This document shows, one piece after another, positions 1-64,000 of a stretch of 64,000 nt of DNA; within the stretch, counting starts at the first letter, position 1; each line of letters starts with the position of its first letter. The position numbers were made by a program, and so were the translations under genes. This stretch comes from Thalassovita gelatinovora (lineage in GTDB: Bacteria; Pseudomonadota; Alphaproteobacteria; Rhodobacterales; Rhodobacteraceae). Location: assembly GCF_001458355.1 (NCBI RefSeq), contig NZ_CYSA01000015.1, forward strand, positions 315,001 to 379,000, read 5' to 3'. Under the pieces are notes generated by a model. That model was not told the origin of the DNA, made no database searches, and was given only the letters and a program-made list of their open reading frames with translations.

Positions 1-90
1 AATTCGACTGACCATCAGCATCAGCAGATGCCGGCATTGCCCGATGTAAGAAGGCTTGCACCTGCCTGTCTGCGGGGCTAACCCTTCGCC

Positions 91-1029
91 ATGCGTATCA
101 TCCGGGATTACACCTATGTCACCGATGCCGATCGCGGCGCAGCCGCTGCGATCGGGAATTTTGACGGCGTCCATCTGGGCCATCAATCGGTGATCGACAT
201 TACCCGCCACGAAGCCGACCAGATCGGCGCGCCGCTGGGCATTATGACGTTCGAACCGCATCCGCGCCAATTCTTCGCCCCCAAAGCCCCAGCCTTCCGA
301 TTGATGAGCCGGGAAGCGCGCGCGCACCGGCTGGAAAAGCTGGGCATCGAACGGCTGTATGAACTGAATTTCAACGCGGCATTGTCATCGCTGCCCCCCG
401 AAGATTTCGCCTCTGCCGTGATCTGTAACGGTCTGGGCCTGAAACATGTGGTGGTTGGCGCAGATTTCTGTTTCGGCAAAGGCCGCGCCGGCAGCGTAGA
501 AGACCTGAAACGCTTTGGTTCCCAAATGGGATTTGGCGTCACCATCGCGGAACTGCTGAAAGGAAACGGTATCGAAGTGTCGTCGACCGCGATCCGCAAC
601 GCGCTGAGCGAAGGCCGCCCACGCGACGCTGCCGCCATGCTGGGCCATTGGCACCGGATCGAAGGCCACGTGATCGGCGGTGATCAGCGCGGCCGGGAAT
701 TGGGATTTCCAACCGCGAACATGTCGATCGATGGTTTGCACCCGCCAAAGTTCGGTGTCTATGCGGTACTGGTCGATGTACTGGCCGGACCACACAAAGG
801 CAGCTATCGCGGCGCGGCCTCGATGGGTGTGCGACCGATGTTCGGAGAAAACAAACCGAACTTGGAAACCTATCTATTCGATTTCAAAGGCGACCTCTAT
901 GGCACGCCGCTGTCAATCGGTCTGGTCGACTATCTGCGACCTGAGGAAAAATTCGACAGTCTCGACGCGCTGATCAATCAGATGAACGCGGATTGCGACC
1001 GCGCACGCACAATTCTGGGTGCATTATGA
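91..1029 (+). CDS. ribF: Bifunctional riboflavin kinase / FAD synthetase
   Basis: This cytoplasmic enzyme phosphorylates riboflavin to FMN and then adenylylates FMN to FAD. The N-terminal nucleotidyltransferase domain (about residues 15-180) starts with the signature GNFDGVHLGHQ at residues 22-32 and ends near STAIRNALSEG. The C-terminal riboflavin kinase domain (about 185-310) has the GRELGFPTAN motif at about 201-210. The length of 312 residues is normal for RibF. Its stop codon overlaps the ATG of the next gene (ATGA), so the two are probably translationally coupled in one operon with the threonine aldolase. Identification is secure. Confidence 0.97.
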   Translation: MRIIRDYTYVTDADRGAAAAIGNFDGVHLGHQSVIDITRHEADQIGAPLGIMTFEPHPRQFFAPKAPAFRLMSREARAHRLEKLGIERLYELNFNAALSSLPPEDFASAVICNGLGLKHVVVGADFCFGKGRAGSVEDLKRFGSQMGFGVTIAELLKGNGIEVSSTAIRNALSEGRPRDAAAMLGHWHRIEGHVIGGDQRGRELGFPTANMSIDGLHPPKFGVYAVLVDVLAGPHKGSYRGAASMGVRPMFGENKPNLETYLFDFKGDLYGTPLSIGLVDYLRPEEKFDSLDALINQMNADCDRARTILGAL

Positions 1030-1484
1030 GCGCCCCCAAGTTGCGCAAACGGTTCTGGGAAACCGTGCCGCTGGAAAAGATGTCCCACGAAGAATGGGAA
1101 GCCTTGTGCGATGGCTGCGGCAAATGCTGTCTGAACAAACTGGAAGACGAAGAAACCGGTGATGTCGCGCTGACCAATGTCGCCTGCCGGTTGCTGGATG
1201 ACAGCACATGTCGATGCGCCCAATACCCGATCCGCCATCAATTCGTGCCCGAGTGCATTGTTCTGAAACCGCAGAACATGGAACACAACCTGTATTGGAT
1301 GCCGGAAACCTGTGCCTATAAACTGCTGTGGAACGGTGAGAAACTGCACAAATGGCACCCGCTGATCAGCGGCGACCCCGACAGCGTGCATCTGGCCGGA
1401 ATTTCCATGCGGGGCCGTACAGTGCCAGAATTCGAAGTGTCCGAAGAAGATTGGGAAGACTATATCATAGAGGAGCCGAGCTAA
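1026..1484 (+). CDS. YcgN family (UPF0260) cysteine-cluster protein
   Basis: This 152-residue protein belongs to the YcgN/UPF0260 family, whose biochemical role is not established. Four clustered cysteines are visible at residues 28, 31, 34 and 35 (LCDGCGKCC), followed by more cysteines in ACRLLDDSTCRC. That pattern suggests metal or Fe-S binding, which is inference. The start at 1026 is chosen because it forms an ATGA overlap with the ribF stop; an upstream in-frame start at 993 would lie inside ribF and adds residues that look unlike the family. Its own stop overlaps the ATG of the next gene (TAATG). Confidence 0.9.
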   Translation: MSAPKLRKRFWETVPLEKMSHEEWEALCDGCGKCCLNKLEDEETGDVALTNVACRLLDDSTCRCAQYPIRHQFVPECIVLKPQNMEHNLYWMPETCAYKLLWNGEKLHKWHPLISGDPDSVHLAGISMRGRTVPEFEVSEEDWEDYIIEEPS

Positions 1485-2527
1485 TGTTTTTTGCTTCTGA
1501 CAATGGTGGACCGGCCCATCCGCAGATCTTGCAAGCAGTGATGCAGGCCAATGACGGTTATCGGTCCGGATACGGAGCGGATGCCGAAATGGATCGAGTA
1601 CGCGATCAGATCCGCGATCTGTTCGAAGCACCCGATGCGGCAGTTTATCTGGTCCCCACCGGCACCGTGGCCAATGTGCTGACGCTGGCAACCCTGTGCC
1701 AGCCGTGGCAGTCGATTTTCTGCTCGCCCGTCGCCCATATCGAAGAAGACGAATGCAATGCACCCGAATTCTACACCGGCGGAGCCAAGCTGGCTCTAGT
1801 CGGAGAGGGCGACAAGATGACACCCGAAGCATTGCGCAGTGCGATCTTGGCAAAGGGCGGCAGCGTACACAATGCGCAGCGCGGACCGGTGTCGATCACG
1901 CAAGTGACCGAACTGGGCCGGATCTATTCCGTAGACGAAATCGAAGCGTTGTGCAGCGTTGCCAAGGAATTCGATCTGCCGGTACATCTAGATGGCGCGC
2001 GTTTTGCCAACGCTCTGGTGCAGCTGAATTGCTCTCCGGCCGAAATGACCTGGAAAGCGGGCGTTGACGCGGTCAGCTTCGGTGGCACGAAAAACGGCTG
2101 CATGGGTGTCGAAGCGGTGATCTTCTTTGATCCGAAACATGCCTGGGAATTCGAACTGCGGCGCAAACGGGCTGGGCATCTGTTTTCCAAACACCGCTAT
2201 CTGTCGGCGCAGATGCTGGGCTATCTTCAGGACGGTCTGTGGTTGCAAACCGCACGGCAGGCAAATGAAAACTGTGCCCGGCTGACCACCGGAATGCGGG
2301 CACTGACTGGGGTGGATTTTATTGCCGAACCGCAGGCCAACATGATTTTCGCCAAGATGCCGCGGGCGCTGCACCAGCGCCTGTTCGATGCCGGGGCTTA
2401 TTATTACATCTTGTCAGGTACGTTGGAAGGCAACGACCCTGAAGAGCCATTGCTGGGCCGGTTTGTCTGTGACTGGTCGATCGGGGCCGATGGTGTCGAT
2501 CAGTTCCTCGCTGCCGCCCAAGACTGA
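1484..2527 (+). CDS. ltaE: Low-specificity L-threonine aldolase (beta-eliminating lyase family)
   Basis: This PLP-dependent fold-type I enzyme of 347 residues most likely cleaves L-threonine or allo-threonine to glycine and acetaldehyde in the cytoplasm. It opens with FFASDNGGPAHPQIL, typical of the family. It contains the cofactor-site strand LPVHLDGARFANA and the PLP-lysine loop SFGGTKNGCMG. The ATG at 1484 overlaps the TAA of the YcgN-like gene, and AGGAG lies just upstream (1471-1475). The longer reading frame from 1352 adds 44 arginine-rich residues read from inside the upstream gene and is not credible. It is the last gene of the ribF operon and meets a convergent gene only two bases after its stop. 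Confidence 0.93.
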   Translation: MFFASDNGGPAHPQILQAVMQANDGYRSGYGADAEMDRVRDQIRDLFEAPDAAVYLVPTGTVANVLTLATLCQPWQSIFCSPVAHIEEDECNAPEFYTGGAKLALVGEGDKMTPEALRSAILAKGGSVHNAQRGPVSITQVTELGRIYSVDEIEALCSVAKEFDLPVHLDGARFANALVQLNCSPAEMTWKAGVDAVSFGGTKNGCMGVEAVIFFDPKHAWEFELRRKRAGHLFSKHRYLSAQMLGYLQDGLWLQTARQANENCARLTTGMRALTGVDFIAEPQANMIFAKMPRALHQRLFDAGAYYYILSGTLEGNDPEEPLLGRFVCDWSIGADGVDQFLAAAQD

Positions 2528-2529
2528 TT

Positions 2530-3342
2530 TCAGTCGGGCAAGGTTTTCAAAAAGGTGCGGATAAGCGTTGCAACCTGTTTAGGATGGGTAAGCGGGGCCA
2601 TGTGGCCCGCACCTGGGACAACCGCGAGCTGACTGCCCCGGATTCGTCGTTTCAAACCGGCAGCGACCAACCTGATGTATTCAGGCGTGTTCGCGCCTTC
2701 GATCAGCAAGGTTGGGACATCAAGCGCCTCGATGGCACCGCTTGCCAGCAATCCTACCGAATCCTCGACCACCTCGGGCGTTGTTTGTTCAACCACTTTG
2801 ATCTTTTCTGCCATGTCGGCGCGTTGCGACTCGGGCAGGCTGGCCCAAGGTCGACCACCCCCCCATAGATCGGAAAAGGATTTGGCAGCCGTCATCAAAT
2901 CACCAGCTTTGAGCGCGAGGTCGTAATCCTTCAATTCTGCGTCATGTCGTTGACGGCTGGAAGGATCGTCGGTGAAAGCCACCGCCAGAAACACCGGTTC
3001 TATCAGCACCAGAGACCGGACCAGATCGGGCCGTTCCGTTGCCAGACGCAGCGCAACCGTTGTTCCGAAAGAATGGCCGATCAGATCCGTCGGACCGTCG
3101 AGAAGATCCACCGCCATATCCACCGTGGTCCTTTGCAGCGGACCACGGTAGTCCCATTTGCCGCTTTTGCCATGACCGGGGATATCGAACGCGGTCATAT
3201 GCAACAGGTCTTCCAACTGCGCCGCCATCCCCTTCCACGCCCCGGAATGGCCCAAGGTACAATGAAGCAGCAAAGCTTCGCGCGGGCCCGATCCGAATTC
3301 AGTCCAATAGGTCGGAAAACCGCCCTTCACTCCTTCAGGCAT
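2530..3342 (-). CDS. Alpha/beta hydrolase
   Basis: This is a single-domain alpha/beta hydrolase of 270 residues. The nucleophile elbow IGHSFG places Ser at residue 91. An oxyanion-hole region HCTLGHSGAW lies at about 27-36, and the catalytic His is in GAGHMAPLTHP near the C-terminus. No signal peptide is visible, so it should be cytoplasmic. The substrate cannot be told from sequence. It starts three bases after the stop of the DsbA-fold isomerase gene upstream and is probably co-transcribed with it. Its 3' end is convergent with the threonine aldolase gene, with only a 2-base gap. Confidence 0.85.
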   Translation of the reverse strand: MPEGVKGGFPTYWTEFGSGPREALLLHCTLGHSGAWKGMAAQLEDLLHMTAFDIPGHGKSGKWDYRGPLQRTTVDMAVDLLDGPTDLIGHSFGTTVALRLATERPDLVRSLVLIEPVFLAVAFTDDPSSRQRHDAELKDYDLALKAGDLMTAAKSFSDLWGGGRPWASLPESQRADMAEKIKVVEQTTPEVVEDSVGLLASGAIEALDVPTLLIEGANTPEYIRLVAAGLKRRIRGSQLAVVPGAGHMAPLTHPKQVATLIRTFLKTLPD

Positions 3343-3345
3343 GGC

Positions 3346-3945
3346 TCAAAGATCACCCGCCAGATGCGCGTCCAGATCGTCGAGACGGTCCTGACCCCAG
3401 AATTTCTGACCGCTATCGACGATGAAAAAGGGCGACCCGAACACGCCGTCGGCCACTGCCTGTTCCAGATTGGACGCATAGGTTTCCGCCCCGGCCAACA
3501 AACCTCGGTCCGCCAATGCGGGATCAAAACCTGCGCGTTGCAGGCAGTCCTTGATCACTGCATCCTCTGCGATGTTCTTTTCTTCGGCCCAGCAGGCAGC
3601 GTGAAGCGCATCAACCAACGCGGCTAGATCGCCACCCCCAGCATTTTGGGCAGCAATGATCGCATAAGACGACGGTGCGGCATTTGTCGGCCAATGGGCC
3701 GGTTTCATGTTCAGCTTTATTCCCAGCTTACGCGCTTGGCGCGGCAACTCCTGCGCCCGATAATCAACCCTAGAAGGGTGCCGTTCAGGCACCGGAACGC
3801 CTCCGGTACGGGTGAAGCCTGAAATGATATCGAAGGGTTTGTAAGTGATGCTGACTGCATGGCGCTTTGCGATCTCGTCCAACCGATCGCCCACAAGATA
3901 GGCATAGGGTGAAAGAGTCGAAAAATAGTAATCAATATGCGCCAT
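3346..3945 (-). CDS. 2-hydroxychromene-2-carboxylate isomerase family protein (DsbA/kappa-GST fold)
   Basis: This 199-residue protein has the thioredoxin-like DsbA fold of the HCCA isomerase/kappa-class GST family. The N-terminus [14 protein letters not shown] carries the family Ser-Pro-Tyr in place of a CxxC motif, and the cis-Pro region [11 protein letters not shown] is near residue 175. HCCA isomerases use glutathione in naphthalene breakdown, but most genomic homologues have other or unknown substrates. No naphthalene genes are nearby, so the exact reaction is open. The gene lies directly upstream of the alpha/beta hydrolase and diverges from prs. Confidence 0.85.
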
Positions 3946-4049
3946 CCACGTTACTCCCCTACTGCATAGCTTTGCCTGACCGTAGTGAGATGCTAAGCGG
4001 TGTCAACAACACGAATCAGTCAACTCGACCAATCTGGGGAACTGTCGGC

Positions 4050-5066
4050 ATGTCCACACTCAACGAACCGAAACTGATTTCTGGGAATGCCAACTTGCCC
4101 TTGGCACAGTCTATCGCCCGGCGCATGTCGATCCACCGGGGACGGAAGATAAACCTGTGCGACGCCCGGATCGAACGCTTCAACGATCAGGAAATCTTCG
4201 TCGAAGTCTATGAAAATGTCCGCAATGAAGACATGTTCATCATTCAACCGACCTCCTGCCCGGCCAACGACAACCTGATGGAACTCTTGATCATGGCCGA
4301 CGCGCTGCGCCGATCATCGGCCGCGCGGATCACTGCGGTGATCCCCTATTTCGGTTATGCCCGTCAGGACCGCCGAACCAAGGCGCGCACCCCGATCACG
4401 GCCAAACTGGTTGCTAACATGCTGGTCGAAGCGGGGATCGAACGGGTTCTGACGCTGGATCTTCACGCGACGCAGATTCAGGGCTTTTTCGATATTCCGG
4501 TCGACAACCTCTATGCCTCACCGATTTTTGCGCTGGATGTTCAGACCCAGTTTGCCGGATCGCTGGACGACGTGATGGTTGTCTCCCCCGATGTCGGCGG
4601 TGTGGCCCGCGCCCGCGAATTGGCCAAACGGATCAATGCGCCGCTGTCGATCGTCGACAAACGCCGCGAAAAGCCCGGCGAAGTTGCCGAAATGACGGTG
4701 ATCGGCAATGTCGAGGGTAAGAAATGTATCATTGTTGACGACATGTGCGACACGGCCGGCACGCTGTGCAAAGGGGCCGAAATCCTGATGGAACATGGCG
4801 CAAGCGAAGTACACGCCTATATTTCCCATGGGGTATTGTCGGGACCCGCAGTCGAACGGATCACTAACTCAGTGATGAAATCGCTGGTGATCACGGATTC
4901 GATCCAACCAACGCCGGAAGTGCTGGCGACACCGAATATCCGCATTCTGCCGACAGCACCGATGTTTGCACAGGCAATCCTGAACACCTGGAACGGCACC
5001 AGTGTATCGTCTCTGTTTGAAACCAACACATTGGAACCGATCTATGAAGGTCAGTTCAAAGTGTGA
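4050..5066 (+). CDS. prs: Ribose-phosphate pyrophosphokinase (PRPP synthetase)
   Basis: This enzyme makes 5-phosphoribosyl 1-diphosphate from ribose 5-phosphate and ATP, feeding nucleotide, histidine and tryptophan synthesis. It has 338 residues. The ATP-loop sequence FGYARQDRR and the PRPP-binding motif [16 protein letters not shown] are plain, as are RARELAKR and the flexible region near DKRREKPGE. The start at 4050 (MSTLNEPKL) is chosen because the longer frame from 3867 crosses the divergent upstream gene. Just after the stop is a strong hairpin terminator, so the gene probably ends its own transcript. Confidence 0.97.
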
Positions 5067-5089
5067 CTTTCGAAACATTGAAAAGATGA

Positions 5090-5113
5090 GGGTGCCTGAT
5101 GGCACCCTTTTTT
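5090..5113 (+). terminator. Rho-independent terminator of prs
   Basis: GGGTGCC and GGCACCC form a 7-bp stem with the loop TGAT, followed by six T residues. It starts 24 bases after the prs stop codon and reaches the stop codon of the convergent lectin-like gene. Confidence 0.9.
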
Positions 5114-5462
5114 ATGGGATATCCCATTCATCATCGTCGCGCAGTTCGCCGATCGCCATCCACGATACACGGATGCGCGCGATCCGGGTGTTGTCCCAAG
5201 TGTTGAAAACGATATCGAAATCTTTTTCCGTGATTTCCTGAGCGTAGACATCGCTGCGGATGTTGGTGGAATAATCCACGTCCCATAGCGATACAGAACA
5301 GGTCACCGCCGGGGCAGATTTGAACGGTTCGCTGAAGGTTACCTTCTGTCGACGTTCGCGATTTCCCGCACCGGTCCACATTTCGCCGCCATCTTCGAAA
5401 TCAGTAAACAGGACGACATCGCCCTGATCGATCCCTGTCAAATTCGATCTTATTTTCTTCAT
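5112..5462 (-). CDS. Small H-type lectin domain protein
   Basis: This is a 116-residue protein, most of it resembling the H-type lectin fold known from Helix agglutinin and discoidin. The visible signature runs from TGAGNRERRQKVTFSEPF through VTCSVSLWDVD to the C-terminal VSWMAIGEL. H-type lectins bind GalNAc or related sugars and oligomerise; sugar binding here is inference. No signal peptide is visible. The start at 5462 (ATG, MKKIRSNL) is preferred over an upstream TTG at 5498. It lies downstream of the atp operon but is separated from it by a terminator, so it must have its own promoter. Confidence 0.75.
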   Translation of the reverse strand: MKKIRSNLTGIDQGDVVLFTDFEDGGEMWTGAGNRERRQKVTFSEPFKSAPAVTCSVSLWDVDYSTNIRSDVYAQEITEKDFDIVFNTWDNTRIARIRVSWMAIGELRDDDEWDIP

Positions 5463-5508
5463 GACAGATAATTGCGCCGTGAACTCTGTCAGGGTCAACC
5501 GTCAAATG

Positions 5509-5534
5509 AAAAAGGCCCCAAACTGGGGCCTTTT
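5509..5534 (-). terminator. Rho-independent terminator after the atp operon
   Basis: The inverted repeat GGCCCCA-N3-TGGGGCC (5514-5530) is followed on the minus strand by five T residues and on the plus strand by four. It is about 30 bases past the atpC stop and should end the atpHAGDC transcript before the lectin-like gene. Confidence 0.88.
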
Positions 5535-5558
5535 CTTGTCTCTACAACGATCCCAAAC

Positions 5559-5996
5559 TCAGAGATTTGCTTGGTTCACATCCAGGCCGATATGGGTGCC
5601 CATCGCGACCATATCCGACAACAGCTTGGCAGCATCGTCGACCGGACCCGGTTCGTTTTTGAACACTTCTTTCGCCTTGTTCAGCGCATCGGCAGCGGCC
5701 TGAACCATGCTGTCGATGTCTTGCTGCGTGACGTCGGCCCGCGGGATGGCGCGTTCAGCCAGGACCGAGATCGAAGCGGCGCTGATTTCAGCAAACCCGC
5801 CGGTCACAACATATTCCGCTTCACCTTCCGGGCCGTTGACCCGCAACACGCCGGGGCGCAGGGTGGTGATGGTCGGAGCATGGCCAGCCATCGCCGTCAT
5901 GTCGCCATCCGCACCCGGGATCTGGACCTGCTCGACCGCGAACGACGCAACGCGCCGTTCGGGGCTAACCAGATCGAATTGCACTGTCTCAGCCAT
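5559..5996 (-). CDS. atpC: ATP synthase F1 subunit epsilon
   Basis: This 145-residue subunit forms part of the rotor stalk of F1 and can inhibit ATP hydrolysis. The beta-sandwich domain (about residues 1-85) contains [13 protein letters not shown] and the typical [22 protein letters not shown]. The C-terminal helical part contains [19 protein letters not shown]. It is the last gene of the atpHAGDC operon, 11 bases after atpD. Confidence 0.95.
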
Positions 5997-6007
5997 TCAG
6001 GGCCTCC

Positions 6008-7450
<1,443 letters not shown>

Positions 7451-8326
7451 TTAGAGCGCCTCAGCGCCCGAGATAATTTCGATAAGCTCGTTGGTGATCA
7501 CGGCCTGACGCGAGCGGTTATACTCGATCGTCAGTTTGTCGATCATCTCGCCCGCGTTCCGGGTTGCGTTGTCCATAGCGGACATCCGCGCACCTTGTTC
7601 AGACGCACCGTTTTCCAGCAGGGCCGCGAAGATCTGCGTTGCCACACCGCGCGGCAGCAGATCAGCCAGAATGGCCTCTTCGTCGGGTTCATAATCATAC
7701 AGGGTGGTTTCCCCTGCGTCTTCCTCGGCCTCGAACGAGGCCGGAATGACTTGCTGAACGGTCGGGATTTGAGAAATCACCGACTGGAAACGGCTATAGA
7801 AAATCGTCGCCACATCAAATTCACCGGCGTCGAAGCGATTGAGAAGATCGCGTGCGATGTCTTGTGCATTGACGTACCCGACCGATTTCACCTCGGCCAG
7901 ATCAACGTGGCCGATAAACAGATCGCCCAAGTCTCGTTTCAGCTGTTCACGACCTTTTTTGCCAACAGTCAAAATCTTGACCGTCTTGCCTTGGGCAACC
8001 AGTTCCTGAGCTTTGCTGCGGGCCGTCTTCACGATCGAGCTGTTAAAGCCACCGCACAGACCGCGTTCGGAGGTCATGACCACCAACAGCTGCACCTGAT
8101 CCGATCCGGTTCCCGACAGCAGCTTAGGGGCGCTGTCGGAAGATCCAACCGAGGCGGCCAGTCCGGCCATGACGGCATTGAACCGTTCGGTATACGGACG
8201 CGAAGCTTCTGCAGCATCCTGCGCGCGGCGAAGCTTCGCCGCGGCAACCATCTGCATGGCCTTGGTGATCTTACGAGTGTTTTTCACACTCCCGATCCGG
8301 TTTTTTAGGTCCTTGAGATTCGGCAT
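7451..8326 (-). CDS. atpG: ATP synthase F1 subunit gamma
   Basis: This is the 291-residue central-shaft subunit that rotates within the alpha3beta3 ring. The N-terminal coiled-coil helix starts [28 protein letters not shown], and the conserved [10 protein letters not shown] is at about residue 90. The C-terminal helix ends in the signature [25 protein letters not shown]. Alphaproteobacterial gamma subunits are of this length. It is separated by 15 bases from atpA and 18 from atpD. Confidence 0.97.
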
Positions 8327-8341
8327 TGCCTTATCTCCCCC

Positions 8342-9880
<1,539 letters not shown>

Positions 9881-10441
9881 TTATCCGACCTCTTTCATTG
9901 CATTCTGGAGGGAGCTGAGCTTGGAGCGGATCGAGGTATCGATCATCTTCGAGCCCACTTTAACAACAAGACCGCCGATGAGGCTTTCATCAACGGTCGC
10001 ATTCAGTTTGACTTCTTTCCCGACGCTGGCGGTCAGGGTTTTGGCCAGCTTATCCGACTGAGCCTTGGTCAACGCTTTGGCGCTGGTAACATCGGCGGTC
10101 ACTTCACCCTTGTCTTCGGCAATCAGCGCTGCCAGCTGCTGCAACAGCTGCGGCAGAACGAACAGACGACGCTTCTGCGCCATCAGTGCCAGACCGTCCT
10201 TCATCACAGGACGCAGGCCCATCTTGTCCGCCACGGCGGTGATGGCCTTTTGTTGATCTTCGCGCGATACCAGCGGCGAGCTGATCAGCCCACGCAAATC
10301 GTCGCTTTCCGCCAAAGCGGCGGAAAGATCGGCTACATTAGGTTCGATTTTCGCGAGAGTCTTATTCTCTTTCGCGATCTCGAAGATGGCGGTGGCATAG
10401 CGTGCAGCAATGCCTGAGGAGATCGAAGCTGGTTCGGACAC
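9881..10441 (-). CDS. atpH: ATP synthase F1 subunit delta
   Basis: This subunit joins F1 to the peripheral stalk. The chosen start is GTG at 10441, giving a 186-residue protein beginning [16 protein letters not shown], the usual length and N-terminus in Rhodobacteraceae. A GGAAGG ribosome-binding site lies about eight bases upstream. An in-frame ATG at 10510 would add 23 residues not expected in the family. The C-terminal helix [17 protein letters not shown] is characteristic. It is the first gene of the operon; atpI, atpB, atpE and atpF are absent, so F0 must be encoded elsewhere, as is usual in this order. Confidence 0.95.
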
Positions 10442-10823
10442 GTCCACCCTTCCGACTATTCTGGCCCCGTCTCGGGCCGCTTGGACCCGCCCCGAAGGCG
10501 TTTGGATCATTGACCTGCGTCAACGCATCAAAATCGGCGTGGGTGTAGCAGAGCAATCCTCACCTAGCAACCTGCTATAGATTCTTCGTATACAAAAGAA
10601 TACCACTTATTTTCAAATAGTTAATCTGGGTGCGACCGTTTGCACATCAATTCGGGTGTAAAAAAAGCACTCCTTTTCCACAGCTTTTTCGATTCCCTAC
10701 CTGCAATGGTGGCAAATCCACCACAAAGCGTTAACGCTATCGGTCATAGCAAGCGCAAGAGTCGGGTCGAACCGGAGTGAACACACGACCTTATCTCCAT
10801 CCGTTTCAACTGTCTGAAACGAT
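10442..10823. other. 382-base gap upstream of atpH
   Basis: No credible gene is present. The atpH-proximal part has a possible promoter (10587-10616). Further out there are a hairpin TGGTGG-CAAAT-CCACCA (10707-10723) and a perfect 12-base palindrome AGCGTTAACGCT (10727-10738). A third hairpin, CGTTTCA-N6-TGAAACG (10802-10821), sits just past the methyltransferase stop and might act as a weak terminator, though no T-run follows. The roles of these repeats are unknown. Confidence 0.6.
10587..10616 (-). promoter_or_regulatory. Possible sigma-70 promoter of the atp operon
   Basis: On the minus strand TTGAAA (10616-10611) is followed after 18 bases by TATACG (10592-10587). It lies about 145 bases upstream of the atpH GTG in the most AT-rich part of the gap. 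Spacing is one base longer than ideal, so this is a candidate only. Confidence 0.4.
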
Positions 10824-11570
10824 CTAAACCGGCTTCGGTTTCTTTGCCGGCGTGGGCGACAGGATCGACAGCGGCTTGCGCACCGCTTCGCGCAGGCCCG
10901 GCCCGCTGGGGGCTTGGACGCGTTTTGACACCTCAACCATGATCACCCCGCCAGACACCACCATCGACAGGGAATGCCCCATCTGTTCCAACATCGCGCC
11001 GGTCTTGCGCCAGAACCGACGTTGCGACGGGGGTTGATACAGCGTGGTTTCGTTGCGTTCCGGCATGAAGTGATGCCGCTTCAACTGATTTTCCAACTGG
11101 CTTAACGTGTAGGGTCGGCCATATCCGAACGGTGTGCGATCGCTGCGCGACCACAGTCCGGCACGATTGGGGACGATAAACAAGGCTTTGCCCCCCGGCC
11201 CGAGCACCCGAAAACATTCGTCGAGCAACGCAGAGGGCTGTTCGCTGGTTTCCAATCCGTGCATCAACACCAGTCTATCGACATGGCCCGTTTCAATCGG
11301 CCAGGACACTTCTTCGCACAACACCGACAGGTTTGGCATCCCTGCGGGCCAGGGCATTACCCCTTGCGGGCCAGGCATCAATGCGGTCACCCGCCGGGCA
11401 TCCTTCAGATAGGGGCGCAACAACGGCACCGCGAAACCGAACCCGACCACGGTCTGCCCATGCGCTTCGGGCCACATCTTCTTGACCTCGTCGCGCACGG
11501 TTTTCTGCGCCGCGCGCCCCAAAGTGCTGCGGTAGTAGAAATTGCGCAGGTCTTGAACATCAAGATGCAT
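10824..11570 (-). CDS. Class I SAM-dependent methyltransferase domain protein
   Basis: This 248-residue protein resembles class I methyltransferases. The glycine-rich AdoMet region is weakly conserved at about residues 40-50 ([14 protein letters not shown]), and the later stretch [21 protein letters not shown] matches the post-motif part typical of type-11 methyltransferases. The start at 11570 (MHLDVQDL) is preferred because a longer frame from 11651 overlaps the divergent gloB gene. Substrate is unknown. A pairing with divergent gloB, 61 bases away, suggests a shared promoter region. Confidence 0.75.
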
Positions 11571-11631
11571 TGCAGCCGGTTCCCTGATCCGCCACTGTGG
11601 GCCTAGAATAACAATCAGTTGAGGAAATGCC

Positions 11632-12399
11632 ATGCCCCTTGAGCTTGTCACCGTCCCCTGTCTTAAGGATAATTACGCTTATCTGGTGCATGACGCGGAA
11701 ACTGGTGAAACCGCGCTGATCGATGCGCCCGAAGCGGGGGCTATCGCCGCCGTACTGGAAGACAAGGGCTGGACGCTCAGTCATGTGCTGCTGACACATC
11801 ATCACTGGGACCATATCGATGGGCTGACCGACCTGCTGAAAGATCATCCCGCAAAAGTGATTGGCGCGAAAATCGACGCCCATCGGTTGCCACCACTGGA
11901 TCGTGCGGTGGTCGAAGGGGACACGCTGATTATCGGCAGCGAAGCGATACAGGTGATCGATGTGTCCGGGCACACGATTGGCCATATCGCGTTCTATTTC
12001 CCCGAAAGCAAGTTGGCGTTTACCGCTGACAGCCTGATGGCGCTGGGATGCGGGCGGTTGTTCGAAGGCACCCCGGACCAAATGTTCGACAGCCTGTCGA
12101 AACTTGCGACGTTGCCAGCGGACACAATGATCTGTTCCGGTCATGAATACACCCAATCGAACGGGAAATTCGCGCTGACCATTGATCCTGACAATCCTGC
12201 GCTTATCTCTCGTATGAGGCAGGTCCAAACGGCACGTGAACAGGGTGAAGCGACCGTTCCCAGCATGTTATCGGAAGAGCTGGCAACAAACCCGTTCCTG
12301 CGCTGCAATGATCCCGGCATAAAGGCGTCAGTTGGCATGATCGATGCACAGCCTTCAGCAGTCTTCGCCGAGATCAGAAAGCGTAAGGATAATTTCTGA
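11632..12399 (+). CDS. gloB: Hydroxyacylglutathione hydrolase (glyoxalase II)
   Basis: This metallo-beta-lactamase-fold enzyme hydrolyses S-lactoylglutathione to lactate and glutathione, completing methylglyoxal detoxification. The metal motif THHHWDH occupies residues 55-61. Further metal ligands are in [18 protein letters not shown] and [10 protein letters not shown], and the glutathione-binding C-terminal part ends in IRKRKDNF. The length of 255 residues is standard. It is transcribed divergently from the methyltransferase gene. Confidence 0.95.
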
Positions 12400-12571
12400 A
12401 CACGCGCCCAGCGGATCGGCAAATGTAAGAATTATAAGGTGTCACAGGTAGAAAAGACTTGAAGCCGACAGGATATCGACCAAACTTTAATGTTAACAGG
12501 CCATGGTCGACCGGACGTTGTAGTAAACAAGCTTCGGATTTTTCGACCCAATTATTGGAAGGAGCACTGCC

Positions 12572-14902
12572 GTGCCTTCATTCTCGAATACGCTGGAACA
12601 GGCGATCCACGCAGCGCTGGCTTTGGCCAATGCCCGCAAACACGAATTTGCAACGCTGGAACATCTTCTACTCGCTCTGATCGACGAACCCGACGCGTTG
12701 CGCGTGCTCAAGGCCTGTTCGGTGGACACCGAAGAACTGCGTGGCACCCTGATCGAATTTGTCGACGACGACCTGTCCAATCTGGTTACCGAAATCGATG
12801 GATCCGAAGCGGTCCCCACCGCTGCCTTCCAGCGGGTGATTCAGCGTGCCGCGATTCACGTCCAAAGCTCTGGCCGGACAGAAGTGACCGGAGCCAATGT
12901 TCTGGTGGCGATTTTCGCCGAACGCGAATCGAACGCCGCCTATTTCCTGCAAGAACAGGATATGACCCGGTATGACGCGGTGAATTTCATCGCCCATGGC
13001 GTGGCCAAGGACCCGTCTTATGGCGAAACCCGCCCGGTCGAAGGATCGGAACCGATGGAAGAAGACATCAACCACGGGACCGCCTCTGAAACCATCGATC
13101 CCAAGGAATCCGCGCTTGGCAAATATTGCGTCAATCTGAATGTCAAATCGCAAAAAGGCGACATCGACCCGTTGATCGGCCGCACCCACGAGGTGGAACG
13201 CTGTATTCAGGTTCTGTGCCGCCGTCGCAAGAACAACCCGCTGCTGGTTGGTGATCCGGGCGTTGGTAAGACCGCCATCGCCGAAGGGTTGGCGCGCAAG
13301 ATCGTGGCCGGCGAAACACCCGAGGTTCTGGCCAATACCACCATCTATTCGCTCGACATGGGCGCGCTTCTGGCTGGCACCCGCTATCGCGGTGATTTCG
13401 AGGAACGGCTGAAAGCGGTGATGACCGAATTGGAAGAACATCCCGACGCGGTGCTTTTCATCGACGAAATTCACACCGTGATCGGCGCCGGGGCAACGTC
13501 GGGCGGCGCGATGGATGCGTCGAACTTGCTGAAGCCCGCGTTGCAGGGCGGCAAGCTGCGCTGCATGGGGTCGACCACTTACAAGGAATTCCGCCAGCAT
13601 TTCGAAAAAGACCGCGCCCTGTCGCGCCGGTTCCAAAAAATCGATGTGAACGAACCTTCGGTCGAAGATACGGTAAAAATCCTCAAGGGTCTGAAACCTT
13701 ATTTTGAAGACCATCACGGCATCAAGTTCACCAATGACGCCATCAAGGCGGCGGTGGATTTATCGGCCCGCTATATCAACGACCGCAAACTGCCCGACAA
13801 GGCGATTGATGTGATCGACGAAGCCGGGGCGGCACAGCATCTGGTCATCGAATCCAAGCGTCGGAAAACCATTGGCGTCAAGGAAATCGAATCCGTAGTC
13901 GCCAAGATCGCCCGCATCCCGCCGAAAAATGTGTCCAAGGATGATGCAGAGGTTCTCAAGGATCTGGAAAAGTCGTTGAAACGCGTCGTTTTTGGTCAGG
14001 ACACCGCCATCGAAGCGCTGTCTTCGGCCATCAAGCTGGCGCGTGCAGGCCTGCGCGAACCCGAAAAACCGATCGGCAACTACCTGTTCGCGGGGCCGAC
14101 CGGTGTCGGCAAAACCGAAGTCGCCAAACAGTTGGCCGATACGCTGGGTGTGGAACTGCTGCGCTTCGACATGTCCGAATATATGGAAAAACACGCGGTG
14201 TCCCGCCTGATCGGTGCGCCTCCGGGTTATGTCGGCTTTGATCAGGGCGGCATGTTGACCGATGGCATCGATCAGCACCCGCATTGCGTGCTGTTGCTTG
14301 ACGAGATGGAAAAGGCGCATCCGGATGTCTACAACATCCTGTTGCAGGTGATGGATCACGGCAAACTGACCGATCACAACGGTCGCACGGTGGATTTTCG
14401 TAACGTGGTGCTGATCATGACCTCGAACGCGGGTGCCGCCGAACAGGCCAAGGCCGCCATCGGGTTTGGCCGCGACCGCCGGACCGGAGAAGACACCGCC
14501 GCGATCGAACGCACCTTCACGCCGGAATTCCGCAATCGTCTGGACGCGGTGATCAGCTTTGCACCGCTGCCCAAGGATGTGATCCTGCAGATCGTTGAAA
14601 AGTTTGTGTTGCAGCTTGAGGCCCAGTTGCTGGACCGCAATGTGCATATCGAACTGACCCGGCCTGCCGCCGAATGGCTGGCCGACAAAGGGTACGACGA
14701 CAAGATGGGGGCCCGACCATTGGGCCGGGTAATTCAAGAATACATCAAGAAGCCGCTGGCCGAAGAGTTGCTCTTTGGTAAGCTGGCCAAGGGGGGCCTG
14801 GTCAAGGTCGGCGTGAAAAACGGCGAAATCGATCTGCGTATCGAAGGCCCTGAACGGCAGCGCATTTCCGGTGACAAACCACCCTTGTTGACCGCAGACT
14901 GA
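12572..14902 (+). CDS. clpA: ATP-dependent Clp protease ATP-binding subunit ClpA
   Basis: ClpA is a hexameric unfoldase that feeds substrates, including N-degron proteins delivered by ClpS, to ClpP. The 776-residue protein has an N-domain (about 1-145) and two AAA+ modules. Walker A1 GDPGVGKT is near residue 226, followed by [13 protein letters not shown]; Walker A2 GPTGVGKT is near residue 508, followed by the pore-loop region [13 protein letters not shown]. It starts at GTG 12572 with a strong GGAAGGAG ribosome-binding site. Often clpS lies just upstream, but the 172-base gap to gloB has no room for it. The stop overlaps the next gene's ATG (TGATG). Confidence 0.97.
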
Positions 14903-15855
14903 TGAAGCTCTTCGGATTTTTTCTGGGGTTCGCCCTCGCAGCGCAATCCGCTGCGGGGGCGCCGCTTTTTCAATGGCCGGTCGACTGCACCCTTGGCGAC
15001 AGCTGCTATATCGAAGACTACGTTGATCATGACCCGGCAGCGCACAACATCCGTGACTTTTCCTGCGGCATCAACACACGCGATGCCCACAAGGGCACCG
15101 ATATCGCACTGCTGAGTTTCGATGAAATTGACGCTGGCATCACCGTTCGCGCCGCCGCTTTTGGTCGGGTCGAACGGATTCGCGACAGCATGGCTGATGA
15201 CCGATTGATGCGCGGCGTCACCAAGGAAAACGCCTGTGGCAACGCGGTGCTGATGACCCATGGTGATGGCTGGCAAACGTTGTATTGCCACATGAAGCTG
15301 AGCTCGGTGTTGGTCAAGCCCGGCGACGTGCTGCAACCCGGTGACGCATTGGGTCAGATCGGCCTGTCGGGGCAGACCAACCATCCGCACCTGCATTTCC
15401 AGGTCATCAAAGATGGCAAGATCGTCGATCCGTTTGATGCCGCCACGACGGAAAGCTGCGCCGATCCGGTTGAATCCCTGTGGGACGATCCGGTGGAGTA
15501 TTATCGCACCGGTCTGGTGACCGCAGGTTTCGCCAACAAGATCCCCTCGATCCAAGAAGTCCAAAGCGGCGCGGTCCGGCTACAATCCAGCGCGGCCGAT
15601 GACCCGCTGGTCGTCTATTCGCTGTCCGGTGATGCCCAAGCCGGTGATCTGTTGACGATCTGGGCCAACGGTCCGCAGGGCGAAGTGTTCCGAAAGCAAA
15701 TACCGATGGAAAACCCGCAACGCGCCGTGATGCGCGCGGTGGGCCGCAAAGCCCCTGCCGGTGGATGGCCGCAAGGTGCCTATGTGGGCGAAGCGCAGTT
15801 GACCCGCAACGGCACGATCATCGCGCATCGCTTTGCCCATGTGACGGTGGAATGA
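14902..15855 (+). CDS. M23 family metallopeptidase (LytM-type), secreted
   Basis: This 317-residue protein starts with a signal peptide ([20 protein letters not shown]) and should act in the periplasm on peptidoglycan. The LytM-type zinc site is visible as HKGTD near residue 66 and HPHLHF near residue 165. Both parts of the metal site are intact, so it may be an active endopeptidase rather than a degenerate EnvC-type activator. A C-terminal domain of about 130 residues follows, of a type I do not recognise. It overlaps clpA by one base and is probably co-transcribed with it. Confidence 0.9.
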   Translation: MKLFGFFLGFALAAQSAAGAPLFQWPVDCTLGDSCYIEDYVDHDPAAHNIRDFSCGINTRDAHKGTDIALLSFDEIDAGITVRAAAFGRVERIRDSMADDRLMRGVTKENACGNAVLMTHGDGWQTLYCHMKLSSVLVKPGDVLQPGDALGQIGLSGQTNHPHLHFQVIKDGKIVDPFDAATTESCADPVESLWDDPVEYYRTGLVTAGFANKIPSIQEVQSGAVRLQSSAADDPLVVYSLSGDAQAGDLLTIWANGPQGEVFRKQIPMENPQRAVMRAVGRKAPAGGWPQGAYVGEAQLTRNGTIIAHRFAHVTVE

Positions 15856-15880
15856 TATCAGCCACCGCGTCAGTACTCGC

Positions 15881-17725
15881 CTACCTCTCGGTGAGTTTCA
15901 ATTCGATCCGTCGATTCTGCGCCCGTGCCTCGGGCGTGTCATCGGGATTGACCGGCTGATATTGGCCGAAACCATTAGCGCTTAACCGGTTTGGCGGAAT
16001 ACCAAGGTTTTGCACCATGAACCGCACCACCGACAACGCCCGTGCCTGGCTCAGCTCCCAGTTGTCGGCAAATTCGGCCCCGACCGCGATCGGACGATCA
16101 TCGGTATGACCATCGACCCGAATGATCCAGTCGATTTCCTTGGGGATATCACCGGCAATTTCGCGCAGGATCGACGCGACATTGGCGATTTCGCCCGCGC
16201 CTTCCGGGGAAAGATCCGCGCTGCCCGATGCGAACAGCACCTCTGACGAAAATACGAAACGGTCGCCGACGATCCGAACCCCTTCGCGTTCGCTCAGCAA
16301 TTCACGCATCCGGCCAAAAAATTCGCTGCGATACTGTTCCAAGTCCTTCTTTTCAGCCGTGAGTTGCTGCCTTTCTTGTTCCAGTCGAAGCCTTTCTGCC
16401 TCTTCCAGCAGCCGTCTTTTCCGTTCTTCGGCCGCCGCGCGGGCCAGAGCAGCGTTAAGATCCGAACCTAGATTTTCAATCCGCACATTCGAGGCAGAAT
16501 CGCGTTCCTTGTAGTCGTCCAGCAAGGCTTGCAGGCTGGACAATTGTGTCCGCATTGCCGCAAGCTGCTGATTCAACAGCGCCTGCTGGCGTTGTGCTTC
16601 GGTGGATTGGGCCTTTGCCTGCGACAGCATTTTATTCGCGGCCTCAGCCAGAACCGCCTGCCGCTCTGCTTCGCTCAGACTGTCGCGCGAAGCCTGCTCA
16701 GCAGCCAGCTTTGCCGCCAGCGCACGAGCCAGTTCTTGCTGTAATGCGGTTTCATCTTGCTGCATCGCCGCGCGGGTATTGGCGGCTTCCTGTTCGGCGG
16801 CTGCCCGGGCCTGACGCGCCAATTCGGCTTGTTCTTCCGCCGTCAGCTTGGCGGCCAGCGCTTCGGTCAGTTTGGCAGTCAAGTCTATACGCGCCGCGTC
16901 TGCCGCCGCCAGCAATGTCAGGGTCTCTTCGGCTTTGCGCCGCTGTTCATCGAGCGACAAGGTTATCGCGGTCAGTTCCGCATCGGCATTTTTCAACTTC
17001 TCGCGCAAGGCTTCTGCCGCAGCGGCTTCGGTCAGTCGCGCTGTTTCCTCTTCGCTCAGTTCATTTTGCAGCGTTTCGACCCGCGCACTTAACGTCGCAT
17101 TTGCCGTTTCCACATCTTTGTTCTGAGCCTGAAGGTCAGCAATCAGCGCCGCCAGAGCTTCGCGTTTTGCCGCCGCCAGCCGGGCGGCTTCGGCCCCGGC
17201 ATCGATCTCGTTGCGAGCCTGCGCCAAAGCCAAGTTCAGCGCTTCGCGTTCATCGATAAGATCGGCCTGTTCCTGTTGCAGCGCCGCGATACTGCCGCGC
17301 GCTTCTTCGCGCTGTGCCAACAATGCCGTAACCCGCGCTTCGAAATCGGTGATTTTCAGATTGGCATCTGCCAATGCGGCAGCCTGATTGTCCCGTTCCA
17401 CGGTCAGGGACGCGATCAAAGCTTCACGCGTCTCCGCTTGCTGACGGGCCGCAGACAGGGTCGCGTCCAATTCACCCACCCGTTCGGTCAATTGCGCACT
17501 GCGCCGTTTTTCCAATCCCAACGCGTCAGCCAATGCGGCGATTTCAACCGACAGGGAATCAAGTTCGCTTTCCTGTCCACTGATCGTTTCGCGCAGCACG
17601 AATTGCACCACCATGAAGATGGTCAGCACGAACATCAGCACCAGCAGAAGACCGGTCATCGCATCCACGAAACCGGGCCAGATCGAGCTTTGAAAGCGTT
17701 GTCCGGTGCGGCGCGAAAGGGCCAT
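15881..17725 (-). CDS. MotB/OmpA-like peptidoglycan-binding protein with long coiled coil
   Basis: This 614-residue protein has one N-terminal membrane segment (about 19-42), preceded by a conserved-looking Asp21 in PGFVDAMTGLLLVLMF, in the place of the proton-binding Asp of MotB. A very long alanine- and glutamate-rich coiled coil follows (about 45-480). The C-terminal OmpA-like domain (about 490-614) has VDGHTDDRPI and NRRIELKL, which bind peptidoglycan in relatives. It is two bases downstream of an ExbB/MotA-like gene. Together they look like a proton-driven stator complex spanning to the cell wall. Function is unknown; no flagellar or Tol genes are adjacent. Confidence 0.8.
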   Translation of the reverse strand: MALSRRTGQRFQSSIWPGFVDAMTGLLLVLMFVLTIFMVVQFVLRETISGQESELDSLSVEIAALADALGLEKRRSAQLTERVGELDATLSAARQQAETREALIASLTVERDNQAAALADANLKITDFEARVTALLAQREEARGSIAALQQEQADLIDEREALNLALAQARNEIDAGAEAARLAAAKREALAALIADLQAQNKDVETANATLSARVETLQNELSEEETARLTEAAAAEALREKLKNADAELTAITLSLDEQRRKAEETLTLLAAADAARIDLTAKLTEALAAKLTAEEQAELARQARAAAEQEAANTRAAMQQDETALQQELARALAAKLAAEQASRDSLSEAERQAVLAEAANKMLSQAKAQSTEAQRQQALLNQQLAAMRTQLSSLQALLDDYKERDSASNVRIENLGSDLNAALARAAAEERKRRLLEEAERLRLEQERQQLTAEKKDLEQYRSEFFGRMRELLSEREGVRIVGDRFVFSSEVLFASGSADLSPEGAGEIANVASILREIAGDIPKEIDWIIRVDGHTDDRPIAVGAEFADNWELSQARALSVVRFMVQNLGIPPNRLSANGFGQYQPVNPDDTPEARAQNRRIELKLTER

Positions 17726-17727
17726 GA

Positions 17728-18957
17728 TCAGCCCTCCTTATCCTTGGTCCGAGCGCTGCGCATTTGAGGGTGATCGGCTTCGGCGATGCGATTCTGTGCC
17801 ACCAACCGGGTCAAAGACGCGATATCCATGCGCAGTTCAGCCATGGTTTCCTGACGTCCGGCGCTGATTTCTTCCAGAATGCGCAGCAACTGCACATCCA
17901 TTGACCGCAACCGCATCCGGCTTTCCGCATCCAGCCCTTCGCCGCTTCCGCCTTCGCTCATAATCTCGATCAGCCGCTCCTGACCGTCGGCGACACGTTC
18001 CAACGCATCATGAACCGGGCGATTTCCGGCCAGACGGTCGGTCAACCGTTCAATCGATCCAGCCAGACTGCCCAGTTTGGCGTCGACTTCGGCCCGACCT
18101 GCTTCGGTATGAACGAACAACTGCCGCATCTGATCCATCTGTTCCAGCATATGATCAAGAATTTGCGCGGCGGCAGAAAATTCGCCGCTCCCATCCCCCT
18201 CACCGGACGAAAAGGCCACCCGAGTGATCGTCGACAACCATTCCTCAAGTTCCCGGTAAAACCGGTTCTGACCATGACCGGCCAAGAGTTCCAACAACCC
18301 AACCACCAAGGACCCGGCCAGACCCAGCAAGGACGATCCGAACGCCACCCCCATACCAGAAAGCTGAGCATCAAGCCCGCTCATCAAGCGGCCGAACGTA
18401 TCCACACCGCTTTCACCTTCGGCCGGCGCCAGACTGCGGATCGTATCGACCAGCGCGGGCACCGTGGTCGCAAGACCGTAAAACGTCCCCAACAGTCCCA
18501 AAAAGATCAACAGGTTGACGATATATCGCGTGATTTCGCGCGCTTCGTCGATCCGTGTCGCCACCGAATCCAGAATTGATCTGGTCGAGGATGAACTGAT
18601 CTGCATCTGGGAATTGCGACTGCGCAACAACGTGGCCAGCGGCGCAAGCAGGCTTGGCGCGTGGCGGTCTTCTTGCCGGGTTCCGTTCGAAGCGAAGTCT
18701 TCGATCCAGCGCACTGAACTAAACAATTGCGCCATCTGCCAGAAACAGGCGATCACGCCGAGCGCGAAAACGAACAGGATGAACCCGTTCAGGTAAGGGT
18801 TGGCTTCGAAAACCGGCAAAATCCGTGGCAGGGCGAGAACGACAACAAAGCCGCTCAACGCCAAGACCAGAAGCATCAGCAAAATCTGGCGGACGGGTGG
18901 TGAAAATTGCGGCTCGGCCTCGCGGTCCGTCTGTACCATTCGGACAGATCCCGACAC
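17728..18957 (-). CDS. MotA/TolQ/ExbB-like membrane protein
   Basis: This 409-residue protein has four likely membrane segments (about 24-46, 56-78, 144-166 and 205-225). The last two match the MotA/TolQ/ExbB core: NLLIFLGLLGTFYGLATTVPAL and LSGMGVAFGSSLLGLAGSLVVGLLE. A cytoplasmic helical tail of about 170 residues follows. Such proteins form pentameric channels around a B-type dimer. The partner here is the next gene, whose Asp21 would line the channel. Start at 18957 or at the second Met, 18939, cannot be settled. Confidence 0.82.
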   Translation of the reverse strand: MSGSVRMVQTDREAEPQFSPPVRQILLMLLVLALSGFVVVLALPRILPVFEANPYLNGFILFVFALGVIACFWQMAQLFSSVRWIEDFASNGTRQEDRHAPSLLAPLATLLRSRNSQMQISSSSTRSILDSVATRIDEAREITRYIVNLLIFLGLLGTFYGLATTVPALVDTIRSLAPAEGESGVDTFGRLMSGLDAQLSGMGVAFGSSLLGLAGSLVVGLLELLAGHGQNRFYRELEEWLSTITRVAFSSGEGDGSGEFSAAAQILDHMLEQMDQMRQLFVHTEAGRAEVDAKLGSLAGSIERLTDRLAGNRPVHDALERVADGQERLIEIMSEGGSGEGLDAESRMRLRSMDVQLLRILEEISAGRQETMAELRMDIASLTRLVAQNRIAEADHPQMRSARTKDKEG

Positions 18958-19006
18958 TGTTTTAATTACCAGAACCTTATGCTGAAAAGGCTATCAAGCC
19001 AAGGTC

Positions 19007-19537
19007 TTATGCGCGAATTTCCCGAACACGATCCGACAACCAGTCCAAATCTGGATCACGGATTCCCAGTTGGTGCAAATGCGCGGCGGTATTGTACAGA
19101 TATTCAGCATTCGGACCGCGCCCGCCATGGGCATGGGCAATCACGTGCGCCTGTTGTTCCAACGCCATTCCGCCGCAATATTGACCATGCACCGGATCGA
19201 CCACATAGGTCACCGCTTCGACACGGCGACCATCGTTCAGATCCACTTGCAACCTTCGTTCCAGATAAGCAGAACTGACCAATTCGCGTTCGCGCAAGTC
19301 TTCCAGGACGCGGCTTTCTTCGTCAGGGTGAACCGCCAGCGCCAAGCCGTTGCATTGCAACGCTTCGACTGCGTCTAGCGCCAATACCAGACCGGGTTTT
19401 TCTTCGCTGCCGCGATGATGGATCGACCACATGCAGAAACTGCGATGATACCCCGGCAAACGGGCCAGCACGCTTTCAACCGGGTTGAAACCCGGATTCC
19501 AAAGGAGTGATCCATAACCGAATACCCACATTGTCAT
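19007..19537 (-). CDS. Gamma-glutamylcyclotransferase, ChaC family
   Basis: ChaC-type enzymes split glutathione (gamma-Glu-Cys-Gly) to 5-oxoproline and Cys-Gly in the cytosol. The 176-residue protein begins with the family signature MWVFGYGSLLWNPGF. The catalytic glutamate is expected in the RRLQVDLNDG/EAVTYV region, though I could not fix its number. An alternative start is the Met two residues later (19531). A longer frame reaching 20074 reads through the divergent DUF2125 gene and is rejected. Only 66 bases separate it from the divergent DUF2125 gene. Confidence 0.9.
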   Translation of the reverse strand: MTMWVFGYGSLLWNPGFNPVESVLARLPGYHRSFCMWSIHHRGSEEKPGLVLALDAVEALQCNGLALAVHPDEESRVLEDLRERELVSSAYLERRLQVDLNDGRRVEAVTYVVDPVHGQYCGGMALEQQAHVIAHAHGGRGPNAEYLYNTAAHLHQLGIRDPDLDWLSDRVREIRA

Positions 19538-19603
19538 GCCGCTGGTCCTTTCAATCTGCCCCCTGTAAACACCACAGCGAACGATAGGAAAAGGGGCCTG
19601 CGC

Positions 19604-20605
19604 GTGAAACGGTTGTTGATTGTCATCCTGATCGCTGCCGGGCTTTGGTCCGGCTACTGGTTTGTCGGGGCACAAAGAGTCAAATCGGGCTTTGCCGACT
19701 GGTTCGAAGCGCGTCGGGGCGAAGCATGGGCAGCGGAATATTCCGCCCTGAGCGTGCAGGGTTTTCCCAACCGGTTCGACACCACCTTCACCGATCTGGA
19801 ATTGGCCGACCCGGCCACCGGCTGGGCTTGGCAAGTGCCGTTTTTCCAGATCCTCGCACTGAGCTATCAACCGAACCATGTGATCGCGATCTGGCCAGAT
19901 CAGCAATTGGTTGCTACGCCGACCGATAAATACGACATCAGTAGCGCCAAGATGCAGGCCAGCGTCGTTACCGGCAAAAATTCCAACCAGGCGCTGGATC
20001 GCGCCAATCTGGTTGCCGATAGTCTGCAAATCACCCGACGCGACCACGACGCCACCACGATGACCGCGCTTCATCTCGCAGTACGGCGCGACGAAGTTCA
20101 GACCGGCCTTTACCGCTTTGCCCTGACGGCCGACGATCTTGCCCCGTCTTCGGCGTTTCGCAAGTTGGTGGATCGCAGCGACCGGCTGCCGCGCACCCTG
20201 TCGGCATTCAGCGCCGATATGCAGGTCAGCTTCGACCGGCCATGGGATCTAAGCGCGGTCGAGAACAGTCGCCCGCAACCCCGTCGCATTGATGTTACGC
20301 TGGCCGAGGCGAAGTGGGGGGATCTGGAACTGGCGCTGGCAGGCGAATTGGAAATCGACGATCGGGGTCGCCCCAAGGGGCGGTTGACCGTGAAAGCGCG
20401 CAACTGGCGTGAAATACTGCAAATAGCAGTGTCATCCGAAACGATATCACAAGGCTTTGCCGATCAGTTGGAAAGCGGCCTTGCCATGATTTCCGGGCTG
20501 GCAGGCAATCCCAAAACGCTGGATATCCCGTTGGATTTCCGCCGCGATCTGGTGTTTTTGGGTCCGCTTCCAATCGGCCCGGCACCGCTGCTTAGGCTTC
20601 GCTGA
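19604..20605 (+). CDS. DUF2125 domain-containing protein
   Basis: This 333-residue protein has an N-terminal membrane anchor or uncleaved signal (residues 3-20) and then an extended beta-rich domain. The segment WSGYWFVGAQRVKSGFADW and the WAAEYSALSVQGFPNRFD stretch match DUF2125 proteins, which are conserved in Alphaproteobacteria and have no known function. It probably faces the periplasm. Start is GTG at 19604 with AGGGG upstream. Its stop is directly followed by the stop of the convergent extensin-like gene, with no intervening base. Confidence 0.82.
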   Translation: MKRLLIVILIAAGLWSGYWFVGAQRVKSGFADWFEARRGEAWAAEYSALSVQGFPNRFDTTFTDLELADPATGWAWQVPFFQILALSYQPNHVIAIWPDQQLVATPTDKYDISSAKMQASVVTGKNSNQALDRANLVADSLQITRRDHDATTMTALHLAVRRDEVQTGLYRFALTADDLAPSSAFRKLVDRSDRLPRTLSAFSADMQVSFDRPWDLSAVENSRPQPRRIDVTLAEAKWGDLELALAGELEIDDRGRPKGRLTVKARNWREILQIAVSSETISQGFADQLESGLAMISGLAGNPKTLDIPLDFRRDLVFLGPLPIGPAPLLRLR

Positions 20606-21391
20606 TCAGCGGCAATAAGATCCGCTGCGATACCGCGCGGTATCGAAATGGAAATGGTTTTTGTGAAAGCGGTCGCTTTCGGGGCCAAGAACTGTGCCAA
20701 AGGTTCCGCAGGCGCTTTTGTGCATTTTGCGCAGTATCTTACCGTCTTTACGCTTTTTCCAACCGTCCAGAACGGTAATTTCATCGCCATTCTTCAACAC
20801 GAAACCGCCGATATCGACGGCGTGGCCCTTGCCATGTTCCGAAATTCTGGCACCCTTTTGATTGTTGCGGGTACGGCAAGAATAGCTGGCAAAGATACGA
20901 ATCTTTTCCACGCCACCGCCGCGCCGCTTGATGGCGGGTTTCATTCCCTTTTCGACCCACGTCTTCAACGTCTTGGCCGTGGTGCAATCCACCGTCACCG
21001 GCTGACTGAGAGCGACATCGGAAACCGAAGTTACCCGAACCGCATCTTGCACACCGCAGCCGGTAATCCGGCCCGGCACATAGCCCACGGGTTCGCCAAC
21101 CAGATCGGGATCATTACAAACGGTCCCCCGACGTCGATCTTTGCGCGACTGGATTGCTTGGTTGAATCCGGAATCCGACCGCGTTCTGGGACGGAGCCCA
21201 CGCAGCACCCCGTTGCGATCCGGGGTTTCAACCTGATTCCGCACCCCCAAGACACGAGGGGTGACATCCTGAATGATAGACCGCGCCAGACCGTCCTCCC
21301 GGGCAACCGGGCGCAAAGACGTCCCCGGTGCGTTGGCATCGGCTGTGTGTGCCATTGCCAATCCGATCAGAACCGCGAGTATCTTTTTCAT
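20606..21391 (-). CDS. Extensin-like family protein, exported
   Basis: This 261-residue protein has a signal peptide ([18 protein letters not shown]) and a C-terminal domain of the bacterial extensin-like family. The segments FASYSCRTRNNQKGARISEHGKG and HKSACGTFGTVLGPESDRFHKNH resemble the zinc D-Ala-D-Ala carboxypeptidase fold, with His and Asp residues in SEHGKGHAVDIGGF and FHKNHFHFD. A periplasmic cell-wall role is plausible but unproven. It overlaps the upstream tyrC-like gene by four bases, making it the third gene of a hisC-tyrC operon. Confidence 0.85.
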   Translation of the reverse strand: MKKILAVLIGLAMAHTADANAPGTSLRPVAREDGLARSIIQDVTPRVLGVRNQVETPDRNGVLRGLRPRTRSDSGFNQAIQSRKDRRRGTVCNDPDLVGEPVGYVPGRITGCGVQDAVRVTSVSDVALSQPVTVDCTTAKTLKTWVEKGMKPAIKRRGGGVEKIRIFASYSCRTRNNQKGARISEHGKGHAVDIGGFVLKNGDEITVLDGWKKRKDGKILRKMHKSACGTFGTVLGPESDRFHKNHFHFDTARYRSGSYCR

Positions 21392-22305
21392 TCGTGTACT
21401 TTGACCCGTCCGAAATCCGGGGCTTCGGTATCCTGCCCCGCTTCGATAATACCACGGCGGATCGCGCGGGTCCTAGTGAAATAGTCGAACAATTCGTCCC
21501 CGTCGCCGATACGGATCGCCCGCTGCAATGCAAAAAGTTCTTCGGTAAAGCGACCGAGGATTTCCAGCGTTGCGTCCTTGTTGGTCATGAACACATCGCG
21601 CCACATGGTCGGATCAGAGGCCGCGATCCGGGTGAAATCGCGAAACCCGGCCGCAGAATACTTGATCACTTCCTGATCGGAAACCCGGCTGAGATCGTCG
21701 GCCACGCCGACCATGGTATACGCAATCAGGTGGGGGATATGACTGACCACGGCACAGACCAGATCGTGATGTTCGACCTCCATCCGTTCGCAATTGGCCC
21801 CCAACGCATGCCAGAAGTGTTCCAGCTTTTGCGTTGCGTCTTCTGGCGCACCATCGGGCACAATCAGGCACCAGCGGTTGTCAAACAGCGTGGCGAACCC
21901 CGATTCAGGCCCCGAATGTTCGGTACCGGCCATCGGGTGGGCCCCGACGAAATCCACCTTTTCGGGCAGGTGCGGGCGCACCGCTTCGATCACCGATTTC
22001 TTCACCGACCCGACATCGCTGACGGTAGCCCCGGATTTCAGATACGGGGCAATTTCTTCGGCCACCGCCCCCATCGCGCCGACCGGAACACAAAGCACCA
22101 CCAAGTCGGCGTCCTGAACCGCCTCGATGGCGCTGTCGCAGACCCGGTCGCACAGCCCGATCCTGCGCGCGGTATCGCGGGTTTCCTGTGACCGGGCAAA
22201 GCCCGTCACTTCGCCCGCCGCCCCCGCGCGCTTCATTGCCCAGAACATCGAACTGGCGATCAGCCCCAAACCGATCAGCGCAACCCGATCATAGACCTGG
22301 GTCAT
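21388..22305 (-). CDS. Prephenate / arogenate dehydrogenase
   Basis: This NAD(P)-dependent dehydrogenase of the TyrA/TyrC family makes 4-hydroxyphenylpyruvate or tyrosine. The 305-residue protein opens with a Rossmann motif ([14 protein letters not shown], residues 8-21). It has the family stretches [21 protein letters not shown] and [11 protein letters not shown] with the conserved His residues. Whether prephenate or arogenate is preferred is not clear; the adjacent aminotransferase would allow either. It overlaps hisC upstream and the extensin-like gene downstream by four bases each. Confidence 0.93.
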
Positions 22306-23387
22306 GTCTCCCCCCTTTTGAACTGACCAATCGCATGCGCCACGCGGCGGCAGGACGATTCATCGCCAATGGTGATACGCAGGCAATTCGGCAAACCGTA
22401 GCCGGCAACTTTGCGCACGATCAGCCCTTGGGTTTTCAGATAGGCATCGCAGGCATCGGCTTCGTCTTGATCGGCGAACCGCGCCAGAATGAAATTGGTG
22501 TGCGACGGATCGGACGCGACACCAAGGTCTTCCAGTGCCGTCGCCAACCAGCGACGCAAACGTTCGTTGTCCGATCGGCATTTTTCGGTAAAACTCGTAT
22601 CGCGCAGCGCCGCTTCGGCTGCTGCCAATTGTACGGTGGACAGGTTGAACGGCTGCCGTACCCGGTTTAGCACATCGATAATAGTACGCGGCGCATAGCC
22701 CCAACCGATCCGAAGCCCGCCAAGCCCGTAAATTTTGGAAAAAGTGCGGGTCATGATCACGTTTTCGCTGCGTTCCACCAGCGACACACCACCGTCATAT
22801 CCGGCTTCGAATTCCGCATAAGCCCCGTCGAGCACCAGCAAAGCCCCCGCAGGCAGGCCCTTGGCCAGCTGGGCGCAGGCGTCCAGATCGATCATCGTCC
22901 CGGTCGGGTTGGCCGGGTTGGCGATGAACACAATCCGGGTCTTGTCGGTGCAGGCCGCCAAGATCGCGTCGATATCCACTACCCGGTTCTGTTCCGCCAC
23001 CTTCACTGGGGTCGCGCCACAGGCATGGGCCAGGATCGGATACATGGAAAACCCATGTTCGGTATAGATCACCTCATCCCCAGGACCGGCATAGGACTGG
23101 GCAATGAATTGCAGCACCTCATCCGATCCAACACCGCAAATGACATTGTCCGGATCGACATCGTGGATTTCACCGATGGCAGCGCGCAGTTGGGCATGAT
23201 CGGTCGAGGGATAGCGATGCAATTCATAAGACGCACGGCGGGCAGCCGAAGACGCCTCGGGGCTTGGCCCGTACGGATTTTCGTTCGAGCTGAGCTTCAC
23301 AACATCGGACACGCCTTCGACATGGGCGGCGCCGCCAACATATAGGTCGATTTCCATGATGCCGGGCTGCGGCTTGATCTTGGTCAT
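22302..23387 (-). CDS. hisC: Histidinol-phosphate aminotransferase
   Basis: This PLP enzyme converts imidazole acetol-phosphate and glutamate to histidinol phosphate, and in many bacteria also acts on aromatic 2-oxo acids or prephenate. The 361-residue protein has [12 protein letters not shown] near the N-terminus and the PLP-lysine motif [17 protein letters not shown]. The start at 23387 (MTKIKPQPG) has AGGAGT upstream; the longer frame to 23537 adds 50 atypical residues. Sharing an operon with a prephenate dehydrogenase suggests an aromatic role in addition to histidine. Confidence 0.94.
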
Positions 23388-23523
23388 GTTCCTGACTCCT
23401 TCGGCCTTCCATAGCAAAGCCGCTCCGGGCAGGGAAAGATCGAACTGACGCAGAACGTCTGCCCATCTCGGAGCAGTTGCCAATGTGCCATGCCCGCCCT
23501 CTTTTCCTGCGAACAAACAAAGA

Positions 23524-23559
23524 AAAACCCGTCGCACGAAGCTTCGTGCGACGGGTTTT
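23524..23559 (-). terminator. Rho-independent terminator of rpsD
   Basis: This is a perfect 36-base palindrome centred on AAGCTT, with arms AAAACCCGTCGCACGAAG and its complement, ending in a run of four T on each strand. It is 30 bases past the rpsD stop. Because it is symmetric it could also stop plus-strand transcription. Confidence 0.88.
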
Positions 23560-23589
23560 CCGAAATTTGGATATTCCGGTGAAGAACCC

Positions 23590-24210
23590 TTAGTTCTTCG
23601 CGTAGAATTCGACCACCAGATTCGGTTCCATCATCACCGGGTAGGGAACATCGCCCAAGCCCGGGGTGCGCACGAAAGTAGCAACCATTTTGGAATGATC
23701 GGCGTCGATGTAATCGGGCACATCGCGCTCGGACAGTTGAACCGCTTCCAACAGAACGGCCAATTGCTTCGACTTTTCACGCACCTCGACCACGTCGCCT
23801 TCTTTGACGCGATAGGACGGGATGTTCACCGGCTGACCGTTGACCAGAACGTGACCATGGTTGACGAACTGACGGGCGGCGAAAACAGTCGGCACGAACT
23901 TGGCGCGGTAAACAACGGCGTCCAAGCGACGTTCCAGCAGGCCGATCAGGTTTTCACCGGTATCGCCTTTGACACGCTCGGCTTCACCGTAGATGCGGCG
24001 GAATTGCTTTTCGGTCAGATCGCCGTAATAGCCCTTCAGCTTCTGCTTGGCGCGCAGCTGGGTACCGAAGTCGGACAGTTTGCCCTTGCGGCGCTGACCG
24101 TGCTGGCCGGGGCCGTATTCGCGACGATTGACGGGGGATTTCGGACGACCCCAGATGTTTTCACCCATCCGGCGGTCAATTTTGTACTTGGCAGACGTGC
24201 GTTTGGTCAC
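23590..24210 (-). CDS. rpsD: 30S ribosomal protein S4
   Basis: S4 is a primary 16S rRNA-binding protein that starts assembly of the small subunit body. The 206-residue sequence begins [21 protein letters not shown] and carries the S4 RNA-binding domain (about 94-155) with [32 protein letters not shown]. The C-terminus ends VEFYAKN as expected. It is a single-gene unit here, away from the alpha operon, as is common in Alphaproteobacteria, and has its own leader and terminator. Confidence 0.98.
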
Positions 24211-24387
24211 GGCTGATCTCCTTCTTAAGGGCGTCGCCCCGATGGGCGACTATGAAGGGCGTTGTCCTCTTGGCCTTTGGGCCATGACAGGCATCCCCTT
24301 GCAGGGGCCACCAACACCAATGAAGTCGCGCTTATACAAGGGTTCGTGGGGGAGTCAAGTAAAGCAATCAAGGATATCAATCCAACG

Positions 24388-24420
24388 GGCCCAGCAGCGC
24401 AAAGTGCGTTACTCTGGGCC
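24388..24420 (-). terminator. Stem-loop between the Hint-domain gene and rpsD
   Basis: GGCCCAG (24388-24394) pairs with CTGGGCC (24414-24420), with a further small inner stem. It lies six bases past the stop of the Hint-domain gene. No T-run follows, so termination is uncertain. The rest of the gap (24211-24387) shows several GC-rich short stems that could belong to the rpsD leader; I recognise no known leader. Confidence 0.4.
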
Positions 24421-24425
24421 GCGCC

Positions 24426-25490
24426 CTACGCCGCTTCGTACATCAATATCGCCGCTTCCGACTGGCTGAGGTTGCGCCGCGCATAACCGCCATAGGCATG
24501 CGGATCCATTTCCAACTCTGGATATCGCGACAGCAGTCGCATCCGGTCGGTGTCCTCCAATGTCGACAGCGCCGCATTGGATGGGTGGAAGCTTTCTGTT
24601 TCCACCCCATTGGCCCAAAGCACCTGATGACTGCCCAACAGCAGATGGATATAGGTCACTTCGCGCAGCTGCGTGTCGATCTTGATCAGGTCGCCGTCGA
24701 TCAGATCTTCGGCCGAGACCAGCACCTCGGGTGTATTAAACAAGGCGCGGGCGACATCGCCGCGCACCAACATGCGGTGGCTTGGCGACACCAGCAATTC
24801 TTCGTCCGGCCGCTGCACCCCCAATGCGCCCGCGCGGATACGGATTGGACGCAGCTTCGGCATCGCGAACAGCCGCGCGCCGGTCATGCGACGGCTGCCG
24901 ATCCAAAGGATTTCCTCGGCCCCGTTATCCTTGGTCTGAACCCGGTCGCCTTCGCGCAGATCCTCGACCCGTTTCGGGCCCTTCGGGGTTTCGATCCGGG
25001 TGCCGGGGGTAAAACAGATCACCCCACCGCTGCCGGAACTCATGTGATTGGCTTGCATCGCATCCAGCGTGTGATGCACCACCCACAGATCGCGGTTCGA
25101 CGGTGGTATCTGCCCCATGAACATCAGTAAGGGCTGGGCACCATCGCCCACTTCAATAATCGTCAGAGTAAACGTGCGCGACCCGTCGGTGACAACGATA
25201 TTGCTGTCCATCAACGGCTCATCGACCGCGACCGTATCAAGATCGGTCGTGTTCTGTTTTGCTGCCCCCACCAGACGGCGCACCATGCGCGCTGCCCTAC
25301 GGCGGAGATTGGCTTCTCCGTCCGCCTGATCCAAACGTAGCAGTTCTGTCGGCCCGTCCACCCTCACCGCGTCACCATGCCAAGACCAAGAGGTCCCAAC
25401 ACTAAGCGCATGCACCGGGGCGGCTTCTATGCCGTCTACTTTTGTTTGTGACCAGGAAATGACGAACGTGCCGCTAAAGCCCGTTCCCAT
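24426..25490 (-). CDS. Hint domain-containing protein
   Basis: This 354-residue protein has an N-terminal part of about 155 residues without a recognised domain and a C-terminal Hedgehog/intein (Hint) domain. The Hint part starts at Cys159 in VICFTPGTRIETPKG and continues through VEDLREGDRV and SPSHRM to LLLGSHQVLWANGVETESF. The Cys at the splice position and the internal His suggest that self-cleavage is possible. Such free-standing Hint proteins are common in roseobacters and of unknown role. There is no signal peptide. Start ATG 25490. Confidence 0.82.
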   Translation of the reverse strand: MGTGFSGTFVISWSQTKVDGIEAAPVHALSVGTSWSWHGDAVRVDGPTELLRLDQADGEANLRRRAARMVRRLVGAAKQNTTDLDTVAVDEPLMDSNIVVTDGSRTFTLTIIEVGDGAQPLLMFMGQIPPSNRDLWVVHHTLDAMQANHMSSGSGGVICFTPGTRIETPKGPKRVEDLREGDRVQTKDNGAEEILWIGSRRMTGARLFAMPKLRPIRIRAGALGVQRPDEELLVSPSHRMLVRGDVARALFNTPEVLVSAEDLIDGDLIKIDTQLREVTYIHLLLGSHQVLWANGVETESFHPSNAALSTLEDTDRMRLLSRYPELEMDPHAYGGYARRNLSQSEAAILMYEAA

Positions 25491-25632
25491 GCCTGATACC
25501 TGCCTTCAAACTTTTTTTATTGCTAAAATGTTAACAGAGCCGACGGACACTGCAAAGCCCCGACGTGCCTCTTGAGACGCAAAATGTGCAAAATGATCAC
25601 ACTTCGCAGATATTTACCGCGTATCCCTAAAG

Positions 25633-26547
25633 TCAAAAATTCAGATTAAGGCGCACCGAGCCGATAAATTGACCTTCGCCTTGGCCTTCAAATTCCTCGC
25701 CCAGCCAGGTCAACCCGTAAAAACCGCTGCTGTTTTCGCCCTGCCAATGCACCCCGGCACGCAGACGCTGACGGCTGTCGGTCAAGGTATATCCGCGGCT
25801 GGCAGGCAGATAAGTGGACTCCGTCACCTTGGCGATATCGCCACCAATGACGAAAGTGTATCCGGGGTCGGATTTTTGCATGGTGCGGTAACGTTGGCCG
25901 CTGACCGGATCGCGCACCAACACTTCGGCCCGACCGATCTGGCCAATAGTGATATCGGCTCCGGCGCGCAGCATCGTTTCAACCCCGACCCGGGTTTCCA
26001 GAAACGGCCGCAGCGTGGCGACCTGCCCCAGAGCATAATCGCGACCCAATTCCATTACGAATGTAGGATGCACCCCATTGCCGATCTGTCCGGCCAATGT
26101 CGCAGTCGAAGCAGTTTCCACTCCCAAAGCGTCATGCAGCGCGCCCTGAAAATCGTCCAGCCCGGTCATTGGACCAGTCAGAACCATATCCATTCCCATC
26201 GCGATTTCGGTTTCCTGCCGCTGATAATGGGTGTGCAATCCAAAAGACAAGCTTCCCGCATAGGGGCGATCGCCCGCTGCTGGGGAAACCAGATTGTCGG
26301 GACCGATGATTTCGCCATTGATGCGAAATTCCAGCAATTCGCCGAATTTTTCAGGCAAATCTCCGTCCCAGCTGTAGCCATAGATACGGCTGGAAGCGAC
26401 CGATCCGCTATGCCAACGGTCCTGAGTATCACCAATGAAATCATTCGTGACCAAACGGCCATACCCTAACCGGGTCCGGTCACCGGCAAAAGCCTGAGAT
26501 GTCAGAAAAAGCAACCCGAGGGCGGCAGCGGTAAAGAAACGGATCAT
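25633..26547 (-). CDS. LpxR-family lipid A 3'-O-deacylase, outer membrane
   Basis: This 304-residue protein has a signal peptide (MIRFFTAAALGLLFLTSQAFA) and ends in Phe (VRLNLNF), as expected of an outer-membrane beta-barrel. It resembles the DUF2219/LpxR family, which removes the 3'-acyloxyacyl chain of lipid A. The family Asn-Asp pair is visible in VTNDFIGDTQDRWHSGS just after the signal peptide, and SLSFGLHTHYQ supplies further conserved residues. Catalytic activity is inferred from family only. Confidence 0.8.
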   Translation of the reverse strand: MIRFFTAAALGLLFLTSQAFAGDRTRLGYGRLVTNDFIGDTQDRWHSGSVASSRIYGYSWDGDLPEKFGELLEFRINGEIIGPDNLVSPAAGDRPYAGSLSFGLHTHYQRQETEIAMGMDMVLTGPMTGLDDFQGALHDALGVETASTATLAGQIGNGVHPTFVMELGRDYALGQVATLRPFLETRVGVETMLRAGADITIGQIGRAEVLVRDPVSGQRYRTMQKSDPGYTFVIGGDIAKVTESTYLPASRGYTLTDSRQRLRAGVHWQGENSSGFYGLTWLGEEFEGQGEGQFIGSVRLNLNF

Positions 26548-26565
26548 ACGATCACCTTAATCTAG

Positions 26566-26606
26566 CGCCCCCCAGCGTCCTGTCTTGGTAAACGACAGGC
26601 GGGGCG
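26566..26606 (-). promoter_or_regulatory. Long stem-loop in the leader of the LpxR-like gene
   Basis: CGCCCC (26566-26571) pairs with GGGGCG (26601-26606), and the inner CCTGTC (26579-26584) pairs with GACAGG (26594-26599). The structure ends 19 bases upstream of the lpxR-like ATG. It could be an mRNA leader element or a weak terminator of the upstream Lrp gene. No T-run follows. Confidence 0.35.
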
Positions 26607-26732
26607 AATTCTAGTGCAGCGAAGCCACAATCGAATGATTTCGCAGCTTCTTCTGGAAATGCTGCAAGGACCGTGCCCGGTGCCGTTAACCGGTATGTAC
26701 TGGATGAACACCGTTTGTCATATCTGGGCAGG

Positions 26733-27161
26733 CTATTCGATCACGCTGCTCAGAAGCAGGCTGGTTTCGCTGTTGAGCACGCCTTTGACTTCGCGAATTT
26801 CGCGCAAAATCCGGTCGAATTGCTGCAGGCTTTCGGCGCGGACTTCAACCACCAGATCCCAAGCCCCATTGGTGGAATGGATCGATGATACTTCCGGGAT
26901 CGCCCGCAGGGTGCGGATCACCGCGCGCGACATGCTGCCCTGCAGTTCGATCGTGGTGATGGCGCGCACCTGATCTTGCTGGTCGGCATCGGTTTCGATG
27001 GTGAATTTCCGGATCCGCCCGTCGGACACCAAAGCATCGATGCGGGTTTTCACCGTGGTTCGCGACACCCCGGCAATATGCGCCAATTCGGTAATCGAAG
27101 CGCGCGCATTTTCGCGCAACGCGGCAATCAACCGGCGGTCAGTGGTGGTGAGTTCGGGCAT
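26733..27161 (-). CDS. Lrp/AsnC family transcriptional regulator
   Basis: This 142-residue regulator has an N-terminal winged helix-turn-helix (about 5-60, with ITELAHIAGVSRTTVKTRIDAL) and a C-terminal RAM/ligand-binding domain (about 70-140). It diverges from arginase and ornithine cyclodeaminase genes, so it is the likely arginine- or ornithine-responsive regulator of that operon; the effector is inference. An AT-rich palindrome at 27223-27236 lies in the shared promoter region. Confidence 0.88.
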   Translation of the reverse strand: MPELTTTDRRLIAALRENARASITELAHIAGVSRTTVKTRIDALVSDGRIRKFTIETDADQQDQVRAITTIELQGSMSRAVIRTLRAIPEVSSIHSTNGAWDLVVEVRAESLQQFDRILREIREVKGVLNSETSLLLSSVIE

Positions 27162-27222
27162 CTGGTCCTCGCAAACTTATCGTTTTGAAAGTTATGCTTT
27201 CTATTTGATAAAATGAATAGTC

Positions 27223-27236
27223 AAATTGATCAATTT
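27223..27236. promoter_or_regulatory. Palindrome in the Lrp/arginase promoter region
   Basis: AAATTGATCAATTT is a perfect 14-base palindrome in the AT-rich region between the Lrp gene and the arginase gene. Lrp/AsnC regulators bind AT-rich imperfect palindromes, so this is a good operator candidate, 63 bases upstream of the arginase ATG. Confidence 0.55.
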
Positions 27237-27299
27237 ATTGCCTGAAACAAGTCAACAAAGTCAGCAAACTTGCGGAAACTGTCAATTACAGGATCTTCA

Positions 27300-28229
27300 A
27301 TGACCCACTGTTGCCACCTGATAGGCGCCCCAGTTCAAACCGGCGCATCGCAACCCGGATGCCTGATGGGCCCGGCAGCATTTCGTACCGCTGGCCTGCC
27401 TGAAACCCTGCGCCAACTGGGCTGGGACGTGGTCGACCGGGGCAATGTTACCCTGCCCGAAACCGCCGCTATCGACCATGCCAATGGCGCGGTGCATAAT
27501 CTGGCCGAAATGGTCGGCTGGACCCGGGTTTTGTCACAGGCGGCCTATGACGTGATGACCGCCAGCGACATGCCGATTTTCATGGGTGGCGATCATTCGA
27601 TGGCGGCGGGCACTGTCAGTGGCGTTTCGCGCTATGCCGCCGAGCAGAATCGCCCGCTTTTCGTGCTTTGGCTGGACGCCCATCCCGATCTGCATACGCT
27701 CGACAGCACCGGCAGTGGCAACCTGCATGGCACCCCGGTTGCCTATTTCACCGGTCAATCTGGATTTGACATGTTCCCCCCATTGGCCGCACCGGTCGAT
27801 CCGGGCAATATCTGCATGATGGGAATTCGATCGGTCGATCCGGCCGAACATGCCCGGATCAAAGAACTCGGCATCACCGTGCATGATATGCGCACCCTTG
27901 ACGAACGCGGCGTGGCGGCACCGCTGTCCGAATTTCTGGCCCGGGTGGCCGCAGCCAACGGCCTGTTACACGTCAGTCTGGATGTCGATTTCCTCGACCC
28001 TGCCATCGCGCCTGCCGTGGGTACCACCGTGCCCGGCGGTGCCACCTTCCGCGAAGCGCATCTGATCATGGAAATGCTGCATGACAGCGGTTTGGTCGGA
28101 TCGCTCGATTTGGTGGAACTGAATCCTTTCCTCGATGAACGCGGCCGCACGGCGCTGCTGATGACCGATCTGACGGCCAGCCTGTTCGGTCGGCGCGTTC
28201 TGGACCGTATGACCCGGAGTTTCGCATGA
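27300..28229 (+). CDS. rocF: Arginase
   Basis: Arginase hydrolyses L-arginine to ornithine and urea. The 309-residue ureohydrolase has the manganese-binding motifs GGDHSMAAG, WLDAHPDLHT and SLDVDFLDPAIAP in order. The start at ATG 27300 (MTHCCHLIG) is preferred to an upstream TTG at 27270. The stop overlaps the ornithine cyclodeaminase ATG (ATGA), matching a pathway arginine to ornithine to proline. The divergent Lrp-type gene probably controls it. Confidence 0.94.
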   Translation: MTHCCHLIGAPVQTGASQPGCLMGPAAFRTAGLPETLRQLGWDVVDRGNVTLPETAAIDHANGAVHNLAEMVGWTRVLSQAAYDVMTASDMPIFMGGDHSMAAGTVSGVSRYAAEQNRPLFVLWLDAHPDLHTLDSTGSGNLHGTPVAYFTGQSGFDMFPPLAAPVDPGNICMMGIRSVDPAEHARIKELGITVHDMRTLDERGVAAPLSEFLARVAAANGLLHVSLDVDFLDPAIAPAVGTTVPGGATFREAHLIMEMLHDSGLVGSLDLVELNPFLDERGRTALLMTDLTASLFGRRVLDRMTRSFA

Positions 28230-29269
28230 CCCAACCATCGCAAAAGGCACTTGTCCCCTTCGTTTCCGTCGCCAACATGATGGCGCTGGTCAATGCCACC
28301 GGCATCGAACCGATGTTGCGCGATCTGGCGGGCTATATCGAGGCCGATTTCAAACGCTGGCCTGAATTTGACAAAACCCCTCGGGTGGCGTCGCATTCTT
28401 CCGATGGGGTGATCGAACTGATGCCGACGGCGGATGCCGACAATTACGGCTTCAAATACGTCAACGGCCATCCGAAGAACATGAAAGAGGGCTATCAGAC
28501 CGTCACCGCCTTTGGCGTTTTGTCGAGCGTGGCCAATGGTTATCCGATCCTATTGACCGAAATGACGGTGCTGACCGCTTTGCGCACCGCCGCAACCTCG
28601 GCTCTCGTTGGTAAATACCTCGCCCCCAAAGGGGCGCGGGTGATGGCGATGATCGGCAATGGCGCGCAATGCGAATTTCAGGCGATGGCGTTCAAGGCGA
28701 TCTGTGGCATCGACACCGTGCGACTGTACGATGTCGACTCCAAGGCCACCGAAAAGGCCGTGCGCAATCTGACGGATAGCGGGCTGACGGTCATAGCCTG
28801 CAAGTCTGGCGAAGACGCCATCGAAGGTGCGCAGATCATCACCACCTGCACCGCAGACAAACAGTATGCCACCATCCTGACCGATAACATGATCGGAACG
28901 GGGGTGCATATCAACGCCATCGGCGGCGACTGTCCGGGCAAAACTGAACTGCACCGCGATATCCTGCTGCGGTCGGACATTTTCGTGGAATATCCGCCCC
29001 AGACCCGGATTGAAGGCGAAATTCAGCAACTAGACCCCGACCACCCGGTCACCGAGCTGTGGCAGGTGATGCGCGGCGAAGCACAAGGCCGCAGCGATCC
29101 GCGCCAGATCACGCTGTTCGACAGTGTCGGTTTTGCGATCGAGGATTTCAGCGCCCTGCGATTTGTCCATAACAGGATACAGAACACCGCGTTTTTCGAT
29201 CAGCTGGACATGCTGGCCGACCCGGATGACCCGCGCGATCTGTTCGGGATGGTCAGGCGCGCGGCTTGA
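28226..29269 (+). CDS. ocd: Ornithine cyclodeaminase
   Basis: This enzyme converts L-ornithine directly to L-proline and ammonia, using bound NAD. The 347-residue protein belongs to the ornithine cyclodeaminase/mu-crystallin family. TEMTVLTALRTAATSALV carries the substrate-binding Arg, and MAMIGNGAQCEFQAMAF is the Rossmann motif. AIGGDCPGKTEL is also typical of true Ocd enzymes. It follows arginase with a four-base overlap. Its last 17 bases overlap the 3' end of the convergent GT29 gene. Confidence 0.94.
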   Translation: MTQPSQKALVPFVSVANMMALVNATGIEPMLRDLAGYIEADFKRWPEFDKTPRVASHSSDGVIELMPTADADNYGFKYVNGHPKNMKEGYQTVTAFGVLSSVANGYPILLTEMTVLTALRTAATSALVGKYLAPKGARVMAMIGNGAQCEFQAMAFKAICGIDTVRLYDVDSKATEKAVRNLTDSGLTVIACKSGEDAIEGAQIITTCTADKQYATILTDNMIGTGVHINAIGGDCPGKTELHRDILLRSDIFVEYPPQTRIEGEIQQLDPDHPVTELWQVMRGEAQGRSDPRQITLFDSVGFAIEDFSALRFVHNRIQNTAFFDQLDMLADPDDPRDLFGMVRRAA

Positions 29270-29915
29270 TGATCTTCAGCCGCTTGTCTGCCTGCGCCAT
29301 TTCCATGATCAGGCCGCGTTCAGCGTCGAAATCATGCGGGACGTCCTTTGCCGCGCGGTGACCCGACAGCGACAGGCTACTGAAAAAATCAAACCCGTGC
29401 ATCCGGATCTGCGTGAACGGCAGGGCGCACAGCGTCGCCGCCGCGATCATGCCCGTGGATGGGCGCGCATCCAGAACCACGATCAAGTCGGCCGAGATCG
29501 AAACCGGTGTCAGCACGAAGCCGGGGCATTTGGCCAATCCGTAATCCAACCGCTTGCGTTTACTGCTGGCCCAGAACACACGGGCAGGATCAAGATCGCG
29601 TAGCACCTCACGCGGCAACCGGACCGAAGTAAACAACCAATCGGTCCGAGCCCCGTGGCTGATCGTCACCCGCCCCGGGGCGGTGTTCAACCGCACCACG
29701 ATGTCGGCGGCGTCGATCTGTGCGCCCTGTTCGGTATTGGCCAGTGAGCGGGCATTACCAACCAGTGCCACGGTTTTCCCCTTAGCCTCATCGGCCAGAG
29801 CATCGAACGGTAAGGAAAAAGCCGCCAAAACGGCTTCATCGCCGGTTCTTTTAGCCAGTTGAAAACGCATCCAACCGGGGGTCGGTGTGATGATATCAGT
29901 CAGATTTTTGGACAT
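29253..29915 (-). CDS. Glycosyltransferase family 29 (sialyltransferase-like) protein
   Basis: This 220-residue protein resembles GT29 sialyltransferases, a family best known from eukaryotes. The large sialylmotif-like stretch is VALVGNARSLANTEQGAQID followed by ADIVVRLN (about residues 47-75). The small-motif-like stretch is PSTGMIAAATLCALPF followed by IRMHGFDFF. A conserved His-rich end (LSGHRAAKDVPHDFDAE) could hold the VS-motif His. There is no membrane anchor. The donor and acceptor are unknown; CMP-sialic acid or a related sugar is only a family inference. The start at 29915 (MSKNLTDI) is chosen; 29960 is a less likely alternative. Confidence 0.72.
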   Translation of the reverse strand: MSKNLTDIITPTPGWMRFQLAKRTGDEAVLAAFSLPFDALADEAKGKTVALVGNARSLANTEQGAQIDAADIVVRLNTAPGRVTISHGARTDWLFTSVRLPREVLRDLDPARVFWASSKRKRLDYGLAKCPGFVLTPVSISADLIVVLDARPSTGMIAAATLCALPFTQIRMHGFDFFSSLSLSGHRAAKDVPHDFDAERGLIMEMAQADKRLKIIKPRA

Positions 29916-30042
29916 GGGATCGTGGAACGCCTGTCGGTGGCCGAACGGATTTCGGGGCAAAGTCCACAGACTTTGCCCGATCTGGTCCCCGAGGGAAAGC
30001 CACCATCAACAAAAGCGGCGCTCTCTTTCTACCTTCTGACGC

Positions 30043-33000
30043 TCAGAACAGTCCGATCTGCGCCACTTTGCGCTGCACCTCTTGCGCGGATTGTTCGCGC
30101 ACCGGACCATAGCCCCGGATATCCATCGGCGCGGCCAGAACCTCGTTCAGCCGATGCCGCGTATCTTCGGAATAGACCCCGGGTGTGCGGTCCAGAACCG
30201 TTTCGAACCAGTTCAGCAAATCGCGATCCAACCGCCGGTCATGACTGCGCCCGAAAGGATCGAATGCGGTGCCGCGCAGACGTTTCATTCGGGCCAGCGT
30301 TTTCAAGGCGGGCTTCAACCACGGGCCAAACTGGCGTTTCACCGGACGCCCCCGCGCGTCCTGGGCACTGGGCAGCAAGGGTGGCGCAAAGTGATAGGCG
30401 ACTTTGTAATCACCTTCGAATTCCCGATCCAGTTGCGCATCGAAGTCCGGCAAGGTCATAAGGCGGGCCACTTCGTATTCATCCTTAAAGGCCATCAACT
30501 TGAACAGTGATCGCGCCGCCTGCTCTACCAGATCATCCGGCAAATGTGCGCGCAGCGCCTCGATCCGCGCCGTGTACCGCGCCGCATATCCGGCATCCTG
30601 ATAGTCGCGCAGGAAATCGGCACGCCGCGCGATTAGCGCCGCTAAGCCCTCTGCAACCTCTTCGTCCTGCTGCATCAACTGCGTCAGCAATGCCGGTTGC
30701 GCGGCGTAGATCCGCCCCAGATCAAAGGCCATCGCATTCTTTTCCACCGCAACACCGTTCAGCAATATTGCTTGTTTCATGGCCAATTCCGACACCGGCA
30801 CCAAGCCCTGCTGCCAAGCTGCCCCCAACAGGATGATATTGGCGAAAACACTGTCTCCCATCAGCTGTTCCGACATCTGGTTGGCATCCATCGCCAAGAC
30901 GTTTTCCGATCCAACCGTCGCACGCAGCAACGCGTCGCGCTCATCGACCTTCAACTGCGCATCGCGGTGCAACACCAAGTCGCCAGTGGGCATTTCCGCC
31001 AGATTAAGAACCGCGCGGGTGCCGTGGCGATAATGCACCGATGCCTTGGGTGAAGATGCCACCACAGCATCGCAGCCGATCAGCGCATCGGCCGATCCTT
31101 CTTCGATCCGCACCTGATGGATCGTGTCCGGTGTCGCCCCAAGACGGACATAGCCGATCACGGTGCCGAATTTCTGAGCAAAGCCCGTGAAATCCAGAAC
31201 GCTTGCACCTTTGCCTTCGATATGCGCGGCCATGGTGATCAATGCGCCGACCGTCACCACCCCGGTGCCGCCAACCCCCGCAACCAACAGATCGAAGGGC
31301 GTACCGAGGTCAGGCAAAGTCGGCTGCGGCAAATCCCGCAAATGATCGGCAATATTCAGATCGACAGGTTTGCGCTTGCGCCTTTCAGCCCCTTCGAGAG
31401 TGACGAAGCTGGGACAGAACCCGTTCAGACAGGAAAAATCCTTGTTACAGCTCGACAGGTTGATTTTACGTTTGCGGCCAAATTCGGTTTCCTTCGGTTC
31501 CACGCTCAGGCAGTTGCTTTCAACCGAACAATCGCCGCAGCCTTCGCAAACCAGATCGTTGATGAAGGCAAAGCGTTTTGGGTCCGCCATCGTGCCGCGC
31601 TTGCGGCGGCGGCGCTTTTCGGTGGCGCAAGTCTGTTCATAGATCAGGACACTCGTGCCTTTGATGTCGCGCAGTTCGCGTTGCAAACGGTCCATGTCTT
31701 CGCGTGGATGGAAGGTGGTGCCGGGTGGAAAATCGGCATGGTCGAACTTGCCGATATCGTCCGAAGCCAGCGCGATCCGTTCAACCCCTTCGGCACGGCA
31801 GGTCTGGGCAATGCCCTGTACCGAAACCGGACCATCGACCGGCTGCCCGCCGGTCATTGCGACCGCATCGTTATACAGGATCTTGTAAGTGATATTGGTT
31901 CCCGCCGCGACCGCCTGCCGGATCGCCAGAGAACCGGAATGATACCATGTGCCTTCACCGAGGTTCTGGAAGATATGCCCATTGCCAGTGAATTTCGACG
32001 CCGCCACCCAAGGCACACCTTCACCGCCCATCTGGGCATATCCGACCGTGTTGCGATCCATCCAACTGGCCATCACATGACACCCGATACCAGAGGCGGC
32101 GATGCTGCCTTCGGGCACCTTGGTTGATGTATTATGCGGGCAGCCAGAACAGAAATAAGGTGTGCGCACCGCGCCCGGCACCTGCAACAGCGGCGGCTTG
32201 ACCTCGGTCAGTGCGCGGGCCCTTTCGACGAATCCTTCTTCCGGGAAAAACCGGTCCAACCGTTCGGCGACGATCCCGACCAGTTTCAGCGGGCTCAATT
32301 CGCCGGTCCAGGGGATCAGCGGGTCGCCCGCCGCGCGGTGTTTACCCACCATCTTTTCCGGCTTGTCACCGGGCCAGTCATAGAAATATTCCTTGAACTG
32401 ACTTTCGATGATGCCGCGCTTTTCCTCGACGACCAGAACTTCTTTCTTGCCGCGTACAAAAGCCAAGGCATCGCGCCGCGCCAGTGGCCAGACCATGCCG
32501 ACCTTGTAAATATCGATACCCAACACGCGGCATTTGTCTTCGTCTATGTCCAGCAACCGCAGCGCCTCCATCAGGTCGAGATGCGCCTTGCCCGCCGTCA
32601 CGATCCCGAATTTCGCATCTGGGATGTCATAGATATGCCGGTCGATCGGATTGGCTTCGACAAAGGCTTCGACCGCTGCCAACTTATGGGCCAGCCGGGT
32701 TTCGATTTCCGGGCTGGGCAAATCTGCGGTGCGCACATGCAATCCACCCGGCGGGGCGGTAAATTCGGGCTGCACGAAGGCGCGGTCGGGCTGCAATTCG
32801 ACCGACTGCCCGCTTTCCACGGTTTCGGAAATCGCCTTGAACCCGACCCAAGTGCCGGAAAACCGCGACAGAGCATAGCCGTATTCGCCGAAGGCCAGGT
32901 ATTCCGCGACCGAGGCCGGGGCCAATGTCGGCATGAACCACGCCATGAAGGCGACATCGGATTGATGCGGCATCGAAGACGATACGCAGCCGTGATCATC

Positions 33001-33450
33001 ACCCGCCACGACCAACACACCACCCTTGGGCGCCGACCCATAGGCATTGCCGTGCTTCAACGCGTCGCCGGACCGGTCCACACCCGGCCCTTTGCCATAC
33101 CACATGGAAAAAACGCCATCGACATCACAGGAAGGATTAAGCGATGCCTGTTGCGCCCCCAGAACCGCGGTGGCACCCAGATCTTCGTTCACTGCGGGCA
33201 GGAATTCGATCCGATCCTGTTTCAGCTTGTCCCGGCTTCGCCACATTTCCAGATCCAGCCCACCCAACGGCGATCCGCGATAGCCGGACACAAACCCGGC
33301 TGTGTCGTGCCCCGCATCGCGGTCCCGTCGCGCCTGGTCGAACAGCACCCGGACCAATGCCTGTGTGCCGGTCAGGAACACCCGCCCGGTATCGCGGTCA
33401 TAGCGGTCGGACAGCTGATAGGTGTCGAATTTATGGATCGATTGGGTCAT
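30043..33450 (-). CDS. Indolepyruvate ferredoxin oxidoreductase family protein (fused alpha-beta)
   Basis: This 1135-residue enzyme belongs to the fused 2-oxoacid:acceptor oxidoreductases that oxidatively decarboxylate aryl- or branched-chain 2-oxo acids to acyl-CoA. The N-terminal half holds the pyrimidine-binding and TPP domains (GYRGSPLGGLDLEMWR, and SGCPHNTSTKVPEGS). The iron-sulfur region is at about residues 630-680 (CEGCGDCSVESNC and CNKDFSCLNGFCPSF). The gamma-like domain begins near VAGVGGTGVVTVGAL at about 725. A C-terminal extension follows. Start is 33450 (MTQSIHKF). A hairpin covers its ribosome-binding site, and a divergent Lrp-type gene probably regulates it. Confidence 0.93.
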   Translation of the reverse strand: MTQSIHKFDTYQLSDRYDRDTGRVFLTGTQALVRVLFDQARRDRDAGHDTAGFVSGYRGSPLGGLDLEMWRSRDKLKQDRIEFLPAVNEDLGATAVLGAQQASLNPSCDVDGVFSMWYGKGPGVDRSGDALKHGNAYGSAPKGGVLVVAGDDHGCVSSSMPHQSDVAFMAWFMPTLAPASVAEYLAFGEYGYALSRFSGTWVGFKAISETVESGQSVELQPDRAFVQPEFTAPPGGLHVRTADLPSPEIETRLAHKLAAVEAFVEANPIDRHIYDIPDAKFGIVTAGKAHLDLMEALRLLDIDEDKCRVLGIDIYKVGMVWPLARRDALAFVRGKKEVLVVEEKRGIIESQFKEYFYDWPGDKPEKMVGKHRAAGDPLIPWTGELSPLKLVGIVAERLDRFFPEEGFVERARALTEVKPPLLQVPGAVRTPYFCSGCPHNTSTKVPEGSIAASGIGCHVMASWMDRNTVGYAQMGGEGVPWVAASKFTGNGHIFQNLGEGTWYHSGSLAIRQAVAAGTNITYKILYNDAVAMTGGQPVDGPVSVQGIAQTCRAEGVERIALASDDIGKFDHADFPPGTTFHPREDMDRLQRELRDIKGTSVLIYEQTCATEKRRRRKRGTMADPKRFAFINDLVCEGCGDCSVESNCLSVEPKETEFGRKRKINLSSCNKDFSCLNGFCPSFVTLEGAERRKRKPVDLNIADHLRDLPQPTLPDLGTPFDLLVAGVGGTGVVTVGALITMAAHIEGKGASVLDFTGFAQKFGTVIGYVRLGATPDTIHQVRIEEGSADALIGCDAVVASSPKASVHYRHGTRAVLNLAEMPTGDLVLHRDAQLKVDERDALLRATVGSENVLAMDANQMSEQLMGDSVFANIILLGAAWQQGLVPVSELAMKQAILLNGVAVEKNAMAFDLGRIYAAQPALLTQLMQQDEEVAEGLAALIARRADFLRDYQDAGYAARYTARIEALRAHLPDDLVEQAARSLFKLMAFKDEYEVARLMTLPDFDAQLDREFEGDYKVAYHFAPPLLPSAQDARGRPVKRQFGPWLKPALKTLARMKRLRGTAFDPFGRSHDRRLDRDLLNWFETVLDRTPGVYSEDTRHRLNEVLAAPMDIRGYGPVREQSAQEVQRKVAQIGLF

Positions 33451-33467
33451 GGCAGGAACCTCCTGCC
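33451..33467 (-). promoter_or_regulatory. Hairpin over the ribosome-binding site of the 2-oxoacid oxidoreductase gene
   Basis: On the minus strand GGCAGGAGGTTCCTGCC sits directly against the ATG at 33450. Seven base pairs (GGCAGGA/TCCTGCC) close a three-base loop, and the AGGAGG ribosome-binding site is inside stem and loop. Such a structure should limit translation initiation unless it is opened. Confidence 0.6.
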
Positions 33468-33576
33468 GGGAAATTATCCGACTCAACATGAAAATTTCGG
33501 CCAAAATACTGGTTCTATTCAAGCAACTTTGGTAAATATTTTCAATTATCAGCCATTTTCGAATGAAACACCCAAC

Positions 33577-34041
33577 ATGACAGACGACACCGATCAAAAG
33601 ATTCTGCAGCTGTTGAAACAGGACAGTCGCATTTCCAATGCCGATCTGGCCGAACAGGTGGGATTATCCAGCTCGTCTTGCTGGCGACGGGTCCGGGCGC
33701 TGGAAGACAGCGGCGCGATCCGCAATTACAGCGTGGTGCTGGATGATGAAAAGATCGGCCTGGGTTTTCAGGTTCTGGTGCACGTTCAGTTGACACGCCA
33801 TGATCCCGAACAATTGCAGGACTTCATCAGCGCCGTTGGCCGCAAGCAAGAAGTGCGCGATTGTTATGCAACAACCGGACAATCTGATTATCACCTGTTC
33901 GTCTGTTGCAGCGATCTGAATGCCTATAACCGGTTTTTGGAAAATTTCCTGTTCCGCCTGCCCGCCGTCGCCAGCGCCCAAAGCAATGTGGTCCTCAGGG
34001 CGGTGAAGCATCAGGACAAGGTGGTGAAACCCAAGCGTTAG
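33577..34041 (+). CDS. Lrp/AsnC family transcriptional regulator
   Basis: This 154-residue regulator has the winged HTH at about 5-60 (DQKILQLLKQDSRISNADLA, then EQVGLSSSSCWRRVRALE) and a C-terminal RAM domain. It diverges from the indolepyruvate ferredoxin oxidoreductase gene, 126 bases away, the standard arrangement for Lrp-type regulators of amino-acid-derived 2-oxo acid breakdown. The intergenic region is AT-rich, fitting an Lrp-type operator. Start is ATG 33577; a frame running in from 32134 is a shadow. Confidence 0.9.
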   Translation: MTDDTDQKILQLLKQDSRISNADLAEQVGLSSSSCWRRVRALEDSGAIRNYSVVLDDEKIGLGFQVLVHVQLTRHDPEQLQDFISAVGRKQEVRDCYATTGQSDYHLFVCCSDLNAYNRFLENFLFRLPAVASAQSNVVLRAVKHQDKVVKPKR

Positions 34042-34057
34042 CATCGTCAGTCGTCCG

Positions 34058-34213
34058 TTAGTCCAGGATGCCGATGTGATTGATCAAGCGCTCGCCGAAC
34101 ACCAAGGCAGTTTTGACTGGGTTTTCATTCAGGATTGGGCGCACGCTTTCGCTCTTTGATCCAAGATGCAGCAGCACAAACGGTGCCAGATCAGGCGTCG
34201 AGATCGGCCGCAT
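34058..34213 (-). CDS. Possible 51-residue protein downstream of the FAD oxidase gene
   Basis: The frame encodes 51 residues beginning MRPISTPDLAPF and ending LINHIGILD. A GGAG motif lies about ten bases before the ATG. It starts 47 bases past the stop of the FAD-dependent oxidase gene and would be the last gene of that operon. The composition looks protein-like (mixed hydrophobic and charged) but no family is recognised. It could equally be chance or a gene remnant. Otherwise the 34042-34260 gap shows nothing. Confidence 0.3.
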   Translation of the reverse strand: MRPISTPDLAPFVLLHLGSKSESVRPILNENPVKTALVFGERLINHIGILD

Positions 34214-34260
34214 CGTTGTAAGCTCCGACCTGACCCCGGCAGAGTTTGTGCTGACAGGTG

Positions 34261-35547
34261 TTATCGCCCGCCAAAACGTGCCTGAACAGCATGCGCCATA
34301 GTCGCGCCAAATTCGTAATAGGCCCCCTTGGCTGCAGTCAGGTTTTCCCTGTGCCGCGCCACCACCGGTGCCGGAAACAGATCGGGCGCGTCGTGCAGGA
34401 TCGCTTGCGCCGCCAACGTGCCAAACACGGTGCCCGGCGCAATGCCGCGCCCGGAATACCCAAAGATCGAATAGGCCGAAGGGCCAAGCGAAAGCACCTT
34501 CATGATATGATCCCCAGTCATCGCGATACGTCCGCTCCAACTCTGTTCGAAGGGCAAATCTGCCAATTCCGGATAAAGCCTGCGCAGTTTGCGACGGGCC
34601 CATTGGGCATGGATGCCCCCGCTCGGGCCGTTGCTGTCCCCCATCCCGCCAACGATCAACCGACCTGCCGCATCGCGTCGGAGCGAAAACATCACCAACG
34701 CGGTATCCCAGCACCCTTCTTGCCCAGGCAGCACATGAGCAAGCACATCCTGCGGCAAGGGTGCCGTTGCGAATTGGCTAAAATTAACCGGTGCGCAGCG
34801 CGGCGTTTTCATTCCCGTGCCCGCTGCCGGATAGGCGTTGGTTGCCACCAACAACCCTGCGGCCCGAATCGTCCGACCCCGCGCAGTAACGACCCAAGCT
34901 TCACCTTCGCGCACCACGCTTTGCGCCGGGCTGCCTTCGTACAAGCGCGCACCGGCGGCTTGCGCAGCGCGCGCCAACCCGTGACAATAGGCCAAAGGCT
35001 GCACCGTGCCCGCGACGGGGTGAAACAATGCCCCGTGAAAGGCCGCAGACCCGATGCGTTTGCGGGTTTCCTCGGCATCCAGAAGCTCCACATCCATGCC
35101 AAACGCGCTTGCCTGCCGATACCGATCCCGCAGGTCATGCATCCCGCGTGGGGCATGAGCCAGATGCAGCGTGCCCTTGTGCGTCGCTTCGCAGGATATA
35201 CCTTCACGTGCGATGATGTCGAACACCCGACCCGGCGCTTCCGCTAGCGCCGTGATCAGCCGCCGCCCGGCGCTGTCCCCCATCTGGGCCACGATTGTTT
35301 CGGGCGGCAACCACAGTCCGGCATTCACCAGCCCCACATTGCGGCCCGATCCGCCAAACCCAATGGTTTGTGCCTCAAGCAACACTACCGACGCGCCCAG
35401 GCGCGCGGCTTCCAACGCTGCCGCGCATCCGGTAAATCCGCCTCCGACAATGACCAGATCAGCGCTGATGTCTTCATTCAGAATATCAGCCTCGATCCGG
35501 TGGGTCAGGCTGGCCCCCCAAAGCCCGCTTTCTGTTTCAGATATCAA
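34261..35547 (-). CDS. FAD-dependent oxidase, probable L-pipecolate oxidase (AmaA-like)
   Basis: This 428-residue flavoprotein of the DadA/glycine oxidase class has the dinucleotide motif VIVGGGFTGCAAALEAARLG at about residue 32 and the second FAD motif near the C-terminus (FGYSGRGIAPGT). It is encoded directly behind an ALDH7-type gene, the same order as AmaB/AmaA in Pseudomonas putida, where AmaA oxidises L-pipecolate to piperideine-6-carboxylate. The best start is TTG 35547, with AAGGA seven bases upstream; it overlaps the ALDH stop by 11 bases. No ATG fits. A gamma-glutamylputrescine oxidase-like role is the main alternative. Confidence 0.78.
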   Translation of the reverse strand: MISETESGLWGASLTHRIEADILNEDISADLVIVGGGFTGCAAALEAARLGASVVLLEAQTIGFGGSGRNVGLVNAGLWLPPETIVAQMGDSAGRRLITALAEAPGRVFDIIAREGISCEATHKGTLHLAHAPRGMHDLRDRYRQASAFGMDVELLDAEETRKRIGSAAFHGALFHPVAGTVQPLAYCHGLARAAQAAGARLYEGSPAQSVVREGEAWVVTARGRTIRAAGLLVATNAYPAAGTGMKTPRCAPVNFSQFATAPLPQDVLAHVLPGQEGCWDTALVMFSLRRDAAGRLIVGGMGDSNGPSGGIHAQWARRKLRRLYPELADLPFEQSWSGRIAMTGDHIMKVLSLGPSAYSIFGYSGRGIAPGTVFGTLAAQAILHDAPDLFPAPVVARHRENLTAAKGAYYEFGATMAHAVQARFGGR

Positions 35548-37039
35548 ATTTGATTCCTTGTGCCAGCGGCAGTTCGCGCGAATAGTTGATCGTATTGGTT
35601 TGTCGACGCATATAGCCTTTCCACGCATCTGACCCACTTTCACGACCACCGCCAGTGTCTTTTTCACCGCCGAACGCGCCGCCGATTTCGGCCCCTGACG
35701 GGCCGATATTGACGTTGGCGATACCGCAATCGGACCCCGCTGCGGACAGGAATTCTTCGGTTTCACGCAGATCGGTTGAAAAAATGCAGGACGAAAGACC
35801 CTGCGGCACCGCGTTTTGCATCCCGATCGCTTCTGCCAGATCCCGGTATTTCACCACATAAAGGATCGGCGCAAAGGTTTCGTGGTGCATGATCGCGGTC
35901 TGCGCGGGCATTTCGACAATGGCAGGATGAACATAAGCCGCATCGCCATGGGTTTCGGTCAGTGCCTTGGCCCCACCATGAACCACTCCGCCCTCGGCTT
36001 TGGCTTTATCAAGCGATGTCGTCATCGCCGCGCTTGCGTCCTGATCGATCAGCGGACCGACCAATGTGCCCGCGGCCAATGGATCGCCAATCGGCAACCC
36101 CTCATAGGCTTTGATCAGACGCGGGATAAGCGCGTCATAGATATCTTCATGTACGATCAACCGACGCAGCGAGGTGCAACGCTGACCGGCGGTGCCCACG
36201 GCCGAAAACACAATCGCGCACAATGCCATTTCCAGATCGGCCGACGGCGCGACGATCATCGCATTGTTGCCCCCCAATTCCAGAATGGTGCGGCCAAGGC
36301 GTTTGGACATATCCGCCGCGACGGCGCGCCCCATCGGCACAGACCCCGTCGCTGAAATGATCGCGACCTTGGGATTTGCGGTCAGCGTTTCGCCCAGATC
36401 ACGTTCCCCGATCAGAACCTGTGTCAGACCATCGGGCGCATCACCGCCGAATGCTTTGCTCACCCGGTCGCAAATCCTTTGCACCGCCAGTGCGGTCAGC
36501 GGTGTTTTTTCCGAAGGTTTCCAGATCACCGGATCGCCGCAAACCAAGGCCAGAGCCGCGTTCCAACACCAAGGCGCGACCGGAAAGTTAAACGCGGTGA
36601 TCACGCCGCAAACCCCCATCGGGTGCCAGGTTTCGCGCATCGCATGGCCGGGCCGTTCCGACGCGATGGTCAGGCCATAAAGCTGCCGAGACAGACCGAC
36701 GGCGAAATCGCAGATGTCGATCATCTCCTGCACTTCGCCCAGACCTTCTTGCAGGATCTTGCCGCATTCCAGCGTCACAAGCGCGCCCAACGCGTCCTTT
36801 TCGCGGCGCAGCTCTTCCCCCAGCAGGCGGACAAATTCACCCCGGCGCGGCGCAGGCACTTTGCGCCAAGCCAGAAAAGCATCATGCGCCTTGGTGATCG
36901 CGGCGTTTGCTTCGGCGCGATTATGGGGTTTCAGACGCGCGATTTCAGACCCGTCAACCGGGGTAAAAACAGCAAGCGGCCCGTCGGCGAGGTCAGCTTC
37001 AGTCAAGCCGGATGCGGCAATAATATCTGCATGAGTCAT
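35537..37039 (-). CDS. ALDH7-type aldehyde dehydrogenase, probable aminoadipate-semialdehyde dehydrogenase (AmaB-like)
   Basis: This 500-residue enzyme matches the ALDH7 family, which oxidises alpha-aminoadipate semialdehyde or its cyclic form, piperideine-6-carboxylate, in lysine breakdown. The catalytic Cys is in VGTAGQRCTSLRR near residue 288, the general-base region is LELGGNNAMI, and the C-terminal stretch GRESGSDAWKGYMRRQTNTINYS is typical of ALDH7. It is the first gene of a two-gene unit with the AmaA-like oxidase. A LysR-type gene diverges from it after 319 bases. Confidence 0.9.
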   Translation of the reverse strand: MTHADIIAASGLTEADLADGPLAVFTPVDGSEIARLKPHNRAEANAAITKAHDAFLAWRKVPAPRRGEFVRLLGEELRREKDALGALVTLECGKILQEGLGEVQEMIDICDFAVGLSRQLYGLTIASERPGHAMRETWHPMGVCGVITAFNFPVAPWCWNAALALVCGDPVIWKPSEKTPLTALAVQRICDRVSKAFGGDAPDGLTQVLIGERDLGETLTANPKVAIISATGSVPMGRAVAADMSKRLGRTILELGGNNAMIVAPSADLEMALCAIVFSAVGTAGQRCTSLRRLIVHEDIYDALIPRLIKAYEGLPIGDPLAAGTLVGPLIDQDASAAMTTSLDKAKAEGGVVHGGAKALTETHGDAAYVHPAIVEMPAQTAIMHHETFAPILYVVKYRDLAEAIGMQNAVPQGLSSCIFSTDLRETEEFLSAAGSDCGIANVNIGPSGAEIGGAFGGEKDTGGGRESGSDAWKGYMRRQTNTINYSRELPLAQGIKFDI

Positions 37040-37358
37040 GATATTTCCTTACATTACGAAAGCGCGCTGATCTGTTCGCCCCATGGACAAAAGCCACGGG
37101 TGGTTTTTCTGGTGCTGTTTGAAAGAAGACTTGTCCGTAAGCCCGCGCCAAACAACAAGGAGTAGCGCCATCGTGGCACCCAAGGTCGCGTTGAAAAGTA
37201 TCCGAAATTTCCGCCTCAGAAATGAGATGAGATTTGCTAGATTCTAACGCAACATTCATAGGATGCCACCGTGCCACAATTTCATCAACCGTCAGGCTAG
37301 CCCTTCAATTGACCTTTGAGAAACGATAAAATCTTCCAAACACTGGAGAATAACTCAC
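37040..37358. promoter_or_regulatory. Divergent promoter region, ALDH7 gene and LysR gene
   Basis: This 319-base gap has no convincing gene. It contains the inverted repeats GTGGCAC (37173-37179) and GTGCCAC (37271-37277), 91 bases apart, and the palindrome GAAATTTC (37204-37211). GGAG lies about nine bases before the LysR ATG. LysR regulators usually bind T-N11-A sites in such gaps; I could not single one out. Confidence 0.45.
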
Positions 37359-38240
37359 ATGATTGCGCCACGCCGCTTCCTGCCTTCAATCAATTCTCTA
37401 TTAGCCCTGGAAGCGGTTGATCGTCTTGGCACCGCCACTGCCGCCGCGCAGGAACTGGCGCTGACCCATTCAGCGGTCAGTCGGCAATTAAAAGTGCTGG
37501 AAGAACAAATCGGTGTGTCGATGTTTGTCCGCGACGGCAAAGTCCTGCGACTGACGCCCGCAGGTGAAGCCTATGCTTATTCGGTCCGCAATCTGCTGCA
37601 GAATCTCGCGCGGGCCAGCCTGAAACTCAAAGCAACAGGCGGGCGCCGCAGTCTCAATATCGCGATTCTTCCAGCTTTTGGCATGCATTGGCTAACCCCA
37701 AGGCTACGCGCGTTTACAAAGCTGTATCCCGACATCCAGATCAATCAAAGCACCCGGTTGACCCAGCTGGATTTCGAACGGGAAAATTTCGATGCCGCGC
37801 TACATTTCGGAACTGAAGACTGGATCGGAGTGAATTACCTGCCCCTGGCCAGTGAACGGGTAATTGCGGTCTGCGCACCCGATTTCACAGACCACCTGCC
37901 TTTGCCACCCGAACGCCTACGGGATCTGCCGTTGCTGCATCTCGACAGTCGGCCAGGTGCATGGGAAGCGTGGTTCGCCAGCCACGGGTTTGAAGCGGAT
38001 CAATTACGCGGCATGTTGTTTGATCAGTTCACCACTCTGGCCGAAGCCGCCGCGTTGGGATTTGGCGTGGCACTTCTGCCCGAATTCCTGGCCAGAACCG
38101 AACTGTCCCGCGGACGGCTGGTCCCGGCCAGTTCGGGCTATATCGATGTCGAGGGCACCTATTATCTGGTCTGGCCCAAATCCAGTGACACCAGCGATGC
38201 CCTGACAAAGCTGATTGATTGGATACAACAATCGCTTTGA
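37359..38240 (+). CDS. LysR family transcriptional regulator
   Basis: This 293-residue regulator has the LysR winged HTH (about 8-66, with TATAAAQELALTHSAVSRQLKVLE) and a GcvA-like effector domain (about 93-290). It diverges from the ALDH7/FAD-oxidase pair and is the probable regulator of that lysine or pipecolate breakdown unit. The effector is not known. ATG 37359 is preceded by GGAG. Confidence 0.9.
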   Translation: MIAPRRFLPSINSLLALEAVDRLGTATAAAQELALTHSAVSRQLKVLEEQIGVSMFVRDGKVLRLTPAGEAYAYSVRNLLQNLARASLKLKATGGRRSLNIAILPAFGMHWLTPRLRAFTKLYPDIQINQSTRLTQLDFERENFDAALHFGTEDWIGVNYLPLASERVIAVCAPDFTDHLPLPPERLRDLPLLHLDSRPGAWEAWFASHGFEADQLRGMLFDQFTTLAEAAALGFGVALLPEFLARTELSRGRLVPASSGYIDVEGTYYLVWPKSSDTSDALTKLIDWIQQSL

Positions 38241-38260
38241 AGGGTCGCTGACGCGGATAC

Positions 38261-38617
38261 TCAGCTTTCTTCAGTGTTCGGTCGGAACAAGGACTGAGCG
38301 GTATAAACCAGCACCGCAAACCCGACCGCGCCAGCCACAGCAATCCCAAGCAGGACGATCACATCAACCGGCCCGCCAATATTACCAAGTTTGGAATGGG
38401 TCATGAAAAGCACGAACCACACCGCCGCAATCGCCCCAATGGGCATCGACAACTGCGCCAGAAGGAATTTACCCCAACTGACATTACGGTCCCGGATCAG
38501 CACATAGAGATAGGCCAACGTGATCACCGCCGCGACGATGACCATGGCCCAGAATAGGCCGCGCCCGAAGATTTCTTCGAATACGGCAAGCATTGTATTG
38601 ACTGTCAGGTCTTTCAT
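38261..38617 (-). CDS. Small membrane protein, DUF5368-like
   Basis: This 118-residue protein has three likely membrane segments (about 21-41, 48-74 and 82-111). I match it tentatively to DUF5368, a family seen next to sulfide:quinone oxidoreductase genes in Rhodobacteraceae; this match is from memory. It follows sqr after 13 bases, so the two are co-transcribed. A role as a membrane partner of the oxidoreductase is only inference. Confidence 0.7.
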   Translation of the reverse strand: MKDLTVNTMLAVFEEIFGRGLFWAMVIVAAVITLAYLYVLIRDRNVSWGKFLLAQLSMPIGAIAAVWFVLFMTHSKLGNIGGPVDVIVLLGIAVAGAVGFAVLVYTAQSLFRPNTEES

Positions 38618-38630
38618 TTGGATTCCCTCC

Positions 38631-39950
38631 TCAGGCGCGACCGCGCAACATGGCGTTATAGGTGGCTTTCAGCGCGACTTCCTTCATCAGCCAACTGATC
38701 CACAATTCTTCGAGCGGGGCGATAATGCCGGGGAAAGATGGTGTCAGATTGTTGTTGTAATCGAATTCGATCAGCATTGCGCGACCAACCCGGGTGATCA
38801 TCGGGCAAGAGGTATAGCCGTTATAGGTTTCGGTCGGCGCAGTGCCCGCGATGGCCGAAACAATACCATCCTCCACGACGGGGACCTGCCATTTCACGCT
38901 GGCTGCGGTTTTACCCTTGGGCACGCCCGCCACATCGCCCAATGCCCAGATCGTGTCATAGCGCAGATGCTGCAACGTGGCCTTGTCGCATTCAACCCAA
39001 CCCTGATCGGTCCACTTGTCGGCCCAGGACAGGCCCGATTGGCGGATGACGTCAGGCGCGCGCTGCGGCGGGATGACGTGGATATAGTCGTAGTCCCGTT
39101 CAACATCGCCGTCGGGCGTTGCGAAAGTCGCGGTTTTCTTGCCCGGTTCCATGGCCTTCAACACATGGCTGTAGTCGGGCGTTATCCCGCGATCCCCGAA
39201 CAGCATCCGGACCTTTTCGGAAACGATCGGCACCCCGAATAGGCTTTGGTTATTGGACATGTAGTGAATGTCCATTTTGGATCGTGTGCCCGCGCTGCGC
39301 CCGATATCTTCAAGCAGAAAGGCATGTTTGAGCGGCGCACCAGCGCATTTCATTTCCGTCGCGGGACGGGTGAACAAACCTACACCGCCGGTTTCGGTAA
39401 AGGCCTGTGCAGCTTGCCAAGTGGCCGCAGCATATTGCGGCCCGGCATAAAGCGCACCGATCCCGTTCGTGCCGACCAGATCCAGCGAAAATCCTTCGAT
39501 CGCGTCATGATCCAACGTCAGACCGGGGGCCAGCACCAAGAAATCATACCCAAGGGTTTGACCGCCCGACGTCGAAACCGTGCGGGCTTCGGCATCGATG
39601 GCCGCTGCCGCTTCCTGGATCAACGTCACACCCTCGGGCAACCAATCGGTCGTGTTGGAAAGAACGTAATCCGCAGGTTTCAAACCCGCCGCGACCAATG
39701 TCAGCCCGGGTTGATAAAGATGCTCTTTGCGCGGGTCGATTAGCGTGATTTCGGCACCGTTCAGGCGCTTGACCAAACGGTTGGCCAAGGCGGTGCCGCC
39801 GGCACCTGCCCCTATGATGACGATACGGGCCTTTGTGGCAACCTGCGCCTGCGCGGATTGCGCTGATGCCGTCGCGGCAAGCGCCGCACCGCCGGCCGCG
39901 AGGGTCAGAAAGCTCCGCCGCGTCGCGGTTTTGGCTAAAATATGTTTCAT
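38631..39950 (-). CDS. sqr: Sulfide:quinone oxidoreductase, type II-like, Tat-exported
   Basis: This 439-residue flavoprotein oxidises sulfide and passes electrons to quinone. An N-terminal twin-arginine signal (TATRRSFLTLAAGGAAL) indicates export. The FAD motif VIIGAGAGGTALANRL follows. Two redox cysteines stand in EMKCAGAPLKH (near 203) and YTSCPMITR (near 381), the same contexts as the two redox Cys of human SQOR, pointing to the type II class. The start at 39950 (MKHILAKT) is preferred over 40013. It lies downstream of cydABX on the same strand, 242 bases away, and leads a unit with the DUF5368-like gene. Confidence 0.88.
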   Translation of the reverse strand: MKHILAKTATRRSFLTLAAGGAALAATASAQSAQAQVATKARIVIIGAGAGGTALANRLVKRLNGAEITLIDPRKEHLYQPGLTLVAAGLKPADYVLSNTTDWLPEGVTLIQEAAAAIDAEARTVSTSGGQTLGYDFLVLAPGLTLDHDAIEGFSLDLVGTNGIGALYAGPQYAAATWQAAQAFTETGGVGLFTRPATEMKCAGAPLKHAFLLEDIGRSAGTRSKMDIHYMSNNQSLFGVPIVSEKVRMLFGDRGITPDYSHVLKAMEPGKKTATFATPDGDVERDYDYIHVIPPQRAPDVIRQSGLSWADKWTDQGWVECDKATLQHLRYDTIWALGDVAGVPKGKTAASVKWQVPVVEDGIVSAIAGTAPTETYNGYTSCPMITRVGRAMLIEFDYNNNLTPSFPGIIAPLEELWISWLMKEVALKATYNAMLRGRA

Positions 39951-40117
39951 GGTTTTTCCTCTCCCACAAAATGAATGCCGGATTTGAACGCACGATCGCA
40001 GAATCGGTCGCACAACTTGCAGGGTTTGATCTCAGAATTGCGCCTCAGCTTGGCGCTATCGCCCGGTATCGCCGCAAATCCGAATACTGCGGTCGCGACG
40101 TATTAAATCGATCGGCC

Positions 40118-40151
40118 CCCGATGAGCCGCCCTGTGTGGGCGATAATCGGG
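40118..40151 (-). terminator. Stem-loop downstream of cydX
   Basis: CCCGAT (40118-40123) pairs with ATCGGG (40146-40151), and the inner CGCCC (40128-40132) pairs with GGGCG (40138-40142). It lies about 40 bases past the cydX stop. A second GC-rich stem lies nearer the stop. No T-run follows, so termination is possible but not certain. The rest of 39951-40192 should hold the sqr promoter. Confidence 0.4.
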
Positions 40152-40192
40152 AGCCGTCGGAACAGGGGGCGGGACGCTGCCCCCCCGTTGTC

Positions 40193-40330
40193 TCAGTGTT
40201 CGTGCTCACCCACCGGGCAATCCCCTTCGTCTGCGAAACAGGCATCCGCGCGAAGTTCCAGCCACATGGCGTTCAACACGGCGAAAAGGGCGGCCAATGA
40301 CAGGCCAAGCATCCAGGCAAAATACCACAT
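40193..40330 (-). CDS. cydX: Cytochrome bd oxidase small subunit CydX
   Basis: This 45-residue protein begins with the diagnostic CydX sequence MWYFAWMLGLSLAALFAVLN, a single membrane helix, followed by AMWLE and a short polar tail rich in Asp, Glu and His. CydX stabilises the haem centres of the CydAB oxidase. The gene is 11 bases downstream of cydB, with a GAGGAGA ribosome-binding site. It is too short for most gene-calling cutoffs and easily missed. The two tail cysteines (CFADEGDC) are unusual. Confidence 0.93.
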   Translation of the reverse strand: MWYFAWMLGLSLAALFAVLNAMWLELRADACFADEGDCPVGEHEH

Positions 40331-40341
40331 TTCTTGTCTCC

Positions 40342-41505
40342 TCAGTAAACCGTATCGTTGTTTTCAGTGACGTCCGCCTCGGTAACCTTACCCCAGAGAA
40401 CTTTGTAAACCCACGAGGTGTAAGCCAAGATCAGAGGCATGAAGATCAGCGTGACGACCAGCATGATGAACAGTGTCTGGTGTGAGCTCGACGCGTCCCA
40501 GACGGTCAGCGAACTATTCGGGTCCACGGTCGAAGGCAGAATGAACGGGAACATTGTCAACCCGACCGAAGCGATGATCCCGGTAATGCCCAGCTTGGAC
40601 CACAACAAGGTTGACACCTCGCGCCCCGCTTGCAATCCGCGAACCGCCATGGCCGTTCCGACAAACCCCATCACTGGGGCAATCGTGATCCAAGGACGAT
40701 CAGCATAGCTGGACAACCAGCTTCCGCCGCGCGAAACTTCGCTATAAAGCGGGTTGGACGGTCCGTTCACGGCGACTTCGCTCACAATGGCAAAACCATC
40801 GATACCCAGAGCCAACCAAACCCCAGCCAAAGCATAGCCAGCCATCGCGACCAGCCCGGCCTTGATCCCGATACTACGCGCACGCGCCACTACCGGGCCT
40901 TCGGTTTTAAGGTTCAACCAAGCTGCACCATGCATCAACAACATCGACAGCGATACCAGCCCAGCCAACAGGGCGAAGGGGTGCAACAGACCGAAAAACT
41001 TGCTGGCGAAATTGCCGTCATACATCGGCATCAGGTCTTCGGTCAGATGGAACGGTACACCCAACAACACATTGCCCACAGCCACGCCGAACAACAGCGC
41101 CGGAACCGCGCCACTGGTAAAAAGTGCCCAGTCCCATGCAGTGCGCCAACCCGCCCCGTCCCGCTTGGACCGGTAAGTGAAGGCCACCGGGCGGACGATA
41201 AGGGCCGCCAAGATAACGAACATCGCTAGATAGAAGCCCGAAAAGCTGACCGCGTAAAGCGGCGGCCAAGCGGCGAAGATGGCCCCACCGCCCAAGATGA
41301 ACCAGACTTGGTTACCTTCCCAGACCGGTCCGATCGTGTTCAGGACGACGCGACGCTCTACATCGGTTCGGCCCACGAAGGGAAGCAGTGCCCCCACCCC
41401 CATATCGAAACCATCGGTCAGGGCGAAGCCGATCAGAAGCACGCCTAACAGGCCCCACCAGATCACGCGCAATATGTCGAAGTCGATCAATTCATACAGG
41501 ATCAT
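40342..41505 (-). CDS. cydB: Cytochrome d ubiquinol oxidase subunit II
   Basis: CydB is the second large subunit of the quinol oxidase. The 387-residue protein has about eight or nine membrane segments. It contains the typical N-terminal stretch IWWGLLGVLLIGFALTDGFD (with MGVG after) and VWEGNQVWFILGGGAIFAAW. It lies five bases after cydA. With cydX it completes the bd-type oxidase. High oxygen affinity, and resistance to sulfide and NO, are known traits of the family. Confidence 0.96.
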   Translation of the reverse strand: MILYELIDFDILRVIWWGLLGVLLIGFALTDGFDMGVGALLPFVGRTDVERRVVLNTIGPVWEGNQVWFILGGGAIFAAWPPLYAVSFSGFYLAMFVILAALIVRPVAFTYRSKRDGAGWRTAWDWALFTSGAVPALLFGVAVGNVLLGVPFHLTEDLMPMYDGNFASKFFGLLHPFALLAGLVSLSMLLMHGAAWLNLKTEGPVVARARSIGIKAGLVAMAGYALAGVWLALGIDGFAIVSEVAVNGPSNPLYSEVSRGGSWLSSYADRPWITIAPVMGFVGTAMAVRGLQAGREVSTLLWSKLGITGIIASVGLTMFPFILPSTVDPNSSLTVWDASSSHQTLFIMLVVTLIFMPLILAYTSWVYKVLWGKVTEADVTENNDTVY

Positions 41506-41510
41506 GTCAT

Positions 41511-43118
41511 TTACTCCGCAGGCGTTTTGATTTCGGAAGAGGTAGAATTTTGCAGCCGCGCTTCATGTCGCTGTTGCCATTGGTCTGTCTCGGCGACGTC
41601 CTGATACGGACCTTTGCGGATGTATTTCACCATCAGCCCCATCTCGATCACGAACAGGACCGAATAGAAAGTGACGAAGCCCGCCAGCGTGATCACCAGA
41701 TCGGCAATCGACAGGTGCGAGGCGGAAAGAGCCGTCGGCAACACCCCGTCCACGGTCCAGGGTTGCCGGCCAAACTCTGCCACGAACCAACCCAATTCGG
41801 CTGCGATCCACGGCGTGGGAATAATTGCCACCGCCGCATAAAGCGACCAGCGCGGAAACTGCATCTGATAAAAAGAGGCGCGGATAAAGAAGAAGATCAT
41901 CACCCCGATAAACGAGAAGCCAAGCGCAACCATCAGACGGAATGCCCAGAAAAGCGACGCAACGCCGGGAATGGTATCATCCGCAGCCTGTGCGATCTGG
42001 TCATCGGTCGCGTCACGCGGGTCATCGACATAAGGCTTGAGCAGCATGGCAAAGCCCAAGTTTTCAGAATGCGCTTCGAAACGGTCGCGCACCTCTTGCG
42101 ATACGTTTTCCCGGTCTGCCCGGATGGTCATCAACGCGTCATAAGCAATCAAACCATCCTTGATCTTGACCTCGGCCTCCGCGACCAGATCGTTGATCCC
42201 GGGAATTTCCTTGGTCAAACTACGAGTCCCGATCAACCCCATGGCCCACGGGATTTCAATGGCGTAATGGGTTTCGCGTGCTTCCTTATCCGGAAAACCG
42301 ATCGCAGTGAACGGGGCCGGCGCGTCGTGGGTTTCCCACATCGCTTCAATCGCGGCCAACTTCATTTTCTGAGTGTGGCTCGCCGAATAACCGGATTCAT
42401 CGCCCAACACGACTACTGACATCGCCGACGCCAACCCGAAGGCAGACGCGACCGCGATCGAACGGCGTGCCAGGTCCTTGTGGCGGCCCTGAAGCAGGTA
42501 AAGCGCGGCAACACCCAGAACAAAGATGCTTGCCGTGACATAACCTGCTGACACGGTATGCACGAATTTCGCCTGCGCGACCTCGTTGAAAACCACTTCG
42601 AAGAAAGAGGTCATTTCCATCCGCATCGTATCAGGGTTGAATTCGGCTCCGACCGGGTTCTGCATCCAGCCGTTGGCGATCAGAATCCACAGCGCGGAAA
42701 AATTCGACCCGATGGCAACCAGCCAGGTCACCACCATATGCTGCACCCTTGTCAGCTTGTCCCACCCGAAGAAAAACAACCCTACGAAGGTCGCTTCGAG
42801 GAAGAAGGCCATAAGCCCTTCAATAGCCAGAGGCGCACCGAAGATGTCGCCGACGTAATGGCTGTAATAACTCCAGTTCATGCCGAACTGGAATTCCATC
42901 GTGATGCCAGTCGCAACACCGAGAACAAAATTGATCCCGAACAACGTGCCCCAAAACTTGGTCATCTGCCGCCAGATTGGGCGGCCCGTCATGACATAGA
43001 CTGTTTCCATGATCGCGACGAGCACCGAAAGACCAAGCGTCAGCGGCACGAAGAGAAAGTGATACATCGCCGTCATCGCAAACTGGAGGCGCGATAATTC
43101 AACTAGTCCGATCTCCAT
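41511..43118 (-). CDS. cydA: Cytochrome d ubiquinol oxidase subunit I
   Basis: CydA binds haems b558, b595 and d and oxidises quinol. The 535-residue protein starts MEIGLVELSRLQFAMTAMYH, where His20 corresponds to the family's N-terminal haem ligand. The long Q-loop region is present (KLAAIEAMWET through the variable insert to GVASLFWAFRLM), so this is the long-loop bd-I type rather than CIO. GWFVAEFGRQPWTV is also diagnostic. Start 43118 is chosen over a longer frame to 43214, which would cross the promoter and FNR box. Confidence 0.97.
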   Translation of the reverse strand: MEIGLVELSRLQFAMTAMYHFLFVPLTLGLSVLVAIMETVYVMTGRPIWRQMTKFWGTLFGINFVLGVATGITMEFQFGMNWSYYSHYVGDIFGAPLAIEGLMAFFLEATFVGLFFFGWDKLTRVQHMVVTWLVAIGSNFSALWILIANGWMQNPVGAEFNPDTMRMEMTSFFEVVFNEVAQAKFVHTVSAGYVTASIFVLGVAALYLLQGRHKDLARRSIAVASAFGLASAMSVVVLGDESGYSASHTQKMKLAAIEAMWETHDAPAPFTAIGFPDKEARETHYAIEIPWAMGLIGTRSLTKEIPGINDLVAEAEVKIKDGLIAYDALMTIRADRENVSQEVRDRFEAHSENLGFAMLLKPYVDDPRDATDDQIAQAADDTIPGVASLFWAFRLMVALGFSFIGVMIFFFIRASFYQMQFPRWSLYAAVAIIPTPWIAAELGWFVAEFGRQPWTVDGVLPTALSASHLSIADLVITLAGFVTFYSVLFVIEMGLMVKYIRKGPYQDVAETDQWQQRHEARLQNSTSSEIKTPAE

Positions 43119-43200
43119 GGGAGAGCTCCTTGATATGCAATTTAATCCGCATCTTTGATGCAAATTATAGCTTCTTATAATCACAAATCCAGATACGTAT

Positions 43201-43214
43201 TTGATCTGAATCAA
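43201..43214 (-). promoter_or_regulatory. FNR/FnrL box upstream of cydA
   Basis: TTGATCTGAATCAA is a perfect match to the FNR consensus TTGAT-N4-ATCAA. On the minus strand it is followed by TTATAA (43180-43175), which would place it near -40, and by a perfect TATAAT (43169-43164). It lies between cydC and cydA, so cydABX has its own low-oxygen promoter. Confidence 0.9.
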
Positions 43215-43248
43215 AACTTATATTTTTAGTGCACATTAAACGCGCACC

Positions 43249-44910
43249 TCATTCTATGAGGCGTTCGACGGCCACGACACGATCTGCTGCCGCAATCTCT
43301 ACCGATCGGTGCGCAGCTAATAGAAACGCGGTTTGCGGCAAAGCCTTGCGCAAACCCGCCATGACTGAAGCCGCAGTCGCAGTATCCAATCCTTCCGTCG
43401 GTTCGTCCAGCAACAAAATGGATGGCTTTCTCAACACCGCACGGGCCAGCGACAACCGTCGCGATTCGCCGCCCGACAACCCATCACCGCGAAACCCCAA
43501 CCGCGCCTCCAACCCACCTTTTTGTTGGACAACCTGATCCAGTGACACAGCGTTTAGCGCCTGCCATAGCATGGCGTCGGTTGCCAGAGGTGCCGCCAAA
43601 CGCAGGTTTTCCGCGACAGTTCCGGCAATCAGCGCATGACGTTGCGGCACCAGCGTAACCCTTTCTTGCAACGTATCATCGCTCTGACCGTCGATCGACA
43701 CGCCGCCCAACGTCACCGCCCCGGAAGACGGTGAAAGGCACCCCGCCGCCATCAGCAATATCGTGCTTTTGCCGCTGCCGCTGGCCCCGGTCAAAGCCAC
43801 CGTTTCGCCCGGGGCGACAGAAAAGCTTAGTGTCGTGAAAACCGGCTGCTGACCTAGGCCCCGACGATACTGCACCCGATCGAACCGCAACTCGGCTGAT
43901 CCTCCCAACATCGGCATAGGATTGGCGGCAAGTGGTGAATCCTCTGCAATCGATGGCGCAACCCGCCTGGCCGCCTGTATCATGCGGCCTGTTTCTGTCA
44001 GGGCGCGCTGCACCGGTGCAACCGCTTCAGCCAAGGCAAGCGCCACAAAAACACCAATCGCGGCTTGGGCCGGAGAAATGGCTTGGCCATGCGCAAGCGT
44101 CAACCCAAGCCCAAGCGTTGCCGCTGTCACCGCCGACCCAACCAGGTCGAGCGAAAACCCCGCGCGACGTTCGACCCGGTCAAGCCGGTTTCGCGCCGTC
44201 CGATGCCGGTCCTGCGCAATGCCAACATGGTCACGGGTTTTGCTGAGCTGACCGTAAACGGTCAGATCTTCGCGCGCTGCAATCAAATCGATCAGGCGGG
44301 TCCGCAAAGCCTGCATCGCGGCTTCGGCCAGACGGGCAGGTTTGTCGGCATAGCGCAGCCCAACGAAAAATACCGCAAGCGGCCCGAACACATACCCCAA
44401 CACCACCACGGCTGCGATTCCCGGGCTGACCAGAACCCATAGCGCCAATCCCGCCAGAAGGATCGCGCTCATCCCCGCAAGGCCGGGTAAAACCAATCGC
44501 AGGGCCAGCCCGTCCAGCGCGTCGATATCCGCCATAACACGATTGAGAAACGTGTTTGCCCGCAGACGTTCAATTGACCGGAAGGGCAATTGCAAGGTTC
44601 CTTGCAGCAGCCGGATACGCAGTCCTGACAGCGCCCGCAGCGTTGCATCGTGGCTGGCCAGCCGTTCGCCATAACGGGTCACCGTCCGGCCCAGAGCAAG
44701 CAAGCGCACCATGGCCGAGGGACGAAACACGTCAAAAACCGCCCCTGCCCCTGCCAGCCCGGCCGCTGCCGCCGCTGTAATGAACCATCCCGACAGCCCC
44801 AACAGCGCAGCACCCATCAGCAACACCAGCACGGACAAGAAAAGTCCGCGCAGGAACGAACGCCTCTCGGCACGCCACATCAACAGCGCTATGTTCATCA
44901 ACGGCTTCAT
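43249..44910 (-). CDS. cydC: Thiol reductant ABC exporter subunit CydC
   Basis: CydC forms with CydD the ABC exporter of cysteine and glutathione to the periplasm, needed for bd oxidase assembly. The 553-residue protein has a six-helix ABC transmembrane domain (about 1-310) and a C-terminal ATPase. Walker A is TGASGSGKST, the signature LSGGESRRLSLARA and Walker B ILLLDEPTEGLD. It overlaps cydD by four bases. The cydC stop is followed by the cydA promoter. Confidence 0.93.
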   Translation of the reverse strand: MKPLMNIALLMWRAERRSFLRGLFLSVLVLLMGAALLGLSGWFITAAAAAGLAGAGAVFDVFRPSAMVRLLALGRTVTRYGERLASHDATLRALSGLRIRLLQGTLQLPFRSIERLRANTFLNRVMADIDALDGLALRLVLPGLAGMSAILLAGLALWVLVSPGIAAVVVLGYVFGPLAVFFVGLRYADKPARLAEAAMQALRTRLIDLIAAREDLTVYGQLSKTRDHVGIAQDRHRTARNRLDRVERRAGFSLDLVGSAVTAATLGLGLTLAHGQAISPAQAAIGVFVALALAEAVAPVQRALTETGRMIQAARRVAPSIAEDSPLAANPMPMLGGSAELRFDRVQYRRGLGQQPVFTTLSFSVAPGETVALTGASGSGKSTILLMAAGCLSPSSGAVTLGGVSIDGQSDDTLQERVTLVPQRHALIAGTVAENLRLAAPLATDAMLWQALNAVSLDQVVQQKGGLEARLGFRGDGLSGGESRRLSLARAVLRKPSILLLDEPTEGLDTATAASVMAGLRKALPQTAFLLAAHRSVEIAAADRVVAVERLIE

Positions 44911-46559
44911 GGGTCTACCCTTTCCCGATCCGGGGCAATTTCGACCACGTGATCCATCCGTTCGATCAGGCGTGGATCATGAGTGGCCACAATCAACGTA
45001 CCGCCCTCGGCGGCGTAATCCATCAGACCTGTGATCACCTTTTCGGCCGTGTCCGCATCAAGATCGGCGGTCGGTTCATCTGCCAACAGAACATCCGGCG
45101 CCGACTGCAGCGCCCGCGCCAATGTAACCCGCCGGGCTTCGCCACCGGATAGTCCCGCACCGCGATCCCCCAGCAGGGTCAGATCCCCTTTGGGCAACGC
45201 CGCGATGACGCCGTTGATACGCGCTCGCATCAGCGTCCCGTCCGTCACCGGTTGCCCGAAACCGATATTGTAGCGCAGCGACTGGCTGAGGAAATGGGGG
45301 GCCTGCGGCATCCAGCCCAGCCGCGCGCGCCATCCATCCGCGTTGGCATCGCTCAGCACTTCATCCCCGATCAGAACTTGCCCCTGTTCGGGCCGTGCCA
45401 ACCCCGCCAGAAGGCGCAAAAGCGATGTCTTGCCAGCACCACTTTTCCCGATGAGCGCGGTGCGCGTCCCCGCCTTTATATCAATATCCGGGTAAATCAG
45501 GCGCTGATTTGCCTGACGCAACACCACCCCGCGCAACCCGATCGCAACGGGTCCGGCCCAAGTCGTTGCCGCACCACCATCCCCGATCAATTGCGGACGA
45601 GCATCATTGCGCCATGTCTGCATTTCATCCAGCACAGCCTCACCGGCCGCCTTGTCATGCCAAGCGGCGGCCAAATCACGCAACGGCTGAAAATAGTCCG
45701 GGGCCAGCAGCAACAGGAATATACCGGCAAACGGATCAAGCCCCTGTCCCCACGTGCCCCAGCCAATTTGCCCCAGCAGCGAAAACCCGACCCAAACTGC
45801 GATCATCGCCACACCCAGAGCCGAAAAAAGCTCCAATACTGTTGAAGATAAAAAGGCAATACGCAGCACCGCCATGGTGCGTTCGCGCAACGATTCAGAT
45901 GCGTGTTCGAAACTTTGCACCACCGGTCCACCGGCACCGATCAAACGCAAATCGTAAAGCGCAGCCAGCCGGTCGACCAATAAATCGCTCAACGCACCAA
46001 TTTCGACCATCTGACGTTCACTGGCATCCTTTGCCGCCCAGCCGACCAGCGCCATGAAAAGAGGGATCAGCGGGCCCGCCATCAGCAAAACCACCGCACA
46101 GGCCCAACTGTACCAAAGCGTGATCAACAAGATGACCACCGGCAACACGGACACCCGCATCCGCGCCGGACGATAGCGCATCAGGTAGGGTCGCAATGCC
46201 TCCAGCTTTTCGCCTGCCAGCGCGGCAAGAGCTCCAGGGCCGCCGATGACCGAAGCCCCCGTCGCTGTCGCTTCGCGTTCAACCAATTCACTGCGCAATC
46301 GGGTTAGGGTAAATTCGGCGTCTTCTGAAAGTTTGCGCTGCGAAAGCGCAAGAAGGCCCGCGCGCAAAATCGCCAAAACGAAGAAAGCGGCGGCGACCAG
46401 AAAAGGAGACGCCTCGCGCCCTTGCAATAGTCCCGCAAGTGCATTGGCGATCAAGGCCGCCTGCAACGGCCAGATCAGCGCCGCCGCCAGCGAAAGCACC
46501 GATCCCAGAGACCGCAGCGGGGCCTCGAAATCTTCATCTGCTGAAACGGATTGCGCCAT
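44907..46559 (-). CDS. cydD: Thiol reductant ABC exporter subunit CydD
   Basis: This is the partner of CydC. The 550-residue protein has a transmembrane domain followed by an ATPase with Walker A IGKSGAGKTS, signature LSGGEARRVTLARA and Walker B VLLADEPTADLD. The start at 46559 (MAQSVSADED) is preferred because a longer frame to 46736 would run through the FNR box and into the divergent Rrf2 gene. It leads the cydDC unit and shares a promoter region with the Rrf2 gene. Confidence 0.92.
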   Translation of the reverse strand: MAQSVSADEDFEAPLRSLGSVLSLAAALIWPLQAALIANALAGLLQGREASPFLVAAAFFVLAILRAGLLALSQRKLSEDAEFTLTRLRSELVEREATATGASVIGGPGALAALAGEKLEALRPYLMRYRPARMRVSVLPVVILLITLWYSWACAVVLLMAGPLIPLFMALVGWAAKDASERQMVEIGALSDLLVDRLAALYDLRLIGAGGPVVQSFEHASESLRERTMAVLRIAFLSSTVLELFSALGVAMIAVWVGFSLLGQIGWGTWGQGLDPFAGIFLLLLAPDYFQPLRDLAAAWHDKAAGEAVLDEMQTWRNDARPQLIGDGGAATTWAGPVAIGLRGVVLRQANQRLIYPDIDIKAGTRTALIGKSGAGKTSLLRLLAGLARPEQGQVLIGDEVLSDANADGWRARLGWMPQAPHFLSQSLRYNIGFGQPVTDGTLMRARINGVIAALPKGDLTLLGDRGAGLSGGEARRVTLARALQSAPDVLLADEPTADLDADTAEKVITGLMDYAAEGGTLIVATHDPRLIERMDHVVEIAPDRERVDP

Positions 46560-46616
46560 ATCGTCCAGTATCCTGTATTTTGCACACGTATTTATCGGGT
46601 CATAGGTAATTCCGAC

Positions 46617-46630
46617 TTGATCTACATCAA
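46617..46630. promoter_or_regulatory. FNR/FnrL box between cydD and the Rrf2 gene
   Basis: TTGATCTACATCAA is a perfect FNR consensus. Toward the Rrf2 gene a TACAAT -10-like element follows at 46650-46655; toward cydD a GATAAA lies at 46596-46591. The single box would be near -40 for both divergent promoters. Confidence 0.88.
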
Positions 46631-46681
46631 CGAAAACTTGCATTTGTGATACAATATTAAGTGAGACTGGAGGGGGCTGAA

Positions 46682-47179
46682 ATGCGACTGACAACGAGAA
46701 CAAATCTAGCGGCAAGAGTTTTGATGTTCTGCGCAACTAACCCGGACCGGACGGTACGAACATCCGATATCGCCGAATATTGCAACAGTTCGCCCAACCA
46801 TGTGGCCCATGTGGTGCAACAATTACAGTCCAAAAACTTCATCGAAACACTGCGCGGCAGATCTGGGGGCTTGCGCTTGGCTAGGTCGCCAAAATCAATT
46901 TCAATCGGGGCTGTGTTTCGCCTGTTCGAAACCGGTATCCCTTTCGCGGAATGCTTCGATCAAACAACGAACACCTGCCCGTTGACCAAAAGCTGTAGGC
47001 TGCGCGGCTTCATCCAGCGGGCGCTGGATGCCTTTTATCATGAACTCGACATGGTCACACTTGATGATCTGGTGCGCGGCAATTGCGGATTGCAGGAACT
47101 GCTGGCGATGAGTGAACGGCTGACGGCGGATTGTAAAACCGGTGCAAACCCCGATCGCCCCCTTGCCAGTTCCGCCTGA
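46682..47179 (+). CDS. Rrf2 family Fe-S transcriptional regulator, NsrR-like
   Basis: This 165-residue regulator has an N-terminal winged HTH (MRLTTRTNLAARVLMFCA, and SPNHVAHVVQQLQSKNFIET) and a cysteine cluster ECFDQTTNTCPLTKSC at about residues 90-105. Three Cys with C-x7-C-x5-C spacing fit a [2Fe-2S] or [4Fe-4S] sensor such as NsrR, RirA or IscR. The context with NO-resistant cytochrome bd favours an NsrR-like NO sensor; this is inference. The ATG at 46682 has GGAGGGG upstream. It diverges from cydD with an FNR box between them. Confidence 0.85.
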   Translation: MRLTTRTNLAARVLMFCATNPDRTVRTSDIAEYCNSSPNHVAHVVQQLQSKNFIETLRGRSGGLRLARSPKSISIGAVFRLFETGIPFAECFDQTTNTCPLTKSCRLRGFIQRALDAFYHELDMVTLDDLVRGNCGLQELLAMSERLTADCKTGANPDRPLASSA

Positions 47180-47212
47180 CCGCCGGCTATGGCAAGCAAT
47201 GCGCCAGCCTGA

Positions 47213-47896
47213 TTAAAGTGCAGGCGCGATAAGATCCGCGACGGGGCCTTCGTGATACAATTGCGCACCGGTGACGGCCTGCAAATCCTGCACCGAAATT
47301 TCGGGCAGTTTTTCCCGCAGCACAAAACGACCCGCGTCGATATCCACCACCGCCAACGAGGTATAGACTCGCGTCACGCAGCCCACACCGGTCAGCGGCA
47401 GGCTGCAGCGCTCGACCAGCTTGGGCGCACCCTTTCTGGTGACATGATCGGTCAACACCGCAACCCGCTTGGCCCCATGGACCAGATCCATCGCCCCGCC
47501 CACTGCCGGAATACCATCCTTGCCGGTCGACCAATTCGCCAGATCCCCGGACTGTGCGACCTCATAGGCCCCGAGAATCGCCACATCCAGATGCCTTCCA
47601 CGGACCATGGCAAAGCTGTCGGCATGGTGAAAAATTGCCGATCCGGGACGGATCGTAACCGCCTTCTTGCCTGCGTTGATGCAATCCCAGTCTTCTTCGC
47701 CTGCGGCCGGAGCAGGGCCGAAATCCAACAAACCGTTTTCGCTGTGGAATATCGCCTGTCGTCCCTCGGGCTGAAACTGCGCCACCATTTCGGGGAAGCC
47801 GATACCAAGATTGACATAAGCGCCATCGGTGATGTCCTGTGCCGCCCGCCAAGCGATTTGCGCGTTGGACAGTTTGATCCGTGCAATATTGGTCAT
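47213..47896 (-). CDS. pcaJ: 3-oxoacid CoA-transferase subunit B, probable PcaJ
   Basis: Subunit B carries the catalytic Glu of the CoA-transferase. The 227-residue protein has GAYVNLGIGFPEMVAQF and the active-site motif SENGLLDFGP. A 3-oxoadipate substrate is favoured because the genes sit with an IclR-type gene as in pca clusters; acetoacetate or other 3-oxo acids remain possible. It overlaps subunit A by four bases. Confidence 0.85.
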   Translation of the reverse strand: MTNIARIKLSNAQIAWRAAQDITDGAYVNLGIGFPEMVAQFQPEGRQAIFHSENGLLDFGPAPAAGEEDWDCINAGKKAVTIRPGSAIFHHADSFAMVRGRHLDVAILGAYEVAQSGDLANWSTGKDGIPAVGGAMDLVHGAKRVAVLTDHVTRKGAPKLVERCSLPLTGVGCVTRVYTSLAVVDIDAGRFVLREKLPEISVQDLQAVTGAQLYHEGPVADLIAPAL

Positions 47897-48600
47897 GGGT
47901 AAACGGCCTCCGCCCGGTTGAGCACTTCTTCCTGCTGCGGCGTGGCCACTTCGACCACATGATCCACAAAAATCCCCGGCGTGATCACCTGTTCGGGGTC
48001 GATGCCGCCCAGATCGACGATTTCGGTCACCTGTGCGATGGTGGTCTTGGAGGCCATGGCCATGATCGGGTTGAAATTTCGCGCTGTCATCCGATAGGTC
48101 AGGTTGCCGTGCGGATCGGCGGCTTCCGCCTTGATCAGCGCGAAATCGGCCTTGAGCCAGCGTTCCTGCACATACATCCGCCCGTCGAATTCCGCGACCG
48201 GTTTGCCTTTGGCCAGATCGGTGCCATAGCTGGTCGGTGTATAGAAGGCGGGGATACCTGCCCCTCCCGCGCGAATACGCTCGGCCAAAGTCCCCTGCGG
48301 CACCAGTTCCAACAGGATCGTACCGGCGCGATACCGTTCGGTGAAAACTTCGGAACTGGGTCCGCGCGGGAAAGAACAGATCAGTTTGTCCACCTGCCCC
48401 TGTTCGATCAGCGCGGCAAGGCCAACATGGCCATTGCCGGCATTGTTATTCACCACCGTCAAGCCCTTGGCCCCGTGATCAATCAACGCATGGATCAGTT
48501 CGATTGGTGCGCCCGATCCGCCAAAACCGCCGATCATCACCGTGGCGCCGTCCGGAATACCCGACACGGCTTCAGTGACCGATGCCAATCTCTTGTCCAT
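47893..48600 (-). CDS. pcaI: 3-oxoacid CoA-transferase subunit A, probable PcaI
   Basis: Subunit A supplies the CoA-binding part of the heterodimer. The 235-residue protein begins MDKRLASVTEAVSGIPDG and has the glycine loop VMIGGFGGSGAPIELI. The DLAKGKPVAEFDGRMYV stretch fits the PcaI/ScoA family. In the beta-ketoadipate pathway the enzyme activates 3-oxoadipate with succinyl-CoA. No pcaF or other pca gene is in the window. It diverges from an IclR-type regulator, 130 bases away. Confidence 0.86.
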   Translation of the reverse strand: MDKRLASVTEAVSGIPDGATVMIGGFGGSGAPIELIHALIDHGAKGLTVVNNNAGNGHVGLAALIEQGQVDKLICSFPRGPSSEVFTERYRAGTILLELVPQGTLAERIRAGGAGIPAFYTPTSYGTDLAKGKPVAEFDGRMYVQERWLKADFALIKAEAADPHGNLTYRMTARNFNPIMAMASKTTIAQVTEIVDLGGIDPEQVITPGIFVDHVVEVATPQQEEVLNRAEAVYP

Positions 48601-48684
48601 GACATACCCTCCATATTCACCGCACAGGCAGCGCGGTTCTTATCCCATCGGTAAACGAGAAAGGCAAAGCTGGGCCAGATACTT

Positions 48685-48732
48685 TGTGCGCATCTTGACC
48701 TTTGTTCGGTTTGTGCAAACAACTGTGCGCAT
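48685..48732. promoter_or_regulatory. Repeats before the IclR gene, possible operator
   Basis: TGTGCGCAT occurs at 48685-48693 and again at 48724-48732, the second one covering the ATG of the IclR gene. A related TTGTGCAAAC (48711-48720) lies between. PcaR/PobR-type IclR regulators bind repeated sites in such gaps, so an autoregulatory operator is plausible. Confidence 0.4.
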
Positions 48733-49486
48733 GGTGAACAAAACCGATACCATCGCTTCTTTCGCAAAGGGGCTGCGTGTGCTGGAAAGTTTCGGAGCCG
48801 AACGGTCGCGATTGTCGGTGGCAGACGTCGCTGCGGCGACCGGCCTGGACCGGGCGACGGCGCGGCGCTGCCTGCTGACGCTGCACGCCGAAGGCTATGC
48901 GGATTATGATGGCAAATTCTTTACCCTGACACCGCGCACACTGCGGCTGGGAATGGGGGCGCTGGCGGCTTTGCCGTTGCCGCAGGTGGTGCAACCCTGG
49001 CTCGACCAATTAACCGAACAGATCGGGCAATCCTGTTCGGTTTCGATACTGGACGGGATGGAAATCGTCTATCTTGCCCGCGCGGCGCAGCGGCGGGTGA
49101 TGTCCATAGGGCTGATGCCGGGATCGCGGTTGCCCGCGCATTGCACATCGATGGGGCGGGTGTTGCTGGCCGCGTTGGCTGAACCACAGGCGCGGGCCGT
49201 GATCGAAGAATCCGATCTTAGCCCGCGCACCGCGTTCAGCCTGACCGATCCGGACGAAATCATGGCCCGCATTACACTGGTGCGGCAGCAGGGGTATGCC
49301 CTGATCGATCAAGAAGTCGAAACCGGCCTGCGATCAATCGCGGTGCCGGTGCTGAACGCCCAAGGCGCGGTGGTGGCAGCGCTGAACACGGGCATGGCTG
49401 CCACTACGGACAGCGCCGACATGCTGGTGCGCGATTACCTGCCCGCCCTGCAAAAGGTGCAGGCCGGGCTGCGGCGGGTGTTGTGA
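48731..49486 (+). CDS. IclR family regulator, PcaR/PobR-like
   Basis: This 251-residue regulator has an N-terminal IclR HTH (IASFAKGLRVLESF, and VADVAAATGLDRATARRCLLTL) and a C-terminal effector domain with SMGRVLLAAL and EVETGLRSIAVPVLN. Divergence from the CoA-transferase genes suggests it is the PcaR-type activator or repressor of them. The start at 48731 (MVNKTDTI) is preferred; a longer frame from 48542 crosses the pcaI gene. Its 3' end is convergent with the aminotransferase gene of the next locus. Confidence 0.87.
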   Translation: MVNKTDTIASFAKGLRVLESFGAERSRLSVADVAAATGLDRATARRCLLTLHAEGYADYDGKFFTLTPRTLRLGMGALAALPLPQVVQPWLDQLTEQIGQSCSVSILDGMEIVYLARAAQRRVMSIGLMPGSRLPAHCTSMGRVLLAALAEPQARAVIEESDLSPRTAFSLTDPDEIMARITLVRQQGYALIDQEVETGLRSIAVPVLNAQGAVVAALNTGMAATTDSADMLVRDYLPALQKVQAGLRRVL

Positions 49487-49496
49487 TGGCGCGGCT

Positions 49497-50861
49497 TTAC
49501 GAAACCGCCGCGACGCCTTGATCCAAGGCGTTCAGGATCGTGTTCACATGTGCTTCGGACAGGATCAGCGGCGGCGACAGGATCACGTTGTTGCCCGAAA
49601 TCCGTACCATTGCACCTGCCTCATAGGTTACGTTGTGCAGCGTACCGATGGATTTTTTGTCAATCGGCGCTTTCGTGTCGCGGTCCGCCACCAGTTCCAG
49701 CGCGCACATCAACCCATGACCGCCACGAACATCGCCGATCAATTCGTATTTCTCGCCCAGCCGCAGCAAACCGTCGTAAAGCTGTTTGCCCCGAGCGGCG
49801 GCGTTATCCTTGACCTGCAGGCGTTCGGTTTCCTTCAGGCAGGCAATCGCGGCGGCAGCCCCAACCGGATGACCGGAATAGGTATAGCCCGACCCGATGG
49901 CCGCCTTGCCGGTGCTGTCTTTTTCAAACACTTCAGCCACCGCATCCGAAACCATCACCGCGCCAAAGGGAAAATATCCGTTGGTGATCGCCTTGGCGGT
50001 ACACATCAGATCCGGCTGCACCCCCCAATGACGCGACCCGGTCCAATCCCCAGTGCGGCCAAAGGCGGTGATCACTTCGTCCGCGATCAACAGGATCCCG
50101 TGTTTCGAACAAATTTCGCGCACGCCGGGCATGAAGCTTTCATGCGGCGGGATCACCCCGCCAGCGCCCAGCACCGGTTCCATGATGAAGGCCGCAATGG
50201 TGCTCGCCCCCTGAAAGGCGATTTCATCTTCCAGCGCCGAAAGGCAAAGCTGCGCCAGTCGCTCCGGGTCGGTTTCGTTGAACGGGTTCCGATAGGTATA
50301 GGGTGCCGGGATATGATAGCAGCCGGGCATAAGCGGTTCATACTGGGTGCGGAAATTGGCGTTACCGTTGACGCTGGCGCCCAAAGTATGCGTGCCGTGA
50401 TAGCCTTTCTTGAGCGAAAGATATTTCACCCGCCCCGCTTCGCCGCGCACCTTGTGGTATTGCCGCGCCAGACGCAGCGCGATTTCAACGGAATCCGACC
50501 CGCCCGAGGTAAAGAAAGCACGGCTAAGCCCTTCGGGTTCAAAGAAGTCCTTCAGCATCTGGCTTAGTTCGATCACCGCGTCGTTCGAAGTGCCGCGGAA
50601 GATCGAATAGTAAGGCAGCTTGTCGAGCTGCGCCGCAATAGCCTGTTTCACCGGGGTGCAGGAATATCCCAGATTGACGTTCCACAGACCGCCGACCGCG
50701 TCCACCGTGCGTTTGCCGTCCAGGTCGGTGATTTCAACCCCTTCGCCTTCGACGATGATGTCGGGCGGATTGGCGATGCTGTCGCCGGGATGCGCCATCG
50801 GGTGCCACAGATTACGGGCGTTATGTTCTTTGAGGAAATTTGCGTCTTTCATATCGGTCAC
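49497..50861 (-). CDS. Class III (omega) aminotransferase
   Basis: This 454-residue PLP enzyme belongs to the class III aminotransferases that act on terminal amines such as putrescine, beta-alanine or taurine. The N-terminal stretch LWHPMAHPGDSIANPP resembles SpuC-like polyamine aminotransferases. FFTSGGSDSVEIALRLAR binds the cofactor phosphate, LLIADEVITAFGRTG is the PLP Asp region, and the PLP lysine is in MCTAKAITNGYFP near residue 289. It is the last gene of the tctCBA-P450 operon, three bases after the IclR gene. Confidence 0.87.
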   Translation of the reverse strand: MTDMKDANFLKEHNARNLWHPMAHPGDSIANPPDIIVEGEGVEITDLDGKRTVDAVGGLWNVNLGYSCTPVKQAIAAQLDKLPYYSIFRGTSNDAVIELSQMLKDFFEPEGLSRAFFTSGGSDSVEIALRLARQYHKVRGEAGRVKYLSLKKGYHGTHTLGASVNGNANFRTQYEPLMPGCYHIPAPYTYRNPFNETDPERLAQLCLSALEDEIAFQGASTIAAFIMEPVLGAGGVIPPHESFMPGVREICSKHGILLIADEVITAFGRTGDWTGSRHWGVQPDLMCTAKAITNGYFPFGAVMVSDAVAEVFEKDSTGKAAIGSGYTYSGHPVGAAAAIACLKETERLQVKDNAAARGKQLYDGLLRLGEKYELIGDVRGGHGLMCALELVADRDTKAPIDKKSIGTLHNVTYEAGAMVRISGNNVILSPPLILSEAHVNTILNALDQGVAAVS

Positions 50862-50864
50862 CTT

Positions 50865-51665
50865 CTATTCGATATGCGTCGGCTTAAAAATTTGCCGGTG
50901 GGCATTGGGGAAGTCCGGGTATTGCCCGCCCAGAGAGCGGGTGGCCGCACGTGCGGCCTCGGTTAGCTTGGGCGTGATCCCCCGCATACGGTCGGAACTG
51001 GCGCGAACCAACGGCACCGCGACGGCAATTGCCCCGATCACCTGTCCGTTTTCGCCAAACAGCGGCGCGGCCTGCGACGCGACCTCCTGATCGAAGGTGC
51101 TGTCAAGCTGGCTGTAACCGGTCCCGCGCACCTCGCTCATCATGCTCTGCAGAATGGTCGGATCGGTGATGGTTTTGCTGGTCAGCGCCTCAAGCGGCTG
51201 GCTCAAGAGCTGGTCGCGCAGCGTTTCCGGTGCGAAGGTTAGCACGGCAAGCCCGCTGGACGTGGCGTGCAAAGGCAATGTTTCGGATTCATCGAAATGC
51301 ACTTGGGTTCCATGCAACCGTGGATCGGCATGAAAAACCGGCGACAACATTTCCTTCTGCAACAGGGATGCATGGGCCAGTTCCCCGACCGTTTCGGCCA
51401 GTTCAACCACGATGGGGCGCAGCAGAGAACGCACCGGAAAAGCCGCTTCGCGTACTGCCGACAGCCGCAACAGTGCCGGTCCCAACCGATAAGCGCGGCT
51501 CGATGGGTCCTGTTCGAGGAAACCGTTTTCTTCCAGTTCGCTCAGGTGACGGTGTACCGTGGCTTTGTCCCGACCACAGAGCCGCACAAATTCGCCCAGA
51601 CCGATCTCGGACCGGGTTGAGGAAAACTGGTTCAAAAGCTCCAATGCCTTGGTGATGGTTCCCAT
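50865..51665 (-). CDS. IclR family transcriptional regulator inside the P450 operon
   Basis: This 266-residue regulator has the IclR HTH (TKALELLNQFSSTRSEIGLGE, about 6-30, and GRDKATVHRHLSEL) and effector domain (about 80-250). It is embedded in the operon between the amidotransferase and aminotransferase genes, so it probably senses a substrate of this pathway. It is a good candidate to bind the two GGTTCA-N5-TGAACC sites before tctC and the aldehyde dehydrogenase gene, though this is inference. Confidence 0.87.
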   Translation of the reverse strand: MGTITKALELLNQFSSTRSEIGLGEFVRLCGRDKATVHRHLSELEENGFLEQDPSSRAYRLGPALLRLSAVREAAFPVRSLLRPIVVELAETVGELAHASLLQKEMLSPVFHADPRLHGTQVHFDESETLPLHATSSGLAVLTFAPETLRDQLLSQPLEALTSKTITDPTILQSMMSEVRGTGYSQLDSTFDQEVASQAAPLFGENGQVIGAIAVAVPLVRASSDRMRGITPKLTEAARAATRSLGGQYPDFPNAHRQIFKPTHIE

Positions 51666-51674
51666 GTCTATCCC

Positions 51675-52394
51675 CTACTCTGCCCGATGCGCCGACGCAT
51701 AGTCGAAGAAGCGGGCGAGTTCATCGGCAAAAAGGCCGCGATCAGCGGGTTGCGCCAAAGAGGCACGCGCCGAGATGGTAACGGCCTGCCCAACCTCATC
51801 GGCATATTCTTCGACCAGGTCAGTGATGAACCCATGGGTCATTTCCGGGTGGTGCTGTACGGTAAAAACCGTTCCGTTCAGTTCAAAACCCGCAACGAGA
51901 CAGCCTTGCCCTTCGAACAGCACCCGCGCACCTTGGGGCACATCGCCCACCTGTTCACTATGCGAACCGTAAAGCGAAAACCACGGTTCCGGCCCGGACC
52001 AAGGGGCCTGCGCCACCCGGCGCAGATCCAGCCGACCATGCGCCCAGCCAAGCGGGTTTGGAATGATCGAAGCGCCCAGCGCCTTGGCAATCATCTGATG
52101 CCCGAAACAGGCCCCGAACAATGGTTGCCGGGCAGCGATCATTTCGCGGATAAGATCTTCCAGCTGCAGCATCCACGGCAAACCGGCCAGTACCGAGGCG
52201 GGGCTGCCGGTGATCATGACCCCGTCAAACGAAGCGATATCAGAAGGAAATTCATCACGGCAAACCCAGTACGGCACCGTGATCCAGTCCGGCCGCGCCT
52301 CTGCAATCAGAGCCGCGAATTTTTCGCCATCATCGGGATGGGCGCGGGCAAAGGCGCTGTCGTCGGTATTGGTGATCAGTGTGGCAATCCGCAT
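51675..52394 (-). CDS. Class I glutamine amidotransferase-like protein (PuuD-like role)
   Basis: This 239-residue protein has the class I GATase triad: nucleophile Cys96 in LFGACFGHQM, and His-Glu in VQHHPEMTHG. No synthetase domain is attached. By overall form it resembles GMP-synthase-type free-standing GATases. Encoded next to a glutamine-synthetase-like ligase, it likely hydrolyses a gamma-glutamyl amide, as PuuD does with gamma-glutamyl-GABA; this is inference. Start 52394 lies one base after the stop of the ligase gene. Confidence 0.83.
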   Translation of the reverse strand: MRIATLITNTDDSAFARAHPDDGEKFAALIAEARPDWITVPYWVCRDEFPSDIASFDGVMITGSPASVLAGLPWMLQLEDLIREMIAARQPLFGACFGHQMIAKALGASIIPNPLGWAHGRLDLRRVAQAPWSGPEPWFSLYGSHSEQVGDVPQGARVLFEGQGCLVAGFELNGTVFTVQHHPEMTHGFITDLVEEYADEVGQAVTISARASLAQPADRGLFADELARFFDYASAHRAE

Positions 52395-52395
52395 G

Positions 52396-53688
52396 TCAAA
52401 CAAACCACACATAGAAATCCAACAGCGCGTCGGGTTCCAAATCGCGGGTCTTGCGGAATTCGCGCTCTTTCATGAAGGCATGATTTTCAACCAATTTCGG
52501 TCCCACCGCCTGCACCAAAGCGGTGTCGGCCTGCAGATCGCGCACCGCGCCACGCAAGTTGTCGGCCACACCCTGGCGCGCATCGGTCTTGTCGAACCCA
52601 TCGCCGGTTTCGATCGGTGGCAAGGGCAGCTTGCCTTCGTAACCCAGCCGCGCGGCCTGCAACACGGCGGCGGTGGCCGTATACGGGTTGGCGCTGGCAT
52701 CGGCCATCCGATGTTCAAGCCGCGCCTTGACCCCGCCTTCGCAGGATACCCGGGTGGTCACCGCCCGATGGTCGCCGCCCCAGTTCTGCCAATAACCGGA
52801 CAATGATCCGGGTTGCAGTCGCAAATAGGACGTGGCGGTCGGTGCGATCAGACCCGCCAATCCCTTGTGATGATGGACCAGCCCGCCAAGACAGCCGCGG
52901 GCGAGATCGTTCAGATGATCCGGTCCGCCCAAGGGACCACTGGCCAGCGCATTCTGGCCGTTGCCATCGGTGAAGGAAAAATTGATATGCATCCCCGACC
53001 CACCCATTTCGGAGATCGGTTTCGGCATAAAGGTCAGGATCATACCGTGATCAAGTGCGATTTCGCGCGCCATCAGGCGGAATAACACGATATCGTCCAC
53101 CGCCTTCAGCGCATCATCGAAAGACAGCGTATATTCGAATTGCGGGCTGTCAAATTCCGCCGTGATCATGTCGAGCCGGAAGCCCAGCTCTTCGGCCTTG
53201 CGCCAGATCAGGTCGTTGACCCGCATTGGATCGGAAAACGGCCCGGTCCCATAGACCACGCCGCCGGGAGCGTCATAGGGTCTGAGCCTGCCGCTTTCGT
53301 CGCCTTGCAGCGCATAGGCTTCGAGTTCGATACCGACTTTGGGGGTAAGTCCATGCACCTGCCAATCCGCAATGGCTCGTTTCAACGCCCCGCGCGGACA
53401 AAGCGGCAACGGTGCGCCGTCAGTGTCATACAGATCGCCCAGAACAACTTTGGTCGCAGGTTCCCAGCTATCGCGGATATCGGCGGCCTGCCAACGCAAT
53501 TCCATATCCGGCATCCCGTCACGTACCATCGCATGCGGGGCATCCAGCAACAGGTCGCGGTCATAGTGCACGCCAAAGGTGGCACGGGCAAAGCGCGAAG
53601 CATCGTCGCCGATCTTGGACCCGGGCAGGTATTTGCCACGCGGGATGGAAAGATGGTCGATGAAAAGGGCACGAAGACGATCTGACAT
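52396..53688 (-). CDS. Glutamine synthetase family ligase (gamma-glutamylamine synthetase-like)
   Basis: This 430-residue protein has the catalytic domain of the glutamine synthetase family: VGIELEAY, AEFDSPQFEYTL and GSGMHINFSF for metal and ATP binding, then SYLRLQPGSL and RLEHRMADASANPY. It is clearly shorter and diverged from GlnA, and closer in layout to PuuA/GlnA3-type enzymes that join glutamate to amines. Context with amidotransferase, aldehyde dehydrogenase and aminotransferase genes supports gamma-glutamylation of an amine. It follows the P450 gene after seven bases. Confidence 0.87.
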   Translation of the reverse strand: MSDRLRALFIDHLSIPRGKYLPGSKIGDDASRFARATFGVHYDRDLLLDAPHAMVRDGMPDMELRWQAADIRDSWEPATKVVLGDLYDTDGAPLPLCPRGALKRAIADWQVHGLTPKVGIELEAYALQGDESGRLRPYDAPGGVVYGTGPFSDPMRVNDLIWRKAEELGFRLDMITAEFDSPQFEYTLSFDDALKAVDDIVLFRLMAREIALDHGMILTFMPKPISEMGGSGMHINFSFTDGNGQNALASGPLGGPDHLNDLARGCLGGLVHHHKGLAGLIAPTATSYLRLQPGSLSGYWQNWGGDHRAVTTRVSCEGGVKARLEHRMADASANPYTATAAVLQAARLGYEGKLPLPPIETGDGFDKTDARQGVADNLRGAVRDLQADTALVQAVGPKLVENHAFMKEREFRKTRDLEPDALLDFYVWFV

Positions 53689-53695
53689 AAAGGCC

Positions 53696-54952
53696 TCAGT
53701 TCAGGGTGACGCGAACGGGAAGGTGTTTGATCCCGTTGACGAAATTTGAGCGGACAAAGGATTCAGGGCCGGTGGGTTCGATGGATTTGATGCGCTTGAG
53801 CAGCTCCTGGAACAGCACCCGCACTTCCAGCCGCGCCAGATGCATTCCCAGACACACATGCGGCCCGCCCTGTCCCCATGCCAGTTGACGGTTGGGTTTG
53901 CGCGACAGCGTCAGACGATAGGGATCTTCGAACATATCTTCGTCGCGGTTGGCCGAAACGAACCAGTACAACACCTTGTCGCCTTCCTTGATCTGCTTGC
54001 CATGCACCTCGACATCGCGCATCGCGGTACGGCGGAAATAGGTCGCAGGCGACGCCCAGCGCACAATTTCGTCCGGGCCGGTGCCCCAAACATCACCCGA
54101 TTGCAGTTCTTCCAGCAACCCCGGCTGCCGCGCCAGCGCCTGAATGCCCGCCGCGATAGAATAGCGGGTGGTGTCGTTGCCCGCCGCCACCAGCAGGCAG
54201 AAGAAATTGCGAAACTCGGTTTCGGAAATGGTTTCGCCGTTTTCATCCGGTTGCATGATCAGGTGCAAAATACCGCTGGTGTCGCCACTGGCGTTCTTCT
54301 TTGCCATCAGGTCATGGGCGTATTCATACAGTTCGGCCCCGGCGGGCGAATTGAAAGGCATCAACCGATAAGCATCGGTTTCCAGCTTGTCGGCCACATG
54401 GTCGGTGAAATCCGGGTCGGTATTCGCCATCAGCGCATCACCCTTGTCGACCAGCCATGGCAGGTCTTCGTCCGGGGTTCCAAGGATCTGCCCAAGCATC
54501 CGCATCGGCAGTTCGCGAGCAATTTCACGGGTGGCGCAGAATTCGCCCTTTTCCAGAGCAGCGTCGAGGATCGGATCGCAAAGATCGCGAATTTGATCTT
54601 CGAACCCGGCCACCACCTGCGGCGAAAACGCCTTGGCCACTTTCATGCGGACCTTGCGATGCTCTTGCCCGTCGGTTTCCTGAAAGGTACGCCGAGCCAT
54701 GTATTCTTCATAGCTCTGGTCTTCCATTCGGATGCCCCTCGCCGAAGAAAAAGTGTCAACGTCGCGGATCATCTTCACGATATCCTCGTGCCGTGTGATC
54801 GACCAATAGCCTTTACCCTGATCGAATTCGGACCAATGGCACGGGTCTTCTTGGCGCAACCGCGCGAAGGTGTTGTATGGTGCGCCACCGGCAAAGGCGT
54901 CATGCGAACCGAGATCGGCAAAACCGTCGTCTTTAGGAACCCAAATGGTCAT
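53696..54952 (-). CDS. Cytochrome P450
   Basis: This 418-residue soluble P450 has the I-helix oxygen-activation motif VAAGNDTTR near residue 256, the ExxR region, and the haem-binding loop WGQGGPHVCLG with Cys367 as thiolate ligand. Trp replaces the usual Phe at the start of the loop. Other families also have this longer GGPHxC loop. Start 54952 (MTIWVPKD) overlaps the tctA end by 20 bases. No ferredoxin or reductase gene is in the locus, so electrons must come from elsewhere. It probably hydroxylates or dealkylates the imported substrate. Confidence 0.92.
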   Translation of the reverse strand: MTIWVPKDDGFADLGSHDAFAGGAPYNTFARLRQEDPCHWSEFDQGKGYWSITRHEDIVKMIRDVDTFSSARGIRMEDQSYEEYMARRTFQETDGQEHRKVRMKVAKAFSPQVVAGFEDQIRDLCDPILDAALEKGEFCATREIARELPMRMLGQILGTPDEDLPWLVDKGDALMANTDPDFTDHVADKLETDAYRLMPFNSPAGAELYEYAHDLMAKKNASGDTSGILHLIMQPDENGETISETEFRNFFCLLVAAGNDTTRYSIAAGIQALARQPGLLEELQSGDVWGTGPDEIVRWASPATYFRRTAMRDVEVHGKQIKEGDKVLYWFVSANRDEDMFEDPYRLTLSRKPNRQLAWGQGGPHVCLGMHLARLEVRVLFQELLKRIKSIEPTGPESFVRSNFVNGIKHLPVRVTLN

Positions 54953-56540
54953 AGCTACGCTTCCGTCTTTGTTTCTTGGTACGGGTTTCGAAATGCCGCG
55001 TTTTCCGCCCGGCGATGCGCTTGGTGAAATGGACCGAAGCCTTCTTGGCGTTGCTGCGGCGATCCACCGGTGTCCATTCGCGCCAGACCCGCCAGAGGGT
55101 CGAACCAAGGACAACCACGATCACGCAGAACAACAGCAAGGCGATTGGCCGGTCGATGAAATCCAGCGGCGTCTTCACCCGATTCATCGACGCCCGCAGT
55201 TTGACCTCCATGATACCGCCCAACACCATGCCGAGGACGATCGGCACGATGGGCAGGTTCAACCGTTTCAAAACGAAGCCGATGAGGCCGAACACCGCCG
55301 CCACTCCGCAATCCACAGCCGAATTGCGGATCGAATAGACGCCGACGAAGCTCAACAACAAAATACACATGCCAAGGAAACGGTTGGGGATCTTGGTGAG
55401 GTAGACAAGCCAGCCAGTCGAGACCAACAAGAACCCCACTACCAGCACATTCAGAATCAACAGGGCGAGGTAAAGCGCGACCACGAAATCCATCTGGAAC
55501 TGAAACAGTCCCGGCCCCGGCACAACGTTATGAACGTAAAACACCGACAGCATCATCGCGGTCAGCGCTTCGCCCGGAATGCCCAGCGCCAAAAGCGGGA
55601 TCATCGCTGCGGCAGGCACCGCGTTATTGGCCGTTTCCGAAGCGATCAACCCTTCGGATGACCCGCGCCCAAAGGCCTGTGGCGTTTTCGACAACTTGCG
55701 CGCCGACGTGTAAGACATGAACTGCGCCGTGAATTCGCCTACCCCCGGGATCATCCCCATGAGAACACCGAAACCGGCAGAAACCGCAGCCACCCGCGGA
55801 TGGCGGGCAAGTTCCCGGAAGCCCTGGAAAAGTGACCCGCGAGACTTGGCGATATGCACCTTTTCGTCGTCCATGGTCAGCAGGACAAAAGCCTGGCTCA
55901 GCGCGAACAGCCCCAGAACCACCACGATCAGGTCGACGCCGCTGGCCAGCCAGCTTTGTTCAAAGGTAAAGCGGCGTGAATATTTCACCGGTTCCAACCC
56001 GACGGTGCTGAGGAAGATACCAAATCCGGTCAGCGCCGCCGCGATCAGCATCTGGCCACGATGCGCGACGATGACAAGAATCACACCAAGAAGCGCCGCA
56101 AGGAAGATTTCACGCGACCCGAACATCGGTGCCACCTTGGCCAAAACCGGCGACAACAGGATCAAGCAGACAACCGAAAAAACACCCCCGAAAAAACTGG
56201 ACGAATAGGCCAGCGACAGAGCCCGCCGCGCTTCGCCCCGCAAGGTCATCGGATAGCCGTCATAAGTGGTCAGCGCATTGACCGCCGTGCCGGGCGTATT
56301 GATCAAGATTGCCGGGATCGCGCCGCCATACATGGAGGATCCATAGATCCCCAACAGCACGGTCAGCCCAACAATCGGGTCCATCGAAAAGGTGGCAGGC
56401 AACAGGATGGCGATGGCGACCGCCGGACCAACACCGGGGATGGCACCGATTGCTACCCCACCGATGGATCCCGCGATCAGCGCAAGGGCCACATCCCAAC
56501 GGGCCAGCACTTCCATGGCTGCAAAAAGAATCTCCATCAC
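54933..56540 (-). CDS. tctA: Tripartite tricarboxylate transporter large permease TctA
   Basis: TctA is the large membrane subunit of a TTT importer for carboxylates. The 535-residue protein is hydrophobic with about twelve membrane segments and has the family motifs GAIPGVGPAVAIAILLP and LMGMIPGVGEFTAQFMSY. The C-terminus is extended by a basic tail of about 40 residues (FTKRIAGRK and KKQRRKR), which overlaps the start of the P450 gene. It overlaps tctB by four bases. Confidence 0.92.
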   Translation of the reverse strand: MMEILFAAMEVLARWDVALALIAGSIGGVAIGAIPGVGPAVAIAILLPATFSMDPIVGLTVLLGIYGSSMYGGAIPAILINTPGTAVNALTTYDGYPMTLRGEARRALSLAYSSSFFGGVFSVVCLILLSPVLAKVAPMFGSREIFLAALLGVILVIVAHRGQMLIAAALTGFGIFLSTVGLEPVKYSRRFTFEQSWLASGVDLIVVVLGLFALSQAFVLLTMDDEKVHIAKSRGSLFQGFRELARHPRVAAVSAGFGVLMGMIPGVGEFTAQFMSYTSARKLSKTPQAFGRGSSEGLIASETANNAVPAAAMIPLLALGIPGEALTAMMLSVFYVHNVVPGPGLFQFQMDFVVALYLALLILNVLVVGFLLVSTGWLVYLTKIPNRFLGMCILLLSFVGVYSIRNSAVDCGVAAVFGLIGFVLKRLNLPIVPIVLGMVLGGIMEVKLRASMNRVKTPLDFIDRPIALLLFCVIVVVLGSTLWRVWREWTPVDRRSNAKKASVHFTKRIAGRKTRHFETRTKKQRRKRSYDHLGS

Positions 56541-57070
56541 AGATACAGGATTGCGAAGTTGCGCAATCCCCCGGGAAGAATTTCATAAAGCGCCGCGCCG
56601 GGAATCTTTACCCCCAGCAGCCCCTTGAACAGTATGACGGTCACCACCGCGAACAGTGCGGCCAGTCCCAGATAGGTCTTCGACTGATAGCCCAACCGCC
56701 ATGTCAGCGCACAAGCCAGCACCAGACTCATCGGCAGGAAACCAAGCCACGGCACTGCCACGACATAAACCATGAACCAAAGCGCATATTCCAACGGTTC
56801 GACCCAACGGCGAAGTTCCGCCCTGTCAAGTTTGGAAAACCCGCGACGGCGCATGCGCAACAGGTGCAAGGCAAAGCAGATCACCATCACGACGATCGCC
56901 ACCGCAGGCCAGAAACGCGGTTGCGCGGCGAAGGATTTGGAATTTTCCAGCCAAAGCGTTTGCCCCGGCAGGTTGATCAGCAGCAGCAGCGACAGCAGAA
57001 GCGCCGCCACAACGAATCCAAGCTGCCCGGCACTGCGGGTTCTGATCTGAGTGTCGATCTCGTCGGCCAT
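56537..57070 (-). CDS. tctB: Tripartite tricarboxylate transporter small permease TctB
   Basis: This 177-residue protein has four likely membrane segments in the pattern of TctB: VVAALLLSLLLLINLP, ARFWPAVAIVVMVICFAL-like, ALWFMVYVVAVPWLGFLP and YLGLAALFAVVTVILFKGLLG. It is located between tctC and tctA, as usual in TTT operons. A terminator-like hairpin separates it from tctC. Confidence 0.88.
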   Translation of the reverse strand: MADEIDTQIRTRSAGQLGFVVAALLLSLLLLINLPGQTLWLENSKSFAAQPRFWPAVAIVVMVICFALHLLRMRRRGFSKLDRAELRRWVEPLEYALWFMVYVVAVPWLGFLPMSLVLACALTWRLGYQSKTYLGLAALFAVVTVILFKGLLGVKIPGAALYEILPGGLRNFAILYL

Positions 57071-57102
57071 GATACCGTCTTTGTGCTGATTTCGGGAAAA
57101 GC

Positions 57103-57130
57103 AAAAAAGGAGGGACCGCGCGGCCCCTCC
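57103..57130 (-). terminator. Partial terminator between tctC and tctB
   Basis: On the minus strand GGAGGGGCCGCGCGGTCCCTCC forms a GC-rich hairpin followed by six T residues. It lies 10 bases past the tctC stop and inside the operon. It likely lets more tctC (binding protein) mRNA accumulate than tctBA mRNA. Confidence 0.75.
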
Positions 57131-57139
57131 TCCGAAGGG

Positions 57140-58075
57140 TTACTCGAGCGCAGCGCCAACGGTCGCCAGCGTGGCCTTGTCGGCCTCGATCACGGCAGCG
57201 CTTTCTTCAGCATTCTGCCAATAGACCAATGCGCCGGTTTCTGCCGCGACCTTCTGTGCGCGTTCGCTTTTCATCGTTTTTTCTGCAACGGTCGCGATCT
57301 TGGCACGCACGTCAGCAGGCGTGTCCTTGGTCACGAACAACCCGTTCCACAAAGCAATATTCAGCGTCGGGTCCACCTCACCGATGGTCGGCGTGTCGGG
57401 GATCTTGGCAATAGGTTCACCGGTAATCGCGACCAGCACCTTAACCTGATCAAGGCAGGGCAGGATGAGCTGAAGCGTGGTGTTGATCACATCGGCATCA
57501 CCGGACGCCAATGTGTTGCAGTCCAGCGCATCAAAGGCCGCGTCCGCCGCCCATTCGAAATCCATATTCGCGGCCAGCGCCTTGGTCACCTGCGTCGGGG
57601 TCAACACGTCACCGAAATGCCCCAGCACCACATCATTGTCTTTGGCATAGGCGGCCAGCTCTTCCATGCTGGAATAGGGCGCATTACCCGACGTCGCGAT
57701 GACGAAGGGATAGGTCAGGAAGATGCCGATCGGGTCGAACTTTTCCGGGGCCAGTTCGGGAATCCCGATTTCATGGCCGATCAGCGCCACTGCGGGTACA
57801 AAAGACCCGATCGTGTAGCCATCCGCAGGCGCAGTTGCCACATCGATGGCACCGGGGAACGGGCCGCCGCCGCCACCGGGTTTGTTTACCACGGCGGCGG
57901 CAATGCCATATTCGTTCTGGAAATCTTCAGCGATCATGCGGGTCAGCACATCTTCCAGATCACCCGGCGGCCATGGAACGATGAAGCTGACGGGTTTTTC
58001 AGGGTATTCGGCCAAGGCGGGGCCGGCAAGGCCAAGCGTCAGGGCGGCGATTGTGGCGGTCAGTACGGATTTCAT
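57140..58075 (-). CDS. tctC: Tripartite tricarboxylate transporter substrate-binding protein TctC
   Basis: This is the periplasmic solute-binding protein of the TTT importer, 311 residues with a signal peptide (MKSVLTATIAALTLGLAGPALA). The family core is recognisable in YPEKPVSFIVPWPPG and in NALWNGLFVTKDTPADVRAK-like sequence. The usual glycine-rich loop after the second strand is replaced by GDLEDVLTRMIAEDF. The ligand is unknown; relatives bind citrate, aromatic acids and other carboxylates. Start 58075 is preferred to 58201. A palindrome lies 20 bases upstream. Confidence 0.88.
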   Translation of the reverse strand: MKSVLTATIAALTLGLAGPALAEYPEKPVSFIVPWPPGDLEDVLTRMIAEDFQNEYGIAAAVVNKPGGGGGPFPGAIDVATAPADGYTIGSFVPAVALIGHEIGIPELAPEKFDPIGIFLTYPFVIATSGNAPYSSMEELAAYAKDNDVVLGHFGDVLTPTQVTKALAANMDFEWAADAAFDALDCNTLASGDADVINTTLQLILPCLDQVKVLVAITGEPIAKIPDTPTIGEVDPTLNIALWNGLFVTKDTPADVRAKIATVAEKTMKSERAQKVAAETGALVYWQNAEESAAVIEADKATLATVGAALE

Positions 58076-58094
58076 TTCGGACTCCCTGTTAATC

Positions 58095-58111
58095 GGTTCA
58101 TTATTTGAACC
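58095..58111 (-). promoter_or_regulatory. Operator candidate before tctC
   Basis: GGTTCATTATTTGAACC is an inverted repeat GGTTCA-N5-TGAACC, 20 bases upstream of the tctC ATG. A TTGACA (58155-58150, minus strand) is upstream of it. The same arms recur at 58223-58239. Confidence 0.75.
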
Positions 58112-58180
58112 TGCGGTATTCTTTTTAGCTTTGCTGTGGAGGCGCGACCTGTCAACGATTAATTTGTTAAGGAAGCACCG

Positions 58181-58209
58181 TTGACAGAAGATTTCCGCCA
58201 CTGCACAAT
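58181..58209 (+). promoter_or_regulatory. Sigma-70 promoter of the aldehyde dehydrogenase gene
   Basis: TTGACA (58181-58186) and CACAAT (58204-58209) are spaced by exactly 17 bases. Transcription would start near 58216, just before the operator candidate at 58223-58239. Confidence 0.6.
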
Positions 58210-58222
58210 TTGTGACACTTTA

Positions 58223-58239
58223 GGTTCATATAGTGAACC
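58223..58239 (+). promoter_or_regulatory. Operator candidate before the aldehyde dehydrogenase gene
   Basis: GGTTCATATAGTGAACC has the same arms and spacing (GGTTCA-N5-TGAACC) as the site before tctC. It lies just downstream of the predicted transcription start and 17 bases before the GTG start codon, where a repressor would block transcription. Confidence 0.75.
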
Positions 58240-58255
58240 GTTTAGGAGGTTTTCA

Positions 58256-59740
58256 GTGGACATATCCCAAATAGAAACGCTGCGACGCCTGCCGGTTGCC
58301 CCGGCCCGCCACGTGATCGACGGGGCGCTGCACGATGCCTCGGATGGGCAGGTGATGCAGGTGGTTTCACCCATCAATGGGCAGTCCCTGACCACCCTGC
58401 CACGCGGCACCGACGCCGATGCGCAGGCAGCGATCACCTCCGCCCGTTGCGCCTTTGACGATGGCCGTTGGTCCGAACGCAGCCCCGCCGAACGCAAGAA
58501 AGTGCTGCTGAAATGGGCCGACCTGATCGAAGCGCAAGCGCTTGAACTCGCGGTGCTTGGTGTGCGTGAAAACGGCACCGAAATCGCTATGGCGCTGAAG
58601 GCCGAACCGCTGTCGGCCGTTGCCACGATCCGCTATTATGCCGAAGCAATAGACAAGCTCTATGGCGAAATCGCCCCCACCGCGCCCGGCACTTTGGGTT
58701 TGGTGCACCGCGAACCGGCCGGCGTCGTCGGCGCCATCGTGCCGTGGAATTTCCCACTGATGATCGGCGCTTGGAAACTCGGCCCCGCCTTGGCGGCGGG
58801 CTGTTCAGTGGTTCTGAAACCGGCTGAAACTGCATCGCTGACATTGCTGCGCATCGCCGAACTGGCGCTTGACGCGGGATTGCCGCCGGGGGTTTTGAAT
58901 GTCGTCACTGGTGAAGGCGGGACCGTGGGCGCTGCGATCGCTGAATCTATGGACGTTGACGTTCTGGTCTTTACCGGCTCGGGTGCCACCGGGCGGCGAT
59001 TACTGGAGGCTTCGGCGCGGTCCAATCTCAAACGGGTCTATCTTGAATTGGGAGGCAAATCGCCCAACGTGGTCTTTGCCGACGCGCCGAACCTCGATGA
59101 AGCCGTGAAGGTCACCGCCAATGGCATTTTCCGCAATTCCGGCCAAGTCTGTATCGCAGGCACCCGGCTGTTGGTCGAACGCTCGATTCACGATGTCTTT
59201 GTCGAAAAGCTCAAGACCTTTAGCGAAGCCATGACCGTCGGCGATCCGCTCGACCCGGCCACGACCGCAGGGGCGGTGAATTCGCAACGGCAGTTGCAAC
59301 AAAACCTGGAATTCGTCGCAGAAGCCCGCGCCGCCGGGCGCAAAATTGTCACCGGTGGCACGCAAATCTTGCAAGATACGGGCGGTTACTACATGGCCCC
59401 CACCATCGTCACCGGTGTGCAACCGACTGACCGGCTGGCCCAGCACGAGGTCTTCGGGCCGGTTCTGGCGGTGCAGCCATTTGATTCCGAAGACGAAGCC
59501 GTCACGCTTGCCAATGGCACCGATTACGGTCTTGCTGCTGCCGTCTGGACGTCGAACCTGTCACGGGCGCACCGCATGGTGCGGCGGATTCGGGCCGGGA
59601 TCGTTCATGTGAACACCTATGGCGGATCGGATTTGACGGTGCCGCTGGGCGGGGTTGGGCAATCGGGCAACGGGCATGACAAATCGCTGCATGCTTTCGA
59701 CAAATACCTCGATCTGAAAACCGCTTGGTTCAAACTCTGA
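58256..59740 (+). CDS. Aldehyde dehydrogenase, PuuC-like
   Basis: This 494-residue NAD(P)-dependent ALDH has the catalytic Cys299 in SGQVCIAGTRL, the general base region LELGGKSPN, and the PuuC-like C-terminus VGQSGNGHDKSLHAFDKY. The similarity to gamma-glutamyl-gamma-aminobutyraldehyde dehydrogenase is strong around YAEAIDKLYGE and the C-terminus. The start is GTG 58256, preceded by the strong ribosome-binding site TAGGAGGT. A TTG at 58181 is part of the promoter instead. It diverges from tctC and is followed by the Tm-1-like gene. Confidence 0.9.
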   Translation: MDISQIETLRRLPVAPARHVIDGALHDASDGQVMQVVSPINGQSLTTLPRGTDADAQAAITSARCAFDDGRWSERSPAERKKVLLKWADLIEAQALELAVLGVRENGTEIAMALKAEPLSAVATIRYYAEAIDKLYGEIAPTAPGTLGLVHREPAGVVGAIVPWNFPLMIGAWKLGPALAAGCSVVLKPAETASLTLLRIAELALDAGLPPGVLNVVTGEGGTVGAAIAESMDVDVLVFTGSGATGRRLLEASARSNLKRVYLELGGKSPNVVFADAPNLDEAVKVTANGIFRNSGQVCIAGTRLLVERSIHDVFVEKLKTFSEAMTVGDPLDPATTAGAVNSQRQLQQNLEFVAEARAAGRKIVTGGTQILQDTGGYYMAPTIVTGVQPTDRLAQHEVFGPVLAVQPFDSEDEAVTLANGTDYGLAAAVWTSNLSRAHRMVRRIRAGIVHVNTYGGSDLTVPLGGVGQSGNGHDKSLHAFDKYLDLKTAWFKL

Positions 59741-59767
59741 AAAATCAGCACAAGAGAGGCAACTCCC

Positions 59768-60988
59768 ATGAGCGACCGCACCATTCTGGTTGTCGGCACC
59801 TACGATACCAAGGACGACGAACTGACCTATATCGCCGATGTAATCCGGGGTCAGGGCGGCGGCGTTTTGACCATGGATGTCAGCGTATTGGGGGACCCAA
59901 GTACGCCAACGGAGCTGTCCAAACATGACGTGGCCGCCGAGGGCGGGCATACGATTCAACAGGCGATCGATGGCGGCGACGAAAACCTTGCCATGCAGAT
60001 CATGGCCAAGGGTGCTGCGGAATTGACGCTGCGGCTCTACCGCGAAGGACGTTTCGACGGCGTTCTGGTGTTGGGCGGCACGATGGGCACCGATCTGGCG
60101 CTGGATGTCTGTGCCGCGCTGCCCATCGGGGTTCCGAAATATATCGTCTCGACGGTTTCTTTTTCGCCGCTGATCCCGCCCGAACGTCTGCCTGCCGATA
60201 TCCAGATGATCCTTTGGGCCGGTGGCCTGTTCGGGCTCAATTCGGTTTGCAAGGCGTCGCTGAGTCAGGCGGCGGGCGCGGTTCTGGGCGCTGCCCGTGC
60301 GGTGGAAAAGCCCCGTAGCGACCGTCCGCTTATCGGCATGACATCCTTTGGCAAGACCGTGTTGCGCTATATGGTGGCGTTGAAACCAGCCCTTGAAGAA
60401 CGCGGTTATGAAGTCGCCGTGTTCCACGCCACCGGCATGGGCGGACGGGCCTTTGAAAGCCTCGCCGCCAAAGGGGCCTTTGCCGCCGTGATGGATTTCG
60501 CGCCACAGGAAGTGGGCAATCACCTGATGGGGTCATTGATCAGCGCGGGAGCCGACCGGATGACCAATGCGGGACGCGCCGGCATCCCCCAGATCATCGC
60601 GCCGGGATGTTATGACCTTGTTGATTTTGTCGGATGGCAAGACGTCCCCACGAAATTGGCAGGCCAAGAGGTGCATGCCCATAACCGCCTGCTGTCTTCC
60701 GTTGTGATGACCGCCGATCAGCGCCGCGAAATGGCCCGGACCATGTGTGAAAAACTGGCGCTTGCCACCGCGCCTTGCATTTTGATCCTGCCGATGCTGG
60801 GCTGTAACGAATGGGACCGTGCGGGTGGCCCGCTCAGCGATCCCGAAGGGCTGACCGCTTTCATTGATGAGATAAAGACGAACTGCCCCGCGAATGTGCA
60901 GCTCATCACTCTGGACGCCCATATCAACGATCCAGCCTTTGCGGACATGGCTTTGACGGTCTTTGACGATCTTTGCCTCGCGAATTAG
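59768..60988 (+). CDS. Tm-1-like (UPF0261) ATP-binding protein
   Basis: This 406-residue protein belongs to the UPF0261 family, related to the N-terminal part of the tomato virus-resistance protein Tm-1. It begins with the typical ILVVGTYDTKDDELTYIADV. Further conserved stretches are GVLVLGGTMGTDLAL and PQIIAPGCYDLVDFVGWQ. The biochemical role of bacterial members is not established; they often occur in catabolic gene clusters. It is 27 bases downstream of the ALDH gene, with GAGAGG upstream of the ATG, so it is part of this locus. Confidence 0.85.
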   Translation: MSDRTILVVGTYDTKDDELTYIADVIRGQGGGVLTMDVSVLGDPSTPTELSKHDVAAEGGHTIQQAIDGGDENLAMQIMAKGAAELTLRLYREGRFDGVLVLGGTMGTDLALDVCAALPIGVPKYIVSTVSFSPLIPPERLPADIQMILWAGGLFGLNSVCKASLSQAAGAVLGAARAVEKPRSDRPLIGMTSFGKTVLRYMVALKPALEERGYEVAVFHATGMGGRAFESLAAKGAFAAVMDFAPQEVGNHLMGSLISAGADRMTNAGRAGIPQIIAPGCYDLVDFVGWQDVPTKLAGQEVHAHNRLLSSVVMTADQRREMARTMCEKLALATAPCILILPMLGCNEWDRAGGPLSDPEGLTAFIDEIKTNCPANVQLITLDAHINDPAFADMALTVFDDLCLAN

Positions 60989-61024
60989 CGCTTTCGCCCT
61001 CGTTCCAGCGACGCCCACTATTTA

Positions 61025-61053
61025 TTGACACTTTTGTCATTTTGACATAATCG
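61025..61053 (+). promoter_or_regulatory. Promoter with three alternating operator half-sites before the RND operon
   Basis: TTGACA (61025-61030) and TAATCG (61048-61053) are spaced by 17 bases. Half-sites TGACA (61026-61030), TGTCA (61035-61039) and TGACA (61043-61047) overlap it, forming two nested palindromes. A TetR-like repressor would fit, but none is encoded in the window. Confidence 0.6.
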
Positions 61054-61081
61054 CCACTTCGAACTAGCCAGCGAGAGCTTC

Positions 61082-62134
61082 ATGATTCGGAATTCATTTC
61101 TTACGGCCATTGCCGTTGCAGTCTTGCCCGTCGCTGCGATGGCAGAAACCGCGCTGCCGGTCGAAATCGTAACAGTACACGCCGCCCCCAACCTCATCGA
61201 CCACCGGTTTGTCGGCAGGATCGAGGCCGCCAATTCCTTTCCCGGGGCATTTCGTGCAAGCGGGCGCATCACCGAGATCACGGTCGAAACCGGTGATCAT
61301 GTTCCTGCAGGATCAGTCATCGCACGGCTGGACGCAACACAGGCCACAGCAGCGGTTGCAGGCGCACAAGCCGGGCTCGCTGCGGCAGAGGCTTCTTTGC
61401 GCCAGGCCGAGCAAGCGCGCGACCGGGCGCGCAACCTGCTCGACCGGGGGGCAGGAACACAATCGCAGCTCGATGCGGCCGAACAGGCGTTTCTTACCGC
61501 CCAGGCCGGTCACAATCAGGCGGCGGCCCGGCTTGAAACGACGATGCAGGCGCTCGAAGATACTATCATCCGCACAAACAACGATCTGATCGTGCTCGAC
61601 AAGCTTGCCCAATCCGGCGAAATCGTCGGTCCCGGGCAGGAAGTTCTGACGCTTGCCACCGATGGTCGCCTCGAAGCCCTGTTCCTGTCTCCCGACATGG
61701 CAGGTCTGGAAGCGATGCGCGGGGTGAAGATCGAACTTCAACACGGGGACGGGCCACCGGTTGAAACCGAAATCACGGAAATATCTCCTGTTTTGACCTC
61801 CAGCGGAACTGTTGAAGTCCGAGCCGAAATTCCGCCCGATACCGCCGCTGATTGGACTATAGGAAATACGGTCAAAGGGCATGTCAACGCCGAAACCACA
61901 CCCGTCCATACCGTACCTTGGACCGCGCTTTCCGCCACCCGCAACGGCCCGGCGGTCTGGACTGTGACCCCCGAAACAATGGCTGTGCATCTGAACCTGA
62001 TCGTGATCGAAAGCTATGATGACGCTGGCATCGCGGTTTCCGAGGGGTTGTCTGATGGTATGCTTGTAGTCGGGGCCGGGTCGCAGGCGCTGTATGAGGG
62101 AAAAATCGTTACCCAGGCAGGAGAAAATCAATGA
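61082..62134 (+). CDS. RND efflux periplasmic adaptor subunit, first copy
   Basis: This 350-residue protein is a membrane-fusion (HlyD/AcrA-type) adaptor that links an RND pump to an outer-membrane channel. A signal peptide (LTAIAVAVLPVAAMA) precedes a lipoyl half (GRIEAANSFPGAFRASGRI), a helical hairpin (about 85-160, Ala/Gln-rich) and beta-barrel regions. It overlaps the next adaptor gene by four bases. There is no lipobox Cys. Confidence 0.88.
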   Translation: MIRNSFLTAIAVAVLPVAAMAETALPVEIVTVHAAPNLIDHRFVGRIEAANSFPGAFRASGRITEITVETGDHVPAGSVIARLDATQATAAVAGAQAGLAAAEASLRQAEQARDRARNLLDRGAGTQSQLDAAEQAFLTAQAGHNQAAARLETTMQALEDTIIRTNNDLIVLDKLAQSGEIVGPGQEVLTLATDGRLEALFLSPDMAGLEAMRGVKIELQHGDGPPVETEITEISPVLTSSGTVEVRAEIPPDTAADWTIGNTVKGHVNAETTPVHTVPWTALSATRNGPAVWTVTPETMAVHLNLIVIESYDDAGIAVSEGLSDGMLVVGAGSQALYEGKIVTQAGENQ

Positions 62135-63198
62135 AACCAGTCATTGTAGCGATGGCCTTTGTCCTGCTTCCCTTGACCGCTCTTGCCGAAGACGCGCCGG
62201 CACCGGCAGCAGCATTACCGCGCCCTGTGATATCCGAAATTGTGACGGCCGATCCAGCCCGCGCCCGCAGTTTCCCCGGCGTCCTCGTCGGTGAGAATGT
62301 TGCGACTTTGGGTTTCCTAACTGGCGGTCGGATCGCTTCTGTTCCGGTCGCGGCAGGCGACCTCGTCACGAAGGGGGCGACTTTGGCCACGCTTGACGAA
62401 GTTACGCTGGAACAGGATCTGGCAACCGCGCGCGCCGCGCTGGACGCCGCCGAAGCCCGGGCAACACTGGCCCAACAACAATTCGAGCGCGTCCAAACCC
62501 TGAGCGAGCGCGGCGTGGCAAGCAATGCCGTGCTGGACGATGCGCGCGCCAACCGCGATGCCATGGTCGCAGGGGCAGAAAACACAAGGGCCAGCCTGAC
62601 CCGGGCAGAAGACGCCGCGCAATACGGCACGTTGACAGCACCGCGTGACGGCATCGTGCTTTCGGTGATGGTCGAACCCGGTGCAACGGTGTCGGCAGGA
62701 TCTTCGGTCGTTAAACTGGCCGACCCGAAAGGTCGGGAAGCCGTCATCGACGTGCCAGATGCCTTTGCGGCCCTGCTTCCACCCAATGCAGCTTTCAACT
62801 TGCGCCGCCATTCAAATGACACCGCAACCACCACGGCCCGATTGTCGGTCACAGAACCCATGACCGACACCAGCCTTGGCACCCGGAGATTGCGCCTCAC
62901 CCTCGACGATCCGCCCGAGGATTACCGCATCGGCAGCCTGATCGAGGCATCCTATGCCGAAATCGGTGCGCCACTGATGACGCTGCCCCGCGTCGCCATT
63001 ACCGAAGGCCAAAACGGTCCTGGCGTCTGGCGCGTCGAAGCCCCTGAACGCCGCGTGCATCTGCTCAGCGTCACACTCGGCGCCGAAATCGGCGACCGGG
63101 TCATTATCCGCGAAGGCATAGCTGTGGGGGATGAAATCGTTACCCGCGGAGTGCACATCCTGACCGAAAACCAGAACGTGGGGGCGCCTCTGCAATGA
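62131..63198 (+). CDS. RND efflux periplasmic adaptor subunit, second copy
   Basis: This 355-residue protein is a second adaptor of the same family. It has a signal peptide (MAFVLLPLTALA), a lipoyl half with ENVATLGFLTGGRIASVPV, a coiled-coil hairpin (about 90-150) and the barrel part ending in NQNVGAPLQ. It differs enough from the first copy to suggest that they form a hetero-oligomer or serve different steps. It overlaps the RND permease gene by four bases. Confidence 0.88.
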   Translation: MKPVIVAMAFVLLPLTALAEDAPAPAAALPRPVISEIVTADPARARSFPGVLVGENVATLGFLTGGRIASVPVAAGDLVTKGATLATLDEVTLEQDLATARAALDAAEARATLAQQQFERVQTLSERGVASNAVLDDARANRDAMVAGAENTRASLTRAEDAAQYGTLTAPRDGIVLSVMVEPGATVSAGSSVVKLADPKGREAVIDVPDAFAALLPPNAAFNLRRHSNDTATTTARLSVTEPMTDTSLGTRRLRLTLDDPPEDYRIGSLIEASYAEIGAPLMTLPRVAITEGQNGPGVWRVEAPERRVHLLSVTLGAEIGDRVIIREGIAVGDEIVTRGVHILTENQNVGAPLQ

Positions 63199-64000
63199 AA
63201 AGCTTCAACCTTTCAGACTGGGCGCTGAAACACCGCTCGTTCACTTGGTTCCTGATGATCGTATCAATGATTGCAGGGGCCTTCAGCTATGCTTCTATGG
63301 GGCGGGAAGAAGACCCCTCTTTCACGATTCCCACTATGGTCGTGGCAGCATCCATGCCAGGGGCCACCGCAGAAGAAATGTTGACCCAGGTCACCGACCG
63401 GATCGAACAGAAACTTCAGGAACTCGACGGGCTCGATATCACACGGTCGGTCACCTATCCCGGTCAGACGGTGGTTTATGTCGATCTTGGCGACAGTGTA
63501 GCGGGCGAAGAAATTGATGCCCGGTGGTTGCGCGTACGAAATTTGATGTCGGATATCCGCGGGGATTTCCCGCAGGAATTCCAGGGCTTTGCATTCAATG
63601 ACGATTTCGGTGATGTGTACGGGAATGTCTATGCTTTCACCGCTGACGGTTTTTCTCCCGACGAGGTCAAAACCTATGCTGAACATGTCCGCGATCAAGT
63701 TCAGGCTCTGGATGCGGCCGGCAAGGTTGATCTGATCGGCACCCGTGATCGGGTCGTCCATATCGAGTTTTCGACCACGCGCCTTGCCGCATTTGGACTT
63801 GATGGACAAAGCGTATTGCAAGCAATCGCCGCACAGAACCAGATCGTGCCGTCTGGATCGATCCAGACCGAAAGGGAACGCATTTTGATCCGCGTCAGCG
63901 GCCAGTTCGACGATGTCGACGCTCTGGCCAATGCGCCGCTCAGAATTGGTAGCGTCTTCTTCACGCTGGCGGATGTTGCCAACGTGACTGCGGGCTATGC
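63195..64000 (+). CDS. RND efflux permease, 5' part (cut by window end)
   Basis: Only the first 268 codons are present. The N-terminal membrane segment (about 15-33, TWFLMIVSMIAGAFSYA) is followed by GREEDPSFTIPTMVVAASMPGA and the porter domain stretches, typical of AcrB/MexB-like RND pumps (efflux RND transporter permease). The reading frame is open to the window edge. It is the third gene of the efflux operon. The substrate is unknown. Confidence 0.92.
   Translation, partial: MKSFNLSDWALKHRSFTWFLMIVSMIAGAFSYASMGREEDPSFTIPTMVVAASMPGATAEEMLTQVTDRIEQKLQELDGLDITRSVTYPGQTVVYVDLGDSVAGEEIDARWLRVRNLMSDIRGDFPQEFQGFAFNDDFGDVYGNVYAFTADGFSPDEVKTYAEHVRDQVQALDAAGKVDLIGTRDRVVHIEFSTTRLAAFGLDGQSVLQAIAAQNQIVPSGSIQTERERILIRVSGQFDDVDALANAPLRIGSVFFTLADVANVTAGY

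Follow-up and report, generated by a model that had tools for sequence, protein, structure and literature searches.

A conserved alphaproteobacterial protein pair with motor-like features and a coiled coil of heptad-quantised length

The flagellar stators MotAB and PomAB combine a four-helix A subunit with a single-helix B subunit that carries an Asp residue and an OmpA wall anchor. These features are shared by the gene pair described here (A and B), which differs from the flagellar stators by having no plug domain, no flagellar neighbours, and a coil that spans hundreds of residues. TolQR and ExbBD share with the pair the fold of A and, in the case of TolQ, the GLLGT motif containing Thr145, but A is a four-helix protein and B carries an OmpA domain instead of a TolR/ExbD domain. 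Another motor pair outside the flagellum, SiiAB of Salmonella SPI4, is named in PMC12204202. One of its subunits binds the wall, but SiiAB serves a type I secretion system, and no such genes are found beside A/B. The pair ZorAB (PDB 8qyd and 8vvn; PMC11890865) has, like A/B, an Asp residue in the B helix, an OmpA-type domain on B, and a cytoplasmic tail on A, and ZorA is the best profile match to the channel core of A. A/B differs from ZorAB by the absence of effector genes and by its near-universal presence in the family. In addition, the long rod of A/B is part of B and lies in the periplasm, whereas that of ZorAB, as described in PMC11890865, is part of A and lies in the cytoplasm.

A and B are located in a window of 64,000 nucleotides of the genome of Thalassovita gelatinovora (3.9 Mb, 30 contigs), and their features are listed in Table 1. 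A reading of the window made from its sequence only had proposed that an ExbB/MotA-like protein with a cytoplasmic tail is paired with a MotB-like protein containing Asp21, a coiled coil of more than 400 residues, and an OmpA domain. Analysis of the relatives and predicted fold of A identified it as a four-helix channel subunit, and all of the features attributed to B were present in its sequence. A comprises 409 residues if counted from the GTG at position 18957, although the consensus of its relatives suggests that the ATG at codon 7 (position 18939) is the likelier start. It is followed, after a gap of 2 bases, by B (614 residues). Pfam scanning of the ten flanking genes assigned nine of them to housekeeping, envelope, or DUF2125 (unknown-function) families and one to no family, confirming that no flagellar, Tol, or Ton gene adjoins the pair. 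The assigned families were ChaC, DUF2125, extensin-like protein, prephenate dehydrogenase, aminotransferase, and ribosomal S4 on one side and M23 peptidase, Clp ATPase, and hydroxyacylglutathione hydrolase on the other. In the window, the M23 peptidase gene (14902-15855) runs towards B. ChaC was found upstream at 94 of 100 Rhodobacterales loci, with ClpA/M23 downstream; the M23 gene was present at 47 of the 100 loci and was downstream and opposed in 46 of these 47. None of these neighbours was detected at the loci of other orders. Thus, ChaC and ClpA/M23 look like local gene order and were rejected as partners.

Table 1. Features of the A and B genes, given as positions in the window
Feature	Position	Strand	Basis or remark
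A subunit, MotA/ExbB/TolQ/ZorA-type channel protein	17728..18957	minus	ORF, relatives, fold
A four-helix membrane core, residues 20-247	18217..18900	minus	
A Thr158, in GLLGT motif	18484..18486	minus	Aligned with E. coli TolQ Thr145; invariant in 135/135
A Ser209	18331..18333	minus	Invariant in 135/135; putative match to TolQ Thr178, by motif
A conserved end of cytoplasmic tail, residues 341-388	17794..17937	minus	
B subunit, one membrane helix, coiled coil, and OmpA domain	15881..17725	minus	ORF, NCBIfam NF006542
B Asp21, putative ion-binding residue	17663..17665	minus	In WPGFVD
B coiled coil, residues 45-478	16292..17593	minus	Three long predicted helices, breaks near 220-226 and 348-352
B OmpA peptidoglycan-binding domain (PF00691), residues 497-605	15911..16237	minus	

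Its relatives and predicted fold place A in the MotA/ExbB/TolQ superfamily, despite a Pfam score below the cut-off (MotA_ExbB, PF01618; 15.6 bits for a cut-off of 22.9; E of 0.014 for the core). Comparison of 44 core members with the same model gave matches for 42 of them at E <= 0.1 (best, 1.6e-7), whereas ZorA models matched all 44 (best, 6.5e-15). The NCBIfam TolQ and MotA models matched 4 and 3 of the 44 relatives, weakly. Besides the Thr and Ser residues listed in Table 1, Gly154, Gly157, Gly161, Phe206, and Gly212 were invariant in the 135 A proteins. The AlphaFold model of A (pLDDT 77.6) contains long helices at residues 22-52, 54-90, 122-175, and 184-250. A Foldseek search with this model listed 50 matches, all of them TolQ, ExbB, or ZorA proteins; the best had an E of 1.2e-3 (probability 1.00), so that none of those listed reached 1e-3. 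VIA Z scores against the model were 12.2 for TolQ, 11.9 for ExbB, 10.3 for ZorA, and 9.9 for MotA, values that are not decisive alone, since a designed helical bundle scored 10.0. Searched against the PDB, the whole-protein profile of A matched mostly unrelated coiled coils, via the tail, and the core profile matched only TolQ, at E 3.5. The tail, of ~160 residues, is predicted to be cytoplasmic, and its far end (residues 341-388) is better conserved than its middle.

B matched NF006542 (PRK09039.1-1) over model positions 1 to 627 of 627 (E of 4.1e-245; 815.6 bits for a cut-off of 388) and is thus a full-length member of this family. The models NF006542 to NF006546 correspond to PRK09039.1, "peptidoglycan -binding protein", a name that comes without a function in the library table; the pairing with A, the motor residues, and the heptad rule reported below are not stated there. 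The OmpA domain was matched by PF00691 at E 9.4e-19. The remaining Pfam matches up to E 10 were weak and to other families, with neither the plug domain (PF13677) nor a TolR/ExbD domain among them. The putative ion-binding Asp proved to be conserved, since a D follows W-P-G-F-V in 131 of the 131 B proteins with the motif. The motif was missing in 2 of 133 B proteins, L080, which lies at a contig end, and L088, which is a second B copy. In the latter genome (G250), this second B-like frame has no A of its own, and the other copy (L089) has one.

In the OmpA domain, D542, R562, R605, and R606 were invariant in 134 B proteins, and residue 541 was T in 132 of them and S in 2. T541, R562, and R605/R606 match, by motif, the one Thr and two Arg whose equivalents are needed for wall binding by Pal, according to the Zorya study (PMC11890865). 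The membrane helix is preceded by three K/R and no D/E and followed by one K/R and four D/E, in agreement with the N-terminus-in orientation that the sequence-only reading had set as a condition for a periplasmic coil. Conservation of the wall-binding residues makes a cytoplasmic location of the OmpA domain unlikely, indicating that the coil is periplasmic. If the pair is a non-flagellar motor, its OmpA domain counters a statement in PMC12505986 that an OmpA-type domain is missing from the B subunits of such motors.

Of the 120 family genomes, 117 contained A, the three without a match being 82, 100, and 76% complete; A was also detected in 187 of 289 genomes of the class at E <= 1e-20 (160 of the 235 of good quality). 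It was nearly always single-copy among the matches listed for the class and was kept in genomes of 0.7-1.0 Mb. A broader sample of the phylum gave matches in 94 of 299 genomes at 1e-6, with a few strong ones outside the class. A was missing from 102 of the 289 class genomes, several of which are complete and measure 3-4.6 Mb. The pair, being absent from many genomes of the class, is thus not universally essential. The B model matched 249 of the 289 class genomes at 1e-3, a figure that includes other OmpA proteins, and 4 passed the cut-off. Examination of 139 loci revealed both genes at 128, A only at 6, and B only at 5, and A was directly upstream of B on the same strand at all 128 loci with both. 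The five genomes of the B-only loci all carry A elsewhere, and two of them (L080 and L088) also carry another B. A and B were on different contigs in three genomes, two of which are 0.7-1.0 Mb in size. Together, these results indicate that the A/B pair is old and conserved in alphaproteobacteria. ORFs of ~1180-1400 residues with a MotA/ZorA-like domain were also observed in other Pseudomonadota (L216-L219, L221-L223, and L226-L227); these are another branch of the superfamily.

The linker of B (~436 residues, positions 45-480) contains 7 glycines and no proline. Its hydrophobic repeat is exactly 3.50 residues (power of 15.2 versus 11.3 for the best shuffle; reached by 0 of 500 shuffles), a periodicity that is lost when Ala is counted as hydrophobic (reached by 63 of 500 shuffles). 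The structure model of B was weak (pLDDT 70.4; pTM 0.33), and self-BLAST of nine coils revealed no internal repeats. The Asp-to-OmpA distance was measured in 126 of 133 B proteins, L080, L081, L088, L120, L156, L157, and L170 being dropped since an anchor was missing, and varied from 166 to 1009 residues. Linkers ranged from 166 to 770 residues outside Rhodobacterales (n = 36) and from 315 to 1009 residues, with a median of 490, in Rhodobacterales (window genome left out; n = 89). The longest coils of the set, including L152, L141, and L181, are close to 1000 residues and contain no proline. The sequence-only reading was correct in calling the coil giant and periplasmic, but its size is no peculiarity of the source genome; in comparison to the window genome, the coil was shorter in most other alphaproteobacteria examined and longer in some Rhodobacterales. 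At 0.1485 nm per residue, the lengths convert to 25-150 nm. The periplasm measures ~20-30 nm. Most of the Rhodobacterales coils therefore cannot stand upright in it.

Linker lengths were multiples of 7 in 23 of the 36 non-Rhodobacterales proteins, in which classes 0 to 6 modulo 7 contained 23, 1, 0, 4, 6, 2, and 0 lengths. The corresponding numbers in Rhodobacterales were 39, 7, 2, 16, 18, 5, and 2, and both distributions deviate strongly from uniformity. Lengths modulo 5, 8, and 11 were unremarkable, and the lengths of the A tail, used as a control, were uniform modulo 7 (p of 0.63 and 0.38). The Rhodobacterales linkers also gave weak signals modulo 6 (p of 0.02) and modulo 9 (p of 0.0068); the p-values for linkers are too small because the rows are related by descent, an effect that is lessened by counting distinct lengths. 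With each distinct length counted once, and with the window genome included in the Rhodobacterales set (n = 90), 18 of 28 non-Rhodobacterales and 26 of 74 Rhodobacterales lengths were in class 0. Classes 0, 3, and 4, which correspond to whole heptads or to a single stutter or stammer, together held 25 of the 28 lengths and 58 of the 74. Three sub-segments of the Rhodobacterales linkers fell into one class modulo 7 in 74 of 74, 61 of 64, and 78 of 80 cases. A fourth (ELTA-to-LN) was loose in register (32 of 73) and is located near the largest insertions (after residue 314) and the break at residues 348-352 of the B model. Thus, the register of the B coil is conserved and its length is not. The quantisation of the Asp-to-OmpA distance in heptads is new, what was already known being the family name PRK09039, without a function. 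It offers a direct test of whether such motors pass torque along a coiled coil, because the register can be altered independently of the length.

The domain make-up, gene pairing, conservation, and heptad quantisation established here are best explained, as a whole, by an ion-driven 5:2 motor that is tethered to peptidoglycan and acts in envelope growth or division, an account that we regard as evenly balanced between right and wrong. That A/B is a distinct ion motor of the 5:2 type is very probable, its stoichiometry, ion flow, rotation, direction of output, and cellular role being what we infer; that it serves the growth or division of the envelope is plausible. Five A subunits would surround two B helices, in the manner of MotAB, TolQR, and ZorAB. 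Protons or sodium ions would pass by Asp21 of B and a ring formed by Thr158 and Ser209 of A, and this passage would drive the rotation of A relative to B. The sequence-only reading had termed the pair proton-driven, as the conserved residues suggest, although the ion may be sodium. B would be a parallel dimer, the coiled coil of which carries two OmpA domains that grip the peptidoglycan. The coil would thereby act as a torsionally coherent tether that drifts in length and keeps its heptad register, so that its two ends stay in phase. Torque may be delivered to a cytoplasmic partner via the A tail, to the wall as twist or tension via the coil, or to both; the sequence-only reading had suggested that the pair may push or pull on structures of the envelope. 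The pair would have a housekeeping role in growth or division of the alphaproteobacterial envelope rather than in motility or phage defence.

The output of the motor could instead be mainly cytoplasmic, as proposed for ZorAB, B being only a stator and the A tails driving a cytoplasmic partner or signalling to it. This is possible but unlikely: the A core matches ZorA better than MotA_ExbB and the far end of the tail is more conserved than the middle, but the tail is nearly absent in some members, as judged by ORF lengths (252-321 residues), and comparison across orders revealed no conserved cytoplasmic partner next to the pair. A passive complex for sensing or gating, in which the coil would act as a strain gauge between the wall and the inner membrane and would open an ion leak or send a signal, appears improbable. 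Freedom of length combined with a fixed register is what a tether would show, and a gated leak would also need all of the ion-path residues; however, the Thr/Ser/Asp path and the pairing match those of known rotary motors. It is highly improbable that A/B is simply a diverged stator of the usual flagellar, Tol, or Ton kind, since the superfamily fold of A and the alignment of the B OmpA domain with E. coli MotB (E 1e-9) have to be set against separate TolQ, ExbB, and MotA proteins elsewhere in the same genome, the lack of a plug domain in B, a distinct group in the tree, and the lack of adjoining partner genes. An equally remote reading is that of a Zorya phage-defence system: PADLOC ZorA and ZorB models match A and B, but no effector was found among the ten flanking genes, A is present in nearly the entire family, and the ZorA1 model has no match in the source genome at E 1e-30, a threshold at which 3 of 299 genomes do match.

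The only PF13677 match in the source genome (C28:162357) is a MotB located beside MotA. In a tree of A, MotA, TolQ, ExbB, and ZorA, the A proteins cluster by themselves (78/91), and TolQ/ExbB are separated from them by a branch (97/91). The deep order of this tree is not settled, the MotA branches being very long and ZorA not forming one group, and A is therefore not claimed as the sister of ZorA. Orthology of the pair to MotAB or TolQR, which would have contradicted the sequence-only reading, was not found. A/B was rejected both as an orthologue of the flagellar, Tol, or Ton motors and as a Zorya defence system on the basis of distribution, separate paralogues, and missing domains or effectors.

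A literature search of main texts retrieved no experiment on the A/B pair and no study of it under PRK09039 or as such a stator, with one likely exception. Unflagellated Komagataeibacter hansenii has an adjacent "motA/motB" pair encoding 348 and 321 residues, which the authors treated as motility genes (PMC6570709). Overexpression led to long, chained cells of 1.33-6.13 and 1.56-5.12 um in comparison to 1.00-3.15 um, GFP fusions formed polar foci, and BLAST partners of the MotB protein were reported in Rhizobium and Rhodospirillum at 95-98% coverage. Similar to A/B, this pair has four plus one helices and an OmpA domain, and at 321 residues its MotB would have a short coil. The K. hansenii pair probably belongs to the A/B family, an assignment based on its size and topology, the missing flagellum, and the BLAST partners that the paper reports. 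If the preferred reading of A/B as a wall-tethered motor is true, an ion-driven wall motor has gone unstudied in most alphaproteobacteria, including species that serve as models and symbionts of plants, under the annotation "peptidoglycan-binding protein", and was probably the subject of one paper that regarded it as a motility gene.

Outside Rhodobacterales, 18 of 39 loci (L064-L102) encode, just upstream of A, a proline-rich secreted protein that carries an OmpA-like domain at its C-terminus. Five such proteins tested matched PF00691 (2.5e-9 to 4e-14), and the degenerate OmpA domain keeps the Arg and lacks the GHTD motif. Searches in 13 Rhodobacterales genomes gave best matches of 2e-11 or weaker, and five of eight genomes from other families gave matches of 1e-25 to 1e-31. 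The protein is thus probably absent from Rhodobacterales and is a candidate third part of the system in other orders. An inositol-monophosphatase-like gene was present at 28 of the 39 loci. In Sinorhizobium meliloti Ak57, genes for thiamine phosphate synthase, a Sel1-repeat protein, and inositol monophosphatase precede A and B, in this order; S. meliloti A and B align with those of the window at 8e-55 and 1e-76, and S. meliloti B belongs to NF006544. The Sel1 protein (L245:3433-4578), encoded two genes upstream of A, has a signal-peptide-like start, as read by eye, and is matched by the NCBIfam model of MotX, a Sel1-type protein of the Vibrio T-ring, at 8.5e-13, under the cut-off. A Sel1 match was found at 4 of the 39 other loci, within flanks too short to see further.

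RgsF (SMc03995) of S. meliloti is a periplasmic protein with Sel1 repeats that is essential for growth and is located at the growing pole and the septum, and its depletion leads to short, round cells (PMC7327166, which also assigns RgsB to SMc04006 and RgsC to SMc04010). The Sel1 gene near A/B is probably RgsF, as judged by gene order and by counting locus tags backwards from a DUF882 gene that was assumed to be RgsC, a count that requires one unlisted gene in a gap of the table and leaves out an IS element. This neighbourhood and the K. hansenii phenotype speak for a role of A/B in envelope growth or division. A/B might be a further, class-wide envelope motor for zonal wall growth or division at the poles and septum, in which the coil, lying along the periplasm, would be a torsion shaft that stores or transmits twist in heptad steps. 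A Sel1 protein (RgsF in S. meliloti) and the degenerate OmpA-like protein would be its periplasmic partners, comparable to the MotX/MotY ring that accompanies the Vibrio stator; in this full form, the proposal is speculative and rather unlikely. The plasmid-collection record CP090106.1 is labelled pSymB, but it is 3.7 Mb long and carries chromosomal genes (tkt, gap, and pgk), and the label is probably wrong.
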